Below, one piece after another: positions 1 to 64,000 of a stretch of 64,000 nucleotides of DNA; within the stretch, counting starts at the first letter, position 1, and each line of letters starts with the position of its first letter. The translations under genes and the position numbers were made by a program. The DNA is from Paraprevotella sp. GTDB lineage: Bacteria; Bacteroidota; Bacteroidia; Bacteroidales; Bacteroidaceae. The notes under the pieces are model-generated. The model saw only the letters and a list, made by a program, of their open reading frames with translations, had not been told where the DNA came from and made no database searches. The stretch is taken from positions 1 to 64,000 of the forward strand of contig JAGBCQ010000018.1 in the NCBI GenBank assembly GCA_017937925.1, given 5' to 3'.

Positions 1-3000
1 GGCGACGGTGTTCGCAACGAAGGTTTTTGGGGCATAAACTCGGTAAGCGGTCGCACGTATAAGTTCAGTTTTTGGGCAAAAAGTGAAAGCGGTTACGACG
101 GTCAGTTGACAGTCCGTCTGGAAAAAGAGGATGGCACCTCATTAGGCGAAAGTATAGTCTCAGCAGTCCTTAATGATGAATGGCAGAAGTACAGTGGCGA
201 ATTGACCGCCACAGGCAATGATGCTACCGCATGGTTTTCCCTTACAGGCAGTAAAGCAGGAGTGATAACCATCGATATGGTAAGCTTGTTTCCACCCACT
301 TATAAGAATAGAGAGAACGGTTGCCGCATAGATTTGGCAGAGAAGTTGGAAGCGATGCACCCCGCCTTTGTCCGTTTCCCCGGTGGTTGCTATGTAGAAG
401 GTGAATGGTCCGATGGAAAGACCAACCGGTTCGAGTGGAAGAACACCATCGGCCCAATTGAAGGACGTCCGGGACATCGCAACGTGAATTGGAAGTATAA
501 CGTGAGCGACGGTTTAGGATTCCATGAGATGTTGCAACTCACGGAAGACCTGGGCGCAGAACCCCTGTTTGTGGTCAACATGGGAATGGGACACGGTTGG
601 ATGGAACCCTACGACCAGATAGACGAATATATCAAGGAAGCGTTGGACGCGATAGAATACTGCAACGGCGCTGTCACGACCGAATGGGGAGCGAAACGTG
701 CCGCCAACGGTCATCCCGAACCCTTTAACCTGCGTCTTATAGAAATCGGAAACGAGAACTATAATTACACCTCTGATGGCAACAACGACCAGAGCGACCA
801 TTACGCAGAGCGATACAAACAGTTCTACGATGCGATAAAGTCAAAGTATCCGGAGATGGTAATGATAGGTGATGTTGAGGCATGGGGTACGGACAATCCC
901 TCATGGCGCAATCCCCATCCTGTAGATGCTGTAGATGAACACTACTACCGTACTCCGGCCTGGTTTGTGAGCCAATATTCCAAGTATGACCATCGCGACC
1001 GCTCTTTACCAAAGGTATATGTCGGAGAGTACGCAGTGACTCAGGATTTTGGAACGAACGGTCACTTGCGTGCAGCTTTAGGCGAGGCTGTTTATATGTT
1101 AGGCATGGAGAATAACTCCGACGTATGTGTGATGAACAGTTACGCCCCCATATTCGTGAATGAGAACGACCAGAAATGGAAACCCGACATGATACGCTTC
1201 AACAGCAGTGAGAGTTTCGGCACTCCCTCTTATCATGTTCAGCGCCTGTTCCCCAATAATGTAGGCAAGCAAAATGTGAAGTGGACGGAAACGGGCAACG
1301 AATTAGATAGTGGCAACCAATTCGGTTTGAGTACGTGGAAAACGGCCGCCACATTTGATAACGTATTGATTACAGACGGGGAGGGGAATATTGTTTATTC
1401 TGATGATTTCTCTGCAGACAAAGGCTTATGGTCTGGAGCAAACGGTAATTGGTACATTTCAGGAGGCCAGCTTTTACAAACAAATACAAGAATGGAAGGA
1501 AGCATCAATTTATGTAGTGTTGAAGCAAGTACTAGCACCTACACCATCGAACTAGATGCCACCAAAACAGATGGTGACGAAGGTTTCCTTATCGCCTTCC
1601 GCTATTCCGACAGCAACAACTACTGTTGGTGGAACTTGGGCGGTTGGGGAAACTCCCGCCATGGTGTAGAACTCTGCGCCAACGGAACAAAAACCACCGT
1701 CGCCTCCGCTTCCGGCAGTCTGACAACCGGCCAAACCTATCACATCAAAATCTCAGTATCCGGCAATGCCGTGAAGTGCTATTTGGACGAAACACTCATC
1801 CACGACTTCACGCTTCCCACCGAGCGCAAAGTCTATATCTCCTCAAACATTGATGATGAAGCCGGCATTCTTTATCTGAAGATGGTGAACCCCACCGACG
1901 AATCCGCCCCTATGAACATCACCATCCGTAATGCAACGGTCGATGGCGGTAGCCTCATCCTCATGAGCGGCGACTCAGAAGCCGAGAACACCATGAGCAA
2001 CCAACAAAACGTATATCCTGTAGAAAGCACGTTGAGCGGCATCAGTGGCAATACCATCACCTATACCGCCCCTGCCCACTCCCTGAATATCCTTAAATTG
2101 GACGTGAGCGATGTGGTAAAGTCCGAAAACGAAGGAACACCTGCCACATCAGCACAGATAAGCGCGTTCAAGAAAGAGATAAGCAACGCCATGAGCAAAC
2201 TCAACTTCCTGCATACCACCGCCGCCCTCCCGACAACCACCTCAAGTGGAGCAACGATGACTTGGGAGCAAACAGGAGATAATGACGGTTATGTCAGTCT
2301 GAGTAGCAATGGCTTTTCCTATACCCTGACCGTCAACCAACTTCCGGAAAGCGAAGAAAAAGTGAATGCCGGCAGTGTCAGCGCCCATGTGACGTTCTCA
2401 GACGGCTCCATAGCAACGGTGGAGTATCCCGTTTGGGTCGCTCCCGACGACAACCGTTACGGATACCTATATTGCTTCATGAACTCGGCCAAGGAAATCA
2501 CCAACTTCGCCCTCGGCAGTAAGGAAGACCAAGGCAAGAAGTTCAACGTCCTGTTAGGCGGCGGTGAAGTGTTCGATACCGAATCCGTAGCAAAGATAGA
2601 AGGCGGCACGCGTGACGCCTTCATACTAAGAGGCGAGCAAGAAGGCCAATACCTGATGGCCTGTACCGATATGTGCAATGCCAAGTCCGGTATATGGAAC
2701 AACTACGGTATGGACCTTTTGCGGTCCACCGACCTGATACATTGGGAAAGCGTTACGTTCGACTTTCGCGAAGGCAAGAGCATCTTCTCAGACGCCACCG
2801 CCACAACGGAATGCTATAAGACAGATGAAGAATATGCCAAAATCAATCGTGTTTGGGCCCCTCAAATCATTTGGGACGCGAGCGTGAACAAATACCTGGT
2901 TTATTACTCCCTGCTGTCAACGAACGATGGCGACAGTTACGATAAGATATATTACTCCTATGCCGACGAGGACTTCACGACCCTGACTCAACCCCGAATG

Positions 3001-5283
3001 TTCTTCGACCCCGGTTTTTCAGTCATCGATGCCGACATACTATATAACCCCTACGACGGCCTTTACCACATGTACTACAAGAGAGAGGCCGCCAATGGTA
3101 GCGACCGTGGAGTTTATGAAGCCACCTCCCCGACGTTGGTCGGCGGAAGTTGGACCGACATCACCCATGTGACGAACGAAGGAACGGCACAAGTAGAAGG
3201 TTCGAGCCATATCCGTCGCATCAATGAAGACACTTACAACCTCTACTATATGCGATATTCCGAAGGTTACAACTATAAAGTGTGCGAGACGGACCATTTG
3301 GGTTTGAACACGACCTCCTCGGTAAATCTTCAAGGCACGGGGAATTTCCAACACGGTTCGTTCATGACTTTGACCGAGTCGGAGTACAAAGTATTGGAGT
3401 ATTGGGACAAGTTGACAATGTCGTTGCCTTCCTACAAGGCTAAATTGGAGGGTGGTAATGAAGGTTATGCCGCTCCCATCAGTCAGGCGGAGGCGGCTTT
3501 GGAATTGACAACGATAGAGGAGTTGGCGGTGGAATTGCCCAAGGCATACGAGGCTTTGTTAGAAATGGACGAAACATATAGAGATGCGATGATGGAGGGT
3601 GCATCTGAGGAGAATCCGGTTGATATCACCTCATTTGTCATCAATGCCGATTTCTCACAAGGTAGCACCGGGTGGCAAGGCACATCCTTTACAGCAGCTA
3701 ATGGTTATGTCGCAGAACAATGGAACAAGACGTTCGACAATTATCAGGTATTAAGGAATATGCCGGCGGGCCGTTACGTGCTTTCTTGTCAAGGATTCTA
3801 TCGTCAAGGAACCATCAATGTCTCCCTACAAGCTCATGAGAATGGTTCGGAACGAATGTTGCCACATATATATATAGGTGAGGCAGCATCACCCTTTATG
3901 TGTGTCTATGATGAAGAAGAATGGTTTACGTTCAATCCTTATAATTTCCCAAACAATGTTTCGGAAGCCGACATCGCGTTTAATACGTATGAGGTTTATA
4001 AGAACAACACGGTGGAATTTATACTTACGGAGCGAGGCGACTTGCGTTTAGGAATGAGAAAAACTGAGGCTTTTGCTGAGGATTGGACTATCTTTGACAA
4101 CTTCAAGCTAGTGTATTACGGACCGGTTCAATCGGATATAATAGAGGACGGTACGTATTACATGAAAAATGTGGGAGCCAACCTCTTTTTGACCGGTGGA
4201 AACAATTGGGGAACAAGGGGGTCTTTTGCTACTAATGGATTCGACGCAATCATTACATCTCTACCTTCCGGAAAATATACAATTGATACGAGAATATATT
4301 TGGATGATAGCAAACATTATCTCGGTACAGACGGTTATACGGATGCATCGCCGGCAGAGTGGATAATTGAACCGTTAGGTGATGGTACTTATGCAATTAC
4401 TTCAGATGGTACGAATTACATTGGTTATGATGGCAGTACGTCAGTGTTGAATTTAGAGTTGACCGATATTACAAGTGAAAATGCCCAGTGGCAGTTCTTA
4501 AATAGGGAAGATTTGTTGGCTGAAATCAGTACGGCAACCAAAAATACACCAAAGGATGCTACTATACTTTTACCCGGTGCAGCATTTAACAGAGGCGATT
4601 CAAGAGTTGGTTTTTGGAATGACGGTCCTGCCGTAGGCGGTTATCAGGAAGAAGTAGGTGCCAACTATTGTGGTGAGAAGTGGAATACAGCAACTTTTGA
4701 TGTGGCGCAGACCCTGACCGACTTGCCAAACGGCTACTACAAAGTCAACATGCAAGGTTTCTACCGCATGGGTGGTGATGACACCAAGAACAATGCAGCA
4801 ATTGCAGATGAGAATCATGCTGCGAGAACAGAAACCCTGAATGCCGTTTTTTATGCCAACAACGAGGAGAAACCGTTGATGTCCATCATAGAAGGCGCAC
4901 AAGCCGAAGAGTTTGTTTATGGTCAAAGTTTTGAGACTTCATACGGCTTTGTGCCTCAAGATATGTCAGCGGCGGCAGTGGCATTTACGGACGGGAAGTA
5001 CGAGCATAGCCTTTGGGTGGTGGTTACAGATGGTACTTTGCGTGTAGGTGTGAAGAAAGATGCCGAATCAGCAAAAGATTGGACCATCTTCGACAATTTC
5101 CGCATGGTATATTACGGTACAGAAGAACCTGATGCAATAGAGGACATTACAGCAGTGGACGCTTCGCAAGCCAATGACGTTTACGACCTTAGCGGCAGAT
5201 TGCAAAGACGCCAGACCAAGAATCTTGACGGACTGAAATCCGGCATCTACATCATAAGCGGTAAAAAATATATGGTGAAGTAG
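1..5283 (+). CDS. Multidomain secreted GH51 arabinofuranosidase-GH43 fusion (5' truncated)
   Basis: The reading frame is open from base 1, so the N-terminus (signal peptide, start of a CBM-like domain) lies outside the window; 1760 codons are visible. Order: end of a beta-sandwich carbohydrate-binding domain (to about residue 100), a GH51 alpha-L-arabinofuranosidase barrel with acid/base Glu252 in GNEN and nucleophile Glu343 in VGEYAV, a LamG/DUF1080-like sandwich (about 440-640) inserted before the GH51 C-terminal beta domain (about 640-735), an atypical Ig-like domain, then a GH43 five-blade propeller (about 818-1130) keeping its three acids: Asp872 (TRDAF), Asp1010/1012 (VIDAD) and Glu1066 (VEGSS). 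The C-terminal third holds a helical linker, two galactose-binding-like sandwiches (about 1213-1377 and 1520-1715) flanking a trefoil-like segment, and a tail ending SGKKYMVK that resembles a type IX sorting domain. Family knowledge gives arabinose release from arabinan or arabinoxylan; the exact substrate is inferred. Third-position GC looks higher in the catalytic half than in the C-terminal third. Confidence 0.9.
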   Translation, partial: GDGVRNEGFWGINSVSGRTYKFSFWAKSESGYDGQLTVRLEKEDGTSLGESIVSAVLNDEWQKYSGELTATGNDATAWFSLTGSKAGVITIDMVSLFPPTYKNRENGCRIDLAEKLEAMHPAFVRFPGGCYVEGEWSDGKTNRFEWKNTIGPIEGRPGHRNVNWKYNVSDGLGFHEMLQLTEDLGAEPLFVVNMGMGHGWMEPYDQIDEYIKEALDAIEYCNGAVTTEWGAKRAANGHPEPFNLRLIEIGNENYNYTSDGNNDQSDHYAERYKQFYDAIKSKYPEMVMIGDVEAWGTDNPSWRNPHPVDAVDEHYYRTPAWFVSQYSKYDHRDRSLPKVYVGEYAVTQDFGTNGHLRAALGEAVYMLGMENNSDVCVMNSYAPIFVNENDQKWKPDMIRFNSSESFGTPSYHVQRLFPNNVGKQNVKWTETGNELDSGNQFGLSTWKTAATFDNVLITDGEGNIVYSDDFSADKGLWSGANGNWYISGGQLLQTNTRMEGSINLCSVEASTSTYTIELDATKTDGDEGFLIAFRYSDSNNYCWWNLGGWGNSRHGVELCANGTKTTVASASGSLTTGQTYHIKISVSGNAVKCYLDETLIHDFTLPTERKVYISSNIDDEAGILYLKMVNPTDESAPMNITIRNATVDGGSLILMSGDSEAENTMSNQQNVYPVESTLSGISGNTITYTAPAHSLNILKLDVSDVVKSENEGTPATSAQISAFKKEISNAMSKLNFLHTTAALPTTTSSGATMTWEQTGDNDGYVSLSSNGFSYTLTVNQLPESEEKVNAGSVSAHVTFSDGSIATVEYPVWVAPDDNRYGYLYCFMNSAKEITNFALGSKEDQGKKFNVLLGGGEVFDTESVAKIEGGTRDAFILRGEQEGQYLMACTDMCNAKSGIWNNYGMDLLRSTDLIHWESVTFDFREGKSIFSDATATTECYKTDEEYAKINRVWAPQIIWDASVNKYLVYYSLLSTNDGDSYDKIYYSYADEDFTTLTQPRMFFDPGFSVIDADILYNPYDGLYHMYYKREAANGSDRGVYEATSPTLVGGSWTDITHVTNEGTAQVEGSSHIRRINEDTYNLYYMRYSEGYNYKVCETDHLGLNTTSSVNLQGTGNFQHGSFMTLTESEYKVLEYWDKLTMSLPSYKAKLEGGNEGYAAPISQAEAALELTTIEELAVELPKAYEALLEMDETYRDAMMEGASEENPVDITSFVINADFSQGSTGWQGTSFTAANGYVAEQWNKTFDNYQVLRNMPAGRYVLSCQGFYRQGTINVSLQAHENGSERMLPHIYIGEAASPFMCVYDEEEWFTFNPYNFPNNVSEADIAFNTYEVYKNNTVEFILTERGDLRLGMRKTEAFAEDWTIFDNFKLVYYGPVQSDIIEDGTYYMKNVGANLFLTGGNNWGTRGSFATNGFDAIITSLPSGKYTIDTRIYLDDSKHYLGTDGYTDASPAEWIIEPLGDGTYAITSDGTNYIGYDGSTSVLNLELTDITSENAQWQFLNREDLLAEISTATKNTPKDATILLPGAAFNRGDSRVGFWNDGPAVGGYQEEVGANYCGEKWNTATFDVAQTLTDLPNGYYKVNMQGFYRMGGDDTKNNAAIADENHAARTETLNAVFYANNEEKPLMSIIEGAQAEEFVYGQSFETSYGFVPQDMSAAAVAFTDGKYEHSLWVVVTDGTLRVGVKKDAESAKDWTIFDNFRMVYYGTEEPDAIEDITAVDASQANDVYDLSGRLQRRQTKNLDGLKSGIYIISGKKYMVK

Positions 5284-5321
5284 GTCGTTCCCCGCAAAAG
5301 ACACAGTAATCTTTTTTATAA

Positions 5322-5367
5322 CCGAGCGCCGGCAAGCAGACATCCGCATCCGGCGCTCGGTTTGTTT
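5322..5367 (+). terminator. Rho-independent terminator of the GH51-GH43 gene
   Basis: Perfect 11-bp arms CCGAGCGCCGG (5322-5332) and CCGGCGCTCGG (5350-5360) are separated by 17 bases and followed by TTTGTTT. It lies 38 bases after the stop codon and before the next promoter. Confidence 0.85.
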
Positions 5368-5400
5368 CTATCCGTCAAGATAGCGACACGCTGTTTATAT

Positions 5401-5431
5401 TTTGACAACCGTTCGTTTTTTCTTATCTTTG
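5401..5431 (+). promoter_or_regulatory. Bacteroidetes-type promoter of the HU/winged-helix gene
   Basis: TTTG at 5401-5404, a 19-base spacer, and TATCTTTG at 5424-5431 match the TTTG-N19..21-TAnnTTTG pattern of Bacteroides sigma-ABfr promoters. Transcription would start near 5438, leaving a leader of about 140 bases that contains the repeat array. Confidence 0.8.
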
Positions 5432-5440
5432 CGTTTACGA

Positions 5441-5534
5441 TTGTCGTTACCCCATCGTGTCACATGCGTGATACGAACGTGTCACGTGTGTGACTCCATT
5501 GATGCACGTGCGTGACACGAACGAGTAACGACAA
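5441..5534 (+). repeat. Phased 22-bp operator-like array in the HU-like gene leader
   Basis: Three contiguous imperfect 22-bp units (5456-5477, 5478-5499, 5500-5521) each carry a dyad GTCAC-N4-GTGAC or a close variant. Half-sites begin at 5459, 5468, 5481, 5490, 5503 and 5512, i.e. alternating 9 and 13 bases. The array is flanked by a perfect 10-bp inverted repeat TTGTCGTTAC (5441-5450) and GTAACGACAA (5525-5534), whose GTTAC/GTAAC parts keep the same 13-base phase. The whole element therefore has dyad symmetry around 5487. It sits just downstream of the predicted transcription start, as a repressor site would. Confidence 0.75.
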
Positions 5535-5576
5535 GTCGGGACAGACTTTTTATCAAACTAATACCAAAGAAAAACT

Positions 5577-6167
5577 ATGAGTATCAATTATCAAATGTTT
5601 CCGCTAGTGAACCTCAAAAGCGGTGAAACAGAATTTCATGCAAAAGTAGTCAATGGCCAAACCATCGGAACAAAACAGTTGGCACACGAGATTGAGCATG
5701 CCACGTCGCTGACTAAGGCAGATGTCAAGGCCGCTTTAAATGCCCTTTCAGAGGCGATTAAAGAGCATTTAAAAGAAGGGGACAGTGTGCATATAGAAGG
5801 ATTAGGCTATTTCAAGCCGTCATTGAAATGTACTAAGAAAATGACGCGTGAGAAGGCCTCAGGCAAGTTTATCGAAGTGCGCAGCATTAACTTCCGTCCG
5901 GAACGTGAGATGGTGAATGAAATGAAGCATTGCACTATCGTTCGCAGCGCCTTACAGACACCTACCGCACAACTGACTGACGAGGAACTTGAAGCTTTGG
6001 TGTTGCATCATTTTGAGAGCAATACTTACCTGCGACGTGCCGATTTGCAGTCCATCGCGCATATTTCAAAAAAGACAGCATGTGTCCGTTTGCGCGAGTT
6101 AGTAGAAAAAGGCACATTACGCAGAGAGGGTCCGCGCAATGCGCCTGTTTATGTGATGAACGGGTAA
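5577..6167 (+). CDS. HU-like DNA-binding protein fused to a winged helix (HU-HIG type)
   Basis: This 196-residue protein has an N-terminal HU/IHF-like fold (about 1-125) with segments such as ADVKAALNALSEAIKEHLKEGDSVHIEGLGYF and an FRPE-type arm. A C-terminal winged-helix part follows (about 135-196: LRRADLQSIAHISKKT, then a wing near RREGPRNAPVYV). HU domains fused to wHTH are common in Bacteroidetes (HU-HIG family). It is expected to bind DNA as a dimer, either as a local chromatin protein or as a specific regulator. It stands alone between a terminator and the convergent cysS. The phased palindrome array in its leader makes autoregulation a reasonable inference, but nothing here identifies its targets. 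Confidence 0.8.
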   Translation: MSINYQMFPLVNLKSGETEFHAKVVNGQTIGTKQLAHEIEHATSLTKADVKAALNALSEAIKEHLKEGDSVHIEGLGYFKPSLKCTKKMTREKASGKFIEVRSINFRPEREMVNEMKHCTIVRSALQTPTAQLTDEELEALVLHHFESNTYLRRADLQSIAHISKKTACVRLRELVEKGTLRREGPRNAPVYVMNG

Positions 6168-6200
6168 AACTGATGTGTTGCTCAATCCCGTTTATTGGGC

Positions 6201-7685
6201 TTACTTGTTGAGTTTCCAGGTGAAACCATCTTTTGTGTCTTTCACCTCGAAACCAAGTGCAGCCAGGTTGTCTCGGATTTTGTCGCTTGTAGCCCAGTCT
6301 TTATTGGCTTTGGCAATCATTCGTTGTTCCAAAAGCATATCCACAACCTTGCCGAATGCTTCCTCGCGACCACTGCCACCGCCTGTTTCTTCTTTCAAGC
6401 CTAGTACATCGAATGCGAATAAATGGAATACGTCTGTCAGGGCTGCGAGAGTTTCTGCGCTGATGGTCGCTTTCTTGTCGATAATGGTGTTGATAACGCG
6501 GCAAGCATCAAATAAATGACTAATGACGATGGGTGAGTTCAAGTCGTCGTTCATGGCCTCATAGCATTTGTTGCGAAGTTCATCAACGTAGTCCATGCCT
6601 ACGGTTCCGTTCGGTACGGCAGTGATTCGTTTCAGGTTGGCAACACCCTCCATGAGTCGGGCCAATCCCTTTTCGCTGGCTTGCAGCGCTTCGTTGCTGA
6701 AATCTACGGTGCTACGATAATGTGCTTGAAGGATAAAGAAACGAATGGTCATCGGGCTGTATGCTTGCGTCAGACTTTCGTGTTCGCCACTGAAGAATTG
6801 CGCTAATGTGATAAAGTTGTTCAAGCTTTTACCCATCTTCTGTCCGTTGATGGTAATCATGTTGTTGTGCATCCAATAATTAACCATATCACTGCCTTGA
6901 CTTGCCACAGCTTGAGCAATTTCACATTCGTGATGAGGGAATACCAAATCCATTCCTCCTCCGTGAATATCAAAATGGGCGCCTAAATATTTACGTCCCA
7001 TAGCAGTACATTCGCAATGCCAACCCGGAAATCCGTCGCTCCATGGACTGGGCCAACGCATGATGTGCTGAGGTTGTGCGCACTTCCAAAGAGCAAAATC
7101 CACTTGATTGCGCTTTTCACCGACACCGTCCAAAGCACGTGAGTTGTTAATTACATCCTCCAAATTGCGCCCGGAAAGTTTACCGTAATGATGGGCTTTA
7201 TTGTATTTCTCAACATCAAAATAAACACTTCCTTGACTTTCGTAGGCGAAACCATTATCCATGATTTCCTTAACCAATTCAATCTGCTCAATGATGTGGC
7301 CGGTGGCATGCGGCTCGATGCTTGGAGGTAATACGTTAAGTGCTTCCATTGCCGAGTGGAAACGATTGGTGAAATATTGAGCTACTTCCATTGGCTCTAA
7401 CTCTTCCAATCGTGCTTTCTTGGCAATTTTGTCCTCACCCTCGTCAGCATCGTGCTCCAAATGACCAACGTCGGTGATGTTGCGCACATAACGCACTTTG
7501 TAACCGATGTGTTGCAAATAGCGGAACAAAAGGTCGAAAGTGATGGCAGGGCGCGCATGACCTAGATGAGCGTCTCCATAAACCGTCGGCCCGCAGACGT
7601 ACATACCGACGCGTCCCGGTGTAATAGGTTTGAAAACTTCTTTTCTACGCGAAAGCGTATTATAAATAAATAAATTCTGTTCCAT
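6201..7685 (-). CDS. cysS: Cysteinyl-tRNA synthetase
   Basis: This class I synthetase charges tRNA-Cys with cysteine in the cytoplasm. The 494-residue protein is of usual length. Visible motifs are Cys31 in YVCGPTVYG (zinc ligand), HLGH at 40-43 (HIGH box), Cys224 in GWHCEC and the HHE at 251-253 (remaining zinc ligands), and KMGKS at 283-287 (KMSKS box). It is the last gene of the minus-strand operon, 19 bases after ispG, and ends 33 bases from the convergent HU-like gene. Confidence 0.97.
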
Positions 7686-7704
7686 AGTCTGTATGTTGTT
7701 CTTG

Positions 7705-9579
7705 TTATTTTACTATTGGGTCATCTCCGTTTTCTCTGATGAGTTCAAGAAGACGTTCTACGGCGTCTTCGGCCGGGATGTTCTTTTCAATACACTCTTT
7801 CTTCTTGTAAAGACTGACTTTACCGCGAGCGGCACCGACGTATCCATAATCGGCATCGGCCATTTCGCCCGGTCCATTCACGATACAACCCATGATGCCG
7901 ATTTTTAAACCTTTCAAATGGGCAGTAGCAGCTTTGATGCGTGCGATGGTGTCGTGTAAATCATATAATGTTCGTCCGCAACCCGGACAGGATATGTATT
8001 CCGTTTTGGTAGTACGCAGGCGGACGGCTTGAAGGATGCCGAAAGCAGTCGTGTCAATGTCGTGGTGGCTTAGCGAACCATTATTATAAAGGTAAAGTCC
8101 GTCACATAACCCGTCAAAAAGCAAAGCACCCATATCGGCTGCGCTCTCAATTTGGAAGTCTTCCTTCTCCTCTTGAGAGTGTGCATATTGCTGGAAGATA
8201 ATAACCGGATTGTGTAGTCCTTCACGTGTTAATTCATGAACTAAAGCACGATGTTCGCCCAAACGATTCTGATGGGCACTTTGCGATATGATGACGACTT
8301 CCGGGTGGAACTTCAAGCAGGCACGAACCTCTTCAGTTAATGCAGCATACGTTAAGAAAAGGAATTTTAAGTCAGCATGACATTCGCCCATCAACGGAAG
8401 CATATCTGCTGAGAATGCAGGGAAAACATCAGGCTCATTTCGCCATTCGCAAACGTCCACTATGTAAGCGCAGTTTTCACGATTTTCTTTAGTAGGCAAA
8501 TTACGACCGCAATAAATATAGTCCGGTTGAAAATCTGTGTTGCTCTTAAATGATGATAATGTGCCGGAGGCATTCAAATCCATTCGGTCTGCCAAAACCA
8601 CGGGCTGATTGTTACCACCGATATTCCGAACCGCATGAGTGTAACGGCGGGTAGGATTGACATAATTAAAATCATCTGCTTCAATGGCCGGTATCATCAT
8701 GGCACCCTCTCGATGTTGGATATAATCGACAAGTTTGCGGGCCACAGGTATTTCTGCTTCAGGAGCTTCGCTTAAAGAGACTCTTATGGTATCTCCAATG
8801 CCATCGGCTAACAACGCCCCGATGCCTGCAGCGCTTTTTATTCTACCGTCTTCGCCATCGCCGGCTTCAGTAACACCCAAATGTAAAGGGAAGTCCATTC
8901 CCTCTTGCTCCATCTGACTTACTAATAGTCGTACACTCTGAACCATGACGACTGTATTGCTCGCTTTGATGGAAATGACAACATTGAAAAACTTTTCACG
9001 AACACAGATGCGAAGAAATTCCATGCAACTTTCCACGATGCCTTGTGGTGTATCGCCATAGCGGCTCATAATGCGGTCGCTTAATGAACCGTGGTTTACA
9101 CCTATGCGAATAGCAGTGTGATTTTCTCGGCAAATGTTTAGGAAAGGAATAAGACGTTCTTCAATCTTCTTTAGTTCTTCTGCGTATTCCTCGTCAGTAT
9201 ATTCAATATGTTTGAACGTGCGAGCGGAGTCGGTGTAATTACCGGGATTTATTCTGACTTTCTCCGAATAAACGGCTGCTACTTCGGCCACTTTGGGGTT
9301 AAAATGAACATCTGCTACCAATGGAACATCGCAACCGGCCTCGCGGACTCCGATGTTGATAGAAAGCATATTCTCTGCTTCTCGTACACCTTGTGTTGTA
9401 AGTCGGACATAGTCACCTCCGGCTTTGGCGATGCGTAAAATCTGTTCTACGCATGCTTTTGTATCCATAGTAGAAGTGTTTGTCATGCTTTGCACGCGGA
9501 TAGGATTGTTTCCCCCTAAAGGATTGCCTCCTATTTGTACTTCTCTAGTAGCTCTACGACGGTAATTGAATAAATCCAT
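7705..9579 (-). CDS. ispG: 4-hydroxy-3-methylbut-2-enyl-diphosphate synthase, long form
   Basis: IspG/GcpE reduces MEcPP to HMBPP in the MEP isoprenoid pathway using a [4Fe-4S] cluster. At 624 residues this is the long three-domain form known from Bacteroidetes, Chlamydiae and plants: the N-terminal TIM barrel is separated from the cluster domain by an extra barrel-like domain (roughly 290-510). Cluster cysteines are visible at 531 and 534 (CPGCG) and 565 (GCIVNGPGE). It lies 11 bases after purE and 19 before cysS, within the same operon. Confidence 0.97.
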
Positions 9580-9590
9580 TCGTCAGAAGA

Positions 9591-10097
9591 TTAATTGCAT
9601 TTGAATTTATATTTAACTTCAGCCAAATCAAGGTTGGCTTTCACTATCTTTTGTTTTAAACTGTCTTTGTACTGTGCCATCTTTTCGGCGAGAACTTCAT
9701 CAGAAAGCGCTAGCATTTGTCCGGCTAGAATGGCTGCATTTAGAGCTCCGTTTACACCTACAGTAGCGACCGGAATACCTGGAGGCATTTGTATGATGGA
9801 AAGCATAGCGTCTAAACCATCTAACATGCCCTTGATAGGAACACCGATGACAGGTAAGTTGGTTCCGGCAGCAATGACACCCGGTAAAGCTGCAGCCATA
9901 CCTGCACCTGCAATAATGACTTTTATGCCACGACCGGCAGCTTCGCGAGAAAAGGTCTCTACCTCAGAAGGTGTTCTATGAGCAGACAATGCATTCATTT
10001 CAAAAGGAATTTCCATTTCCTCCAAAAATTTGGCAGCTTTCTCCATAACAGGGAGGTCAGAAGTGCTACCCATAATAATACTGACAACAGGTTTCAT
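9591..10097 (-). CDS. purE: N5-carboxyaminoimidazole ribonucleotide mutase
   Basis: PurE converts N5-CAIR to CAIR in purine synthesis. The 168-residue protein begins MKPVVSIIMGSTSDLPVM and contains the active-site stretch SAHRTP and the glycine-rich GAGMAAALPG loop of class I PurE. The frame stays open further upstream, but that extension is antiparallel noise inside the preceding membrane-protein gene, so the ATG at 10097 is chosen. It lies 23 bases after the PAP2-like gene and 11 before ispG. No purK is in the window. Confidence 0.95.
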   Translation of the reverse strand: MKPVVSIIMGSTSDLPVMEKAAKFLEEMEIPFEMNALSAHRTPSEVETFSREAAGRGIKVIIAGAGMAAALPGVIAAGTNLPVIGVPIKGMLDGLDAMLSIIQMPPGIPVATVGVNGALNAAILAGQMLALSDEVLAEKMAQYKDSLKQKIVKANLDLAEVKYKFKCN

Positions 10098-10120
10098 AAT
10101 ATATTGTTTTTTTAATTTGT

Positions 10121-10741
10121 TTAAGTTAAGATGATGCCTCCAAATCCACAAACAACCCCAACGATGGTTCCTAATACTATCTGCATGAGACTGTGTTGGC
10201 GCAAAATCATGCGTGAAGTCCCAACAGCACCCGATAGGACTATCATCAGACATAACCACCAGATAGGGTTGAACATGAAAAGTATGGAGTAAGCAATTAA
10301 AGCACCGATGATACCCCCGGCACCTGCCGAATGGATGCTGATTTTCCACCAAATATTTACAGTGGCACATATCGCTTGTATCAGCAAGGCAGACACCAGA
10401 ATGCCACACATATAATGAGGAAGATGTAGCCGAATCATTAAGTGAAGGCATGCGATGTATGATATGATAAATAGTATATATGGAATGGCGCGATATTCCC
10501 GTAAACGAAATTGATGGGGTGCCCATCCATTGATTTTACGATAAACGAAAACACAGATGCGAGGCAGAATGACGGTAAAAGAATAAACCATTAGCAGAAC
10601 AGTGAGTTTATATGCCCATGGTAGTATATTCAAATATGTAAAGGTAAATAGCGCTATTAACCCTACAGTTGGAATATAGTAGGGACGGAATGCCATAGAA
10701 AGCAACTTGGCTGATGTTAATAAGAACCCATGTCGTTTCAT
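10121..10741 (-). CDS. PAP2-like integral membrane protein with degenerate catalytic motifs
   Basis: This 206-residue hydrophobic protein has about six membrane segments. Remnants of the phosphatidic-acid phosphatase type 2 signature are visible: KISIHSAGAGG in place of the usual PSGH motif, and SRMILRQHSLMQ in place of SR-x5-H-x3-D, with Gln where the aspartate normally lies. The start overlaps the rpoN stop by four bases (ATGA), indicating translational coupling. Position in a conserved rpoN-PAP2-purE-ispG-cysS order suggests a real envelope role, perhaps on a lipid pyrophosphate. The missing acidic residue makes classical phosphatase activity uncertain. Confidence 0.7.
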   Translation of the reverse strand: MKRHGFLLTSAKLLSMAFRPYYIPTVGLIALFTFTYLNILPWAYKLTVLLMVYSFTVILPRICVFVYRKINGWAPHQFRLREYRAIPYILFIISYIACLHLMIRLHLPHYMCGILVSALLIQAICATVNIWWKISIHSAGAGGIIGALIAYSILFMFNPIWWLCLMIVLSGAVGTSRMILRQHSLMQIVLGTIVGVVCGFGGIILT

Positions 10742-12249
10742 TTCCTTAATCGTGCTATTGGTATTCCCAATTGCTCACGATATTTCGCTACTGTGCGGCG
10801 AGCTATCGGGAATCCTTTTTGATTTAACAATGTTGTCAATTCTTCGTCACTCAGGGGTTTCTTATAATCCTCTGACTCTATCAATTCTTTCAGAGTAACT
10901 TGAATGCTGCGGGTCGCAATCTCTCGCCCGTCGCTAGTCGTATAACCATCGCTAAAAAACCATTTCAACGGATAAGTGCCATATGCGGTTTCTACATATT
11001 TGCTGTTAGCCGCTCTTGAAACAGTTGAGATGTCCAAACCGGTACGTTCTGCGATGTCTTTCAAAATCATAGGACGCAGCAAAGTTTCATCACCCTCAAT
11101 GAAGAACGGTCGTTGAATATCAACAATGGCGTGCATGACTGCGTTCAATGTATTTCTCCGTTGTTTGATGGCTTCAATGAAACCATTCGCTTTTTCTATT
11201 TTCTGTCGAGAATATTGTAAGGCTTCACGTTCGGAACGGCTCATATTGGATTTGCCGTCAATAGCTTGATTCAGTATATCAAGGAATGAAGAACTAACTC
11301 GTAGCTCAGGAATATTTCCTTTATTGAGAGATATAGAGATATTGCCAAGTTCGTCAGAATTTACGATAAAATCCGGTATGATTTGTTGAAAGTTGTGTCC
11401 GATAACTTCTCCCATTGCACTTCCGGGGCGAGGATTCAGACGACGCAATTCTTGTTGCAAACGTTTTACTTCCACCTCACTGAGATGCATCTTTTGACTG
11501 ATTTTGTCCCATCTTTTATGAGTAAAATCATCGAACATAGAGTCAATGATTTGGTAAGCCTTTTGTTTTATAGCAGTGTGAAAGTTCTCATCGCGTCGTA
11601 ATTGTAGCAATAAACATTCGCGTAGGTCACGAGCACCGATACCAGGAGGGTCAAATGTTTGTAACTTCATCAAAACACCTTCCAATTCTTTAGTGTTGGT
11701 CTGTATGCCATTGTAGATTTCCAACTCATCGGCAATGATAGAAAGTTTCTTTTTAAGTAACCCGTCACTTTCCAATGAACCGATGATGTATGTCATCAAC
11801 TCTTTTTCATGTGGTGTCAGATTACATTCGGTCATTTGTTCTTGCATCTGCTCATAAAAAGAAACCGTGTCACCATATTCCATGGTCTCAGGTCGGGATG
11901 ATTGTTTGACGAAGTTTTTTAAAAGATAATCGGGGACGTCGTCCAATGTCCTATAATCTCCTAAAGCCTGTTGAACTTCAGAGGACGAATATTCATCAGA
12001 GGTAAAAGAATCTATTGTTTGGTCGTTGGGACTAACAGGGTTGTCTTCGAATATATCTTCTGAATTCACATTTGCTTCGTCTGAACTATCAAAGTTCTCT
12101 TCCAAAGCCCCATTTTCCATCAGCTCATTCTTGATTCGTTGTTCTAATTCAGATACAGGCATTTCCAACAAACGCACTTGTAGCACTTGCTGAGGCGATA
12201 GTGTCTGCGTTTGTTGCAATTTCTGCGTCTGTATCAAGTTTTGGGACAT
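10738..12249 (-). CDS. rpoN: RNA polymerase sigma-54 factor
   Basis: Sigma-54 directs core polymerase to -24/-12 promoters and needs AAA+ activators for opening. The 503-residue protein shows the Gln-rich region I (SQNLIQTQKLQQTQTLSPQQ, activator interaction), an acidic region II, the core-binding domain, a helix-turn-helix near TGLDISTVSRAANSKY, and the C-terminal RpoN box ARRTVAKYRE. The ATG at 12249 is preferred over an in-frame TTG 12 bases upstream, since family members start just before the Gln-rich segment. It lies 42 bases after rnr. No sigma-54 activator gene is in the window. Confidence 0.97.
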   Translation of the reverse strand: MSQNLIQTQKLQQTQTLSPQQVLQVRLLEMPVSELEQRIKNELMENGALEENFDSSDEANVNSEDIFEDNPVSPNDQTIDSFTSDEYSSSEVQQALGDYRTLDDVPDYLLKNFVKQSSRPETMEYGDTVSFYEQMQEQMTECNLTPHEKELMTYIIGSLESDGLLKKKLSIIADELEIYNGIQTNTKELEGVLMKLQTFDPPGIGARDLRECLLLQLRRDENFHTAIKQKAYQIIDSMFDDFTHKRWDKISQKMHLSEVEVKRLQQELRRLNPRPGSAMGEVIGHNFQQIIPDFIVNSDELGNISISLNKGNIPELRVSSSFLDILNQAIDGKSNMSRSEREALQYSRQKIEKANGFIEAIKQRRNTLNAVMHAIVDIQRPFFIEGDETLLRPMILKDIAERTGLDISTVSRAANSKYVETAYGTYPLKWFFSDGYTTSDGREIATRSIQVTLKELIESEDYKKPLSDEELTTLLNQKGFPIARRTVAKYREQLGIPIARLRK

Positions 12250-12291
12250 AGAAACTTCCAAATAAGGTTTTTACAATACAAAGGTAAGGTT

Positions 12292-14517
12292 TTATTCCTT
12301 TATCAAGACAAAATCCAACTGTTTCTTTTCCAAATTGGCCTTTGCGACTTTGATTTTTACAGAATCTCCTAAAGAGTATCTATGATGGTGCTTACGTCCC
12401 CATAGACAATAGTTACGTTCGTCAAATTCGTAATAGTCATCATCCAAATCGCGCAAGGGAACCATTCCCTCACATTTATTTTCATTCACTTCTACATACA
12501 AACCGAATTCAGTCACTCCGCTAATGGTCCCTTCAAAAATTTCTCCCATTTTGTCGCTCATGAACTCAACTTGTTTGTATTTAATGCTTGCACGTTCTGC
12601 ACCGGCAGCCAACTGTTCCATGTCACTGCTATGTTCGCACAACTCCTCATATTTGTCTTGATTGGCGCTTCGACCTCCATCAGCATAGCGTGTAAGTAAA
12701 CGATGTACCATGATGTCAGGATAACGACGAATAGGGGACGTGAAATGAGTGTAATAATCAAAAGCAAGTCCGTAGTGCCCAATGTTGTGCGTACTATAAC
12801 GAGCCTTCATCATGGCGCGTAGAGAAACGGTTTCTATTAAATTTTGTTCTTTCTTTCCATGAATATCCTTTAATAACTTATTAAGGCCTTTGCTTATCTC
12901 TTGCTTTGTTCCTGTTGTTTTAAGTTTATAGCCGAATTTTACGATGAAATCACTCAGGTTCATCAATTTGTCGGGATCGGGTAAATCATGAATTCGGTAT
13001 GGTAAGGTCTTTGCATTCTTGTTCTTTGTCACCTTTCCAATACTTTCTGCTACAGTCCGATTAGCCAACAACATGAATTCTTCAATCAATTTGTTGGCAT
13101 CTTTTGCTACCTTGAAGTAGACTCCAATAGGTTTCCCTTCCTTGTCTATATCAAAGCGAACTTCACTTCGGTCAAAGTTGATTGCACCATTCTCAAATCT
13201 TTTTGCTCTTAATTGTTTTGCGAGGCGATTCAATGTAATGAGTTCTTCTTTGAATGTCTCAGCGGGGATAGTGCTTGAGCCACTAAAGTTGGGGTCGGCC
13301 GCATGGTCGCCGGGCATATTATAGTCTTCCGGTGAAGCTTCATTGTATTTTTCCAATACCTCTTGCACTTCTTCGTATGTAAAACGTCTGTCACTCTTGA
13401 TGACGGTATGAGCGAGGTGCCAATCTTTAACAACGGCTTTGTCGTTCATGGTAAATATAACACTATATGCCAACTTTTCCTCATTTGGCCGTAAAGAGCA
13501 GATAAAATTGCATAAACGTTCAGGCAACATCGGTATTGTACGGTCCACAAGATAGACACTGGTAGCACGTTTTACTGCTTCCTTATCGATTAAACTACCT
13601 TCTTTAACGTAGTGTGATACATCTGCGATATGTACTCCGATTTCCCACAGACCATCTGACTTTTTTCGGATGGATAATGCATCGTCAAAGTCCTTTGCGT
13701 CACGTGGGTCTATGGTAAATGTTGTTACATTCCTTAAATCTTCCCGTCGTGCGATTTCTTCTTCTGTAATCTCAGGGTCTATCTTGTTGGCTTCGTCTTC
13801 AACATTCTTCGGGTACGTATATGGCAATCCATATTCAGCTAATATAGCATGCATCTCGGTATTGTTATCACCACTTTTACCTAAAACATCTACAACCTTT
13901 CCGATAGGATTTTTAGCTTGTTCCGGCCATTCCGTAATCTTTACGACAACTTTATCGCCATTTTGAGCCCCTTTAATAGATTTCTTAGGAATAAAAATAT
14001 CGTTAGCTAAAGTTCTGTCTTCTGTAAGTAAGAAGGCAAAATCCTTACGAATCTCCAATTTACCGACAAAAGTCTTGTCTCCGCGTTCCAAGATTTCTAC
14101 CACTTGAGCCTCTCTTACATGGTGTTTCCTTCGAGCCAACATGGTGACCTTGACTTTATCACCGCTCATTGCATGAAGCGAGTTACGTTCCGCTACGAGT
14201 ATGGGTTCTCCTCCGTCCACCGGAGTTACGGTGTTTTTCCCATTGGCTTTTCTATTAAATATTGCTTCAAAGACTTGACCGGTGGTGTTTAAACGGAACT
14301 GCCATTTTTCAACCTCCTTGATGTAATCGTCCATAGCTAAATCCTCCAAAATGTCAATACATAACATCTTTGAAGCGTGCGTGTCTAAACGTAGTTCTTT
14401 GAATAGTCGTTTGATGTCAAATACTTCTGTAGGATTATTTTGAAAGAGTTCCATAATCCATCTAAACAACTCCCTTTTCCTTATGCGAGTACTCGCTTTT
14501 TTCTTTCCTTTTGCCAT
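12292..14517 (-). CDS. rnr: Ribonuclease R
   Basis: RNase R is a 3'-5' exoribonuclease that degrades structured RNA. The protein has an N-terminal helix-turn-helix-like and cold-shock region, the catalytic RNB domain with the acidic cluster TIDPRDAKDFDDAL, the conserved HYGLAF..YTHFTSPIRRYPD region, and a C-terminal S1 domain (GEIFEGTISGVTEFGLYVEV). The start MAKGKKK at 14517 is preferred over an upstream in-frame ATG at 14550. It is the first gene of the minus-strand operon and diverges from the cation-efflux gene. Confidence 0.95.
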   Translation of the reverse strand: MAKGKKKASTRIRKRELFRWIMELFQNNPTEVFDIKRLFKELRLDTHASKMLCIDILEDLAMDDYIKEVEKWQFRLNTTGQVFEAIFNRKANGKNTVTPVDGGEPILVAERNSLHAMSGDKVKVTMLARRKHHVREAQVVEILERGDKTFVGKLEIRKDFAFLLTEDRTLANDIFIPKKSIKGAQNGDKVVVKITEWPEQAKNPIGKVVDVLGKSGDNNTEMHAILAEYGLPYTYPKNVEDEANKIDPEITEEEIARREDLRNVTTFTIDPRDAKDFDDALSIRKKSDGLWEIGVHIADVSHYVKEGSLIDKEAVKRATSVYLVDRTIPMLPERLCNFICSLRPNEEKLAYSVIFTMNDKAVVKDWHLAHTVIKSDRRFTYEEVQEVLEKYNEASPEDYNMPGDHAADPNFSGSSTIPAETFKEELITLNRLAKQLRAKRFENGAINFDRSEVRFDIDKEGKPIGVYFKVAKDANKLIEEFMLLANRTVAESIGKVTKNKNAKTLPYRIHDLPDPDKLMNLSDFIVKFGYKLKTTGTKQEISKGLNKLLKDIHGKKEQNLIETVSLRAMMKARYSTHNIGHYGLAFDYYTHFTSPIRRYPDIMVHRLLTRYADGGRSANQDKYEELCEHSSDMEQLAAGAERASIKYKQVEFMSDKMGEIFEGTISGVTEFGLYVEVNENKCEGMVPLRDLDDDYYEFDERNYCLWGRKHHHRYSLGDSVKIKVAKANLEKKQLDFVLIKE

Positions 14518-14624
14518 GTCATGTCTTTTTATAAGGTTCACGTTCATCAAACTATATGCAAGTTAATCATATTTATTTATTCAGACGTTTCTTTTTCTCT
14601 TATTTTTTCTGAAATTTCTAATCT

Positions 14625-14658
14625 TTTGGGATTTGACAACGAAAATAAACTATCTTTG
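14625..14658 (+). promoter_or_regulatory. Promoter of the cation-efflux/SDR/PAP2 operon
   Basis: TATCTTTG at 14651-14658 is a perfect -7 element. Candidate -33 elements are TTTG at 14625-14628 (spacer 22) and 14632-14635 (spacer 15), neither at the ideal distance. The predicted start near 14665 supports ATG 14681 as the first codon of the efflux gene. Confidence 0.6.
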
Positions 14659-14680
14659 CAATGCTTTATACGTAAATCAA

Positions 14681-15598
14681 ATGGAGCAGAAGGAAAGGAC
14701 TAGAATCATCTATAAAGCTACGTGGATAGGTAGTGTCGTAAATCTATTATTGGTATTATTGAAATTTGCTGCCGGTATAATAGGTCATAGTGCGGCAATG
14801 ATAGCCGATGCGGTCCATTCCTTGTCTGATTTTATAACCGATATTGTCGTATTGGTTTTTGTTCACATTTCAAATAAACCACAAGACAAAGATCATGATT
14901 ATGGACATGGTAAGTACGAAACGCTAGCGACAGCTATCATTGGCATTATTTTGCTGATTGTAGGTTTGGGGATATGTTGGAATGGCGTTTTGGCCATACA
15001 TACGGTATGGATTGGTGGTCAATTGGCGTCTCCGAGTATCTTGGCTTTTTGGGCAGCAATTATTTCTATTGTGTTTAAGGAACTTATATATCAATATACC
15101 ATTTATGTAGGTAGAAAAGTCCAGTCGCAACCTGTTATTGCAAACGCATGGCATCATCGCAGTGATGCGTTCTCCTCTATAGGCACAGCTTTCGGAGTAG
15201 GTGGTGCTGTTTGGTTAGGTGAGTCATGGCGTGTTTTAGACCCGATAGCTGCAATCATAGTAAGTCTTTTTATTATAAAAGTAGCGATAGAGTTATTGCA
15301 ACCATGTATTGATGATTTGACCGAGAAATCCTTGCCGGATGAGGTGGAACAGCATATCAGTTTGGTGGCGGAAAAGACGCCGGGAGTTTCTGAAGTGCAT
15401 AATATGCGTACTCGTCGTATAGGTAGTCATTTCGCTATTGAAATGCATATTCGGATGGATGGGCACTTGTCCCTTTATGAGGCTCATAGAAAGGCATCGA
15501 GTATAGAGAAGGAACTCAAAGAGATTTATGGTAAGGAAACCCATGTCGGGATTCATGTTGAGCCAAAAAAGAATGCGAATGGTTGTTATGAAGAATAA
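14681..15598 (+). CDS. Cation diffusion facilitator (zinc/iron efflux) transporter
   Basis: This 305-residue CDF-family protein should export divalent metals (Zn, Fe, Co or Cd) by proton antiport. Six membrane segments are visible, with the metal-site motifs HSLSDFITD in TM2 and HHRSDAFSS in TM5. The cytoplasmic ferredoxin-like C-terminal domain follows (VSEVHNMRTRRIGSHFAIEMHIRMDG). The start at 14681 follows a -7 promoter element; an upstream TTG-initiated extension would overlap that element. It precedes the SDR gene by 17 bases. Metal specificity cannot be read with certainty. Confidence 0.9.
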   Translation: MEQKERTRIIYKATWIGSVVNLLLVLLKFAAGIIGHSAAMIADAVHSLSDFITDIVVLVFVHISNKPQDKDHDYGHGKYETLATAIIGIILLIVGLGICWNGVLAIHTVWIGGQLASPSILAFWAAIISIVFKELIYQYTIYVGRKVQSQPVIANAWHHRSDAFSSIGTAFGVGGAVWLGESWRVLDPIAAIIVSLFIIKVAIELLQPCIDDLTEKSLPDEVEQHISLVAEKTPGVSEVHNMRTRRIGSHFAIEMHIRMDGHLSLYEAHRKASSIEKELKEIYGKETHVGIHVEPKKNANGCYEE

Positions 15599-15615
15599 AA
15601 AATACTCATGAAGCA

Positions 15616-16647
15616 ATGAAAATTTTAGTGACAGGAGCTAGTGGATTCATTGGCAGTTTTATTATAGAAGAAGGTATTAAGCGTGGACATCAGATGTTCG
15701 CTGGTATGCGTAAGTCAAGCAGCAAGGCATATCTTGACAATCCTCAAATAAAGTTCATTGAGTTGGACTTTTCTCGCCCCGAAATACTGCGCGCACAGTT
15801 ATCTGCGGCTCAAAAGGATTTTGGGGGATGGGATGTAGTAGTGCATGCTGCGGGAGCTACGAAGTGTGTGCGTCGTGAGGATTTCTTCAAAACCAATACT
15901 GACGGAACGCGTCATTTTGTAGAAGCCTTAAAAGATTTAGGAATGATTCCGCAACGCTTTATATTCCTTAGTTCACTGAGTGTATATGGCGCCATTCGTG
16001 AGGAAGCCACTTCGTCAAGTGGAAATACTTGGATTTATTCTCCGATTAAAGAAGATGACATTCCGCAACCGAATACAGCTTATGGAGAAAGTAAATTAAA
16101 GGCAGAACAATTTATCAAATCGGTAAAAGATTTTCCTTTTGTTATTTTGCGTCCAACGGGAGTTTATGGCCCGAGAGAAAAAGATTATTTCATGATGGCT
16201 CAAAGTATCAAGCAGCATATAGATTTTTGTGTGGGATACAAACCTCAAGAAATAACATTCGTGTATGTGAAAGACCTTGTAAACGCTGTTTTTTTAGCAA
16301 TGCAGCAAGATGTTGTAGGGCGTGAGTTCTTTATTAGTGACGGTGGTATTTATCATAGTACGGAGTTTAGTGATTTGATTCGAAAAGAGTTGGGAAATCC
16401 TTTTATGTTACGAATCAAGGCTCCGATATGGTTTTTGCGAATAGTTTGTTCTATAAGCGGTTATATCAGTTCTTTAAGAGGAAAAACTACGACTTTGAAC
16501 CGTGATAAATTTCATATCTTGTGTCAGCGTAATTGGCAATGTGATATTGAACCGGCTTGCAAAGAGTTGGGTTATACGCCTGAATACTCATTGGAACGGG
16601 GTGTGAAAGAGACGATAGCTTGGTACAAAAAGGAAGGATGGTTGTGA
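15616..16647 (+). CDS. Extended-SDR NAD-dependent epimerase/dehydratase
   Basis: This 343-residue protein has the Rossmann motif GASGFIG (residues 7-13), a Ser in SSLSVYG and the catalytic YGESK (Tyr-x3-Lys), as in nucleotide-sugar epimerases and 3-beta-HSD-like reductases. The conserved RPTGVYGPREKDYF segment also fits. It is followed, with overlapping stop and start, by a PAP2-type membrane protein, and both follow a CDF transporter. The substrate is unknown; a lipid-linked sugar or a sterol-like/isoprenoid substrate are possible. Confidence 0.8.
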   Translation: MKILVTGASGFIGSFIIEEGIKRGHQMFAGMRKSSSKAYLDNPQIKFIELDFSRPEILRAQLSAAQKDFGGWDVVVHAAGATKCVRREDFFKTNTDGTRHFVEALKDLGMIPQRFIFLSSLSVYGAIREEATSSSGNTWIYSPIKEDDIPQPNTAYGESKLKAEQFIKSVKDFPFVILRPTGVYGPREKDYFMMAQSIKQHIDFCVGYKPQEITFVYVKDLVNAVFLAMQQDVVGREFFISDGGIYHSTEFSDLIRKELGNPFMLRIKAPIWFLRIVCSISGYISSLRGKTTTLNRDKFHILCQRNWQCDIEPACKELGYTPEYSLERGVKETIAWYKKEGWL

Positions 16648-17627
16648 TGAGAGGTTTGAATTGGTTTATTGAAAAGGATGTAATGTCATCAAAAGGTCTA
16701 TGGGCGATAGAATGGTTGACAATGGTATATGCGTCTGTGACCGCTATATTTATGTTTTTCCTCTGGGCAGACATGAGCCATCCGGCACTCATGTTGTTGC
16801 AGCGAGGTTATATTCTGATAGGGACTTTGCTTATATGGCAATTGTATAGACTTTGGCCTACAAGATTGATGACCTTTATACGAATTACGGCACAAATGGC
16901 ATTACTCAGTTTTTGGTATCCGGAAACTTACGAGTTCAATAGCCGACTTGCAAATTTAGACCATGTATTCACAAAATGGGATGCTGTTTTGTTCGGTTGC
17001 CAACCATCTTTAGAGTTTAGTCGGCTATGCCCATGGACATGGATAAGTGAAGCACTTAATATGGGTTATTTCTCATACTATTTGATGATTGTCGCTGTGA
17101 TGGTATTCTTTTTCATTTGTCAGAAAAAGCAGTATGAAAGGGCATCCTTTATTGTGATGTGCTCATTCTTTATCTATTACCTTATATATATATGTTTGCC
17201 TGTGGCAGGACCGCAGTTCTATTTTCAAGCAGTGGGCGTGGAGACGGTAGAAAATGGGATTTATCCTGAGATTGGTACATATTTCAGTCAGCATACCGAG
17301 ATGTTGCCTGCACCGGGCGATGCTGATGGTTTATTCTTCAATCTTGTAAAAGGGGCGCAGGATGCCGGCGAACGTCCTACAGCGGCATTCCCTTCTTCGC
17401 ACATCGGTATCAGTTTTATTTTACTCTATCTTGTTTATCCGTTTAGTAAGAAGATGTTTGCCGGATTATTGCCTTTTGTTGTGTTGTTGACATTAGCTAC
17501 AGTGTACATTCAAGCGCACTATTTGGTGGATGCCATAGCAGGAATCCTGACATCCGTCATAGTGTTCAAACTGAGTGGTTTTATATTCGGCAAAGGTATG
17601 TTCAAGGCTTCTTCAACCTCCGATTAA
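16647..17627 (+). CDS. PAP2-superfamily membrane phosphatase/transferase
   Basis: This 326-residue polytopic protein carries ERPTAAFPSSH (motif 2) and a C-terminal HYLVDAIAG (motif 3 His and Asp). The arrangement resembles inositol-phosphorylceramide synthase-like and lipid phosphatase members of the PAP2 superfamily. The ATG at 16647 is chosen because it overlaps the upstream TGA (TGATG) and follows a strong Shine-Dalgarno GGAAGG at 16632-16637; an in-frame ATG at 16638 is the alternative. Bacteroidales make sphingolipids, so a role in ceramide head-group transfer is conceivable, but that is inference. Confidence 0.75.
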   Translation: MRGLNWFIEKDVMSSKGLWAIEWLTMVYASVTAIFMFFLWADMSHPALMLLQRGYILIGTLLIWQLYRLWPTRLMTFIRITAQMALLSFWYPETYEFNSRLANLDHVFTKWDAVLFGCQPSLEFSRLCPWTWISEALNMGYFSYYLMIVAVMVFFFICQKKQYERASFIVMCSFFIYYLIYICLPVAGPQFYFQAVGVETVENGIYPEIGTYFSQHTEMLPAPGDADGLFFNLVKGAQDAGERPTAAFPSSHIGISFILLYLVYPFSKKMFAGLLPFVVLLTLATVYIQAHYLVDAIAGILTSVIVFKLSGFIFGKGMFKASSTSD

Positions 17628-17629
17628 AG

Positions 17630-19291
17630 TTAGTAATGGAAGGAACTACCGCCTACGAACTCACGCAATAATGAGGTGTGTGGTATCATATCATCGGGCA
17701 TCGGTACGAAGTATTTTAAGAATTTACTTAGACGGTATGCCTCAGAATGTTCAGGTAGATTCTCCGGTACGCGTTCCAAAAGCGGGAGCGCTTGGTTGCG
17801 AATGACTGCTAGTTCAAAGAGTAATGCACTGTTGAACATGGCGTCGGCCTCTTCTTGGAACGGATATATCCATTTGTCCTCTCCGCGACGGACGCTTGGC
17901 CAGCGTCTGATGGTTTCCAAAGCAGAACAACCACGGTATTTGTGGTCGCGTATGATGCGTCGCAGTAACCGATTGTCGGCTGTCGGGATGAAATTGTGTT
18001 CGTCTAATAGAATGGTAGTCATGGCAGATACGTATATGCGGTATTTGTATTCGTCCTCAACCAGACGTGTCAATTCCGGGTTTAAGGCATGAATACCCTC
18101 TAATATTAAAACCATGTCGTTGCTTAAACGTAATTTTTTCCCGCTGTTCTCCCGTTCTCCCGTTTGGAAATTATAACGTGGTAATTCTACTTCTTCTCCG
18201 GAAAGCAATTGTTGAAGTTGTTGGTTGAAAAACGGAATGTCTAAGGCATATAAAGACTCAAAATCGTACTCGCCGTTTTCGTCCTTGGGCGTATCAACTC
18301 TATTAACGAAGTAATCGTCTAATGAAATGGGGTATGGCCTTATTCCGTTCGCCATCAATTGAACGGACAATCGTTTGCTGAAAGTGGTTTTCCCGCTTGA
18401 AGATGGTCCGGCAATCAATATGACTTTTATTTTGCTGCGTGCTTGTATTTCATCTGCCATGCGCACTATTTTCTTTTCTTGTAAAGCTTCCGCAACATGT
18501 ATCAAATCAGAGATGTGACCTTCCTGGCATATTTTATTGAACTCACCAACCGTGCTCAATCCGACAATGTCTTGCCAGCGGTGATGTTCTTGGAATATCT
18601 CGAACATCTTTTCTTGTGGAATAAAATCTTCCAATTCAAGCGGATTCTTTCGTGACGGAACTCGCAGGAATAATCCGTCGTGATACTTTTCAATATCAAA
18701 TACGTTCAAGCTGCCGGTAGAAGTCAGCAGTGAGCCGTAAAAATAATCCACCATATCATCTAGTTGATAATAATAGGTGTAGATGTCCCCGAGGCTTTCT
18801 AACAGTTTTACCTTACTAGTCATCCCTTGCGAGCGGAACATTTCAATGGCCTCTTCTGTAGGGCATTGGATTCTTCTGAACGGAATGTTTTGTGATACGA
18901 TTTCTTTCATCCGGCTGCGAATGGCTGTTGCGTCGTCTTCTGTCAATGTTCTGCCGAGGCGGAGGTCGCAGTAATATCCTCTTGAAATGGGAGTCCCTAT
19001 CCGTAATGAGCTGTCAGGGTATAAGTCTTTAACAGCTTTTGCCAATACAAAAAACAAAGAACGGGTATATGTCCGCATACCGGAGGAGGAAGTAACGTCA
19101 AGGAACTCTACATCCTTATCGTAGTAAAAGCGATAGTGCAATCCTTCCACCTTATTATTCACTTTTGCGCTTACCGGTCCGTAAGGCATTTGCAGATTTA
19201 ATGCGTGATAAGCATCCCAAAGTGTGCTTCCTTTAGCAATACGAATGGTTTTTTTATTATTTTTGCAACGTATTTTAACTTCTCCTATCAT
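17630..19291 (-). CDS. Nucleoside kinase fused to TGS and ThrRS-like editing domains
   Basis: The 553-residue protein begins with a TGS-like ubiquitin fold (1-70, IRIAKGSTLWDAYHAL). A segment resembling the second additional domain of threonyl-tRNA synthetase follows (about 70-250, with RGYYCDLRLGRTLTEDD). It ends in a uridine-kinase/phosphoribulokinase domain with P-loop GPSSSGKT at 295-302. This architecture is known from Firmicutes and Bacteroidetes and is usually annotated as nucleoside kinase or uridine kinase. The actual substrate and the purpose of the tRNA-synthetase-like half are not evident. It ends two bases from the convergent PAP2-type gene. Confidence 0.85.
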   Translation of the reverse strand: MIGEVKIRCKNNKKTIRIAKGSTLWDAYHALNLQMPYGPVSAKVNNKVEGLHYRFYYDKDVEFLDVTSSSGMRTYTRSLFFVLAKAVKDLYPDSSLRIGTPISRGYYCDLRLGRTLTEDDATAIRSRMKEIVSQNIPFRRIQCPTEEAIEMFRSQGMTSKVKLLESLGDIYTYYYQLDDMVDYFYGSLLTSTGSLNVFDIEKYHDGLFLRVPSRKNPLELEDFIPQEKMFEIFQEHHRWQDIVGLSTVGEFNKICQEGHISDLIHVAEALQEKKIVRMADEIQARSKIKVILIAGPSSSGKTTFSKRLSVQLMANGIRPYPISLDDYFVNRVDTPKDENGEYDFESLYALDIPFFNQQLQQLLSGEEVELPRYNFQTGERENSGKKLRLSNDMVLILEGIHALNPELTRLVEDEYKYRIYVSAMTTILLDEHNFIPTADNRLLRRIIRDHKYRGCSALETIRRWPSVRRGEDKWIYPFQEEADAMFNSALLFELAVIRNQALPLLERVPENLPEHSEAYRLSKFLKYFVPMPDDMIPHTSLLREFVGGSSFHY

Positions 19292-19380
19292 AAAGCGTGC
19301 GGTGTTATTGAATAATCAGCCGAAAATTAAGCAAAGAAAAGGAGAAAAGCACGAATATTCACTAATATTTTTGACTGCTT

Positions 19381-21072
19381 ATGGTGGTTTTAGCATTTTT
19401 AAAACTTTTGGGTTGCCTGGGATTGTTGATGTATGGTACCAAATTGATGGGAGAAAGCTTGCAGAAGTTGGCAGGCGACCAACTCAGGCATATATTGGAC
19501 TCTCTGACTACGAACCGTTTTACATCATTGCTCACAGGTGCTCTTATTACAGCAATGATACAGTCGTCCACAGCCGCGTCGGTCATGACGATTAGTTTTG
19601 TCCATGCCGGTTTGCTCTCTTTGTTGCAAGCATTGCCTGTTTTGATGGGAGCCTCCGTGGGGAATACGCTTATCGCATGGATTATGGCCGCAGAGTTCAA
19701 CTTTGAAATCAGCAATTATATTTATCCGTTGATGCTCATTGCGTTCCTCCTGGTTTACTATCGCAAACGCCAATCTTTAGGCGAGTCCATTTTCGGATTG
19801 TGCTTTATACTGCTCAGCCTTGGACTTCTTTGCAATATGGCGGATGATATGCAACTGGCCAATCAAAGTACGTTGATGCACTATTTGGCAGTGAGCAACG
19901 AGAATTACCTTTCTTATATCATTCTGTTGTTAATCGGTGCAGCGGTCACATATGCAGTGAAGTCCTCAGCAGCCATTACTGCCACTGCGATGGTGTTGTG
20001 TTCCACCGGTGTTTGGTCTATCTATTCCGGTGTAGCATTTATATTAGGAGAGAACATCGGTCGTGCCATTGTCACATGGAATGCTGCTGCCTCTGCGGGT
20101 GTACCGGCTAAGCGTACGGCCTTTGGGCAATTGATATTCAACCTGTGCGGTGTAACATGGATGTTTGCGATATTCCCTTTTGTGGTAAATTGGCTATGTG
20201 ACCTTATTCATTTCGACCCGACAATAAAAGGCGTCACTGCCGATAACAACCTAGCGTATGTATTGGCTGCTTTCCACACCGGATTCAACTTTTGCAACGT
20301 TGCTCTTTTTATCGGTTTGGTAAAACCATTAGAACAGTTGTCAAACCGTTTTATTCATAAGAAGAAGCGCGTTGATGAGAATGAAAGTGAACTGCGTTTT
20401 ATCACGCAAGGTCTGCTTGATACTCCCGAGGATTCCGTCATGCAGGCAAAAAAGGAAGTGATAAACTATACGGATACCGTTGCGAAGATGTTTACACAAG
20501 CGCGTTATTTGTTCTCAATAAACAATCGTATGGAGTTCAAAAACACCTTTACGCTTATTGAGCATTATGAAGAGATTTGTGACGAAATGGAAGTGGATAT
20601 CGCAAACTATCTGAATAAGGTAAGTGAGGAGGACATTGACGACGCTCTGAAAGTTACTATTTGTGGAATGTTGCGTGAAGTGGCTGAGATAGAAAGCATA
20701 GGCGACAGTTGCCATCATATAGCGCACACAGCCTTGAGGAACTTTAATAGTAGCAAGAAACTGACAGAAAAGCAGTTGGACCACATTCATCAGATGTTCC
20801 AATTGGTAGAACAGGCGCTTGAGCAGGTGAAATTATTATTGCACACTCGAAAGGTGCCAAAGGAAGCCTCTACGATTTATTATATCGAGAACGAAATCAA
20901 CAAATTCCGCAATCAGTTGCGTAAGTTGAACTTCCAAGACGTGAATAAAGGAACCTATAGTTACCAGACGGGTACAATGTATATGGATATTGTCAATGAG
21001 TGCGAACAGTTGGCGGATGCCATCATCAATGTAGCTGAGGCTCGAATGGAGACAAGAGCAAAAGAAGGTTGA
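19381..21072 (+). CDS. Na+/phosphate cotransporter with C-terminal PhoU-like domain
   Basis: This 563-residue NptA-type protein (Na_Pi_cotrans family) has two inverted hydrophobic repeats with the signature QSSTAAS near residue 61 and KSSAAITATA near 200. A cytoplasmic helical domain (about 345-560) resembles PhoU, with a regulatory role in phosphate flux inferred. The gene diverges from the kinase fusion across 89 bases. A TATTTTTG at 19366-19373 would place transcription initiation almost at the ATG, so the message may be nearly leaderless, or this element may be incidental. Confidence 0.92.
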   Translation: MVVLAFLKLLGCLGLLMYGTKLMGESLQKLAGDQLRHILDSLTTNRFTSLLTGALITAMIQSSTAASVMTISFVHAGLLSLLQALPVLMGASVGNTLIAWIMAAEFNFEISNYIYPLMLIAFLLVYYRKRQSLGESIFGLCFILLSLGLLCNMADDMQLANQSTLMHYLAVSNENYLSYIILLLIGAAVTYAVKSSAAITATAMVLCSTGVWSIYSGVAFILGENIGRAIVTWNAAASAGVPAKRTAFGQLIFNLCGVTWMFAIFPFVVNWLCDLIHFDPTIKGVTADNNLAYVLAAFHTGFNFCNVALFIGLVKPLEQLSNRFIHKKKRVDENESELRFITQGLLDTPEDSVMQAKKEVINYTDTVAKMFTQARYLFSINNRMEFKNTFTLIEHYEEICDEMEVDIANYLNKVSEEDIDDALKVTICGMLREVAEIESIGDSCHHIAHTALRNFNSSKKLTEKQLDHIHQMFQLVEQALEQVKLLLHTRKVPKEASTIYYIENEINKFRNQLRKLNFQDVNKGTYSYQTGTMYMDIVNECEQLADAIINVAEARMETRAKEG

Positions 21073-21106
21073 GAAGAAACAGGCAATGAGCCTGCCTAAT
21101 AGAAAA

Positions 21107-21148
21107 GCAACGGGTATTACAAAAAATGTAGTGCCCGTTGCCTTTTTT
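21107..21148 (+). terminator. Rho-independent terminator after the Na/Pi cotransporter
   Basis: Arms GCAACGGG (21107-21114) and CCCGTTGC (21134-21141) are followed by CTTTTTTG. The inner TTAC/GTA bases can extend the stem. It lies 35 bases after the stop codon, directly before the 22-bp repeat array. Confidence 0.8.
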
Positions 21149-21258
21149 GTGTACGCCCGTGTACATTTTTATGTACGCCCGTGTACATTTTTGTGTACAC
21201 TTGAGTACATTTTTGTGTACACTCAGGTGCATCTGTCCGTACACAAAATTGTATTCTC
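21149..21258 (+). repeat. Five tandem 22-bp GTAC-phased repeat units
   Basis: Contiguous units start at 21149, 21171, 21193, 21215 and 21237. The first two differ at one base; the later ones decay. Each of the first three units has the form (G/A)TGTAC-N6-GTAC-ATTTTT. GTAC begins at 21151, 21161, 21173, 21183, 21195, 21205, 21217 and 21239 (GTGC at 21227), i.e. alternating 10- and 12-base steps, so all fall on one face of the helix. The array fills the convergent gap between the cotransporter terminator and the xylA stop. Short open frames across it on both strands are repeat artefacts. Confidence 0.85.
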
Positions 21259-21278
21259 GTATCGCAAGTATTATGTGT

Positions 21279-22586
21279 TTAATACATATTTACGATAGCT
21301 TCGTATAACTCTTGTTTTCCGCTGGTTTGCGTGGGTTCTCCTTGTTGTTTTGCATAGCTTACAAGTTGCTCCAAAGACATTTTGCCTTCCTCAAAGTCCT
21401 TTCCTGCTCCGGAGTTGAAACTAGCATAACGGTCTGCCACCATTTGTGGAATAGGGGAGTTCTCAATGATTTCCGCAGCGCTTTCCAATGCGCGAGCCAT
21501 AGCGTCCATTCCGGCGATGTGTGCGATAAAGATATCTTCCAAATCGGTAGAGTTGCGACGGGTTTTTGCGTCAAAGTTTGTCCCGCCATTACCAAATCCG
21601 CCATTGCGTATGATTTGCATCATGGCTTGTGTCAGTTCAAAGTGGTCTATCGGGAATTGGTCGGTGTCCCAACCGTTTTGATAATCTCCCCTATTGGCAT
21701 CAATCGAACCTAACATTCCGGCATCAACGGCACAAGCCAATTCGTGTTCGAAAGTGTGGCCGGCCAACGTTGCATGGTTCACCTCAATGTTTACTTTGAA
21801 ATCTTTGTCCAACCCATGTGCTTTTAAGAATCCGATGACAGTTTCAGTGTCAACGTCATATTGATGTTTGGTGGGTTCCATGGGCTTGGGCTCAATAAGG
21901 AATGTGCCGGTGAAACCTTTTGAACGTGCGTAGTCGCGTGCCATGGTAAGCATTTGAGCCAAATGTTCCTTTTCACGTTTCATGTCGGTGTTCAAAAGGC
22001 TCATGTAACCTTCGCGTCCGCCCCAAAATACATAATTTGTACCGCCCAATTCTATGGTTGCGTCAATGGCATTTTTGATTTGTACTGCAGCTCTCGCTAC
22101 GACGTTAAAGTCGGGATTGGTGGCAGCGCCATTCATATAGCGTTGGTGTCCGAAAACATTGGCTGTACCCCATAACAACTTGATGTCGGAGGACTGCATT
22201 TTCTCTTTGATATAGGCTACAATCTCTTTCAAGTTGGCTTCGTACTCTTCAATGGAATTACCTTCTGACACGATATCGACATCATGGAAACAGAAGTATT
22301 CAATACCCAATTTCTCCATCAATTCAAAGCCGGCGTCAACCTTCTGTTTGGCGATAGTCATGTCGTCGGCACCTTGGTTCCATGGGAATGTTTTTGTCCC
22401 GCCACCAAATTGGTCGCCACCTTCAGCGCAGAGCGTGTGCCACCATGCCATTGAAAATTTCAACCAATCCTTCATTTTCTTGCCCATGACAACTTTCTCA
22501 GCATCGTAGTAGCGATAGGCCATCGGGTTTTTACTATTCTTTCCCTCAAACTTGATGTGAGGAACAGTAGGAAAATACTCTTTCAT
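21279..22586 (-). CDS. xylA: Xylose isomerase
   Basis: XylA interconverts D-xylose and D-xylulose. The 435-residue class II protein shows the catalytic His in YFCFHDVD, the metal-binding stretch FLIEPKPMEPTKHQYD, the HQRYMNGAATNPDF segment, and a C-terminal metal site near GGTNFDAKTRRNSTDLED. It follows xylB by 23 bases, forming a xylB-xylA operon transcribed away from the Crp-like regulator. Confidence 0.97.
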   Translation of the reverse strand: MKEYFPTVPHIKFEGKNSKNPMAYRYYDAEKVVMGKKMKDWLKFSMAWWHTLCAEGGDQFGGGTKTFPWNQGADDMTIAKQKVDAGFELMEKLGIEYFCFHDVDIVSEGNSIEEYEANLKEIVAYIKEKMQSSDIKLLWGTANVFGHQRYMNGAATNPDFNVVARAAVQIKNAIDATIELGGTNYVFWGGREGYMSLLNTDMKREKEHLAQMLTMARDYARSKGFTGTFLIEPKPMEPTKHQYDVDTETVIGFLKAHGLDKDFKVNIEVNHATLAGHTFEHELACAVDAGMLGSIDANRGDYQNGWDTDQFPIDHFELTQAMMQIIRNGGFGNGGTNFDAKTRRNSTDLEDIFIAHIAGMDAMARALESAAEIIENSPIPQMVADRYASFNSGAGKDFEEGKMSLEQLVSYAKQQGEPTQTSGKQELYEAIVNMY

Positions 22587-22609
22587 AATAATATGTATTT
22601 AAAGTGTGT

Positions 22610-24127
22610 TTAATAACGATTTAATGCTTGTTTAAGATATGCCGACCACCTTTCGTAGGCTGCTTTGTATTGCTCTTGCAGTTTGGTGTCCGGCTCAATA
22701 ACTTGAAGTTTTGACAGAGTGGAGAAGGCTTCCTTGCTGTTGTTATAAATTCCTACTCCGATTCCTGCTCCTTTGGCAGCCCCTGCTGCTCCATCGGTGT
22801 CGTACAACTCAATAGTGGCATTGGTTATATTGGCCAAAGCATCACGGAACAAAGGACTAAGGAACATATTGGCTTTGCCGGCATGAATCTTATTGACGTT
22901 CATGCCCAGACTCTTCATGATTTCGATACCGTAATTAAAGGAGAATACGATACCCTCTTGAGTGGCGCGAACGAGGTGATTGCGATGATGTATATTAAAG
23001 TTGACACCATGTATGCTGCAACCGGTTTCTTGGTTTTGTAACATTCGTTCGGCACCATTACCAAAAGGCAGAATACATACGCCCTCGCTGCCGATGGGGA
23101 CACTTTCCGCCATGTGATTCATATCCTCATAAGAACAATTGTCAGGGCAAATATTTCTGCGAAGCCAAGAGTTGAGTATGCCGGTTCCGTTGATGCACAG
23201 GAGGACACCAAGACGTGTCTGATTTTCGGAGTGATTCACGTGAGCAAAGGTATTGACTCGTGATAATGGGTCGTAGTTGATATGCTCGTTGATACCATAT
23301 ACGACACCTGAGGTGCCGGCAGTGGATGCAATTTCTCCCGGATTCAGTACATTTAATGAAAGGGCATTGTTGGGCTGGTCTCCGGCACGGTATGTGACAG
23401 GAATACCTGCTTTCAGTCCTAAATATTCTGCGGCAGATGCGGTCACGCGTCCTTGTTCGCTGAATGTCGGGTGAATGTTTGGAATGATACTTGTGTTAAA
23501 ACCAAAATAATCCATTAATTCATTGCATATCCGATTGTTTTTGAAGTCCCAAAACATACCTTCGGAAAGTCCGGATATGGTTGTGCTTGTCTCGCCGGTT
23601 AATCGCATGGCAATGTAGTCGCCGGGGAGCATAATCTTATCAATGCGTTCAAAGTTTTCAGGTTCATGCTCTCTGAGCCATGCCAATTTACTTGCTGTAA
23701 AGTTTCCCGGTGAGTTTAAAAGATGGGTGAGGCAAAACTCTTTGCCAAGCGTTAGCATGGCTTTGTCTCCGTATGGGACGGCACGAGAGTCGCACCAAAT
23801 AATAGCCGGTCGGATAACTTCTTGATTCTTATCGACACAGACTAATCCATGCATCTGATAACTGATGCCGATAGCTTTAATGTCATCTTTAAGAGTGTCA
23901 ATGCTGCAATGCCTTTTTGAGGCGGCAATGGTGAGGGCTTCGTTAGTAGCTTCTTTTAGATATAACCACCATTGTTCCGGTTCTTGTTCTGCCCATCCGC
24001 CCTTGTGACTGATGATGGGAGCTTCTTGCTTTGGATAAAAAGCACTACCGATTGTTGCTCCGCTTTGTGAATCAACGATGCTTGTTTTTACAGATGAACT
24101 GCCAATATCAAATCCGATGAGAATCAT
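22610..24127 (-). CDS. xylB: Xylulokinase (FGGY family)
   Basis: XylB phosphorylates D-xylulose to xylulose 5-phosphate for the pentose phosphate pathway. The 505-residue protein has the N-terminal ATPase phosphate loop GFDIGSSSVKTSIVD, the family Met-His pair (YQMHGLV), the catalytic-side IIWCDSRA region and a C-terminal DGAAGAAKGAG adenosine motif. It is first in the operon with xylA. Its promoter region is shared with the divergent Crp-like gene and contains a nested palindrome. Confidence 0.95.
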   Translation of the reverse strand: MILIGFDIGSSSVKTSIVDSQSGATIGSAFYPKQEAPIISHKGGWAEQEPEQWWLYLKEATNEALTIAASKRHCSIDTLKDDIKAIGISYQMHGLVCVDKNQEVIRPAIIWCDSRAVPYGDKAMLTLGKEFCLTHLLNSPGNFTASKLAWLREHEPENFERIDKIMLPGDYIAMRLTGETSTTISGLSEGMFWDFKNNRICNELMDYFGFNTSIIPNIHPTFSEQGRVTASAAEYLGLKAGIPVTYRAGDQPNNALSLNVLNPGEIASTAGTSGVVYGINEHINYDPLSRVNTFAHVNHSENQTRLGVLLCINGTGILNSWLRRNICPDNCSYEDMNHMAESVPIGSEGVCILPFGNGAERMLQNQETGCSIHGVNFNIHHRNHLVRATQEGIVFSFNYGIEIMKSLGMNVNKIHAGKANMFLSPLFRDALANITNATIELYDTDGAAGAAKGAGIGVGIYNNSKEAFSTLSKLQVIEPDTKLQEQYKAAYERWSAYLKQALNRY

Positions 24128-24156
24128 ATAGTAAACCTGTTAAAAGTTAATGAACA

Positions 24157-24164
24157 CAAATATA
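24157..24164 (-). promoter_or_regulatory. Candidate -7 element for xylBA
   Basis: Read on the minus strand the site is TATATTTG, matching TAnnTTTG, 30 bases upstream of the xylB start. No clear TTTG is found 19-21 bases further upstream, so the promoter may need an activator. Confidence 0.45.
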
Positions 24165-24218
24165 ACGAGTTTTTAAAATTAAATGATGTTTTAAGACTGA
24201 AAAAAATGCCTCATATCA

Positions 24219-24265
24219 TTGACAAAAAGATTTTCTGATTTATGTCAGACATTCTTTTTTGTCAA
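24219..24265 (+). promoter_or_regulatory. Nested palindrome (operator) between xylBA and the Crp-like gene
   Basis: Outer arms TTGACAAAAAGA (24219-24230) and TCTTTTTTGTCAA (24253-24265, one extra T) enclose an inner pair TCTGA (24234-24238) and TCAGA (24245-24249). Both pairs centre near 24242. The right outer arm contains the -33 TTTG (24258-24261) of the Crp-like gene, whose -7 TATATTTG is at 24283-24290 after a 21-base spacer. A protein bound here would block that promoter and could influence xylBA. Confidence 0.65.
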
Positions 24266-24315
24266 TTTAATGATAAAATCTCTATATTTGCCTTGACTAT
24301 TTAAAAACTAATAAT

Positions 24316-24900
24316 ATGAAAGCAGACTTGGTTCCATCTTTCTTTAGTTTGAGTAAGGAGGAGAAAGAAGCTTTGTCAGAAATCTTGATACTTCGAAACG
24401 TTTCAAAGAAAGAACATTTGGTCAAAGAAGGCCAAGTGTGTAAATACATGGTGTTTGTGGTTAAAGGCCTGTTGCGACAATATTACCGAAAGAACGGTCG
24501 TGAGGTGACCGAACATTTTACGAGTGAAGGGAATATTGCTTATTGCATAGAAAGCATTTTTAAGAATAAACCCTCACACTTGATGATGGAAGCCTTAGAG
24601 GATAGTGAGATATGTCTTATACCATACGCTTCATTGGTTGATTTGTCGCTTAGTTTCAAGGGTATAGCCGAGTGGTTGCGCCATTTCTTTGAGAATAATC
24701 TGATTTTACATCAAGTCAAGGCTGACTCTTGGCGGTTTGAATCTACGCTTGAGCGATACGAACGTTTTTTGAAGGATTTTCCTACTGTGACAAATCGTGC
24801 GTCCGTAAACGATATTGCCTCTTACCTATTGATGAGTCCGGAGTCGCTAAGTAGGGTGCGCTCAATAATGGCAATGAAGCCTAAAAACAAAAAACAATAG
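24316..24900 (+). CDS. Crp/Fnr-family transcriptional regulator
   Basis: The 194-residue protein has an N-terminal cyclic-nucleotide-binding-like beta barrel (about 20-115, VKEGQVCKYMVFVVKGLLRQYY) and a C-terminal helix-turn-helix (about 160-185, SVNDIASYLLMSPESLSRVR). The ligand pocket lacks an obvious cAMP-type RxS signature, as is usual for Bacteroidetes members. It stands between divergent xylBA and a co-directional GH95 gene 29 bases downstream. Local control of pentose and fucosidase genes, and of itself through the palindrome in its promoter, is inferred. Confidence 0.85.
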   Translation: MKADLVPSFFSLSKEEKEALSEILILRNVSKKEHLVKEGQVCKYMVFVVKGLLRQYYRKNGREVTEHFTSEGNIAYCIESIFKNKPSHLMMEALEDSEICLIPYASLVDLSLSFKGIAEWLRHFFENNLILHQVKADSWRFESTLERYERFLKDFPTVTNRASVNDIASYLLMSPESLSRVRSIMAMKPKNKKQ

Positions 24901-24929
24901 ATTTTTTTTAACAACTTAACTACTAATAA

Positions 24930-27900
24930 ATGATGAAATCTCGTTATTTCTATATTGTACTTTTTGCATTTATAAGTTCATTTTATTCAAAAGCAAGTGA
25001 TGATTTGAAGTTGTGGTATAAAACTCCGGCATCCGATTGGACTTCTGCTTTGCCTATAGGAAACGGCCGGTTGGGGGCAATGGTTTTCGGAAGTCCTCAG
25101 CATGACGAATTACAGTTGAATGAGGAAACAGTTTGGGCGGGAGCACCTCATCATAATAATCCAAATGGTTTTTATGAGTGTTTAAATGAGGTGAGGAATT
25201 TGATATTTAACGGAGATAATGTTACAGCTGAACAGATGCTTGATCCATATACAGCCTCAACTCCTCATGGTATGCCCTATCAAACAATAGGAAGTTTACA
25301 TCTACAGTTTGACGAAATCAGTAAGTATGAGAGCTATTATCGCGAACTGGACTTGCAGAAGGCAATAACAACGACTACTTTTATGGCAAACGGAGTTAAT
25401 TATAAGCGTGAAACGTTCGCTTCGTTTGCTGATAGTGTAATAGTGATGAGACTATCGGCTGATAGTGAAGGTGCAATCAGTACAACACTGTCGTTTACTT
25501 CGCCTTTATTTCAAGAATGTGTCAAGAAGGACGATATGACACTACAATTATCAGGAAAATGTAACGATCACGAAGGGGTAGAAGGAAAAATTAAATTTAT
25601 ATGCCTAGTTAAAGCTATCAATGATGGTGGTAGTGTGGTTGTGACAGAAGGGAAAATGCAGATAACTAATGCGACAAGTGTAGTGTTGCTCATATCAGCA
25701 GCAACGAACTACATTAATTACCAAGATGTAAGTGGAGATGCGGAAGTACGTGCAACAGCCTTTTTGGATAAAGCCTCTTCAAAGGGATATGATGAGTTAG
25801 AGAAAGCTCATGTACAGACTTATAGCGAACAGTTTAACACGTTGTCGTTTACAATGTCGATGACGGGAGAAAGCGGTAAACCTACAGATGAGCGTTTGAG
25901 AGATTACCATTTAGGTGGTGATGAATCATTTGTTACTCTGATGTTCCAGTATGGTAGATATTTGTTATTATCGTCCTCTCAGCCTGGTGGATTGCCAGCC
26001 AACTTGCAAGGAATTTGGAATAAGGAAACTTATGCACCTTGGGATGGGAAATATACCTTGGACATAAACCTGCAGATGAATTATTGGCCTGCTGATGTGA
26101 CTAATTTAAAGAGGACTTTTGAACCATTTGTTGATTTCCTCTCAAACCTATCAAAACAAGGAGAGATAACGGCGCGCGAAATGTATCAAGCTGATGGTTG
26201 GGTGTGTCATCACAATACTGATATATGGTGTACCACAGGTCCGGTAGATAATGCTTATTATGCGTTTTGGCCAAACGGAGGTGGCTGGCTTGTCACCCAT
26301 CTTTGGGAACACTATTTGTACAATTGTGATGAAGATTACTTGCGGAAGGTATATCCTATAATAAAAGGAGCGGCAAAATTTTATTTGTCTTTCTTAACAC
26401 TGCATCCCGACTACAATTGGATGGTAGCATGTCCTTCGCTCTCACCTGAGCATGGATACAATAATTCATCAATCACTGCGGGTTGTACGATGGACAATCA
26501 AATAATCTTTGATGTGTTGTCTCAAGCCCGTTCTGCAGCACAAATATTAGAAATAGATAATGTCTTCTGCGATTCCATTAACGATATGTTGGAACAATTG
26601 CCACCAATGCAGATAGGTCGTTTTGGGCAACTTCAAGAATGGTTGGAGGATAAAGATACACCGCAAGAGGACCACCGTCACTTGTCACATCTTTATGGAT
26701 TGTATCCGAGCAACCAGATTTCGCCTTATCGAAATCCCGAATTGTTTCAAGCAGCTGTAAATTCTCTTATCGGTCGTGGGGATGTGGCAACCGGTTGGTC
26801 GATAGCCTGGAAGATAAACCTTTGGGCACGTGCTCTAGACGGTAATCATGCTCATCGTATAATTCGTAATATGTTAATGATCTTACCCAATGATAATTCG
26901 GCAAACCAGTATCCAAACGGAAGGACTTATCCCAATTTGTTTGATGCACACCCACCTTTCCAAATAGATGGTAATTTTGGATTTACTTCGGGGGTAGCCG
27001 AAATGTTGATGCAAAGTCATGATGGTGCCATTTTCTTGTTGCCGGCATTGCCTTCTGTATGGGAGAAAGGGCAAATAAAAGGTTTGTGTGCAAGGGGAGG
27101 TTGTGAAGTAGATTTAGAATGGGCGGATTGTCGTTTGACAGAAGTGACGTTAAGAGCTAATGAGGGAGGTTGGGTCAGACTACGTTCGTACGTCCCTTTG
27201 ACAGGTGATGGCCTATGTAAGATTTCCGATAATCGGTTGGCTCATTTCTATGATGTACCAACTATCAAATCTCCGATAAAGAGTGAGTATGCAAGCGAGC
27301 TTATGCCATATTTAAGGGAGATATTTGAGTATGATGTTCAGGTGGAAAAAGATGGTATATATACGTTTGTTGCCGACGACACTTACCAACCTGAAGACAT
27401 CTATCAGACTACAAACATAACGGTGAGTGCTTTCAATAATCCCGACTTTAAGGAAGGTTCTAAGTGGGAAGTTGTAGGTTCATATCCTTTGAGTTGGGAC
27501 TTCAAGGGTGCATATTGGAAGCGAACTTGGACGAACTGGACTAGTGGCGATATTGTTGATGCATGGGTTGATTATAATAATGGTGAAACGCTTTCAGGTT
27601 ATTCTCTTTCTCAGACTTCAAGTCTGTTACCGGCGGGTAATTACTTGGTAAGTTTTGATTGGGGAGCGGCAGTGAATAACGTGCAAGAGGAAGTTATGAC
27701 CGGAGTTGAGGCTTGGGCTAATGATGTGAGAATAGACTTGACACAATTGGCTACTACAAATCAAACCACTACGCTGTCGGTTTGTTTATCCGAAAATTCA
27801 AGGATAGATTTCGGTGTAGAAATGTCGGAACTGACTAATGCAAACTGGTTTTACATAAACAACGTGAAAGTGGAGTATATCGGCAGTAAAGAGCAATATA

Positions 27901-28547
27901 TGAAAGCCTTGAGTTCTATGAAGGCGAGTGAGAACGCCTATATTGATTATAGCTTTCTTATATCCAACTCATTAGGTGTAGAAACTGATTTGCCTAATTG
28001 GGAAAAGAACGGTGGCGGTGGTTTCTCGGAAAATCAGGGGACCGTACATTCTGACCTTTTTGGAAGTTTCGCAACGTGTTATTGGAATGCCGCGCCACTC
28101 TTAGATAGTGAAGTGATATACCAAGATATTAAAAATCTACCGGCAGGAGAATATAAATTTTCGGCTATAGTGGCCGCTACAATATGGGGTAATGACAATG
28201 TGAGTGCATCGGATGTGTATCTGTTCGCAGGTGAGAATACGGTTGATATTGCGACAGCAGACTTTGCCTTACGCGAGGTTACTGCTCATGTTGGTGAGGA
28301 TGGAAACTTGCGTATTGGCATAAGGACCGGTGCTCATACGGATTGTACTTGGGCCTTTATAACGCATTCTAAGCTTGAAAGAATTAAGGACGCAGTTCAA
28401 GATGCCATACAAGACGTTAAGACCATACCTTTTGCAAATAATCACTCCTCTTTTTACACAATCTCGGGCATGAGGGTAGAGAAGGATTTCTTAAAAGAGC
28501 ATGGAAGAATATATATAAAGGATAAAAAGAAAGTTCTCGTAAGATAA
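24930..28547 (+). CDS. Secreted GH95 alpha-L-fucosidase with C-terminal binding domains and sorting-like tail
   Basis: The 1205-residue precursor has a signal peptide (cleavage near SFYSKASDD). The GH95 N-terminal domain starts at [27 protein letters not shown] and the (alpha/alpha)6 catalytic barrel runs to about residue 780, including [28 protein letters not shown] and the [14 protein letters not shown] region. GH95 removes alpha-1,2-fucose (some members act on L-galactose), for example from xyloglucan. After about residue 825 come two jelly-roll modules and a tail ending KKKVLVR that resembles type IX secretion signals. It follows the Crp-like regulator by 29 bases and ends before a terminator and repeat units. 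Confidence 0.92.
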
Positions 28548-28561
28548 AGTTCAAAAACGAG

Positions 28562-28598
28562 AAATACAGCGGGAATAGAACCCCGTTGTATTTTCCCT
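28562..28598 (+). terminator. Terminator between convergent GH95 and GH35 genes
   Basis: Arms AATACAGCGGG (28563-28573) and CCCGTTGTATT (28582-28592) pair with one G-T wobble, enclose an 8-base loop, and are followed by TTCCCTTT. It lies 15 bases after the GH95 stop. Confidence 0.7.
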
Positions 28599-28613
28599 TT
28601 CTAACATAGCTAT

Positions 28614-28657
28614 AAAAATGTCATAAAGTGTACACAAAAATGTACTCAAGTATTACA
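28614..28657 (-). repeat. Two 22-bp GTAC-repeat units, inverted relative to the 21-kb array
   Basis: On the minus strand two contiguous units (28636-28657 and 28614-28635) match the array at 21149-21258. A 25-base stretch (28628-28652) is the exact reverse complement of 21199-21223. The element again fills a convergent intergenic gap, between the terminator and the GH35 stop codon. Confidence 0.8.
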
Positions 28658-28659
28658 TT

Positions 28660-31056
28660 TTATTTCTCTTTGCTCCGCATTGCAAATGCACTTAATCTAA
28701 TGTCAATACGATATTCCGGAATAAGTTCAACGTTGCTGATTTCTAAAATATTATCTTCTTGGCTGAAATCCGGAAGCATTTCCTGAGGTATGCCACCCAT
28801 TTCAATAAATGGAGCGTCTTTTGCTAAAGGGCGAAAGTAGAAGTTCATTTCTTTGCTCTGTTTCAACCTTTCTGTAAAACGTTTCATACTGATGCACCAT
28901 GGTTTGCCGTGCCAAAAGTGGTCGAGAACCAAATCGTTCTCTATAAAAGCCATAGCGACATCGCCAGTGTACTTTATGTTCAGAAAATAGTCGTTGATGT
29001 GTGGTAAGTTTTTCATTTCTGGTTTTACGCACAGATGTCGTCCACCTATTCTTTCCCATTTAACTTGAGGACTTGTCGCCTCAACGGACGCTTGTTGCTT
29101 TTTCCATCCGTTTTCGGAGGGATATATAATGTAGTCAACAGTGTTCTTTCCTAAACTTAATAGAGTTGTGCGGTTTTTATCTTGAACAACGGTGGCCGAT
29201 GTGATGATGAGGCGTCCATCCTCCAATTGTGTCGTTTCTATGGCTTCTTGACGAGTGAGTGTGGTAATGAGGATTCTATTCCCATCAATAGTCTTTAGCT
29301 CAAACGTACTTTTCGTACCTGCGGTTGGATGAAATTTTGTTTTTCGTCCTTTTACAGTTTTTTGATCAAAGACGTATTCGGGAGCGATTCCGTCGGGAGC
29401 AAAGAAGATGTAATGACTATCGCCTTTTTCTTGAATATGCGCTAGCAGTTGGGCAGTGGCGTATTTGAGTCTTGCACCATTTAAATACATATTAAAGGGT
29501 AGTATGATACTCGCATCTTTCTCAAGGGTAAATGTTCCTTTTTCAGGAATCGTCAGTAACTCATTTTTCAAATTGAGCTCTATTTTTAATCCTTCCTGTT
29601 TATGGCGATTAGTGTCATGATCTTGAAAATTTGTCATGAATAAGAATCCGCTTCCGTTTTTCATCCGTGCCGCAAAGCGTAAAGTTTCGCGATTAGATGG
29701 GCTTATACTGTCATATCCTTCCGGAAGTACTGTTCTCATGGGAGCTAACTTATTACCGAAATTCCTGATAAATGTGTGAATCAGTCTTAAATATTTATAC
29801 GATTCACTCGTCAAACCAAACTCGCCTATCGGTGCTTGGTAATCGTAACTGATTTTAGGTATGCCCATAGGTTCGTCAGCATAGAATCCGCCACCTGTAC
29901 GTCTTGGATTGGAACCGCCATGATACATATAGTAACCGATACAGTTAGCTCCTGAACCCAAAGTACGTACCATAAGAGCTTCGGCAGCGCGAGGGTCTAT
30001 TACGGGTCTGCTTTCATATATCATTTGTATCCCGACACCCATTTCGGCGCAAAAAGAAGGGTACAAATCAGTGTTATAACGAACCGGTGAATAGTCCGGA
30101 TTATGTTGTATATCCTTGAATAAGCAGAAAGGCGACATACTTGGTTTTTCCCAAAAAGGATAGGTGTAGGCTGCAGTAACAGGTATAGCTTCGTTTCCTA
30201 TAATTGCGGCATTACCCCAACCTGTAGCGGTGTAGAGTGGAACAATCATCCCGGCTTCTTCTGCCAATCTTTTAAGGGTAAGCATATGCTCTTCGCCAAT
30301 CTTGGCGGTAGCAATTTCTTTGTTTTGTATACTGACACCAACCAATGCAAATTCTTTATCATAAGTTGCACAGGTGTTGTCCTTGGCTTCGCCGGGGTAG
30401 TTTATAGCCCATGGTGCTGCGCTATGCTGATGCTCGTTCTCAATTTGAATGCCGATGATAGGTCCCCCATCCTTATAATAAAGTCCATTTAATTGCTTGC
30501 CAATTTCATTATAAAGTCGTTTGACATAAAATAGATACTTGTCGTCGTTAGAGCGTACTTCCATAGGTTTGGCCAAAATCCAATCAGGGAGACCGCCATT
30601 TCGGATTTCGCCATGACAGAACGGTCCGATTCGAACGATAACTCTCATGTCGTGTTGCCGGCATATTTCAATGAATTTTCTTAGATTCAGATTCCCATCC
30701 CATCGGAATTGATTCTCGTTCTCTTCATGCATATTCCAAAAAACATAGGTGGGAATCACAGTCACGCCTCCTGACTTTATTTTCAGAATAGATTGTTCCC
30801 ATTCTTTCTCCGGATAACGTGAAAAATGGAATTCTCCTGTCACAGGGATGATAGGTTGCCCGTTTTCACTGACATAAAAACTATTCACTTCCATCCTGCC
30901 TCCATCGGGAGATGAGCCTCCAAGTTTTAAGTGACCTTGATGAACTTGATGGGGTATGATAGGCTCATTTAATTTATATATGTTTTGTGTCCATCCGAAG
31001 TGACAATATACTATGCTAAACAAAAGAATAATATTTCGGAGTACAATTCGGTTCAT
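28660..31056 (-). CDS. Secreted GH35 beta-galactosidase
   Basis: The 798-residue protein begins with a signal peptide (about 1-24, cleavage near HFGWTQ). A TIM barrel follows with acid/base Glu208 in QIENE and nucleophile Glu338 in FCAEMG; IGPFCHGEIRNGG is another GH35 hallmark. The C-terminal half holds beta-sandwich domains. It should release terminal beta-galactose from plant or host glycans in the periplasm or outside. It lies 19 bases after the DUF3108 gene and may be the last gene of that operon. No sorting-like tail is seen, unlike the other glycosidases here. Confidence 0.9.
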   Translation of the reverse strand: MNRIVLRNIILLFSIVYCHFGWTQNIYKLNEPIIPHQVHQGHLKLGGSSPDGGRMEVNSFYVSENGQPIIPVTGEFHFSRYPEKEWEQSILKIKSGGVTVIPTYVFWNMHEENENQFRWDGNLNLRKFIEICRQHDMRVIVRIGPFCHGEIRNGGLPDWILAKPMEVRSNDDKYLFYVKRLYNEIGKQLNGLYYKDGGPIIGIQIENEHQHSAAPWAINYPGEAKDNTCATYDKEFALVGVSIQNKEIATAKIGEEHMLTLKRLAEEAGMIVPLYTATGWGNAAIIGNEAIPVTAAYTYPFWEKPSMSPFCLFKDIQHNPDYSPVRYNTDLYPSFCAEMGVGIQMIYESRPVIDPRAAEALMVRTLGSGANCIGYYMYHGGSNPRRTGGGFYADEPMGIPKISYDYQAPIGEFGLTSESYKYLRLIHTFIRNFGNKLAPMRTVLPEGYDSISPSNRETLRFAARMKNGSGFLFMTNFQDHDTNRHKQEGLKIELNLKNELLTIPEKGTFTLEKDASIILPFNMYLNGARLKYATAQLLAHIQEKGDSHYIFFAPDGIAPEYVFDQKTVKGRKTKFHPTAGTKSTFELKTIDGNRILITTLTRQEAIETTQLEDGRLIITSATVVQDKNRTTLLSLGKNTVDYIIYPSENGWKKQQASVEATSPQVKWERIGGRHLCVKPEMKNLPHINDYFLNIKYTGDVAMAFIENDLVLDHFWHGKPWCISMKRFTERLKQSKEMNFYFRPLAKDAPFIEMGGIPQEMLPDFSQEDNILEISNVELIPEYRIDIRLSAFAMRSKEK

Positions 31057-31075
31057 AATATTTGAACTTTAAACA

Positions 31076-31894
31076 TTAATTGATAATGGACGTTTGGGGA
31101 TTTCTTACCCCTTTGGCATCGGTAAGGAATGCTTTCGCGCTACCAAAACGTAAGTACATATCCAAACGTACGGGAAGGTGATTTTGGTCGTCCGTTATGT
31201 AAAACGTTACAACTTCCTTTTCTTTACCATCCTTATATTCCACAAAAGAGAAGACTAAGCAACGGTATTTGATTTTACTATCTTCTACTTTAAAGTTCTT
31301 TTTACCTCGATAGATGAGGGTTTGTGGTTCCACACGTCCACCGTCTGCCATAGGAAAGTTGATTTTGTCTCCTACTTTATAGTCGGTAGCATCAAAAGAA
31401 CGAGCACGTAACATCATGCTTATCATATCGTAAACACATTCAGTATAATCCTCTTCATGCTCTCTGATTTCGCCCCGATGGGTACGAAACCATTGTTTGA
31501 CATGTGTTTTACCCTCTTGATAACTATACCATGACCTGTCAATAGTGTATCGTTCGCCTTCTAATGCACTCTTATTATAATATAAAGGAGTTAGTTCTTC
31601 GCTGACAATGCTTGTAAGTGTGTCGCGAAGAACAAAAAAGCGGTCAGCCATTTTGTTGCCTTTTGTCATGAGATGACATTTGTAAGCATCGTTGTTTTCG
31701 TAAGTTGTTTTTTCAATATTCATCTTGGCGGACCCCACTGTAAACCAAATGAATTTCCAATTGAAATACAGTTTATATGATAGATTTTCTCCGGGAAGGA
31801 ATGCGTTATTCTCCGAAGTACATTGTGCGTTCGAGCAAACGGTGGATGCAAATATAATGGTGAAGGTAAGTATGAATCTTTTAAAAGTTTTCAT
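31076..31894 (-). CDS. DUF3108 exported protein
   Basis: The 272-residue protein has a signal peptide (about 1-23, ending CSNAQ) followed by a beta-rich domain matching DUF3108, with the typical LSYKLYFNWKFIWFTVGSA and late LPVRLDMYLRFGSAKAFL stretches. Function in Bacteroidetes is not established; an envelope role is inferred from export. It lies 8 bases after the Big_5 lipoprotein gene. Confidence 0.8.
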   Translation of the reverse strand: MKTFKRFILTFTIIFASTVCSNAQCTSENNAFLPGENLSYKLYFNWKFIWFTVGSAKMNIEKTTYENNDAYKCHLMTKGNKMADRFFVLRDTLTSIVSEELTPLYYNKSALEGERYTIDRSWYSYQEGKTHVKQWFRTHRGEIREHEEDYTECVYDMISMMLRARSFDATDYKVGDKINFPMADGGRVEPQTLIYRGKKNFKVEDSKIKYRCLVFSFVEYKDGKEKEVVTFYITDDQNHLPVRLDMYLRFGSAKAFLTDAKGVRNPQTSIIN

Positions 31895-31902
31895 AATGAG
31901 TA

Positions 31903-33819
31903 CTATCTATTTTTATTTCTTTCAGCATTCCTTTGTTTAATTTTCTTTTCTGATTCCGGTTTTTGTTTTGTAATAGCCTCCGGTTTTTGTTTGGAAAGAG
32001 GGATTCCTCTAACATCCCAATCTTGTTCTATTTCCCATAAGGCTCTCAATATAATCGGTTTGGGAAAATAAAAGACTTCTTCCGGTTGGCAATTTTTGTC
32101 GTATGCTCCTGTTGTCCATTTACCATCCCCATTCTTATCTATATATAATCGTAGGTAGTATTCCTTTGGTTGTAAGTAATAAAAGTCTGCCCGGTTATTT
32201 TCTGCTCGCACTTCACGTACAACTTTATCGTTGGTGTCTAAAAGTTGTACAACAGCTCCTGTGTCTGGAAGAATTAACTGGATAAATAGTGCACCAAAAC
32301 TTTCTTCTGGACTAACTGAAATTTCTTTGTTTATAGGTGCGCTGAGTTTATTTAAAATACTCTTGACGGCATTACTATCGGCTTCAAGTTTGTATTTTTC
32401 TCCCGGTTGCCATTCTGCATATAGGGTATAACTTCTCAGTCCTTTGTTGGGGAGTAATAAATATGGTTCGTCAATCCAAAGCGTGTCTTTTTTCTTATAA
32501 AAGTGGAATGCTGTTGAGTCAATTTCTCCTATAGGTTCATTGAACGTTAGGGTAATATTTTGATTGGGTGCGATGTTTGACGACGGTTTGATTTGGCATT
32601 CCAATTCTTCTCTTAAATAAGGATTAGGTCTTGCTTTATATTTCTCCTTCTCTCGCTTTTTTAATTTTTCTTGCGCTTTTTCCCAATCTTTAATCTTTTC
32701 TTGTAAGTCCTTGCGTTGACGTTCTCTTGTTATTTTGGGAATAATATCAAGTGTATCAGTACGATATACTAATTGATGTAAGGTGTCAGTATCTAGGTAC
32801 GTCATGCTTACGGTAAGCGTATCTAAATTTGAAACTAATGTATCAGTAATCCAATAGGTAAGCGTATCATTATGTAATGAACGTTCTAAAACCATATTTT
32901 CAATACCTTCAAAGTTTAAGCCTTTGATTTGAGGGATTGTGTCTGATGGTCCAGTAAAATATATCGTGAACATATCAGGTATAGGACGTTCAACTTTTAA
33001 TAGGTGTAAGTCCTGAAACTCTTCTGAGAACCCTTTTAATACGATGTCATCAGGATAGAAATGAGTATAAGCTACTGTTTTAATCGTGTCAACATGGGTA
33101 CTATCAATCCAAGTGGTATCTTGTCGGAACGCTAATTCACTTTTGGGTTCAATTATAATAGAGTCAAAGGCTATTTTTTCACTTTTTTGATTGAAAAAGA
33201 AATTTCCGTCCATATCGTTAAGTGCGAAAATTCTATATTTGCCAGGTGCAATTCCTTTGATGTTAAAACGGCCGCTTCCATTGGTACGTGAGACACGTTC
33301 AAAGGGCAAGGTTGTAAACGCGGTATCGGACAAATTTGAATATAGCCCTACAAGCATTCCTTTGATGGGCTCTAAATTTTCTGATTCTAAAAGAGTCCCG
33401 GATACTTCCATTGTATCAATATTAGAACCGGTAGCAAAGGAGTATGTAAAATTCCCCATCGGATTTCCTTCGTTGTTATCTACGATTGCATCCGAGAAAT
33501 CAATGGTATAGGTAGTATTGTTTTTGAGAGAGTCAAACAGGGTGATATTGATTTTTTTACCAGATGTACTTATTTCTGGCATCTCAATTTGTGGCGGAGA
33601 TATCACAACTTTCTCGTTCGCACTTTCTATATTGATGTATTCGTCAAATGTGATGCTGATTTTCTTCTTACTATTGTTAATAGACATATTTTGTGGAGTA
33701 CACTTTTCAACTTTGGGCGGTGTTTCGTCGTATGCACCACCGTCCGGACTACCAATACTAGCACATGAGACGACTATGGTTAAGAGTAAGACAGCAAGAT
33801 ATAATTTTATATTTTTCAT
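31903..33819 (-). CDS. Lipoprotein with N-terminal Big_5 Ig-like domain
   Basis: The 638-residue protein has a lipoprotein signal with lipobox VVSC at about residue 19. A Big_5 domain follows (about 35-135, PPKVEKCTPQNMSINNSKK and TYTIDFSDAIVDNNEGNP), then carboxypeptidase-regulatory-like and other beta domains. The C-terminal tail is rich in Lys, Gln and Glu with KQKPE repeated. Such proteins are widespread surface or periplasmic lipoproteins in Bacteroidetes without a defined role. It lies between the GH3-like enzyme (13 bases) and DUF3108 (8 bases), so the three are probably one transcript. Confidence 0.8.
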   Translation of the reverse strand: MKNIKLYLAVLLLTIVVSCASIGSPDGGAYDETPPKVEKCTPQNMSINNSKKKISITFDEYINIESANEKVVISPPQIEMPEISTSGKKINITLFDSLKNNTTYTIDFSDAIVDNNEGNPMGNFTYSFATGSNIDTMEVSGTLLESENLEPIKGMLVGLYSNLSDTAFTTLPFERVSRTNGSGRFNIKGIAPGKYRIFALNDMDGNFFFNQKSEKIAFDSIIIEPKSELAFRQDTTWIDSTHVDTIKTVAYTHFYPDDIVLKGFSEEFQDLHLLKVERPIPDMFTIYFTGPSDTIPQIKGLNFEGIENMVLERSLHNDTLTYWITDTLVSNLDTLTVSMTYLDTDTLHQLVYRTDTLDIIPKITRERQRKDLQEKIKDWEKAQEKLKKREKEKYKARPNPYLREELECQIKPSSNIAPNQNITLTFNEPIGEIDSTAFHFYKKKDTLWIDEPYLLLPNKGLRSYTLYAEWQPGEKYKLEADSNAVKSILNKLSAPINKEISVSPEESFGALFIQLILPDTGAVVQLLDTNDKVVREVRAENNRADFYYLQPKEYYLRLYIDKNGDGKWTTGAYDKNCQPEEVFYFPKPIILRALWEIEQDWDVRGIPLSKQKPEAITKQKPESEKKIKQRNAERNKNR

Positions 33820-33832
33820 GTGATAAGATGCT

Positions 33833-35341
33833 TTAGTAATTCATTGTAAGCAGTTCATCAATATGCTTTCTAGTGTTGCACAATCTCGGCACTTTATGTT
33901 GCCCGCCTAATTTCCCTTTTGATTTAAGCCAATCATTAAATAAGTCTTTACGTGCTATCACTATTTCGAGTGGTTGTAATGTGATGTCTTTGTACCTTTT
34001 TGCTTCGTAGTCGGAATTTATTTTCTGAAGCGACATATCTAACAATTCGGAGAAATGTTCAATTGAATCAGGTTCCTTAGAAAATTCAATAAGCCATTGG
34101 TGGTGGCATTTACCTTTTGCATCCATATAAACAGGAGCCGCAGTATATTCTAATACTTGTGCACCGGTAGCTTCGCAAGCGGCTTTTAATCCGTGTTCAG
34201 CGTTGTCTATAATGAGCTCCTCGCCAAAGGCATTGATAAAGAATTTGGTACGACCTGTAATAATAAACTTGTATGGTTTTGTTTGGGTAAATTTAATTGT
34301 GTCACCAATCATATAACGCCATAGTCCGGAAGATGTACTAATGACCATTGCATAATTTTTCCCAATCTCAACCTCCCACAATGGAATAATTCGTGGTGAT
34401 TCTTTTTCAATATCTTCTAAAGGAATAAATTCATAAAATACCCCATAATCAATCATGAGTGTCATTGATGGGTCACACAAGTCTGTTTGAATTCCAAAAA
34501 ATCCTTCACTAGCATTATATGTTTCCATGTAATGCATATTAGGTGATGTAATCAATTGATTATATTGTGATTTATATGGTGTAAATGCCACACCACCATG
34601 AAAAAAGACTTCTAAATTCGGCCAAATTTCATTTAGATGTTCTTTGCCGGAAATCTCCAACATACGGGTAATAACTGACAACATCCAAGAAGGGACACCG
34701 CTTAGATTTGTTACGTTTTCATTCATGGCAATTCGTGCGATCTTCTCTCTCTTTTCCTCAAAATCTTTTAGTAATGCAATTTCTTTTGGAGGTATTCGGA
34801 AATGATTGACAAAAGTACTGACGTTTTCGATTAGGATTGCACTCAAATCGCCAACTAAACTTTTGTTAAGATTATAGTTTGGAGAATGACTCCCACCTAA
34901 AATAAGAGCTTTCCCATCAAACATTTTGCTATTTGGATTGTTGCCTAAATACATTGCAACAACATCAGTACCGCCTCTATAATGAGTATCCTTTAAACTG
35001 TCTTTTGTTACAGGAATAAATTTGCTTTTGTCGTTTGTAGTTCCTGAAGATTTTGCATACCATTTGGTTAATCCTGGCCATAAAACGTCTCGCTCACCGC
35101 GTCTCATACGTTCAATATACCCTTTTAATTCTTCATATGAGTTTATTGGGGTTGAATTAGCGAATTCATTATAGTTTTTAATATTATTGTAGTTGTGCAA
35201 ATGTCCCCACTCTGTGTGTTGTGCTCTTTTAGTGAGATTTATGAGGACTTTCGTTTGTAAATCCTCTGGATTAACATCATACTTGTTGATTTCTTTCCTT
35301 CTCTTATTAAGAAAATAGCTGACGATTCTAGTCTTATCCAT
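33833..35341 (-). CDS. GH3/JAR1-family acyl-adenylating enzyme
   Basis: This protein of about 502 residues belongs to the GH3 (auxin-responsive promoter/JAR1) family of ANL-type adenylating enzymes, which activate carboxylates and join them to amino acids in plants. Visible are the ATP-binding SSGTTNDKSKFIP, the YNASEGFFGIQ segment and the GDTIKFTQTKPYKFIITGRTK hinge region. The bacterial substrate is unknown. ATG 35341 (MDKTRIVSYF) is preferred over ATG 35365 because it is preceded by an AAGGA Shine-Dalgarno and because a -7 element at 35374-35381 would put the transcript start near the upstream ATG. Export is not predicted. Confidence 0.8.
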   Translation of the reverse strand: MDKTRIVSYFLNKRRKEINKYDVNPEDLQTKVLINLTKRAQHTEWGHLHNYNNIKNYNEFANSTPINSYEELKGYIERMRRGERDVLWPGLTKWYAKSSGTTNDKSKFIPVTKDSLKDTHYRGGTDVVAMYLGNNPNSKMFDGKALILGGSHSPNYNLNKSLVGDLSAILIENVSTFVNHFRIPPKEIALLKDFEEKREKIARIAMNENVTNLSGVPSWMLSVITRMLEISGKEHLNEIWPNLEVFFHGGVAFTPYKSQYNQLITSPNMHYMETYNASEGFFGIQTDLCDPSMTLMIDYGVFYEFIPLEDIEKESPRIIPLWEVEIGKNYAMVISTSSGLWRYMIGDTIKFTQTKPYKFIITGRTKFFINAFGEELIIDNAEHGLKAACEATGAQVLEYTAAPVYMDAKGKCHHQWLIEFSKEPDSIEHFSELLDMSLQKINSDYEAKRYKDITLQPLEIVIARKDLFNDWLKSKGKLGGQHKVPRLCNTRKHIDELLTMNY

Positions 35342-35373
35342 ATTATCCTTAAAATAATCGTTCAATTCTATTA

Positions 35374-35381
35374 CAAAAGTA
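35374..35381 (-). promoter_or_regulatory. Candidate -7 element for the GH3-like/Big_5/DUF3108 operon
   Basis: On the minus strand this reads TACTTTTG, matching TAnnTTTG, 33 bases upstream of the chosen start. No convincing TTTG is found 19-21 bases further upstream. Confidence 0.45.
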
Positions 35382-35437
35382 ATCTAAAGTTATAAGAAAC
35401 TCGACTTTTATACAGTTTTTAAGGATTTTAGGTGTTT

Positions 35438-36259
35438 TTAGTCTGTAGAATTTTCTATTTGATCCTCTTGGTTTGTAGATATGAATAAGTTTGGAGAATC
35501 CTTTATAAGTTTTAGGGCATTTTGGGCAGCAATTTGTTGGCTTTCTTTTTTTGAATATCCTCTTCCGGTACCACCAATAAAATCTCCAATGCGAGCTTGA
35601 GTTATAAAAATAGGTGTACAGGTATCCTCCTTACTTTCTTCTATTAAATCAAAACAAATTTCAATATGTTTCTTCTGCCCCCATTCAATAAGTTTACTTT
35701 TGAAGTTCACTTCTTTATATGCCAACTTATCGATGTTGATTAGTCTTTTTAAAATACGTCTCTCAACAAAGCGTTTGCAATAAATGTATCCTTTATCTAA
35801 ATATATTGCTCCAATTAAAGCTTCAAAAGCGTTGCCGTATATGTAACTATTATGAGAATGTGAGTGGGTAGATGATATGATTAATTTATCCAACTTTATT
35901 TCTACAGCTACTTTATTTAAAGTTTCTCTTTGTACAATTTTACTGCGTGTGTTGGTTAAAAAACCTTCGCGTTTGCCTTTGAAGTGTTGAAAAACGACAT
36001 CGCTTATTATGGCATCAAGAATAGCGTCTCCAAGAAATTCCAAACGTTCATTATTAATCCAACTTCCTTCTTTCTTGTAAGATGAGGATTTGTGATGAAT
36101 CGCTTGTTTATAATAATGAATATCGGAAGGGTAAAAACCTAATATTTTGTAAAAACAAGAATAAAGTTCCTTTTCTTTTCTGAACGGGAACTTTATTCTA
36201 TCTATAATACCTTTTATATACACGTTATTCGGTATATTTTTTAAAGATAACACAAGCAT
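35438..36259 (-). CDS. rnc: Ribonuclease III
   Basis: RNase III cuts double-stranded RNA in rRNA maturation and mRNA turnover. The protein of about 273 residues has the signature NNERLEFLGDAILDAI, a second acidic site near NAFEALIGAIYLDKG, and a C-terminal dsRNA-binding domain (about 190-260, FKSKLIEWGQKKHIEI). ATG 36259 overlaps the end of fabF by 35 bases; a GTG at 36223, just after the fabF stop, is an alternative that would remove 12 residues. The gene order acpP-fabF-rnc is common in bacteria. Confidence 0.92.
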   Translation of the reverse strand: MLVLSLKNIPNNVYIKGIIDRIKFPFRKEKELYSCFYKILGFYPSDIHYYKQAIHHKSSSYKKEGSWINNERLEFLGDAILDAIISDVVFQHFKGKREGFLTNTRSKIVQRETLNKVAVEIKLDKLIISSTHSHSHNSYIYGNAFEALIGAIYLDKGYIYCKRFVERRILKRLINIDKLAYKEVNFKSKLIEWGQKKHIEICFDLIEESKEDTCTPIFITQARIGDFIGGTGRGYSKKESQQIAAQNALKLIKDSPNLFISTNQEDQIENSTD

Positions 36260-37490
36260 TATGACCTCCAAATCCGAATGTGTTGCTTAAAGCTGCGCGG
36301 ACAGTTCGTTTTTGGGCTTTATTAAATGTGAAGTTTAATTTATAATCTATTTCTTCATCATTGTCATTCTCTTCGTGATTGATAGTTGGCGGTACTACGT
36401 CTTGATTAACTGCCATGATACTTGCAAGTGCTTCAACTGCTCCTGCTGCACCTAATAAATGACCGGTCATGGATTTTGTAGAACTGATGTTTAAGTCATA
36501 CGCATGTTGCCCAAACACATCCTTAATGGCTTTTGCTTCAGAAATATCACCAACATGAGTAGATGTCCCATGAACATTTATGTAGTCAATATCTTCTGGT
36601 AGCATTTTAGCATCTTCAAGTGCTCTTTCCATAACTAATTTTGCACCTAATCCTTCTGGGTGAGATGCTGTTATATGGTGAGCGTCCGCAGACATTCCTT
36701 CTCCAATCATCTCTGCATAAATTTTAGCACCACGTGCTTTGGCATGTTCTAACTCTTCGAGGATGATGCAGCCAGCACCCTCTCCCATAACAAAACCATC
36801 GCGACTTGCGCTAAAAGGACGAGATGCTTTAGTTGGTTCGTCATTTCTAGTGGATAATGCTTTCATTGCATTGAAACCACCAACACCTGCTGGCCAAATC
36901 CCTGCTTCAGAGCCACCACTAAGAATCATGGTCGCTTTTCCTAAACGGATTAGATTGAAAGCGTCGGCAATTGCGTGGGTTGAAGATGCACAAGCTGAGG
37001 TAGTAGTGTAATTGGGACCATGAAACCCATACATAATAGATATATGTCCGCTTGCAATATCTGTAATCATTTTAGGTATGAAAAAAGGACTATATTTCGG
37101 TCCTATTTCTTTCCCTGTAACGGCATAGGCCCCTGCTTCTTCTTCAAATGTATGAAGTCCTCCTATACCAACACCAAATATTACGCCAATGTTATTTTTG
37201 TCAATGGTCTCCAAATCAATATGTGAATCTTCAACAGCCATTTTTGCCGATGCAATGGCATACTGAGTAAATAAGTCCATTTTGCGTGCCTCTTTGCGAT
37301 CCATGTAGTTCGCGGCATCAAATCCTTTTACTTCGCAAGCAAATTGTGTTTTGAATTGTGAGGTATCAAAATGTGTAATTGGTCCGGCACCACTAACCCC
37401 ATTTAACATATTCTGCCAAGTTTCCTCGGCAGAATTTCCTAATGGAGTTATAGCGCCTAAGCCTGTTACTACAACTCTTTTTAATTCCAT
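36225..37490 (-). CDS. fabF: 3-oxoacyl-ACP synthase II
   Basis: FabF elongates fatty acids by condensing malonyl-ACP with acyl-ACP. The 421-residue protein has the active-site Cys in TTSACASSTH and the two His of NVHGTSTHVGD and KSMTGHLLGAAGA. The start MELKRVVVTGLGAITP at 37490 matches the family; the frame extends upstream without support. It lies 16 bases after acpP. Confidence 0.97.
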   Translation of the reverse strand: MELKRVVVTGLGAITPLGNSAEETWQNMLNGVSGAGPITHFDTSQFKTQFACEVKGFDAANYMDRKEARKMDLFTQYAIASAKMAVEDSHIDLETIDKNNIGVIFGVGIGGLHTFEEEAGAYAVTGKEIGPKYSPFFIPKMITDIASGHISIMYGFHGPNYTTTSACASSTHAIADAFNLIRLGKATMILSGGSEAGIWPAGVGGFNAMKALSTRNDEPTKASRPFSASRDGFVMGEGAGCIILEELEHAKARGAKIYAEMIGEGMSADAHHITASHPEGLGAKLVMERALEDAKMLPEDIDYINVHGTSTHVGDISEAKAIKDVFGQHAYDLNISSTKSMTGHLLGAAGAVEALASIMAVNQDVVPPTINHEENDNDEEIDYKLNFTFNKAQKRTVRAALSNTFGFGGHNACVIFKKYTE

Positions 37491-37506
37491 ATTTAATTTT
37501 GATTTA

Positions 37507-37740
37507 CTATGCGTTAGCTTCAATGTAGCTAATAGCGTCACCTACGGTAGAAATTTTTTCAGCTTGGTCATCTGGAATGCTGATACCAAATTCTTTCTCA
37601 AACTCCATGATTAATTCTACAGTATCCAATGAGTCGGCACCTAAATCGTTAGTAAAACTTGCTGTTGTTACTACTTCTGCTTCATCAACACCTAATTTAT
37701 CAACGATGATAGCTTTTACTCTTGATTCAATTTCAGACAT
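37507..37740 (-). CDS. acpP: Acyl carrier protein
   Basis: This 77-residue acidic protein carries growing acyl chains on a phosphopantetheine attached to the Ser of [10 protein letters not shown]. It is first in the acpP-fabF-rnc operon and has the usual length and four-helix pattern. Confidence 0.98.
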
Positions 37741-37787
37741 AATTGTAATTTTTTGATTATTAATTATAAGTGTATTTAAATCAAGTG

Positions 37788-37818
37788 CAAAGGAACTTCT
37801 TTTTTTTTATTTATGCAA
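37788..37818 (-). promoter_or_regulatory. Promoter of acpP-fabF-rnc
   Basis: On the minus strand TTG (37818-37816), a 20-base spacer and TTCCTTTG (37795-37788) fit the Bacteroidetes pattern with one mismatch in the -7 element. The predicted start lies about 45 bases upstream of acpP. Confidence 0.6.
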
Positions 37819-37878
37819 GGAAAGCCCTAAATAAATCGCCTCTTTTTGCACAAAAAGCTATTTATTGTGCAGCTTAAA

Positions 37879-38922
37879 CTATTCTATAAATTCTCTTCTA
37901 AGGGGATAATCTCCTCTGTATTTCTCAAAAAGATCTGGGTTATCCTTTAAAAGTTTGCTATCTCTATGTGGATTGTATAAGAATAAGGAGCGTTCTTTTT
38001 CGTTCATTTCTTGATATTCTTTTGGAGCTTGGATTTTTGGAGGATAAATATCTAATTGAAGTGGTATGTGGAAATGCTGGCAAATAGCGGTTAAAGTCAT
38101 GCGGGAGGCATTTGCTTTTCCATCAGCAGAATATCCTGCAATATGTGGTGTTCCTATATATGCATGGGATAAAAGTTCCTTGTTGATATGTGGCTCGTTC
38201 TCCCATGTGTCTATGATTGCATATTTAACAATCTTCTTTTTAATAGCTTCTAGCAGTGCTACATTGTCAACTACAGCACCTCTACTAGAATTTATAAGAA
38301 TAAGATTCTTTCTTATATTTTTAAAGAATTTGGTATCAGCGAGATGGAAAGTTGGATTATCCCCCATTTTGGTTAAAGGTGTATGGAAAGAAATGATGTC
38401 ACATTCATGTTGTAATTGCCTTAATGAAAGGTAGTCATCAGCGAAAAGTCCTTTTTGTTCCAACTTAAATTTAACCGGAGGGTCACATTTTAGAATTTTT
38501 ATACCTAATGGTTTTATGGCATTTATGACTGCCTTACCGACGTGGCCGACTCCGACTATTCCTATAGTTGTTTGAGTTAAATCAATACCTTTTTCTTTCT
38601 CTAATAGAATAAGGCAAGAACGAATATATTGTCCAACGGATGAAGCATTGCATCCAGGGCAATTAGTCCATGAAATGTGTGCTTTCTTTAAATAGTCAAT
38701 ATCCAAATGATCGTATCCGATAGTAGCAGTGGCAATAAATGAAACTTTACTTCCTTTTAATAGTTCTTCATTGCATTGGGTTCTAGTTCTGACAATAAGA
38801 GCATCTGCATCTTTGACGTCGTTATGGGTAATCTTTGAACCATCCAAAAATATTACCTCGTCACAAAGACGGGGCAATGCTTCTTGTATATATGGTATTT
38901 TATTGTCAACAACTATTTTCAT
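37879..38922 (-). CDS. pdxB: Erythronate-4-phosphate dehydrogenase
   Basis: PdxB is a D-2-hydroxyacid dehydrogenase of the DXP-dependent pyridoxal phosphate pathway. The 347-residue protein has the NAD-binding GVGHVG near residue 123, catalytic Arg in NSSRGAVVD, Glu in WENEP and His in PHIAGYSADGK, plus the short C-terminal domain typical of PdxB. It is separated from acpP by 138 bases and diverges from the LpxL-like gene. A minus-strand -7 element TAAATTTG at 38934-38927 is very close to the start. Confidence 0.92.
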   Translation of the reverse strand: MKIVVDNKIPYIQEALPRLCDEVIFLDGSKITHNDVKDADALIVRTRTQCNEELLKGSKVSFIATATIGYDHLDIDYLKKAHISWTNCPGCNASSVGQYIRSCLILLEKEKGIDLTQTTIGIVGVGHVGKAVINAIKPLGIKILKCDPPVKFKLEQKGLFADDYLSLRQLQHECDIISFHTPLTKMGDNPTFHLADTKFFKNIRKNLILINSSRGAVVDNVALLEAIKKKIVKYAIIDTWENEPHINKELLSHAYIGTPHIAGYSADGKANASRMTLTAICQHFHIPLQLDIYPPKIQAPKEYQEMNEKERSLFLYNPHRDSKLLKDNPDLFEKYRGDYPLRREFIE

Positions 38923-38926
38923 GATG

Positions 38927-38934
38927 CAAATTTA
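38927..38934 (-). promoter_or_regulatory. Candidate -7 element of pdxB
   Basis: On the minus strand it reads TAAATTTG, matching TAnnTTTG, only five bases upstream of the pdxB ATG. The message would be nearly leaderless, or a downstream start would be used. The -33 element is not clear. Confidence 0.4.
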
Positions 38935-38955
38935 ATGAGTTTTATAATAGGTTCT

Positions 38956-38987
38956 ATTGCTGAAAAGAAAAACTTTCTTTAGTTTTG
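38956..38987 (+). promoter_or_regulatory. Promoter of the LpxL-like/glf glycan operon
   Basis: ATTG (38956-38959), a 20-base spacer and TAGTTTTG (38980-38987) fit the Bacteroidetes pattern. The start would lie near 38994, about 50 bases before the ATG of the acyltransferase. Confidence 0.55.
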
Positions 38988-39044
38988 CAATAATCTTCTG
39001 TTGATGAAGTGATATAAAATTAAAGAGGGATAAGGGGATTTTAT

Positions 39045-39992
39045 ATGAAAAATAAAGAGTGGTGGGACAATGTGTTGTACTATATAATATTAGGAGCTTG
39101 TCGTTTTTTGGCATTCTTCCCGTTTTGTTTTTTGTATATTCTTTCTGATATTTTATTCTTAGTAGTTTATTATTTAATAGGTTATCGTCGTTCCGTCGTA
39201 AGGGATAATCTCTGTCAATCTTTTCCCCAAAAAACAAAAAAGGAAATTCTAGGTATAGAAAAAAAATTCTATCATTTTTTCTGTGATTACATAGTAGAGA
39301 CAATAAAAGTAGCATCCATTTCTTCAACGAATATACAAAAACATATGAGGTTTATGGAGGTTGAAAAGATGGAAAAAGTATTGTTAGAAGATGGTTATGA
39401 TTTTATATTTTTGTATTTAGGCCATTATTGCAATTGGGAATGGGTCGCATCTTTGCCGTATTCTCTTTCGTCCCAAATTCATTGTGCCCAAATTTATCAT
39501 CCATTGTATAATAAGGCGATGGATAGATTCTTTTTGCGTTTAAGAAATCAATATGGTGGTGAATGTGTTCCAATGAAAAACACGCTACGACGTGTAATGC
39601 AACTACGCCAAGAAAAACGCCCTACGATTATCGGATTTATTTCGGATCAATTACCCAAAGTGGAAAGTATGCATCTTTTTGTACCCTTTTTGAATCATCC
39701 TGAAACAGCCGTTTTTACAGGTGGTGAGCAAATGGGCAAACGCATGAAAGTTGCTTATTATTTTGCCGATATAAAGAGACCACGCAGAGGTTACTATGAA
39801 GTTAATTTTATTCGGATGCACAATGATGAATTAGCAGAATCGGCAGAGTATCCAATGACAATTTTATTTATGCGAATGTTGGAACAAATGATTGTGCGTG
39901 CGCCACAATATTGGTTATGGACGCATAAACGTTGGAAACGAACTAAGGAAGATTGGTTGAAATGGAATAAGCAACGACAAACGAAATTATGA
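39045..39992 (+). CDS. LpxL/HtrB-like lipid A acyltransferase
   Basis: The 315-residue protein has an N-terminal membrane segment (about 10-47) and the HX4E catalytic motif at His127-Glu132 within LGHYCNWEW. Downstream are the conserved GFISDQLPK and FLNHPETAVFTGGEQM segments of lysophospholipid/lipid A acyltransferases. It should add a secondary acyl chain to lipid A at the inner membrane. It heads a plus-strand run of glycan genes and is followed by glf after four bases, supporting an outer-membrane lipooligosaccharide context. Confidence 0.88.
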   Translation: MKNKEWWDNVLYYIILGACRFLAFFPFCFLYILSDILFLVVYYLIGYRRSVVRDNLCQSFPQKTKKEILGIEKKFYHFFCDYIVETIKVASISSTNIQKHMRFMEVEKMEKVLLEDGYDFIFLYLGHYCNWEWVASLPYSLSSQIHCAQIYHPLYNKAMDRFFLRLRNQYGGECVPMKNTLRRVMQLRQEKRPTIIGFISDQLPKVESMHLFVPFLNHPETAVFTGGEQMGKRMKVAYYFADIKRPRRGYYEVNFIRMHNDELAESAEYPMTILFMRMLEQMIVRAPQYWLWTHKRWKRTKEDWLKWNKQRQTKL

Positions 39993-39996
39993 GGAT

Positions 39997-41109
39997 ATGA
40001 CGGAGAAATACGATTATTTGATAGTGGGCGCAGGACTTTTTGGTTCTGTATTTGCTCATGAGGCTAAGAAAAAAGGTAAACGATGTTTGGTGATTGACAA
40101 GCGCAATCATTTAGGAGGAAATATCTATTGTGAAGAGGAAAATGGAATACGTGTACATAAATATGGAGCGCATATTTTCCATACAGACAATAAGGAGGTT
40201 TGGGATTATGTAAATAGTTTCGTGGAGTTTAATCGGTTTACCAATTCTCCGTTAGCGAATTATAAAGGCAAATTATATAATTTACCTTTTAATATGAATA
40301 CGTTTTATCAATTATGGGGGGTTAAAACACCTGAAGAGGCAAAACGAAAAATAATAGAACAACGTGCAGAGTTTGCAAACATTCATGAACCGAAGAATTT
40401 AGAAGAACAAGCATTGAAATTATGTGGCTTAGATATCTATAAGTGCTTGATAAAAGGATACACTGAGAAACAATGGGGAAGAGCAGCTACAGATTTACCT
40501 CCTTTTATTATTAAACGTGTCCCATTCCGTTACACTTTTGATAATAATTATTTCAATGATGCTTATCAAGGTATCCCTAAGGGGGGATATAATATATTGA
40601 TAGAAAAACTTTTGGAAGGTGTGGAAGTACGATTAGAAGTTGATTATTTTTTAAATAGGAACTATTGGGACGCTATTGCTGATAAGATTTTATTTACCGG
40701 ATGTATAGATAAATTTTTTGATTATCAATGTGGTGCGTTGGAATATAGAAGTTTGCGATTTGAACATAAAACCTTCAATATGGAAGATTACCAAGGCAAT
40801 GCCGTAATTAATTATACTGATGCGGCAATACCTTATACACGAGTAATAGAACACAAGCATTTTGAAACCACAAAAGCTCCTACAACAATTGTCACTTATG
40901 AATATCCTGATACATTTGAGTTGGGTAAAGAACCGTATTATCCTGTAAATGATGAGCGAAACTCAAAAATTTATAATAATTATCTCAAAATGACCAAAGA
41001 ACAGACCAAGGTGTTGTTTGGAGGACGATTAGGAAAATATACTTATGCCGATATGGACGACACGGTGGTTGCAGCATTAAAACTCTGTGAGGAACAGTTT
41101 AAAGAATAA
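39997..41109 (+). CDS. glf: UDP-galactopyranose mutase
   Basis: Glf converts UDP-galactopyranose to UDP-galactofuranose with reduced FAD. The 370-residue protein has the FAD fingerprint VGAGLFGS (residues 10-17), HKYGAHIFHTDNKEVWDYV, EKQWGRAATDLP, and a C-terminal GRLGKYTYADMDDTV typical of the family. Its presence implies that the glycan made by this region contains galactofuranose. It lies between the acyltransferase and a small glycosyltransferase-like gene. Confidence 0.96.
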   Translation: MTEKYDYLIVGAGLFGSVFAHEAKKKGKRCLVIDKRNHLGGNIYCEEENGIRVHKYGAHIFHTDNKEVWDYVNSFVEFNRFTNSPLANYKGKLYNLPFNMNTFYQLWGVKTPEEAKRKIIEQRAEFANIHEPKNLEEQALKLCGLDIYKCLIKGYTEKQWGRAATDLPPFIIKRVPFRYTFDNNYFNDAYQGIPKGGYNILIEKLLEGVEVRLEVDYFLNRNYWDAIADKILFTGCIDKFFDYQCGALEYRSLRFEHKTFNMEDYQGNAVINYTDAAIPYTRVIEHKHFETTKAPTTIVTYEYPDTFELGKEPYYPVNDERNSKIYNNYLKMTKEQTKVLFGGRLGKYTYADMDDTVVAALKLCEEQFKE

Positions 41110-41124
41110 AATTTAAGATTAGTA

Positions 41125-41841
41125 ATGGAAGGTATAAATATTATTACGCCGGTGAAGGATTCTATAGATTCAACATTAGAGACAATAAAAGCCATATTGT
41201 CTTCTAATATTTCGGTTCCTTACACGTATACGGTGTATAATGATTTCAGTTCTGCAGAAAACACCAAACGTTTGGAGCAAGCTTCGAAAGAGTATGGTTT
41301 TACTTTGGTCAATCTCTCGGATGTAACAAATCACCCCTCACCTAATTATTTATTGGTATTACAAATGGCTCAAAAAGAAGCCTTAAAACGAGATTGGGGT
41401 TTATTATTAGTCGAGTCAGACGTCATAGTGGGAAAGAATACACTACAGGGACTTTATTATGGGACGAAAATGTGTGAAGACTGTGGAATAGCAGCTGCGG
41501 TGACAGTTGATGAAGATGGAGAAATTAATTATCCATATAAATATGCCAAGGGGAGAGAACGTCAGGTTTATGCAGTTCGAAAGCATTGTAGTTTTTGTTG
41601 TTCTTTGTTAACACCTCAGTTGTTGAGAAAATATGATTTCAGCCAATTGGATGCATCTAAAAATTGGTTTGATGTAACTATCTCACATGAATCTTTGAGG
41701 TTGGGGTTCAAGAATTATTTGTTTACTCTATTACCAGTTGTTCATAGGCCTCATGGGAGTCGTCCTTGGAAACAATTAAAATATAAGAACCCCTTAAAAT
41801 ATTATTGGTTGAAATATACAAAAGGATTGGATAAAATTTGA
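41125..41841 (+). CDS. GT2-like glycosyltransferase family protein
   Basis: The 238-residue protein has a GT-A-like start (INIITPVKDSIDSTLETIKAIL), an acidic ESDV in place of the usual DxD at about residue 98, and a C-terminal HESLRLGFKNYL segment. It resembles the GT2 fold but is shorter than average. It lies 15 bases after glf and 4 before the kinase gene. Donor and acceptor are unknown. Confidence 0.7.
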   Translation: MEGINIITPVKDSIDSTLETIKAILSSNISVPYTYTVYNDFSSAENTKRLEQASKEYGFTLVNLSDVTNHPSPNYLLVLQMAQKEALKRDWGLLLVESDVIVGKNTLQGLYYGTKMCEDCGIAAAVTVDEDGEINYPYKYAKGRERQVYAVRKHCSFCCSLLTPQLLRKYDFSQLDASKNWFDVTISHESLRLGFKNYLFTLLPVVHRPHGSRPWKQLKYKNPLKYYWLKYTKGLDKI

Positions 41842-41845
41842 TGTA

Positions 41846-42610
41846 ATGAAATCACTTAAATATATAATACGAGGATTTTTGTCTCACCGAACATTGGTTC
41901 TTCATCCCGAATATAAAGCGATGGAAGATTTTATGCAATCACTTCCCGAACGTTTTGTAGCGGGAGAAGGAGAACTCGTTTATAAAGGACGGAACGAACT
42001 TCGACGTTTTTTTTATAAGGGTCAGGCTTTCGTCGTAAAATCATTTCATAGGCCAAATTTTATAAATCGTTTTGTTTATGGCATCTTTCGTCCTTCAAAA
42101 GCTAAACGTTCTTTTGTTCATGCGAAAATGTTTTTGAATATCGGTGTTGGTACGCCATTCCCTGTAGGATACCTTAATGTGCGTAAAAATCTTCTTTTTG
42201 ACAGAAGTTATTATGTAACATTGGCTTCAGATTGTCCGTATGTATATAATGATTTATTTTATCAAGAATTTGATTATGCTGATGAGGTGTTGAGAGAAGT
42301 AGGGCGTGTTACCGCAAGATTACACGAACATGGATATGCGCATAAGGATTATGGTAGGGGAAATATTTTATTTAAGAAAACAACGGATGGAATAAAAATA
42401 GACATTGTTGATTTAAACAGGATGTCTATAGGTCCAATGGATATGAAAGCAGGATGTAAGAACTTAGAGCGTTTGCCTGCTACTCCGCATATGCACCGCC
42501 TTATTGCTGAAGAATATGCAAAAATTCGAGGCTTCAATGCAGAAGCTTGTTATAAGTTAATGCAAGAGTATCGTAGCTCTCAACCAGGGAAAATAAATGA
42601 CCTTTATTGA
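41846..42610 (+). CDS. Lipopolysaccharide core kinase-like protein (WaaP/Kdo kinase family)
   Basis: The 254-residue protein has a protein-kinase-like fold: Lys65 in FVVKSF, the catalytic loop HKDYGRGNIL (His166, Asp168, Asn173) and Asp189 in DIVDLNR as the metal-binding DFG-equivalent. These match the WaaP/RfaP/KdkA group, which phosphorylates heptose or Kdo in the LPS core. The setting among lipid A and glycosyltransferase genes supports sugar phosphorylation at the inner membrane. Confidence 0.82.
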   Translation: MKSLKYIIRGFLSHRTLVLHPEYKAMEDFMQSLPERFVAGEGELVYKGRNELRRFFYKGQAFVVKSFHRPNFINRFVYGIFRPSKAKRSFVHAKMFLNIGVGTPFPVGYLNVRKNLLFDRSYYVTLASDCPYVYNDLFYQEFDYADEVLREVGRVTARLHEHGYAHKDYGRGNILFKKTTDGIKIDIVDLNRMSIGPMDMKAGCKNLERLPATPHMHRLIAEEYAKIRGFNAEACYKLMQEYRSSQPGKINDLY

Positions 42611-42613
42611 AAA

Positions 42614-43510
42614 ATGAAAATAATTGCAGTAGTCGTTACATACAACCGTTTGAGTCTTTTAAAAAGAAATATTGCCTGTTTAAAGAAAAATAAACCGGTA
42701 CATTCTATAATAGTAGTAAATAATGGCAGTACTGACGGAACAAAAGAATGGTTAGCTGGACAAGAAGGATTAATTGTTATCAATCAGCAAAACGTGGGAG
42801 GTTCCGGAGGTTTTTATGTAGGTATAAATGAAGCATATCAATTTGGGGCAGATTGGATTTGGTGTATGGATGATGATGTTTTTCCACGTCCTGATTGCTT
42901 AGAACAGATGTTGTTATATACAGAGAACAAGTCTCTTGGCATTATGGCTCCTCGTCGTTTGATTGACGGATGTGTTTATACGAATGATTTTTTGACGTAT
43001 AATTTGACAAATCCTTTTAGTTCGATGTATAAAGGAAGATTGTCGAAAATGCATATTGATGAGCCAATCGAAATTTCAGGTACAGCTTTTGAGGGATTGT
43101 TTGTGAAACGTGAAGTTGTTGAAACAATAGGATTACCTAATAAAAATTTATTCATTTTCTGTGACGATACCGATTATTGTTTGCGAGCGGTGCAAGCTGG
43201 ATTTAAAATATTGTACGTGCCAATGGCATTGATGGACAAGGAGAAATTTTTTTCTGAAGATAGTTGGGCTGAACGGAATAAGAAGAAAAAATGGAAACGT
43301 TTTTATCAAATACGTAATTCAACCTATTTAAGCCATCATTATGGAAAGAATTTTGCCGTCAGATACTTGCGTGGTTTCAATGCAGTGATAGGCTTGATGT
43401 TGATTGCAGCAGTGACGGCGCCATTCTCGTCGGCATATCAGTGGAGTGATGTAGGTAAACTATGGAGAGCATACCAAGACGGTTTGGCAGAGCGCTTGGG
43501 GAAAATGTAA
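42614..43510 (+). CDS. GT2 glycosyltransferase, possible galactofuranosyl or rhamnosyl transferase
   Basis: The 298-residue GT-A enzyme begins VVVTYNRLSLLKRNI, has VVNNGSTDGT and the metal-binding triad MDDDV at about residue 88. The extended DxDD and the NVGGSGGFYVGI segment resemble rhamnosyl/galactofuranosyl GT2 enzymes, which fits with glf three genes upstream. The assignment to Galf is inference. A C-terminal hydrophobic segment (about 255-275) may anchor it to the membrane. Confidence 0.8.
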   Translation: MKIIAVVVTYNRLSLLKRNIACLKKNKPVHSIIVVNNGSTDGTKEWLAGQEGLIVINQQNVGGSGGFYVGINEAYQFGADWIWCMDDDVFPRPDCLEQMLLYTENKSLGIMAPRRLIDGCVYTNDFLTYNLTNPFSSMYKGRLSKMHIDEPIEISGTAFEGLFVKREVVETIGLPNKNLFIFCDDTDYCLRAVQAGFKILYVPMALMDKEKFFSEDSWAERNKKKKWKRFYQIRNSTYLSHHYGKNFAVRYLRGFNAVIGLMLIAAVTAPFSSAYQWSDVGKLWRAYQDGLAERLGKM

Positions 43511-43521
43511 AATTGTAAGCA

Positions 43522-44502
43522 ATGAGAGAAGTAGAATCTACTCCTTTGGTTAGTGTTGTTATACCTAATTATAATTATGCAAGGTATTTGGAGCAACGGA
43601 TAACTTCTATCTTGAATCAGACGTTCAAGGATTTTGAACTGATATTATTGGATGATTCATCAACGGATAATAGTAGGAAAATCTTGGAACATTATCGTAG
43701 TAATCTCCATGTAACACACGTAGAATACAATGAAAAGAACACAGGTAGCCCTTTTAAACAATGGATGAAAGGTATTTTGTTAGCTAAAGGTAAATATGTT
43801 TGGATTGCCGAAGCTGACGACTATGCCGAGCCTTTATTTTTAGAGACCTGTGTTCGTTGGGCAGAAAGCGATTCCAATACAGCAATTTGTTATTCTGGTT
43901 CATATTTATTTGATGCCCATGGAAATGTAGAGCCCCGGGATGTAAACCATTGGGGAAGGCGTTCAAGAAAAGATGCAACAGTTTTTGATGGTAAGGATTA
44001 TGCTTGTTGCAATTTGTATTGGAAAAATTATATAATCAATGCAAGTGCAGTTATATTTAGGCGAGAGTATGCAATAAGTCTTGTTAATTCTCATTTTGTA
44101 GATATGAGATACTGTGGCGACTGGTTGTTTTGGTTTAAATTGGCCCTTCAAGGAAAAGTTATTGAAGTTTACAAAGAATTGAATTATTTTCGACAACATC
44201 CGATGAAAGCGACGACCTTTTCAAGACGTTTCGGCGATGGTATAAAAGAAGATGCTCAAATTATTGTTGAAATGGAAAGCCTATTGGGTGATTTATCTAC
44301 ATATAAAAAGCGATTGCGCAGAGGTTTACTATATAGAAAAGTTAAAAGAATGTCTTTGGCTAATAATATAAAACAAGAACTTTTCACATTTTTGGCCAAT
44401 ACATTAAATAGTTCTATGTCCGACTATTATTTAGAACGTAGAAACCAAATATTACGCTTGTTTTTACCTCGTTTACTGACAATCAAAAGGGAAAGGCTAT
44501 GA
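43522..44502 (+). CDS. GT2 glycosyltransferase
   Basis: The 326-residue protein starts with the standard GT2 pattern SVVIPNYNYARYLEQRITSIL and has LDDSSTDNS and EADDY as the nucleotide and metal motifs. CGDWLFWFKLALQGK marks the acceptor side. It is the last gene of the plus-strand run, 11 bases after the previous GT2. Its stop codon overlaps the stop of the convergent capsule-type transferase by six bases. Confidence 0.85.
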   Translation: MREVESTPLVSVVIPNYNYARYLEQRITSILNQTFKDFELILLDDSSTDNSRKILEHYRSNLHVTHVEYNEKNTGSPFKQWMKGILLAKGKYVWIAEADDYAEPLFLETCVRWAESDSNTAICYSGSYLFDAHGNVEPRDVNHWGRRSRKDATVFDGKDYACCNLYWKNYIINASAVIFRREYAISLVNSHFVDMRYCGDWLFWFKLALQGKVIEVYKELNYFRQHPMKATTFSRRFGDGIKEDAQIIVEMESLLGDLSTYKKRLRRGLLYRKVKRMSLANNIKQELFTFLANTLNSSMSDYYLERRNQILRLFLPRLLTIKRERL

Positions 44503-45411
44503 TTCGGCCTTTTTTAAAAAAGAATCTATAATATGGCCATACATAGTCTTTTTACCTTGTGACGTTTGGGATTGAAGAGGAATCTTATACGTTACTTTAT
44601 GAAAATTATACCGAGAACAAAATTCTTGCCATCTGTCCTCTGTAAATTCATCGTTCAAATATTTTCCAAGCGGTCCCATTTCTGTTATAGGAACATTCTC
44701 AATCATTTCATAAATGGCTGGTACATATTTTCGTCCGATGGCAAATGTGTAATCCAAAAGCAAGTAATCAATAAGTTTGTCGTGGTGTTTCCAGTAGGCA
44801 AGATGCATATCAGCGATGAAAGAGGCAAGAATATTAGACTTGCCGCAAGCCCAAAAGAAACTAACCCAACCTCCTTGTGAAATATTATAATAAATAGGAT
44901 GGTGATGGCAACTCCAAAAAGATGCGTTGGGGAAAATGAAGTCATCAATGTGCTTGTGGGGAAGCAATAGTGTACTGTCCATCCAAATACCACCATGCTT
45001 ACTTAATATCATTGCTCTCAATATATCGGAAAAGTGAGTAAGGTCAATAATACCCTTTTCTTGTTTGTCAAGGATATAATCGGGGATGTCAATATATGTC
45101 TTGTAATTGTCTTTTGTTATAAGTATGACGGGATGCTTATCTCCATGTAGCTTCATTGCGTTATAACATGCTTTTACAATGTCTGGCATACATTCTTCGC
45201 CTTGCCACCAACATGTCCAAATAGGAGAGTTCGGCATTATGGGAACTTGATCCTGTTGTTGGGTGGAATTGGAATAATGTTCAATGATCTCTTTCCCACC
45301 ATGTGTAATAAGATAATGTACAATGAACTTTTGTTTGCATGTGACAAAGAACTTTTCAATGCGTTTGAAAAATCTCTTTGTTTTCGACATAGGGCGATAG
45401 GGATTGCTCAT
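44497..45411 (-). CDS. Capsular polysaccharide synthesis-type glycosyltransferase (GT32-like)
   Basis: The 304-residue protein matches the Caps_synth/Gly_transf_sug type: PIWTCWWQGEECMPDIVKAC, then SDILRAMILSKHGGIWMDS, where the DxxR and the Asp of WMDS are conserved. It overlaps the GT8 stop codon by four bases (ATGA) and is third in the minus-strand GT90-GT8-GT32-like operon. Confidence 0.78.
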   Translation of the reverse strand: MSNPYRPMSKTKRFFKRIEKFFVTCKQKFIVHYLITHGGKEIIEHYSNSTQQQDQVPIMPNSPIWTCWWQGEECMPDIVKACYNAMKLHGDKHPVILITKDNYKTYIDIPDYILDKQEKGIIDLTHFSDILRAMILSKHGGIWMDSTLLLPHKHIDDFIFPNASFWSCHHHPIYYNISQGGWVSFFWACGKSNILASFIADMHLAYWKHHDKLIDYLLLDYTFAIGRKYVPAIYEMIENVPITEMGPLGKYLNDEFTEDRWQEFCSRYNFHKVTYKIPLQSQTSQGKKTMYGHIIDSFLKKAES

Positions 45412-46340
45412 GGGATATCAAAAGCTTGTAATTTAATGTATTTCGGTTTTCTAATATGCAAATAGAATGGTAATAATCTGAAGAAACGTTTGATACGATT
45501 TAATAAACTTAGATCAGGGCGGAATCCTTTCCAAGGTGTCATATCTAGGTATTTAAAATATTCGTTCCTAAGTGGATGTTGACTATCGTAATCCCAAGGC
45601 TTGCGATTGGTATAATGCAAAATGATGGGATTCTTTAGTACTTCTCCGAATTTTTCAATCCATTCCTGATTCATTTGTTTGGGATTCCTATAAAACCCGT
45701 CTTGTACGTTCCAATAAAGATTAACTAGAACCTTGTCCTTGTGTAAAATGCTATTCAATAAATCTTGGTCATTGAATAAAATTCTCTCAGGATATTTATG
45801 GTAATACTCTATACAAGCGCTCCCAACATGATGTTCTCTCCAATATTTTAGGTTTATCATCAATACTCCGGCATTAAAATAAGAGTCTTCCATCGGATAC
45901 TTTAGAATTTCGTATCTGCCCTCTTCTTTGCAACCGATATCTTCTACGGCAGCAACTCCAATGCCATCAAGAGTAGTCAACCAATACGACTTGATACTTC
46001 CTAATATAACGATGTCACAATCTAAATAAAGTAATCTGTCAATATCATTTGGTAAAATTTCGGCTAGAATGCATCGATAATAGGTTGCCATAGAGATACG
46101 TTTGCTGAATTTCCTTATTGTCAATCCTTTTAGTAATTCTGCATCAGGAGTATAGAAACACACTTTGTTTTCATAATTTTCAGCTAATCCTATCAATGTC
46201 TTCTTGTTTCTTTCATTGAGGTCATTCGCTAAAATATGAACAGTTATAGTTTCCTCTTTGTTATTCTCAAAAAGTGATACCATTGTGACAGCACAATGCC
46301 TAACGTAGTTACTATCAATGTTGAATGCGACGTGTATCAT
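45408..46340 (-). CDS. GT8 glycosyltransferase (LPS galactosyl/glucosyltransferase type)
   Basis: The 310-residue protein begins HVAFNIDSNYVRHCAVTMVSLF and has the DxD in LYLDCDIVIL and a FNAGVLMINLKYWR segment followed by NDQDLLN, all GT8 hallmarks as in RfaJ/WaaJ. It probably transfers Gal or Glc from UDP-sugars to a lipooligosaccharide acceptor. It lies 12 bases after the GT90-like gene. Confidence 0.88.
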   Translation of the reverse strand: MIHVAFNIDSNYVRHCAVTMVSLFENNKEETITVHILANDLNERNKKTLIGLAENYENKVCFYTPDAELLKGLTIRKFSKRISMATYYRCILAEILPNDIDRLLYLDCDIVILGSIKSYWLTTLDGIGVAAVEDIGCKEEGRYEILKYPMEDSYFNAGVLMINLKYWREHHVGSACIEYYHKYPERILFNDQDLLNSILHKDKVLVNLYWNVQDGFYRNPKQMNQEWIEKFGEVLKNPIILHYTNRKPWDYDSQHPLRNEYFKYLDMTPWKGFRPDLSLLNRIKRFFRLLPFYLHIRKPKYIKLQAFDIP

Positions 46341-46352
46341 ATAGTGTTTTTA

Positions 46353-47366
46353 TTATTTTATTTGCCCGGAAAGACGGAAATACTTCTCCAATACGAGTAA
46401 TGATATAAGTGTCTCTCGTTTTTTGTTTTGAAATTGTCTGACAAATTCATGAGCGTTTCTAATGATTTCTTCGGCCTTGTCGGGGTGTGAAATGTAGTAT
46501 TGGAGTTTCTCTTCTAAATCAGAGAAATCTTCTTTGACTTCAACGTAATGGTAGTCGGGGATGAGCGTACCTTCCATAAACCAAGTTTCACATGTGGGTT
46601 TTGTCATTACTGCTAATGAGTTGGACGACATGACCCATTTTAAATTGGAAGCCACATCATTCCCTTCTAGTGCCATGATAAATTTGTAATCCAAATGTTC
46701 CTTAATGGTTTTCTTCTCGGTCATCCATTCATTTGGGCACCCTTCATTTTTGCCTACAACGCCGCAATCAAACATGGGATTTGTAAAAAACATCTCCAAG
46801 AATTTGGTTCTAACCCTGCTTTGACGAATTTTTCCACGGAATATGACCAAATCTTTCTTTTCACGGAAGGGTTTTGTGTCGTTGACAAACATAAAATGGC
46901 GCAACTTATCCAATTTGAGGATTACAGAGTTACTATTATCTCCTTCTAACAATCTGCTTTTGACAATAGTAGGAACTGTAGGGGTAAAATACACATCACC
47001 GGGGCAGAAATTCCATCTAAGTTTTTTAGAAAACCAACGTGTTATTTCGTGCTGGTCTAAGTAATAAGCTGTATGAAAAGTCTTTCGTTTATAATCTCCT
47101 GTCTTGCCGGTGAAATATAACCAACTGCGCTCTCTGCGAATGGAGTCTTTATCATCAATCTTAAATGGAGCAGATGTCTTGATGTAGTAATTGACTCTTT
47201 TTGTAATGTAGTCGTAATCATCTCTTTTTTTTGCCTGCTTTAAAGTTCGAGAAAGTTTGCGTTGGAATAGGCAATTGGGAATAAGAGACGTTAATAATCC
47301 TGATAAGAAATTAAAGAATTTGTTAGGTTTCCCACTATTGAGTTTGTATATGATGCTATCTGCCAT
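46353..47366 (-). CDS. GT90/CAP10-like glycosyltransferase
   Basis: The 337-residue protein contains VIFRGKIRQSRVRTKFL, DYKFIMALEGNDVASNLKWVMSSNSLAVM and WFMEGTLIPDYHYVEVKEDFSDLEEKL. These match the Glyco_transf_90 (CAP10/LpsA, POGLUT-type) family, known in bacterial lipooligosaccharide sugar addition. It is first in a minus-strand operon with a well-formed promoter. Confidence 0.82.
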   Translation of the reverse strand: MADSIIYKLNSGKPNKFFNFLSGLLTSLIPNCLFQRKLSRTLKQAKKRDDYDYITKRVNYYIKTSAPFKIDDKDSIRRERSWLYFTGKTGDYKRKTFHTAYYLDQHEITRWFSKKLRWNFCPGDVYFTPTVPTIVKSRLLEGDNSNSVILKLDKLRHFMFVNDTKPFREKKDLVIFRGKIRQSRVRTKFLEMFFTNPMFDCGVVGKNEGCPNEWMTEKKTIKEHLDYKFIMALEGNDVASNLKWVMSSNSLAVMTKPTCETWFMEGTLIPDYHYVEVKEDFSDLEEKLQYYISHPDKAEEIIRNAHEFVRQFQNKKRETLISLLVLEKYFRLSGQIK

Positions 47367-47421
47367 TATAGTGATATTTTTTCGTTCCGTAATATTTTGT
47401 TCTTATAAAAAGCAATCTTTG

Positions 47422-47452
47422 CAAATTTACATTTTTTTAGAATTGTCACAAA
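47422..47452 (-). promoter_or_regulatory. Promoter of the GT90-GT8-capsule transferase operon
   Basis: On the minus strand TTTG (47452-47449), a 19-base spacer and TAAATTTG (47429-47422) exactly match the Bacteroidetes consensus, about 55 bases upstream of the GT90 start. Confidence 0.78.
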
Positions 47453-47526
47453 GTAAATTAAAAAGTTTTGATTTTAGAGGTCGTCTTTTCATAGAAAAAA
47501 CAACCTGCGGAGATCACGAAAATGGC

Positions 47527-47578
47527 GGACGTCCGTCGTTGAAACGAGAACAGTCTGTCATCGCGACGACGGACGTCC
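47527..47578. repeat. 13-bp inverted repeat containing GGACGTCC palindromes
   Basis: GGACGTCCGTCGT (47527-47539) and ACGACGGACGTCC (47566-47578) are perfect reverse complements around a 26-base centre. Each arm itself contains the 8-bp palindrome GGACGTCC. Short AATG (47521-47524) and CATT (47581-47584) pairs extend the symmetry. It is GC-rich in an AT-rich gap and lies between two divergent promoters. Confidence 0.75.
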
Positions 47579-47731
47579 AACATTTTATTCTCGTAAGTAG
47601 TACGTTTTTCAGAGCTTTTATTTGTGAGAAGTGAACATCAGATTTTTCTCGGAAAGTGGTAATTATTGCCCTCAAGCTATTTGCGTTCGGTTGAAAAATC
47701 AGTATTGATTACTTAGTTAAAAAGTTTTTTA

Positions 47732-47739
47732 TATCTTTG
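47732..47739 (+). promoter_or_regulatory. -7 element of the ABC exporter/pyruvyl transferase operon
   Basis: TATCTTTG is a perfect -7 element. The nearest upstream TTG (47705-47707) is 24 bases away, longer than ideal. The start near 47746 shows that ATG 47764, not the in-frame TTG at 47737, begins the ABC gene. Confidence 0.55.
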
Positions 47740-47763
47740 CAAAGATTCTATTCAAATGAACTT

Positions 47764-49599
47764 ATGATTAAACAATTTTTCTCATTGTTGGGGCGCTACT
47801 TGAAACCCTATCGTAAATATCTGACTTGGGCAGTTATCCTTAATTTTGTGTCACAATGGATGAATGTCTTCTCATTTATGGCATTGATTCCGATATTGAA
47901 CATCTTGTTTAAGATTGATAGTGCCACTTATGAGTACATCCCTATGTCATGGGATAATTTAAATAAAGACATTTTAATAAATAATGCCTATTATTACATC
48001 AATCATCTGATAGAACTATATGGACCATTCATGATATTGGTGGCGATGGGTGTAGTACTTATCATCATGACACTTTTGAAAACAGCAGGTTATTTTGCAT
48101 CTGCTGCTGTTATGGTCCCATTGCGCACCGGAATAGTGAGAGATATTCGTATAGAGGTGTATAATAAAGTACTAAGATTGCCTTTGAGTTTCTTCTCTGA
48201 GGAACGAAAGGGAGACATTATAGCTCGTATGACTGCTGATGTGCAAGTGGTTGAAAATTCCTTAACTAGTTCTATCGATATGTTGATTCGTAATCCGATA
48301 GCATTAGCCATTTATTTTTTCACATTGTTTGCTGTTAGTTGGCAATTGACACTTTTTGTCCTTTTGGTCTTACCATTTGCAGGATGGATTATGGGCGTAG
48401 TAAGTCGTAAGTTGAAAAGTCAATCTGTGGCAGCGCAAGGACAGTATGGTGATATAATGGCTCAATTGGATGAAACCTTGGGTGGTTTACGAATCATAAA
48501 GGCATTTATAGCTGAGACAAAAATGGCAGCTCGTTTTAAGAAGATAAATGATGGTTTTCGGGCAGCTATGAACGCAATGGTAATTCGTCAAAGTTCTGCG
48601 CATCCTATGAGTGAATTTTTGGGAACATGTGTGATTGTTATTGTTTTGTGGTTTGGCGGTTTCTTGATTTTGAGTAAAAGTTCACCGATTGATGCGGCAA
48701 CTTTTATATTCTATATGGTGATTCTTTACAGCATCATCAATCCATTGAAGGAATTCTCAAAAGCATTCTATAATATTCCTCTTGGATTGGCAAGTATGGA
48801 TCGTATAGATATGATACTAAAAGCAGAGAACCCGATTAAAGACCCTGTAAATCCAAAGCCACTGAATGAATTTACATCAGAATTGGAGTTCCGTGACATT
48901 TCATTCAGTTATGTAGAGGGTCGTCAAGTCTTGAAACATATAAATCTTAAAGTTCCTAAAGGGAAAACCATAGCATTAGTAGGTCAGTCAGGTTCGGGAA
49001 AATCAACAATGGTTGATTTGGTACCTCGATATCATGATGTAAAGGAAGGTGAATTGTTGATTGACGGCAAAAATATTAAGGATGTGTCTATTACATCTTT
49101 ACGTGCCCTAATAGGAAATGTCAATCAAGAAGCCATTTTGTTTAATGATACGTTCTATAATAATATAACATTCGGAGTAGAGAATGCTACAATGGAGCAA
49201 GTTATAGAGGCCGCAAAGATTGCCAATGCTCATGATTTTATCATGGAGTCGGAAAAAGGTTATGATACTATGATTGGCGACCGTGGCGGTCGTCTGTCTG
49301 GCGGACAACGTCAGCGTGTCAGCATTGCTCGTGCCATTTTAAAGAATCCTCCAATCTTGATTTTGGATGAGGCAACTTCAGCTTTGGATACTGAGTCAGA
49401 ACGTTTAGTTCAAGAGGCCTTGGAGCGTTTGATGAAATCGCGCACGACTATAGCCATAGCTCACCGTTTGAGTACCATCAAGAATGCCGATGAAATCTGT
49501 GTCCTTTACGAAGGAGAGATAGTGGAACGTGGAACACACGAAGATTTGATAGCTTTGGATGGCTATTACAAGAAGTTGAACGATATGCAGAGTCTATAG
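47764..49599 (+). CDS. MsbA-like ABC exporter (fused membrane and ATPase domains)
   Basis: The protein of about 611 residues has an N-terminal six-helix ABC exporter domain (about 15-310) and a nucleotide-binding domain with Walker A GQSGSGKS at 407-414, signature LSGGQ at 511-515, and Walker B ILILDEATSALD. Such half-transporters flip lipid A-core or lipid-linked glycans across the inner membrane as homodimers. The location between glycosyltransferase operons supports export of the glycolipid made here. It is followed by the pyruvyl transferase after nine bases. Confidence 0.9.
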   Translation: MIKQFFSLLGRYLKPYRKYLTWAVILNFVSQWMNVFSFMALIPILNILFKIDSATYEYIPMSWDNLNKDILINNAYYYINHLIELYGPFMILVAMGVVLIIMTLLKTAGYFASAAVMVPLRTGIVRDIRIEVYNKVLRLPLSFFSEERKGDIIARMTADVQVVENSLTSSIDMLIRNPIALAIYFFTLFAVSWQLTLFVLLVLPFAGWIMGVVSRKLKSQSVAAQGQYGDIMAQLDETLGGLRIIKAFIAETKMAARFKKINDGFRAAMNAMVIRQSSAHPMSEFLGTCVIVIVLWFGGFLILSKSSPIDAATFIFYMVILYSIINPLKEFSKAFYNIPLGLASMDRIDMILKAENPIKDPVNPKPLNEFTSELEFRDISFSYVEGRQVLKHINLKVPKGKTIALVGQSGSGKSTMVDLVPRYHDVKEGELLIDGKNIKDVSITSLRALIGNVNQEAILFNDTFYNNITFGVENATMEQVIEAAKIANAHDFIMESEKGYDTMIGDRGGRLSGGQRQRVSIARAILKNPPILILDEATSALDTESERLVQEALERLMKSRTTIAIAHRLSTIKNADEICVLYEGEIVERGTHEDLIALDGYYKKLNDMQSL

Positions 49600-49608
49600 T
49601 AGGATTCA

Positions 49609-50805
49609 ATGGAGGATGGACGCAAAATATTATATATATTAGCACCAAATGATAGGTTCAATTATGGTGACTTGCTTTTCCCTTATATAATTAAGCACTA
49701 TCTTGCCGGGTGTGTTGATGAATTTATATGTTGTTCTACAACCGATTCTGACTTAAGTGCTAGAGGCGGAGACAAAACAAGAGGTCTCAGGATATTGAAT
49801 AGACTTAATGCGAGAAATAAAAATATATTAGTTGTCGCGGGTGGAGAGTCATTGTTAGTGAATTGGGAATGTATCCTTAGTTATGTATTTCCGTTAATTG
49901 ATAGTGTTATTAGGTCTTCCTATAAACCAATTAGAAAATTCTTTGGAAATATAACTTATTCTCTACTACCATATTGGCTCAAATTAAAGGGTATAAAGAC
50001 TTCATTCCCTTATACAATAGGTAGGAATGAATTAAGGCACTTGCATATGGTTTTATATAATTCTGTGGGTGGTACTGAATTGCGAAGCTTGCCGAAAGCA
50101 TTGACGAAAGAGAGTTTATTTTTATTGACAGATTCAGATTACCTTGCAGTAAGAGATAACTTGACGAATGAGATTTTAAGTGAGTATGGAGTTTCTTCTT
50201 CACTAGTAGCCGATAGTGCAATTCTAATGTCAGAAATCTTTGATAATGTATATTTGGACATAAGAACAACTCTTACTAAAGATTTATTCCAAGATAGTCC
50301 TTATGTTTTTTTTCAAATAAATAATGGGATAGCAAGTCGAGATTATATAAAAGTAGTTAAACATCTTCAAGAAATTCGCGAGATAACTAAGTGTAAAATT
50401 TGCTTGTGCCCTATAGGAACAGCCTTAGGTCATGAGGACGATGTGGCGCTAGAAGTTATTTATAAACAAATAGATGATAAGGACGTAGTATTGGTAAAAT
50501 CTCCAACTATATGGGATATTATGTCACTTATAAAAAATGCTCGTTTGTATGTAGGTACAAGTTTACATGGTGTAATAACCGCCATGAGTTTTGGAATTCC
50601 ATTTGTTGGAGTTGAGGTAAAGAAGATAAGGACTTATCTAGAGACATGGACTCCGGAAACTTCTAAATTGTTGTTTTGTAAAATAGACCAAATATCTAAA
50701 AGAACTATTACAGCCTTAGAAATTGGTCCTGTGAATGCGGATAAACAAAAGGAATCTGTTAAAAACTCGTTCGAAAAAATGCGTAAAATGATAAGTATGT
50801 TGTAA
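49609..50805 (+). CDS. Polysaccharide pyruvyl transferase family protein
   Basis: The 398-residue protein matches the PS_pyruv_trans family: FNYGDLLFPYIIKHYL at the N-terminus, RDNLTNEILSEYG, and the C-terminal LYVGTSLHGVITAMSFGIPFVGVE with the conserved SxHG. Family members add pyruvate ketals from PEP to sugars of exopolysaccharide or cell-wall glycans. Coupled to the ABC exporter gene by a nine-base gap; it ends four bases from the convergent GT2 gene. Confidence 0.85.
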   Translation: MEDGRKILYILAPNDRFNYGDLLFPYIIKHYLAGCVDEFICCSTTDSDLSARGGDKTRGLRILNRLNARNKNILVVAGGESLLVNWECILSYVFPLIDSVIRSSYKPIRKFFGNITYSLLPYWLKLKGIKTSFPYTIGRNELRHLHMVLYNSVGGTELRSLPKALTKESLFLLTDSDYLAVRDNLTNEILSEYGVSSSLVADSAILMSEIFDNVYLDIRTTLTKDLFQDSPYVFFQINNGIASRDYIKVVKHLQEIREITKCKICLCPIGTALGHEDDVALEVIYKQIDDKDVVLVKSPTIWDIMSLIKNARLYVGTSLHGVITAMSFGIPFVGVEVKKIRTYLETWTPETSKLLFCKIDQISKRTITALEIGPVNADKQKESVKNSFEKMRKMISML

Positions 50806-50809
50806 TCGT

Positions 50810-51727
50810 TTAATTTCTCTTATGCCAAAGGGCTTTCCATATCATATGAAAACTTAGACCATAACGTTTTCGATTGTAAAGAACTTTGCAAAGTGTGAGT
50901 TTCGGTGCATGGTTTAATGAGTACCTTGAGTTATTCTTTACGTGGTGTCGTAATAACCAATACAGAACGTCAGAATTTTCGAACAGATTGTTCTTTATTA
51001 TTTTAATGCACTCCTCAATATATTGTTTTGACGCTTCTAGCTTCTTTATTGTATTTTGATCATCTTTAGAAGATATGTTACTTCCGCTTTGTCTGAAATG
51101 TACAAGGAACTCATAAGATGATGCGATTCCTCCTTTTTCTGCATATTTATATACGGTAAGATAGTCTGCGTACCATGCCAATGGTAATAGAGCGTACCCA
51201 TTTCCTTTAATTAGGCTCTCTCTTCTAAATAACCATTCAGAAATAGTCTGATATCTACAATTTTTGAAGACGTGCCACATATAATCATAGAGGTTTTCCC
51301 ATTCAGGAGCACTTGGAAATTGATTAATTCTTTTCCCGGAAAAATCTATAATGTCTGCCCTTGTTCTAAATACATTTGTTTGTGGATATTTTTCTGCTAA
51401 TAAAAGCATTTTTTCTATAAATGTAGATTCGTAAATATCATCATCACATAGCAATGCAAAAAAATCTCCGCTAGCATAAGAGAGACATTTATTCCAATTG
51501 TATGCAGGATTCTCACCACCAAGGTTTTTGGCGTTTTTATAATATTTAATTCTAGCATCATTGTATGAAAGAACAACACGATCAACATCCTCAGGAGAAC
51601 AGTCATTTACAATGATTAACTCTATATTTCTGTGAGTTTGGTTGAGTGCAGATTCAATAGCCTCTTTTAAAAATGTGCTTTTATATGCTGGTATGGCAAT
51701 GGTTACTAGCGGATGATGATTATTCAT
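50810..51727 (-). CDS. GT2 glycosyltransferase
   Basis: The 305-residue GT-A enzyme has TIAIPAYKSTFLKEAIESAL, IVNDCSPEDVD and CDDDIY (about residue 96) motifs. It resembles capsular glycosyltransferases of AT-rich surface-glycan loci. Its start overlaps the end of the upstream GT4 gene by eight bases, so it is last in a three-gene minus-strand operon. Confidence 0.87.
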   Translation of the reverse strand: MNNHHPLVTIAIPAYKSTFLKEAIESALNQTHRNIELIIVNDCSPEDVDRVVLSYNDARIKYYKNAKNLGGENPAYNWNKCLSYASGDFFALLCDDDIYESTFIEKMLLLAEKYPQTNVFRTRADIIDFSGKRINQFPSAPEWENLYDYMWHVFKNCRYQTISEWLFRRESLIKGNGYALLPLAWYADYLTVYKYAEKGGIASSYEFLVHFRQSGSNISSKDDQNTIKKLEASKQYIEECIKIIKNNLFENSDVLYWLLRHHVKNNSRYSLNHAPKLTLCKVLYNRKRYGLSFHMIWKALWHKRN

Positions 51728-53030
51728 ATGAATCTAATTTATAAAGAGCCAATCGTTTAGAACGCATTTCTTCAAAGTTAAAGATATTGGAAAATTTTTG
51801 TTGCGCATTATTTACTAATTGCTTTTGTAATTCCTTATTTGCCAATAATTCAATGATTGCTGCAGCAAACTCTTCTGGAGAATCAACAATCATACACTCG
51901 TTAGGTGTAAGTGGCAATCCTTCATATCCTTTAGATGTTGTTATGATAGGTGATCCGGAAGATATGGAATCTAGAATTTTCATTCTCATACCGCTCCCAA
52001 TACGGAGAGGAATGATGGAAATTTTGCCATTGATATATGCTCCCAAATCATCTACAAATCCTGTAAAATGAAGATTTGGTTTAATTTTTAGGAGCTTTTC
52101 TTGTATTTCTTTGTTCCAATTGCCAACAATGTTTATGGTGGGATTACATCCTGCTTTCTTCAATAATGGATCAATTTCTTTGCAAAACCACATGATGCCA
52201 TCAGCATTAGGGAAGTGAAATCCGCCTCCAATATAAACAAGTTCGCTTGTTGGTTCTTCTGCAGCAGGTAGAAACTTTTGTGTACTAACTATGGCCGGCG
52301 AGACATAAATATTAAGATTTTTGTCTTCTTTTAGCATAACCTGCTTATCCACTTCAGTAAGAGCCACAATCTTATTGTAGTGTGATAGAGCTTTTAATTC
52401 CATATCTTTTAAGAATTGGTATCTGAATTCATCACTAGGATGTTTATCAAGAAATAAATCCAGTTCATTTTTGTTCCTGACAAATCTAATTTCATGTTGT
52501 ATGAAAATTTTTTTTGGTTCAGGAGGTAGTAAGTACACTAATTGAAGACACTCGTAAAATTCAATTTGGATAATATCAAAGCCTTTTCTTGATATACTCC
52601 ACACAAAGTTTTGAAATTCTGTTGGGAAAAATGGAAGCTCATGGTTGAGTAACGAATTCTCGCGAACAAAATCTTCTTCTAGTGCTATTGGTTTTGTATT
52701 TTTATAGGCGCCACTATTCTTTTGACTATTTTTTCTAATTCTTCTTTGTATTTTTCTATTAGTTGTACGATTTATGGCATTAAGTAGGCGAAAATAAATA
52801 CTGTGTGGTTGGCTTTCTTGAGAACAAAGGTTTCTGTATGCATAAAATGTAACATTATCCCATTCCTTTTTGAGGGCATTCATCGCTTTCCTTTCAGCAT
52901 TATGTTTGAGGTAAAATATGAGAGATACCTCATGCTTTTTCCTAATAGCATCTATCATGCTAAATGTGGCTTGATTGCCTCCAGAATCAAGCGGATATGG
53001 AATATATTGAAGGATAAATAAGATTTTCAT
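51720..53030 (-). CDS. GT4-type glycosyltransferase, paralogue A
   Basis: The 436-residue GT-B protein begins with FILQYIPYPLDSGGNQATFSMI and has the C-terminal donor site ISIIPLRIGSGMRMKILDSISSGSPIITTSKGYEGL, including the E-x7-E-like region. It is clearly paralogous to the next upstream gene, sharing YIPYPLD-GGN, HFPNAD..WFC and GKISI(I/V)PLRIGSG. Sugar and acceptor are unknown. Confidence 0.85.
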   Translation of the reverse strand: MKILFILQYIPYPLDSGGNQATFSMIDAIRKKHEVSLIFYLKHNAERKAMNALKKEWDNVTFYAYRNLCSQESQPHSIYFRLLNAINRTTNRKIQRRIRKNSQKNSGAYKNTKPIALEEDFVRENSLLNHELPFFPTEFQNFVWSISRKGFDIIQIEFYECLQLVYLLPPEPKKIFIQHEIRFVRNKNELDLFLDKHPSDEFRYQFLKDMELKALSHYNKIVALTEVDKQVMLKEDKNLNIYVSPAIVSTQKFLPAAEEPTSELVYIGGGFHFPNADGIMWFCKEIDPLLKKAGCNPTINIVGNWNKEIQEKLLKIKPNLHFTGFVDDLGAYINGKISIIPLRIGSGMRMKILDSISSGSPIITTSKGYEGLPLTPNECMIVDSPEEFAAAIIELLANKELQKQLVNNAQQKFSNIFNFEEMRSKRLALYKLDSYE

Positions 53031-53047
53031 ATAAACACAGTTCCTAA

Positions 53048-54349
53048 TTATAAACTACTATATATTTCATTCCTTATAGAATATAAGTTCTTAACATTAT
53101 ACAGTTTTTCGTTTTGTTGTTTTGCTCTAATTGCAATGTTTTCTTGTAATTTTTTGTCTTGAATTAAGTGAATAAGATTGTTGGCAAATAATGTTGCATC
53201 ATCGGCTATTAGACATTCAACTTGATGTCTGAAATCTAATCCTTCCACCCCTTTGGAAGTTGTGACAAATGGTGACATAGCATCAATAGCTTCTAATATT
53301 TTGACACGTAACCCACTTCCAATTCTTAATGGGACTATAGAAATTTTTCCATTAAGAAATTGAGCTAAATTGTCGATATAACCTACGAATTCAATCTCTG
53401 GATTTTTTTTTGTGATGGTTTGTCGGTCTTGTTCTCTCCATTTCCCGGTTACATAAAGCTTGAAATTGGGGAGTTGTTGTTTAACTAAAGGTAATATTTC
53501 TAAGCAGAACCAATGCAGAGCGTCATTATTGGGGAAATGATTGCCGCTTCCTACAAATGCAAATTCATTGCAAGGCTTGAATGGAATATTGCTATTACAT
53601 ACTGCGATATTGATAGGAGATGCAGTAATCTTCTGTTCAGGAATATATTTCGCTAGAATATTTTTATCCGTTTCGGTAAGCGTAACAATATGGTCAAAAT
53701 TTTTAAGTGCCGAAATTTCGGACGCTTTCAATTGCTCCAATAAGATATAATCGTTTGGGTCTTGTTCTTTGAATAAGGAGACTTCATTTTCATTTCGAAT
53801 GAATCTTAATTCATGATGTATAAATACCTTTTTTGTGTTTTTGGGAAGTAAATAACCTAAATACAGATATTCGTACATTTCTACTTGAATAATATCAAAT
53901 CCACGATGAGAAACGTCTTTAATAAATCGAAGAAAACCTGGATTATAACTAACAATACTATTGTATAGTGAAGAGTTAGCTCGAGCCATGTCTCCTTTAG
54001 GATTATGTAAAGTCCACCATTTGTATGCCCGTTTATATTTACGAATAAAAGCTTTTTGAAGATATCTTAGTATTCTGCAATAAAGGCTTTGTGGAAAATT
54101 CTCCTCGGAATACTCTTCTTGCCCAAAATATAAGAAGAAAGTGACGTCTGACCATTCTCTCTTCAATTGCTCAACTAATTCAGCTTTATGTTGCTGAGGT
54201 TTTGCTTTTGCTCCATGACTTCTGATGTCTAATGCAATAGATATTTTGTTGCTCTTTCTTAGTTGATTAATCATTGAGAAAATAACATTGTTACCTCCAC
54301 AATCTAATGGGTAAGGAATGTATGGCAGTATAATTAACAATGTTCGCAT
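53048..54349 (-). CDS. GT4-type glycosyltransferase, paralogue B
   Basis: This GT-B protein of about 433 residues starts MRTLLIILPYIPYPLDCGGN; the ATG at 54349 is preferred over one 36 bases upstream because it aligns with the paralogue. The donor-binding half contains FVGSGNHFPNNDALHWFC and SIVPLRIGSGLRVKILEAIDAMSPFVTTSKGVEGL. It lies 17 bases upstream of paralogue A and heads the GT4-GT4-GT2 operon. A TTTGTTAACAAA palindrome lies 37 bases upstream. Confidence 0.85.
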   Translation of the reverse strand: MRTLLIILPYIPYPLDCGGNNVIFSMINQLRKSNKISIALDIRSHGAKAKPQQHKAELVEQLKREWSDVTFFLYFGQEEYSEENFPQSLYCRILRYLQKAFIRKYKRAYKWWTLHNPKGDMARANSSLYNSIVSYNPGFLRFIKDVSHRGFDIIQVEMYEYLYLGYLLPKNTKKVFIHHELRFIRNENEVSLFKEQDPNDYILLEQLKASEISALKNFDHIVTLTETDKNILAKYIPEQKITASPINIAVCNSNIPFKPCNEFAFVGSGNHFPNNDALHWFCLEILPLVKQQLPNFKLYVTGKWREQDRQTITKKNPEIEFVGYIDNLAQFLNGKISIVPLRIGSGLRVKILEAIDAMSPFVTTSKGVEGLDFRHQVECLIADDATLFANNLIHLIQDKKLQENIAIRAKQQNEKLYNVKNLYSIRNEIYSSL

Positions 54350-54385
54350 ATTAGTTGGCTTTTGTGCAAAGATAAGTATTTGCAT

Positions 54386-54397
54386 TTTGTTAACAAA
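54386..54397. promoter_or_regulatory. 12-bp palindrome TTTGTTAACAAA upstream of the GT4 operon
   Basis: A perfect 12-base palindrome with a GTTAAC centre in the 237-base divergent gap. The same TTGTTAA half-site recurs in the inverted repeat at 54497-54522 upstream of the GH27 gene. Confidence 0.5.
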
Positions 54398-54496
54398 TTT
54401 TTTTAATAAGAAAACATATAGATATAGAATTGCCAGTTTGATTCTAAATTCGTAAGATTGCTAAAAGGACTATGCTTATCCCATAGTTATGAAAGC

Positions 54497-54522
54497 AACT
54501 TGTTAACTCTATTTAACAAGTT
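54497..54522. promoter_or_regulatory. 10-bp inverted repeat upstream of the GH27 gene
   Basis: AACTTGTTAA (54497-54506) and TTAACAAGTT (54513-54522) are perfect reverse complements around six bases. The site lies about 30 bases upstream of the -7 element TATTTTTG (54551-54558), a place where a dimeric activator or repressor could act. Confidence 0.6.
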
Positions 54523-54550
54523 GTTGTGAGTAGTACAATGATAATTTATA

Positions 54551-54558
54551 TATTTTTG
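54551..54558 (+). promoter_or_regulatory. -7 element of the GH27 gene
   Basis: TATTTTTG matches TAnnTTTG and lies 28 bases before the ATG. TTG at 54524-54526 is 24 bases upstream, so the -33 is imperfect and overlaps the end of the inverted repeat region. Confidence 0.5.
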
Positions 54559-54586
54559 TATATAATATTAATCTTGTTTTTATATT

Positions 54587-57500
54587 ATGAAGAATTTTTT
54601 GTTGTGCGCCCTTTTCGCAGTTTTTGTACTAGGGATAAATGCCCAAACGGGTAAGGAATTGACATTTCAAAAATGGGCATTGACACCGCCTATGGGTTGG
54701 AATTCATGGGATTGTTTTGGTCCCACAGTTGTTGAGGATGAAGTAAAAGCCAACGCTGATTATATGGCTGAAAAATTGGCTGCATACGGTTGGGAGTATG
54801 TAGTGGTGGACATTCGATGGTTTGTGGAGAACGATAAGGCCGGTGGATACAATCAAACGAATCCAATTTATGTTTACGATGAGTATGGACGTTATACGCC
54901 GGCATTGAATCGTTTCCCGTCGGCGGCTAATGGAGTTGGCTTTCGTGCATTGGCTGATTACGTGCATAGTAAGGGATTGAAGTTTGGTATTCACTTGATG
55001 CGTGGATTGCCGAAGATTGCAGCGGAGAAGAAATTACCGGTAAAAGGTACGAATGGTATTACTTGTGATATGATTGCCAATAATGACTCCGCTTGTACAT
55101 GGTTGCGTGACAATTACAAAGTAGATTATTCGAAACCGGGAGCGCAGGAATATTATAATTCATGTTTTGAATTGTATGCGGAATGGGGAGTTGACTTTGT
55201 TAAGATTGATGATTTAGCTCGTCCATACCATACCGCTGAAATAGAAATGATTCGCAAGGCGATAGATAATTGTGGTCGTCCAATCGTTTTGAGTATTTCT
55301 CCGGGAGAAACTCCTCTTGGTGAGGTTGAGCATGTTAAGAATCATGCAAATATGTGGCGTACAGTGGATGATTTCTGGGACAATTGGAGTCAGTTGAATT
55401 ATCAGTTCCAAGTGTGTGCGAAGTGGGCACCTTATATAGCTCCGGGTACGTGGCCTGATGCGGATATGTTGCCGTTGGGTAAAATCAGTATTCGTGGAGA
55501 GCGTGGCGCAGAGCGTTGGACACAATTTACTCGTGACGAGCAATATACGATGATGAATTTGTGGACGATATTTAAATCTCCTTTGATGTTTGGTGGTGAC
55601 TTGCCACAGAATGACGCTGCCACGGATTCGCTTTTGACGAATAAGGATGTATTGTATATGCATCATTATTCCGCCAACAACCGACAGTTGAGTCGAATTG
55701 ATAATCGTATTATTTGGGCGGCAGATGATCCGGCTAATGGTGACAAATTCGTAGCACTCTTTAATACGGGTGGTTCGGACTTTATAAACCCTAAGAATGC
55801 ATTGTGGCGTAGCGGTACGATTTCTTATCTGACAACAGGATATGCTACTGATGCTGATGTGGAGATTCCCGAAGGTAGTTCTCAATTGGCTTTGGTAGTA
55901 ACCGATGGTGGTGATGGATACGATTGCGACCATGCCGATTGGATTACCCCTACTGTTATCATGAATGATGGTTCGGAAATAGATTTGACTACTCAAACAT
56001 ACCTTAGAGGCACTTGCGGATGGGGAAGTCTGGGTGTGAATAAAAATCTTAGTGGTGGAACACTTTCTATCGATGGCAATAAATATTCTAAAGGTTTTGC
56101 AGTCCACGCAAACTCTATATTGCTGTTTGACCTTCCTGAAGGTGCAGTGCGTTTTAAGGCACATGCCGGTATTGATAACACGGGAAGTGACCAAGGAAGT
56201 AAATCATCTGTAGAATTCTTGGTATTTAACGAGGACCCTACATTACGTACCGAAACGACCGATCAATGGAGTGGGGGTAATGTAACAATCAAGGTTGATC
56301 CGGGCAAGCAAGTAGCTTGTAGTGGTTACATTGGTAAGAAAGGCAAGCAACTGGCTAATATAGAAGCAGATATTACAGGTGCTGAGAAGTTGTATTTGGT
56401 TGTAACTAATGGTGGTGATGGTTTGAGTTACGACCATGCAGATTGGGCAAATCCCGTGTTAGTAGATAAGGATGGTAATGAAGTTTCTTTAACGACTTTA
56501 AATTGGGATGCAAATCCTGTCAATGGATGGAATGCGCCTAAGAAAAACACCAATAACGATGGTGGAAGAATAAGTATTAATGGTATAGCTTACGACTATG
56601 GTTTTGGCGTAAATGCTCCATCTATGTTGACGTTTACTTTGCCGGAAGGACATGAATATGTAACATTTAAATCAGTAGTGGGTTATGATGATGATGTTGC
56701 AAATGCAGCATCAGGTGTATCAATGGAATTTCGTGTGTTTACAGAAGAACCGACTCCTGGCGTATATGAGTCAATAGCATTGGATTTGACGCAATTAGGT
56801 TTTGCTTCAGATCAGCTTTGTAAGATTACTGAGATGTGGAAGGGTACAGAAATGGGAACTTTCAAAAATGCAGAGTTCGCTCCGCAGGTTAAATCACATG
56901 CTAGTGGGCTATATCGTGTTTCTGCTGTAGAACGTTCTGTGGGTGCATCTGTGAATGTGAATGTTACTGAAGAAAATCCGATTTCTGGAGAGTCATTTGA
57001 TGTTGAAATTTCCGTGTCAGGCGGTGAATACGAAGGGGCTTATGTTCAAGTGCTTTGTGACAATGAGATTATAGGTACGTTACCTTTGGATTCCGATGGA
57101 ACAATAAACTTTGTATGTACCTTGTATGGTGGCGAACATGTGTTACAAGTAAAATATAGTGGAACCACCTCTACCGCAGCTGCTGTATCAGAAGAAATTA
57201 CTATAATTGTGGAAGGCGCCGGTGAAGATTTAACTTTGTTGCAGCAACGTTTACAGAGTCTTTTGGAAGATGCCAATGCTATTGACCAAACAAAGATAGC
57301 AGGTGCAACTAGAACACCATTGGTTGATGCGGTTGCGGTAGCTACTCCTATTGAAGGGAAAAGTAAGTCTGAATTAGAAAACTCTATTTCCGTATTGCAA
57401 ACTGCAATAGATGATGCTCGTTTGTCCATGACTGCAATGACGACTCTTGAAACTACAATAAGTGAAGCGACGGTTTTTCTCTCAGCCATCAGTGAGTCTG

Positions 57501-58357
57501 ACGCAAAGAATTCATTGGTGGCAGTAATAGAAGAGAGTGAGAGCGTGTATGCGTCAAATCTTTCTACTATTGAAGACGTGAATGTAGCAAATGATAAATT
57601 GAAAGCACAGATAAAGGAAACGAAGTTGACAGCACAACCCATTCCGGGACAATATTTTGATATGACAGAGTATTTGGTAAATCCTAGTTTTGAGTCTAAA
57701 ACAGAAGGTTGGAATCTAACCAAAACAGTCTCGGGTTGGGAATCCTTTGATACGTGGGGCGACCGTCCTGCTGCTGACGGACTTAGTTTTGTCAGTGTGT
57801 GTTATCAGAATATAACAAGTCTTGATATGTTCCAGTCTGTTAGAAATCTTCCTGCAGGCTATTATCAAGTAAAAGCGAGTTTGCGTAATACAGACGGAGT
57901 GAGTTATCTTTCTGACCAAAGAGTCTATGCGTTAGTGCGCGGTACTCTTTTTGAATCCGATTATTTAACTGAAGTTGGTGGTGAAGACAATAACGCATGG
58001 TTTGAGTTGACAGCAGATAATGTCCTTATTAACGAGGGGCAGACGCTGCGTTTGGGAATCCGTTCTACTGGTACGGGTTCAGGAACAAAAGGATGGTTTC
58101 AAGCAGACCATTTCCGTTTGTATTATCTAGGAGCCAATCCTACAGCTATAGACGAAGTGTCTAATGAATATGAAGGTGTGAAAGTGCTTCCGCAAGAAGG
58201 TGGAATTCATGTTATTTCTTCCGTAGAATGTCAACTTCCTGTATATGTTCTGAATGGCACCTTATTTAAGATGGTTGATATTCAAGTGGGTGTACAGAAT
58301 ATCGCATTACCGCATGGACATTATGTTGTTAATGGCAAAGTGTTGTTAGTGAAATAA
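54587..58357 (+). CDS. Secreted GH27 alpha-galactosidase with two NPCBM domains and sorting-like tail
   Basis: The 1256-residue precursor has a signal peptide (1-19, ending GINAQ). The GH27 barrel follows (about 30-420) with TPPMGWNSWDCFG, nucleophile Asp208 in VKIDD and acid/base Asp261/262 in RTVDDFWD. Two NPCBM-like domains come next (about 435-550 and 600-720; both contain VVTxGGDG and a DHADW element), then Ig-like and helical FIVAR-like parts (about 790-1020) and a galactose-binding-like domain (about 1025-1185). The tail ends VNGKVLLVK. GH27 releases terminal alpha-galactose from galactomannan, galacto-oligosaccharides or pectic side chains. It is monocistronic, ending at a strong terminator. 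Confidence 0.92.
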   Translation: MKNFLLCALFAVFVLGINAQTGKELTFQKWALTPPMGWNSWDCFGPTVVEDEVKANADYMAEKLAAYGWEYVVVDIRWFVENDKAGGYNQTNPIYVYDEYGRYTPALNRFPSAANGVGFRALADYVHSKGLKFGIHLMRGLPKIAAEKKLPVKGTNGITCDMIANNDSACTWLRDNYKVDYSKPGAQEYYNSCFELYAEWGVDFVKIDDLARPYHTAEIEMIRKAIDNCGRPIVLSISPGETPLGEVEHVKNHANMWRTVDDFWDNWSQLNYQFQVCAKWAPYIAPGTWPDADMLPLGKISIRGERGAERWTQFTRDEQYTMMNLWTIFKSPLMFGGDLPQNDAATDSLLTNKDVLYMHHYSANNRQLSRIDNRIIWAADDPANGDKFVALFNTGGSDFINPKNALWRSGTISYLTTGYATDADVEIPEGSSQLALVVTDGGDGYDCDHADWITPTVIMNDGSEIDLTTQTYLRGTCGWGSLGVNKNLSGGTLSIDGNKYSKGFAVHANSILLFDLPEGAVRFKAHAGIDNTGSDQGSKSSVEFLVFNEDPTLRTETTDQWSGGNVTIKVDPGKQVACSGYIGKKGKQLANIEADITGAEKLYLVVTNGGDGLSYDHADWANPVLVDKDGNEVSLTTLNWDANPVNGWNAPKKNTNNDGGRISINGIAYDYGFGVNAPSMLTFTLPEGHEYVTFKSVVGYDDDVANAASGVSMEFRVFTEEPTPGVYESIALDLTQLGFASDQLCKITEMWKGTEMGTFKNAEFAPQVKSHASGLYRVSAVERSVGASVNVNVTEENPISGESFDVEISVSGGEYEGAYVQVLCDNEIIGTLPLDSDGTINFVCTLYGGEHVLQVKYSGTTSTAAAVSEEITIIVEGAGEDLTLLQQRLQSLLEDANAIDQTKIAGATRTPLVDAVAVATPIEGKSKSELENSISVLQTAIDDARLSMTAMTTLETTISEATVFLSAISESDAKNSLVAVIEESESVYASNLSTIEDVNVANDKLKAQIKETKLTAQPIPGQYFDMTEYLVNPSFESKTEGWNLTKTVSGWESFDTWGDRPAADGLSFVSVCYQNITSLDMFQSVRNLPAGYYQVKASLRNTDGVSYLSDQRVYALVRGTLFESDYLTEVGGEDNNAWFELTADNVLINEGQTLRLGIRSTGTGSGTKGWFQADHFRLYYLGANPTAIDEVSNEYEGVKVLPQEGGIHVISSVECQLPVYVLNGTLFKMVDIQVGVQNIALPHGHYVVNGKVLLVK

Positions 58358-58389
58358 CAAAAACAAATTTGTTTATTGGAATAAGATGA

Positions 58390-58417
58390 GGGACTGTGCG
58401 CGCACAGTCCCTTTTTA
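58390..58417. terminator. Bidirectional terminator between GH27 and endonuclease I
   Basis: Arms GGGACTGTGCG (58390-58400) and CGCACAGTCCC (58401-58411) form a gapless 22-base perfect palindrome, followed by TTTTTATC. It folds into a hairpin with a short central loop and serves the plus-strand gene; the minus-strand side has GAT-rich flank and is weaker. Confidence 0.85.
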
Positions 58418-58418
58418 T

Positions 58419-59951
58419 CTATCTTATTATAATCTTTTTGCCCTTGACGATGTATAAACCTTTAGGTAAACCGTCGGTAGCGGTTGATGCATTGGTTGTG
58501 CTGCGCACCAATCTGCCGTCTATAGAATAAATATTGATATTAGAATCGGAATCGGATGTCGGCAATACAATGTCTGTAGCAGTAGTATTGACGTAAAGAG
58601 TTACTGCTTTTTGCCCTGACTTATAGCATGCAAATCGAGGTGCGCCCGAGTTGTATTGAATAGAACGATTGCTATACGCTTTGTTTGAAATAACGGTAGT
58701 ACCATTGCTGATATTGATGTACCATAGCGCATTATCCGAAGATGCTTCTGTCGCATAGTTTAACTTATTCTTTCCCGCATCCAATGAAAGATATACCTGT
58801 TCGGTCGCATCGTATAAGGTGTATGCATCCGAGCTACCTCCAAGAGTCATTTGGTATGGAAATCCTTCTGCATTCACTTCTGTTTGGATAACTCCATCGG
58901 AATGTGCAATGTCACAATAATCACGGATGTCACCTGCAGATGCTGACATTGCAGTATTTTCACCTTCGCAAACGATAAGATAATACTTGCCGGTTTTTAA
59001 ATCTGTAGCAGATGTTACTTTATTGAATGTTTGTATGCCTTCAAAACTATCAGTACCGCTATCATCTTTCTCCTCTTCCTCTTCAGTAGGTGGAGTCGGG
59101 TTCTCAGGCTCAGTCTCCGTTTCGTCATCAGGATTATTATAATTACTCGGATCAAATGCTTTGTCTTTCATGTCACCCCAAACGTATTGTTCCAATCCCG
59201 GAAAATCTATATACGGATTCCGATTGTATTGAATTTCGTAAACAGCATTATTGCGAGCGATTTCTTTTTCGCTTACAGGGTCTTCCTTGGCCCATCTCAG
59301 TAACATCTCAATAGCCCATGTCGTATATGCAGGATAACTATTACCGGAGAGCATAGGACTATCCCAATTATCAATAAGGTCCTCATAGCGTGTTGCCATA
59401 TAAAAATAGGTACGCGCGAAGTCACCTTTGTATTCGTCTGCTGGTTCAAAAACAGTTCCGCTGTAACCACTGATGGAAGAAGGACCTAGTTTGCTATAAC
59501 CATTATTTGAAGTTTTACTAGGACTATTGGTTTCTCCAAAAGGGTAATTGCTACGCATCCCATTTATGTAACCATCAGTAGGGTAAAGGTGAAATAAATC
59601 GGTATACATAGGGCTAGCATCGTTGAACCAACTTTTAGGGAAAGAATGTTCACGATTGTAGCAAGAACCTTCGCCACTATAGTTGCCACATTGGTCTTCA
59701 ATGAAAGTATAGTGGGTTGTGTTTGAATACATATCCCATACCGAACCGTCTGAGCGAGCGTCGGTATATTGCATATCTGTCCAAAGTTGTGAATAACTAC
59801 GTGAGTTATGACCGTCTATAATGCCGAATAAGGCTGTTTTAAGCGCACTGCCTTTATATCCTTTGGCATCATTGTAGTATCCATTCGGTGCTTGCGCAAC
59901 AAGAATGACACAAGCAATTAGAAATGACAGAAAGAAAGATATACGTTTCAT
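58419..59951 (-). CDS. Secreted endonuclease I with C-terminal sorting-like tail
   Basis: The 510-residue precursor has a signal peptide (1-20, ending ILVAQA). An endonuclease I domain (about 22-265) carries the motif NREHSFPKSWF and the TDLFHLYPTDGYINGMRSNYPFGE region of the His-Cys/beta-beta-alpha metal nuclease family. An acidic linker rich in Glu/Pro/Thr (about 275-300) leads to a beta domain with a trefoil-like look and a tail ending KGKKIIIR. It is expected to degrade extracellular DNA for nutrient use or biofilm release. It lies 11 bases after typA and may share its transcript. Confidence 0.9.
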   Translation of the reverse strand: MKRISFFLSFLIACVILVAQAPNGYYNDAKGYKGSALKTALFGIIDGHNSRSYSQLWTDMQYTDARSDGSVWDMYSNTTHYTFIEDQCGNYSGEGSCYNREHSFPKSWFNDASPMYTDLFHLYPTDGYINGMRSNYPFGETNSPSKTSNNGYSKLGPSSISGYSGTVFEPADEYKGDFARTYFYMATRYEDLIDNWDSPMLSGNSYPAYTTWAIEMLLRWAKEDPVSEKEIARNNAVYEIQYNRNPYIDFPGLEQYVWGDMKDKAFDPSNYNNPDDETETEPENPTPPTEEEEEKDDSGTDSFEGIQTFNKVTSATDLKTGKYYLIVCEGENTAMSASAGDIRDYCDIAHSDGVIQTEVNAEGFPYQMTLGGSSDAYTLYDATEQVYLSLDAGKNKLNYATEASSDNALWYINISNGTTVISNKAYSNRSIQYNSGAPRFACYKSGQKAVTLYVNTTATDIVLPTSDSDSNINIYSIDGRLVRSTTNASTATDGLPKGLYIVKGKKIIIR

Positions 59952-59962
59952 ATCGTTTTTAT

Positions 59963-61765
59963 TTATTCTCTATTAGCACGTTTACGCTCTAAATGGTCAA
60001 GAATGACTTTTCTCATACGCATGCTTTTGGGAGTAACCTCTACGTATTCGTCCTCACGGATATATTCCAAAGCTTCTTCCAAAGATAGGATGGTGGCAGG
60101 TACGATACGTGCCTTCTCGTCCGAACCGGAAGCGCGCATATTGGTCAACTGCTTGCTCTTTGTTACGTTGATGACTAAATCATTGTCATGGATATGTTCG
60201 CCAACAATTTGTCCTGCATAGACAGCGTCTTGCGGTTCGATAAAGAATTTACCGCGATCTTGCAGGTTGTTGATGGCGTATGCAAATGCCGTACCGCTTT
60301 CCAATGCAATCATGGCGCCATTGCTACGTCTTGAAATATCGCCTTTATATGGTTGGTATTCCAAAAATCGGTGTGCCATAATCGCTTCTCCTTGACTAGC
60401 GGTAAGTACGTTTGTACGCAACCCGATGATACCGCGCGATGGGATGTTGAATTCAATGTTTACACGATCGCCTTGCGTTTCCATAGAAGTCATCTCTCCC
60501 TTTCTGCGTGTAACCATATCAATCATTTTACTAGAGAACTCTTCGGGCACATTGATGGTGAGTTCCTCTATCGGTTCACATTTTTCTCCGTTAATTTCTT
60601 TGTAAATAACTTGAGGTTGACCAACTTGTAGTTCGTAACCTTCACGGCGCATGGTTTCTACTAATACAGAAAGATGAAGAACACCACGACCGGCTACTAT
60701 CCAACGGTCAGTATATCCTTCCGGTAACGAAACTCTCAAGGCAAGGTTCTTTTCCAATTCCTTTTCTAAACGGTCGTTAATGTGTCGACTGGTGCAGAAT
60801 TTACCTTCTTTACCGAAGAATGGTGAGTCGTTGATGGTAAACAACATACTCATGGTAGGTTCGTCAATGGAAATGGTTGGAAGTGGCTCCGGATTTTCAA
60901 AATCACAAATTGTATCACCAATTTCAAACTTTTCCAATCCGACGATGGCGCATATATCTCCTGATGAGACTTCGTTCGTTTTTTGGCGTCCCATACCGGT
61001 AAATGTATGCAGTTCCTTAATCTTGGTTTTTTCTTTCGACCCATCGCGATGGCAAATGGTAATGTTCATGCCTTCTTTCAGAGTTCCTCGATGAACACGT
61101 CCAACAGCGATTCTTCCGGTGTAGTTGGAGTAATCTAATGATGTAATCAGCATTTGCGGTGTCCCTTCCAATTGTTTTGGAGCCGGAATGTGTTCCAATA
61201 TTCTATCCAAAAGGTAGTAAATATTGTCAGTAGGGGTGTTCCAATCCTCACTCATCCAATTGTTCTTGGCAGAACCATAGATAACAGGGAAATCCAATTG
61301 TTCCTCGGTAGCATTGAGGTCACACATAAGGTCAAACACCATTTCATAAACCTCTTCGGGACGACAATTAGGTTTGTCCACTTTGTTGATAACCACTACG
61401 GGTTTTAAACCTATCTCAAGCGCTTTTTGCAGTACAAAACGTGTTTGTGGCATTGGCCCTTCAAAAGCATCCACTAATAGGATACAACCGTCGGCCATAT
61501 TCAGTACGCGTTCCACTTCGCCACCAAAGTCGGAGTGTCCCGGAGTATCAATGATGTTGATTTTGGTATCTTTATAGTTGATAGAAACGTTTTTAGAAAG
61601 GATGGTTATTCCTCGTTCTCGCTCCAATTCGTTGTTATCCAACATCAACTCGCCTGTTTGTTGGTTCTCGCGGAATAAATTTCCTGCCAACAGCATCTTG
61701 TCAACCAACGTAGTCTTACCGTGGTCCACGTGTGCGATAATCGCAATATTTCTAATGTTCTGCAT
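59963..61765 (-). CDS. typA: Translational GTPase TypA/BipA
   Basis: The 600-residue protein has the G1 loop [11 protein letters not shown]3 [12 protein letters not shown] and G4 NKVDKP, then EF-G-like domains II, III and V and the unique BipA C-terminal domain (about 480-600). BipA binds the 70S ribosome and assists 50S assembly, important under cold and other stress. It diverges from rpsO across 208 bases. Confidence 0.97.
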
Positions 61766-61788
61766 ACTTCTTACCTAAATAACGACGA

Positions 61789-61796
61789 CAAAGTTA
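61789..61796 (-). promoter_or_regulatory. -7 element of typA
   Basis: On the minus strand it reads TAACTTTG, matching TAnnTTTG, 23 bases upstream of the typA ATG. No clear TTTG is found at the -33 distance. Confidence 0.5.
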
Positions 61797-61901
61797 CTAC
61801 AAAACGATGGAAAAATCACTTTGACGCTTTAATTATTTTAAAGAATAGGTCTTAAAGCATCGTTCTTATGAGGAAGGAATATAAAAAAAAGGAGGTAAAC
61901 G

Positions 61902-61932
61902 TTTGGAGAACAAGAAATATGTTGTATCTTTG
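61902..61932 (+). promoter_or_regulatory. Promoter of rpsO
   Basis: TTTG (61902-61905), a 19-base spacer and TATCTTTG (61925-61932) match the Bacteroidetes consensus exactly. The start would lie near 61939, about 35 bases before the ATG. Confidence 0.85.
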
Positions 61933-61973
61933 CATCCGCTAAGAGAATTAATAGTTTTTAAAAAGTCAAAATT

Positions 61974-62243
61974 ATGTATTTAGACGCAGCAAAAAAGCAA
62001 GAAATCTTTGGACAGTACGGAAAGTCTAACACTGATACTGGTTCAGCTGAGAGCCAGATTGCATTGTTTTCATACCGTATTTCCCACTTGACGGAGCACA
62101 TGAAGCAAAACCGTAAAGATTATAGTACTGAAAGAGCTTTGACTATGTTGGTAGGTAAGCGTCGTGCTTTATTGAACTACCTAAAGGATCGTGATATCGC
62201 AAGATATCGTGCCATTGTTAAGGCTTTGGGCTTGCGTAAGTAA
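61974..62243 (+). CDS. rpsO: 30S ribosomal protein S15
   Basis: This 89-residue primary rRNA-binding protein has the canonical sequence with TGSAESQIALFSYRISHLTEHMKQNRKD and LVGKRRALLNYLKDRD. It binds the central domain of 16S rRNA and often regulates its own translation. It is monocistronic between a consensus promoter and a strong terminator. Confidence 0.98.
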   Translation: MYLDAAKKQEIFGQYGKSNTDTGSAESQIALFSYRISHLTEHMKQNRKDYSTERALTMLVGKRRALLNYLKDRDIARYRAIVKALGLRK

Positions 62244-62270
62244 TTCTTTCGCAGCTCGCGCTGAAGATTT

Positions 62271-62305
62271 AACCGCTTTCTTACAGAAGAAGGCGGTTTT
62301 TTTAT
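62271..62305 (+). terminator. Rho-independent terminator of rpsO
   Basis: AACCGCTTTCTT (62271-62282) pairs with AAGAAGGCGGTT (62287-62298) through a four-base loop, with one G-U pair, and is followed by a T run. It lies 28 bases after the rpsO stop. Confidence 0.88.
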
Positions 62306-62313
62306 TACTTTTG
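62306..62313 (+). promoter_or_regulatory. Candidate -7 element of the YfhO-like gene
   Basis: TACTTTTG matches TAnnTTTG, 36 bases before the ATG and directly after the rpsO terminator. The -33 region would overlap the terminator stem and has no clear TTTG. Confidence 0.45.
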
Positions 62314-62348
62314 CACCGATTGAAAGTTAATACCTTATTATATATAGT

Positions 62349-64000
62349 ATGGAGAAAATCAAACGTTTTTTGCCTGATGCTTTGGCAGTGGCCTTTTTTA
62401 TTTTGGTTTCATTAGTTTATTTCTTCCAACCGGCGGTGGAAGGATTGACGATTATAGGTCACGATCATACCGGAGCAATAGGTGCAGGAAGAGAGATGCA
62501 AGAGTATATGGAGCGCACTGGCGAACGCACACGGTGGACCAATACGTTGTTCTCAGGAATGCCGACTTATCAAATGGCGCCGAGTTATGATTCTACCGAA
62601 ACATTGTCCGGTTTGCAAAAAGTATATCAGTTAGGTCTGTCCGGATTTGTGATGTACGTGTTCATACTCTTATTCGGTTTTTATATTCTTCTACGTGCTT
62701 TCGACTTTAAGGCTTGGATGGCAGCATTGGGAGCAGTGATTTGGGCATTCTCCTCTTATTTCTTTATCATTATTGCAGCAGGACATATTTGGAAAGTATT
62801 GGCTTTGGCATATATTCCTCCTACCATAGCAGGGCTGGTGCTTTGTTATAAAGGGAAATATTTGTGGGGAGGTTTAGTTACGGCTTTCTTCGTGGCGTTG
62901 CAGATTCTCTCCAATCATGTACAAATGAGTTACTATTTCTTGCCGGTTATGGCAGCGGTGGCACTGGCCTTTTTGGTGCAGGCTATCCGCGAGAAGAAGT
63001 TGGCGGAATGGTGTAAGGCGTCATCGGTTTTGGTGCTTGCAGGTCTTATGGGAGTTGCTATCAATGCATCCAACTTGTATCATACTTATGAATATAGTAA
63101 GCACACCATGCGCGGGAAGAGCGAGTTGACCAGCAAAATCAACAAGAATCCGGAGAATCAGACGAAGGATGGGTTGGAGCGTGATTACATAACCAGTTGG
63201 AGCTATGGCATTGATGAGACATGGTCGTTATTGATACCAAATGTTAAGGGTGGCGCGTCTGTTCCTCTTACAGCAAGTAAGACAGCGATGGAAAAGGCAA
63301 ATCCCAATTATGTACCCGTATATCAAGCCATGACCCAATATTGGGGCGAACAGCCAGGCACCAGCGGACCGGTTTACGTCGGTGCTTTTGTGCTGATGCT
63401 TTTTGTATTGGGATTGTTTATATGTAAAGGACCGATGAAATGGTGGCTTTTGTTTCTTACTGTCATCTCAGTGATGCTTTCATGGGGTCGTAACATGATG
63501 TGGCTGACAGATTTCTTCTTGGATTATGTACCGATGTACGATAAGTTCCGTGCCGTGGCGTCTATCCTAGTTGTCGCAGAGTTTGCGATACCTCTCTTGG
63601 CAATGTTCGCTTTGAAGAAGATAGTAGATGAGCCGGAAGTGTTAAAGACTAATTTAAAATGGGTGTATGTTTCTTTTGCTCTGACCGGAGGGATAGCCTT
63701 TTTGTTTGCTGTAATGCCCGATGTCTTTTTCGGAAACTATATCTCAACTTCCGAGATGCATATGTTACAGGATGCAGTGGATAAAGGCTATATACCAAGA
63801 GAAATGTTTGCTCCCATATTGGACAATCTGCATGAAATGCGCAAAGCCGTCTTTACCACCGATGCGTGGCGCAGTTTTGCTGTGGTAGCAGTAGGATTGA
63901 TTCTGCTCTTGGCGTATAACATCAAGAAGATAAATGCGAAAGCTTTAGTCGGATGTTTGTTGGTGCTTTGTTTGGTTGATATGTGGACCATCAATAAACG
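62349..64000 (+). CDS. Large YfhO-like polytopic membrane protein (3' end outside window)
   Basis: An open frame from ATG 62349 (MEKIKRFLPDALAVAFFILV) runs to the last base without a stop, so about 550 residues are visible. It has a short cytoplasmic start, a first membrane helix, an extracytoplasmic loop with GHDHTGAIGAGREMQEYMERTGERTRW and SGMPTYQM, and then many membrane helices (about ten in view). This matches the Bacteroidetes YfhO/GT-C-like membrane family, in which the early loop is expected to hold acidic catalytic residues. In Firmicutes YfhO glycosylates lipoteichoic acid; the Bacteroidetes role is unknown. Confidence 0.8.
   Translation, partial: MEKIKRFLPDALAVAFFILVSLVYFFQPAVEGLTIIGHDHTGAIGAGREMQEYMERTGERTRWTNTLFSGMPTYQMAPSYDSTETLSGLQKVYQLGLSGFVMYVFILLFGFYILLRAFDFKAWMAALGAVIWAFSSYFFIIIAAGHIWKVLALAYIPPTIAGLVLCYKGKYLWGGLVTAFFVALQILSNHVQMSYYFLPVMAAVALAFLVQAIREKKLAEWCKASSVLVLAGLMGVAINASNLYHTYEYSKHTMRGKSELTSKINKNPENQTKDGLERDYITSWSYGIDETWSLLIPNVKGGASVPLTASKTAMEKANPNYVPVYQAMTQYWGEQPGTSGPVYVGAFVLMLFVLGLFICKGPMKWWLLFLTVISVMLSWGRNMMWLTDFFLDYVPMYDKFRAVASILVVAEFAIPLLAMFALKKIVDEPEVLKTNLKWVYVSFALTGGIAFLFAVMPDVFFGNYISTSEMHMLQDAVDKGYIPREMFAPILDNLHEMRKAVFTTDAWRSFAVVAVGLILLLAYNIKKINAKALVGCLLVLCLVDMWTINK

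Follow-up and report, generated by a model that had tools for sequence, protein, structure and literature searches.

Our analysis indicates that the 94-bp block at positions 5441–5534 of the window (the whole analysed stretch of 64,000 nucleotides of Paraprevotella sp.) is, judging from comparative sequence evidence, quite probably an operator array through which a sequence-specific HU-winged-helix (HU-wHTH) protein controls its own gene and, at the same time, a member of the dispersed site set of that protein. Arrays of this architecture are linked to HU-wHTH genes, with a defined position and phasing in the leader and a sequence specific to the paralogue; they are also dispersed, and in some cases retained at orthologous places. 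The first-pass annotation of this DNA had read the block as a helically phased operator of the HU-winged-helix protein encoded downstream; the block itself is real, and the interpretation is supported in part.

The array consists of TTGTC, four 18-bp modules (5446–5463, 5468–5485, 5490–5507 and 5512–5529, read from the sequence) separated by 4-bp spacers, and GACAA. A repeat scan gave direct repeats at spacings of 22 and 22, and three CAC-N4-GTG dyads (5461–5514, starting at 5461, 5483 and 5505) follow one another with a 22-bp period. The dyad symmetry that had been described for the whole block is borne out by a 45-nt inverted repeat, whose arms at 5441–5485 and 5490–5534 are 71% complementary; the half-site spacing alternates between 9 and 13 bases, as had been claimed, and the flanking 10-bp inverted repeat (TTGTCGTTAC and GTAACGACAA at the array ends) is perfect. 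The earlier description as three GTCAC-N4-GTGAC dyads holds exactly for the middle one (5481–5494) and not for the others, of which that at 5459–5472 has one mismatch and that at 5503–5516 (TGCAC...GTGAC) two; we prefer to describe the modules as imperfect 18-bp palindromes, GTKNNNCNNNNGNNNMAC. A lone GTCAC-N4-GTGAC dyad is not significant, with three matches (at most one mismatch) in the window against 1.01 expected. Two linked dyads are significant: 16 forward matches to CACNNNNGTGNNNCNNNNGNNNCACNNNNGTG were counted in this genome, and the reversed control pattern gives none in 295 genomes.

The block had also been placed just downstream of a promoter, and it begins 9 bp past the TATCTTTG element (5424–5431), of the TAnnTTTG form, of a forward-strand motif at 5401–5431, in which TTTG (5401–5404) is followed after 19 bp by TATCTTTG and which we take to be of the Bacteroidetes −33/−7 consensus type. 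Farther upstream, a forward-strand hairpin with 13-bp perfect arms followed by T-rich DNA (5320–5362) is likely to be the terminator of the preceding gene. The array ends 42 bp before the ATG of the forward-strand gene at 5577–6167, which encodes a 196-residue HU-HIG protein with a probable C-terminal winged helix, the putative array binder. The HU-HIG family (PF18291), in which an HU domain is fused to a wHTH, Ig or Gly-rich motif, was reportedly first described by Burroughs and colleagues in 2017. The product of 5577–6167 belongs to this family, matching PF18291 over residues 1–121 (E 4.2e-33) with 114.5 bits, above the gathering cut-off of 26.2, and it also matches HU-alpha chains over residues 33–105 (E 1.4e-6). 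Its C-terminal third gives weak matches only, to MarR_2 (E 0.0095) and to the MarR-type 3bpv (E 0.28, residues 132–194); in an alignment of 17 proteins (A4), all of which match HU-HIG, the best match to HTH_24 is E 7.6e-6 (2 of 17 members) and that to an IclR HTH 5.5e-6 (1 of 17). A protein search of one contig set returned no relatives, and another genome search was used.

Conservation of the array upstream of orthologues, on which the operator reading had been made to depend, was found: arrays are usual in HU-wHTH leaders and lie at a narrow distance from the start codon. A leader was scored as array-bearing when the 200 bp next to the ATG gave 28 or more matches out of 44 at a 21–23 shift, or 25 or more palindromic pairs out of 40. 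By these thresholds, which were chosen after a first look at this very set, 57 of 65 HU-wHTH leaders carry an array (46 by both criteria); identical leaders and leaders shorter than 200 bp were left out of the set, and four loci without a usable ATG were dropped from the leader sets. Twenty-one of a further 30 HU-wHTH leaders pass, in a set that L279 entered via its array and in which L289, with a visible 21-bp repeat, misses by one match. So do five of six new HU-wHTH genes, three of the six coming from G256, a genome included for its arrays, and the other three (from G216 and G156) all passing. At these thresholds, 18 of 101 HU-wHTH leaders (8 of 65, 9 of 30 and 1 of 6) are without an array. 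As for controls, 6 of 650 Markov shuffles pass, together with 18 of 278 other genes, a figure inflated by the fact that these genes come mostly from loci picked for arrays or HU genes. Shorter HU-type genes (fewer than 185 codons) pass in one of eight cases and further shorter HU-HIG-type genes in four of 22, which makes 5 of 30 shorter genes in total. Four shorter HU-HIG genes with no winged helix detected (L327, L336, L337 and L348) nevertheless score as having leader arrays, with period 23 giving the best fit in two; the L337 match runs across an in-frame stop.

The palindrome centre lies a median of 99 bp before the ATG (quartiles 92–117, 47 leaders), and the period is 22 in 44 leaders, 21 in eight and 23 in four, in agreement with the earlier argument that the repeat spans two helical turns. 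The motif TAnnTTTG occurs in 59 of 93 HU-wHTH leaders (one leader being included twice) versus 11 of 93 on the opposite strand of those stretches, and in 46 of the 59 it is situated 131–213 bp before the ATG. The nearest orthologue, with 51% identity, from the same genus and with different neighbours, also has a leader array; the same arrangement is seen in the named isolates Parabacteroides distasonis and Bacteroides finegoldii, and all five plasmid or phage records examined, the best 5 of 21 matching records, pass. One record labelled plasmid (L352, NZ_OY725757.1) has mutL, rpsL, rpsG and fusA beside the HU-wHTH gene and is therefore probably a piece of chromosome. Among 36 genomes, chosen to include four array-bearing genomes besides this one and two of the same family, full-length HU-wHTH genes were found in 3 of 3 with at least two CAC matches versus 3 of 33 others (Fisher p 0.0028); in G240, which has a single CAC match, the search at that threshold detected no more than the HU-HIG part. 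As to the genes that follow, a small lipoprotein-like gene comes directly after the HU-wHTH gene in one orthologue group (L202, L204, L207, L208 and L209), and a UmuC-like gene (named by eye) is next in L216 and L218.

Array architecture and position are common across HU-wHTH leaders, and the sequence varies between paralogues; paralogues of one genome can have unrelated units, such as the CACGTACGTG, CCGACCATCGTCGGC and TGACAGCTGTCA types of the Phocaeicola group. On a tree of 66 proteins, the CAC label changes 12 times versus 20 when shuffled, none of 500 shuffles being as low, a clustering that is helped by near-copies among the proteins; with at least seven changes forced on the tree, the CAC type does not form one clade. 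Because array type clusters on the protein tree, the encoded protein is the natural candidate for the binder, and because array specificity varies by paralogue, it is most simply supplied by the paralogue itself. Paralogues with different array sequences also imply that several such systems can coexist in one cell.

Nine arrays were found in this genome by a dyad scan and by similarity and pattern searches, namely the leader copy, seven other four-module arrays and one two-module form of 50 bp (C13:103383–103432), and nine is a minimum, since the assembly is 2.06 Mb and 78.6% complete. The eight non-leader arrays, which the first-pass annotation did not foresee, mostly adjoin unrelated genes, and no HU-like match was found within 900 bp of them. 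Of the eight four-module copies, counting the leader, seven have a length of 94 bp and are bounded by TTGTC on one side and GACAA (GCCAA in one case) on the opposite side; when these seven are aligned, 39 of 42 skeleton positions are invariant versus 1 of 52 others, a comparison that is partly circular because these and related arrays had served to define the skeleton. The array at C5:83485–83574 (L297) has all the dyads, but ends in ATC/GAT, not TTGTC/GACAA. That on C22 (L052:1600–1790) has flanking DNA in common with window positions 5283–5560, as well as a similar end of a secreted-protein gene upstream, and is probably a segmental duplicate of the window leader without the HU gene. Z-DNA character of the spacers (alternating purine-pyrimidine) was considered and rejected, since it is constant in the aligned Paraprevotella copies, not in other species, and had been imposed by the search pattern.

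Beyond this genome, the pattern CACRYRYGTGNNNCNNNNGNNNCACRYRYGTG was found in 2 of 18 genomes of the genus and in 58 stretches among 84,980 species genomes, 47 of them Bacteroidales by record title; the other 11 (Streptomyces, Gemmatimonadetes, Acidobacteria, Brevibacterium, Paraburkholderia, Pirellula and Polyangia) were set aside as probable chance matches, being lone or of low-complexity form. The strict pattern was not found in viral contigs. In a sample of 295 genomes from across the order, to which this one belongs, five have the pattern. A looser pattern was counted in 17 genomes chosen from pattern hits, of which the 16 besides this one were all picked for having arrays; the counts, from 1 to 152, are pattern matches, of which one array yields up to four. 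They amount to 152 in Phocaeicola oris, 35–83 in six Phocaeicola or Bacteroides caecigallinarum genomes (G063 and G065–G069), 43 in Bacteroidales AS27yjCOA_134, 32 in a Porphyromonadaceae and 1–16 in the other eight, and the reversed control gave none in all 17. With the leader array of L233 as query, a second array type gave 62 matches, in all six of G063 and G065–G069, the number of arrays being smaller since overlapping hits on both strands were counted. In five of the six Phocaeicola-type genomes, each of the two dispersed array types has an HU-wHTH gene with a matching leader. A matching leader was not found in two genomes with dispersed arrays: in G065, which has dispersed type-2 arrays, the two HU-wHTH leaders that were found belong to other types, and in G030, where dispersed CAC arrays occur, no CAC pair is present in the three HU-wHTH leaders read (L006, L289 and L290).

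Palindromic, dispersed, intergenic sites with a consensus typical of the species recall REP/REPIN elements, which are spread by a RAYT (Y1) transposase. However, the Y1 transposase (PF01797), present in 6 of 28 genomes, was not found in this genome (G000) or its sister G007, both incomplete assemblies, nor in G062–G069, the eight with the highest array counts of the 17, and we consider such an origin extremely improbable.

The placement of the dispersed copies is also informative. Gene context was read for 53 CAC arrays, from seven loci of this genome and from 46 Bacteroidales stretches (the 47 minus L165). The setting is convergent in 18, tandem in 18 and divergent in six, with ten at contig or locus edges and one in an ORF; 52 of the 53 are intergenic, the sole exception lying inside a probably spurious ORF. 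In a count made by hand on crude ORF calls, excluding the HU-related loci L114, L138, L139, L142, L144, L147, L149 and L157, the ten edge loci and the array in the probably spurious ORF, 45 of the 68 flanking gene ends are 3′ ends and 23 are 5′ ends (p 0.010), a bias that makes the arrays unlike a promoter set, a role on the next gene being possible in the tandem pairs. Twenty type-2 loci were returned, four of which are HU leaders; 11 of the 16 others fall into four groups with common flanking genes in two or three species, for example before aroC, beside mutL, and between serB-like and TspO-like genes (named by eye). Three orthologous pairs are present among 30 CAC-type loci, two between this genome and G007 and one between L113 and L127. 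By eye, dyads are retained in the arrays, and the adjoining intergenic DNA has diverged. At one orthologous place, the array is 50 bp long in G007 (C21:3421–3470) and 94 bp in this genome (C22:1649–1742), that is, two versus four modules, with a difference of exactly 44 bp.

The dyad symmetry over the full length of the block, together with a position between promoter motif and ATG that makes it probably transcribed, would also suit a long hairpin, of RNA or of single-stranded DNA, through which the 5′ UTR governs translation or termination. One long hairpin with mirror covariation of the spacers was at first thought likely and was given up on the counts in the larger sets: spacer complementarity in mirrored and non-mirrored positions is 1.91/2.07 in P. 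oris, 3.07/2.93 in the Phocaeicola group and 2.29/2.29 in AS27yjCOA_134, and compensatory pairing across the array was not found in these larger sets of dispersed arrays and the window copy. Two small sets do lean to mirror covariation, Porphyromonadaceae with 3.50/2.92 (six pairs) and Paraprevotella with 2.14/1.36 (seven). A hairpin would, moreover, have no need of a 21–23-bp period, many dispersed copies sit between convergent genes, and no Rfam match was found in the window at gathering thresholds, so that we regard the hairpin as very unlikely.

In AS27yjCOA_134, units of up to ~0.9 kb composed of array, leader, HU-wHTH gene and 3′ region are dispersed, mostly in decayed form (L114, L138, L139, L140, L142, L143, L147 and L157), with a full copy at L144:5870–6778. 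Seven of nine units have a common right boundary, and a single internal deletion is common to L138, L142 and L157, which recalls non-autonomous derivatives of mobile elements. Most of the dispersed arrays read there lie beside remnants of the gene: seven have HU-like remnants, four of which are matches of only 20–23 residues. From these remnants and the common deletion, part of the dispersed set may be relics. That leader arrays are operators and the dispersed copies mainly functionless relics of dead gene copies would accord with the seven arrays and with an eighth locus that has the same deleted unit; in the other 72 of 82 array regions (some places counted twice), however, no HU-like match was found within 900 bp, the skeletons are intact while the filler has diverged, and dispersed copies are retained at orthologous positions. 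On balance, this explanation of the dispersed set is unlikely, if somewhat less so than the hairpin.

The same genome bears on the proposal that the array is a MITE or a minisatellite of the BrickBuilt type that happens to precede an HU-wHTH gene. Dispersal, TTGTC/GACAA-type ends in most copies of the present genome, the 50-bp and 94-bp forms at one orthologous place, and the common right boundary of seven copies and common internal deletion of three loci in AS27yjCOA_134 all fit a mobile element. Insertion would not be expected, however, to give placement before many HU-wHTH paralogues with unrelated arrays, and several dispersed positions are orthologous between species; on the latter ground, the idea that all arrays are mobile elements was dropped and kept for AS27yjCOA_134 only. 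BrickBuilt of P. gingivalis is likewise a short-period tandem repeat dispersed in a Bacteroidales genome, but the available portion of its description gives a 23-nt unit that differs in sequence, along with leader and tail segments and IS5-type GAGACC... ends, and a tie to an HU gene is not seen in that portion (PMC4596501); the present array has a 22-bp unit and TTGTC/GACAA ends. The MITE or minisatellite reading is considered very improbable and, like the RNA-hairpin and REP/RAYT readings, is not favoured.

Returning to the operator array of a sequence-specific HU-wHTH protein, we infer that the protein binds the array and regulates its own gene, and that the dispersed copies have a role. 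A dimer, made up of an HU body and two winged helices, would bind one 22-bp unit, and successive dimers could stack, for about four units, along a single face of the DNA, 22 bp being two helical turns. Bound just 3′ of the promoter, the leader copy would set the protein's own level, by occlusion or as a roadblock, with which the position of the array past the promoter motif fits. The dispersed copies, intergenic and often between convergent genes, would be bound in trans to form local nucleoprotein structures that may organise or insulate the chromosome; we favour such a local architectural role, the alternative being that they tune some neighbouring genes. Leader and dispersed arrays in many Bacteroidales suggest a self-regulating, sequence-specific system marking or organising the chromosome. 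More tentatively, and as a conjecture to which we give clearly less than an even chance, Bacteroidales may run several orthogonal sequence-specific chromatin systems, in which each HU-wHTH paralogue polymerises only on its own four-unit arrays, its own leader copy setting the level and the others linking or insulating conserved intergenic positions; this would be a bacterial analogue of dedicated architectural sites. HU proteins are textbook non-specific DNA architects. A large HU-fusion family with private, phased and partly position-conserved arrays would, if the present reading is true, provide specific nucleoid proteins for many Bacteroidales, and dozens of natural protein/operator pairs for testing the co-evolution of recognition.

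Autoregulatory arrays, nucleoid proteins and dispersed architectural sites are each of a kind already known. In the literature searched we found no case that combines an HU fusion with a multi-unit array of set length, an array sequence private to each paralogue and dispersed copies of conserved position, nor a report of operator arrays or dispersed sites for HU-HIG, in a search whose scope left subscription journals mostly outside and in which several queries were narrow. MatP/matS and Noc are chromosome organisers in which one protein is paired with dispersed specific sites; unlike theirs, the site described here comprises about four dimer-sized units arranged as an array, the leader of the protein's gene contains one copy, and there are several coexisting pairs of paralogous protein and array. 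Assembly on repeats has a parallel in BldC, in which, to our knowledge, an HU domain is not expected. BldC likewise forms cooperative multimers on direct repeats, but is a MerR-like regulator of Streptomyces, according to the part of its description at hand (PMC5859096). A further comparison is with the P. gingivalis protein PG0121, which the accessible part of its report presents as a plain HU of ~10 kDa with little binding preference (PMC3969353). It, too, is an HU-type protein of a member of the Bacteroidales and has been studied at a long inverted repeat that precedes genes; the P. gingivalis repeat is, in the same part of that report, a single imperfect palindrome whose arms of 77 bases lie before the capsule operon (PMC3969353).
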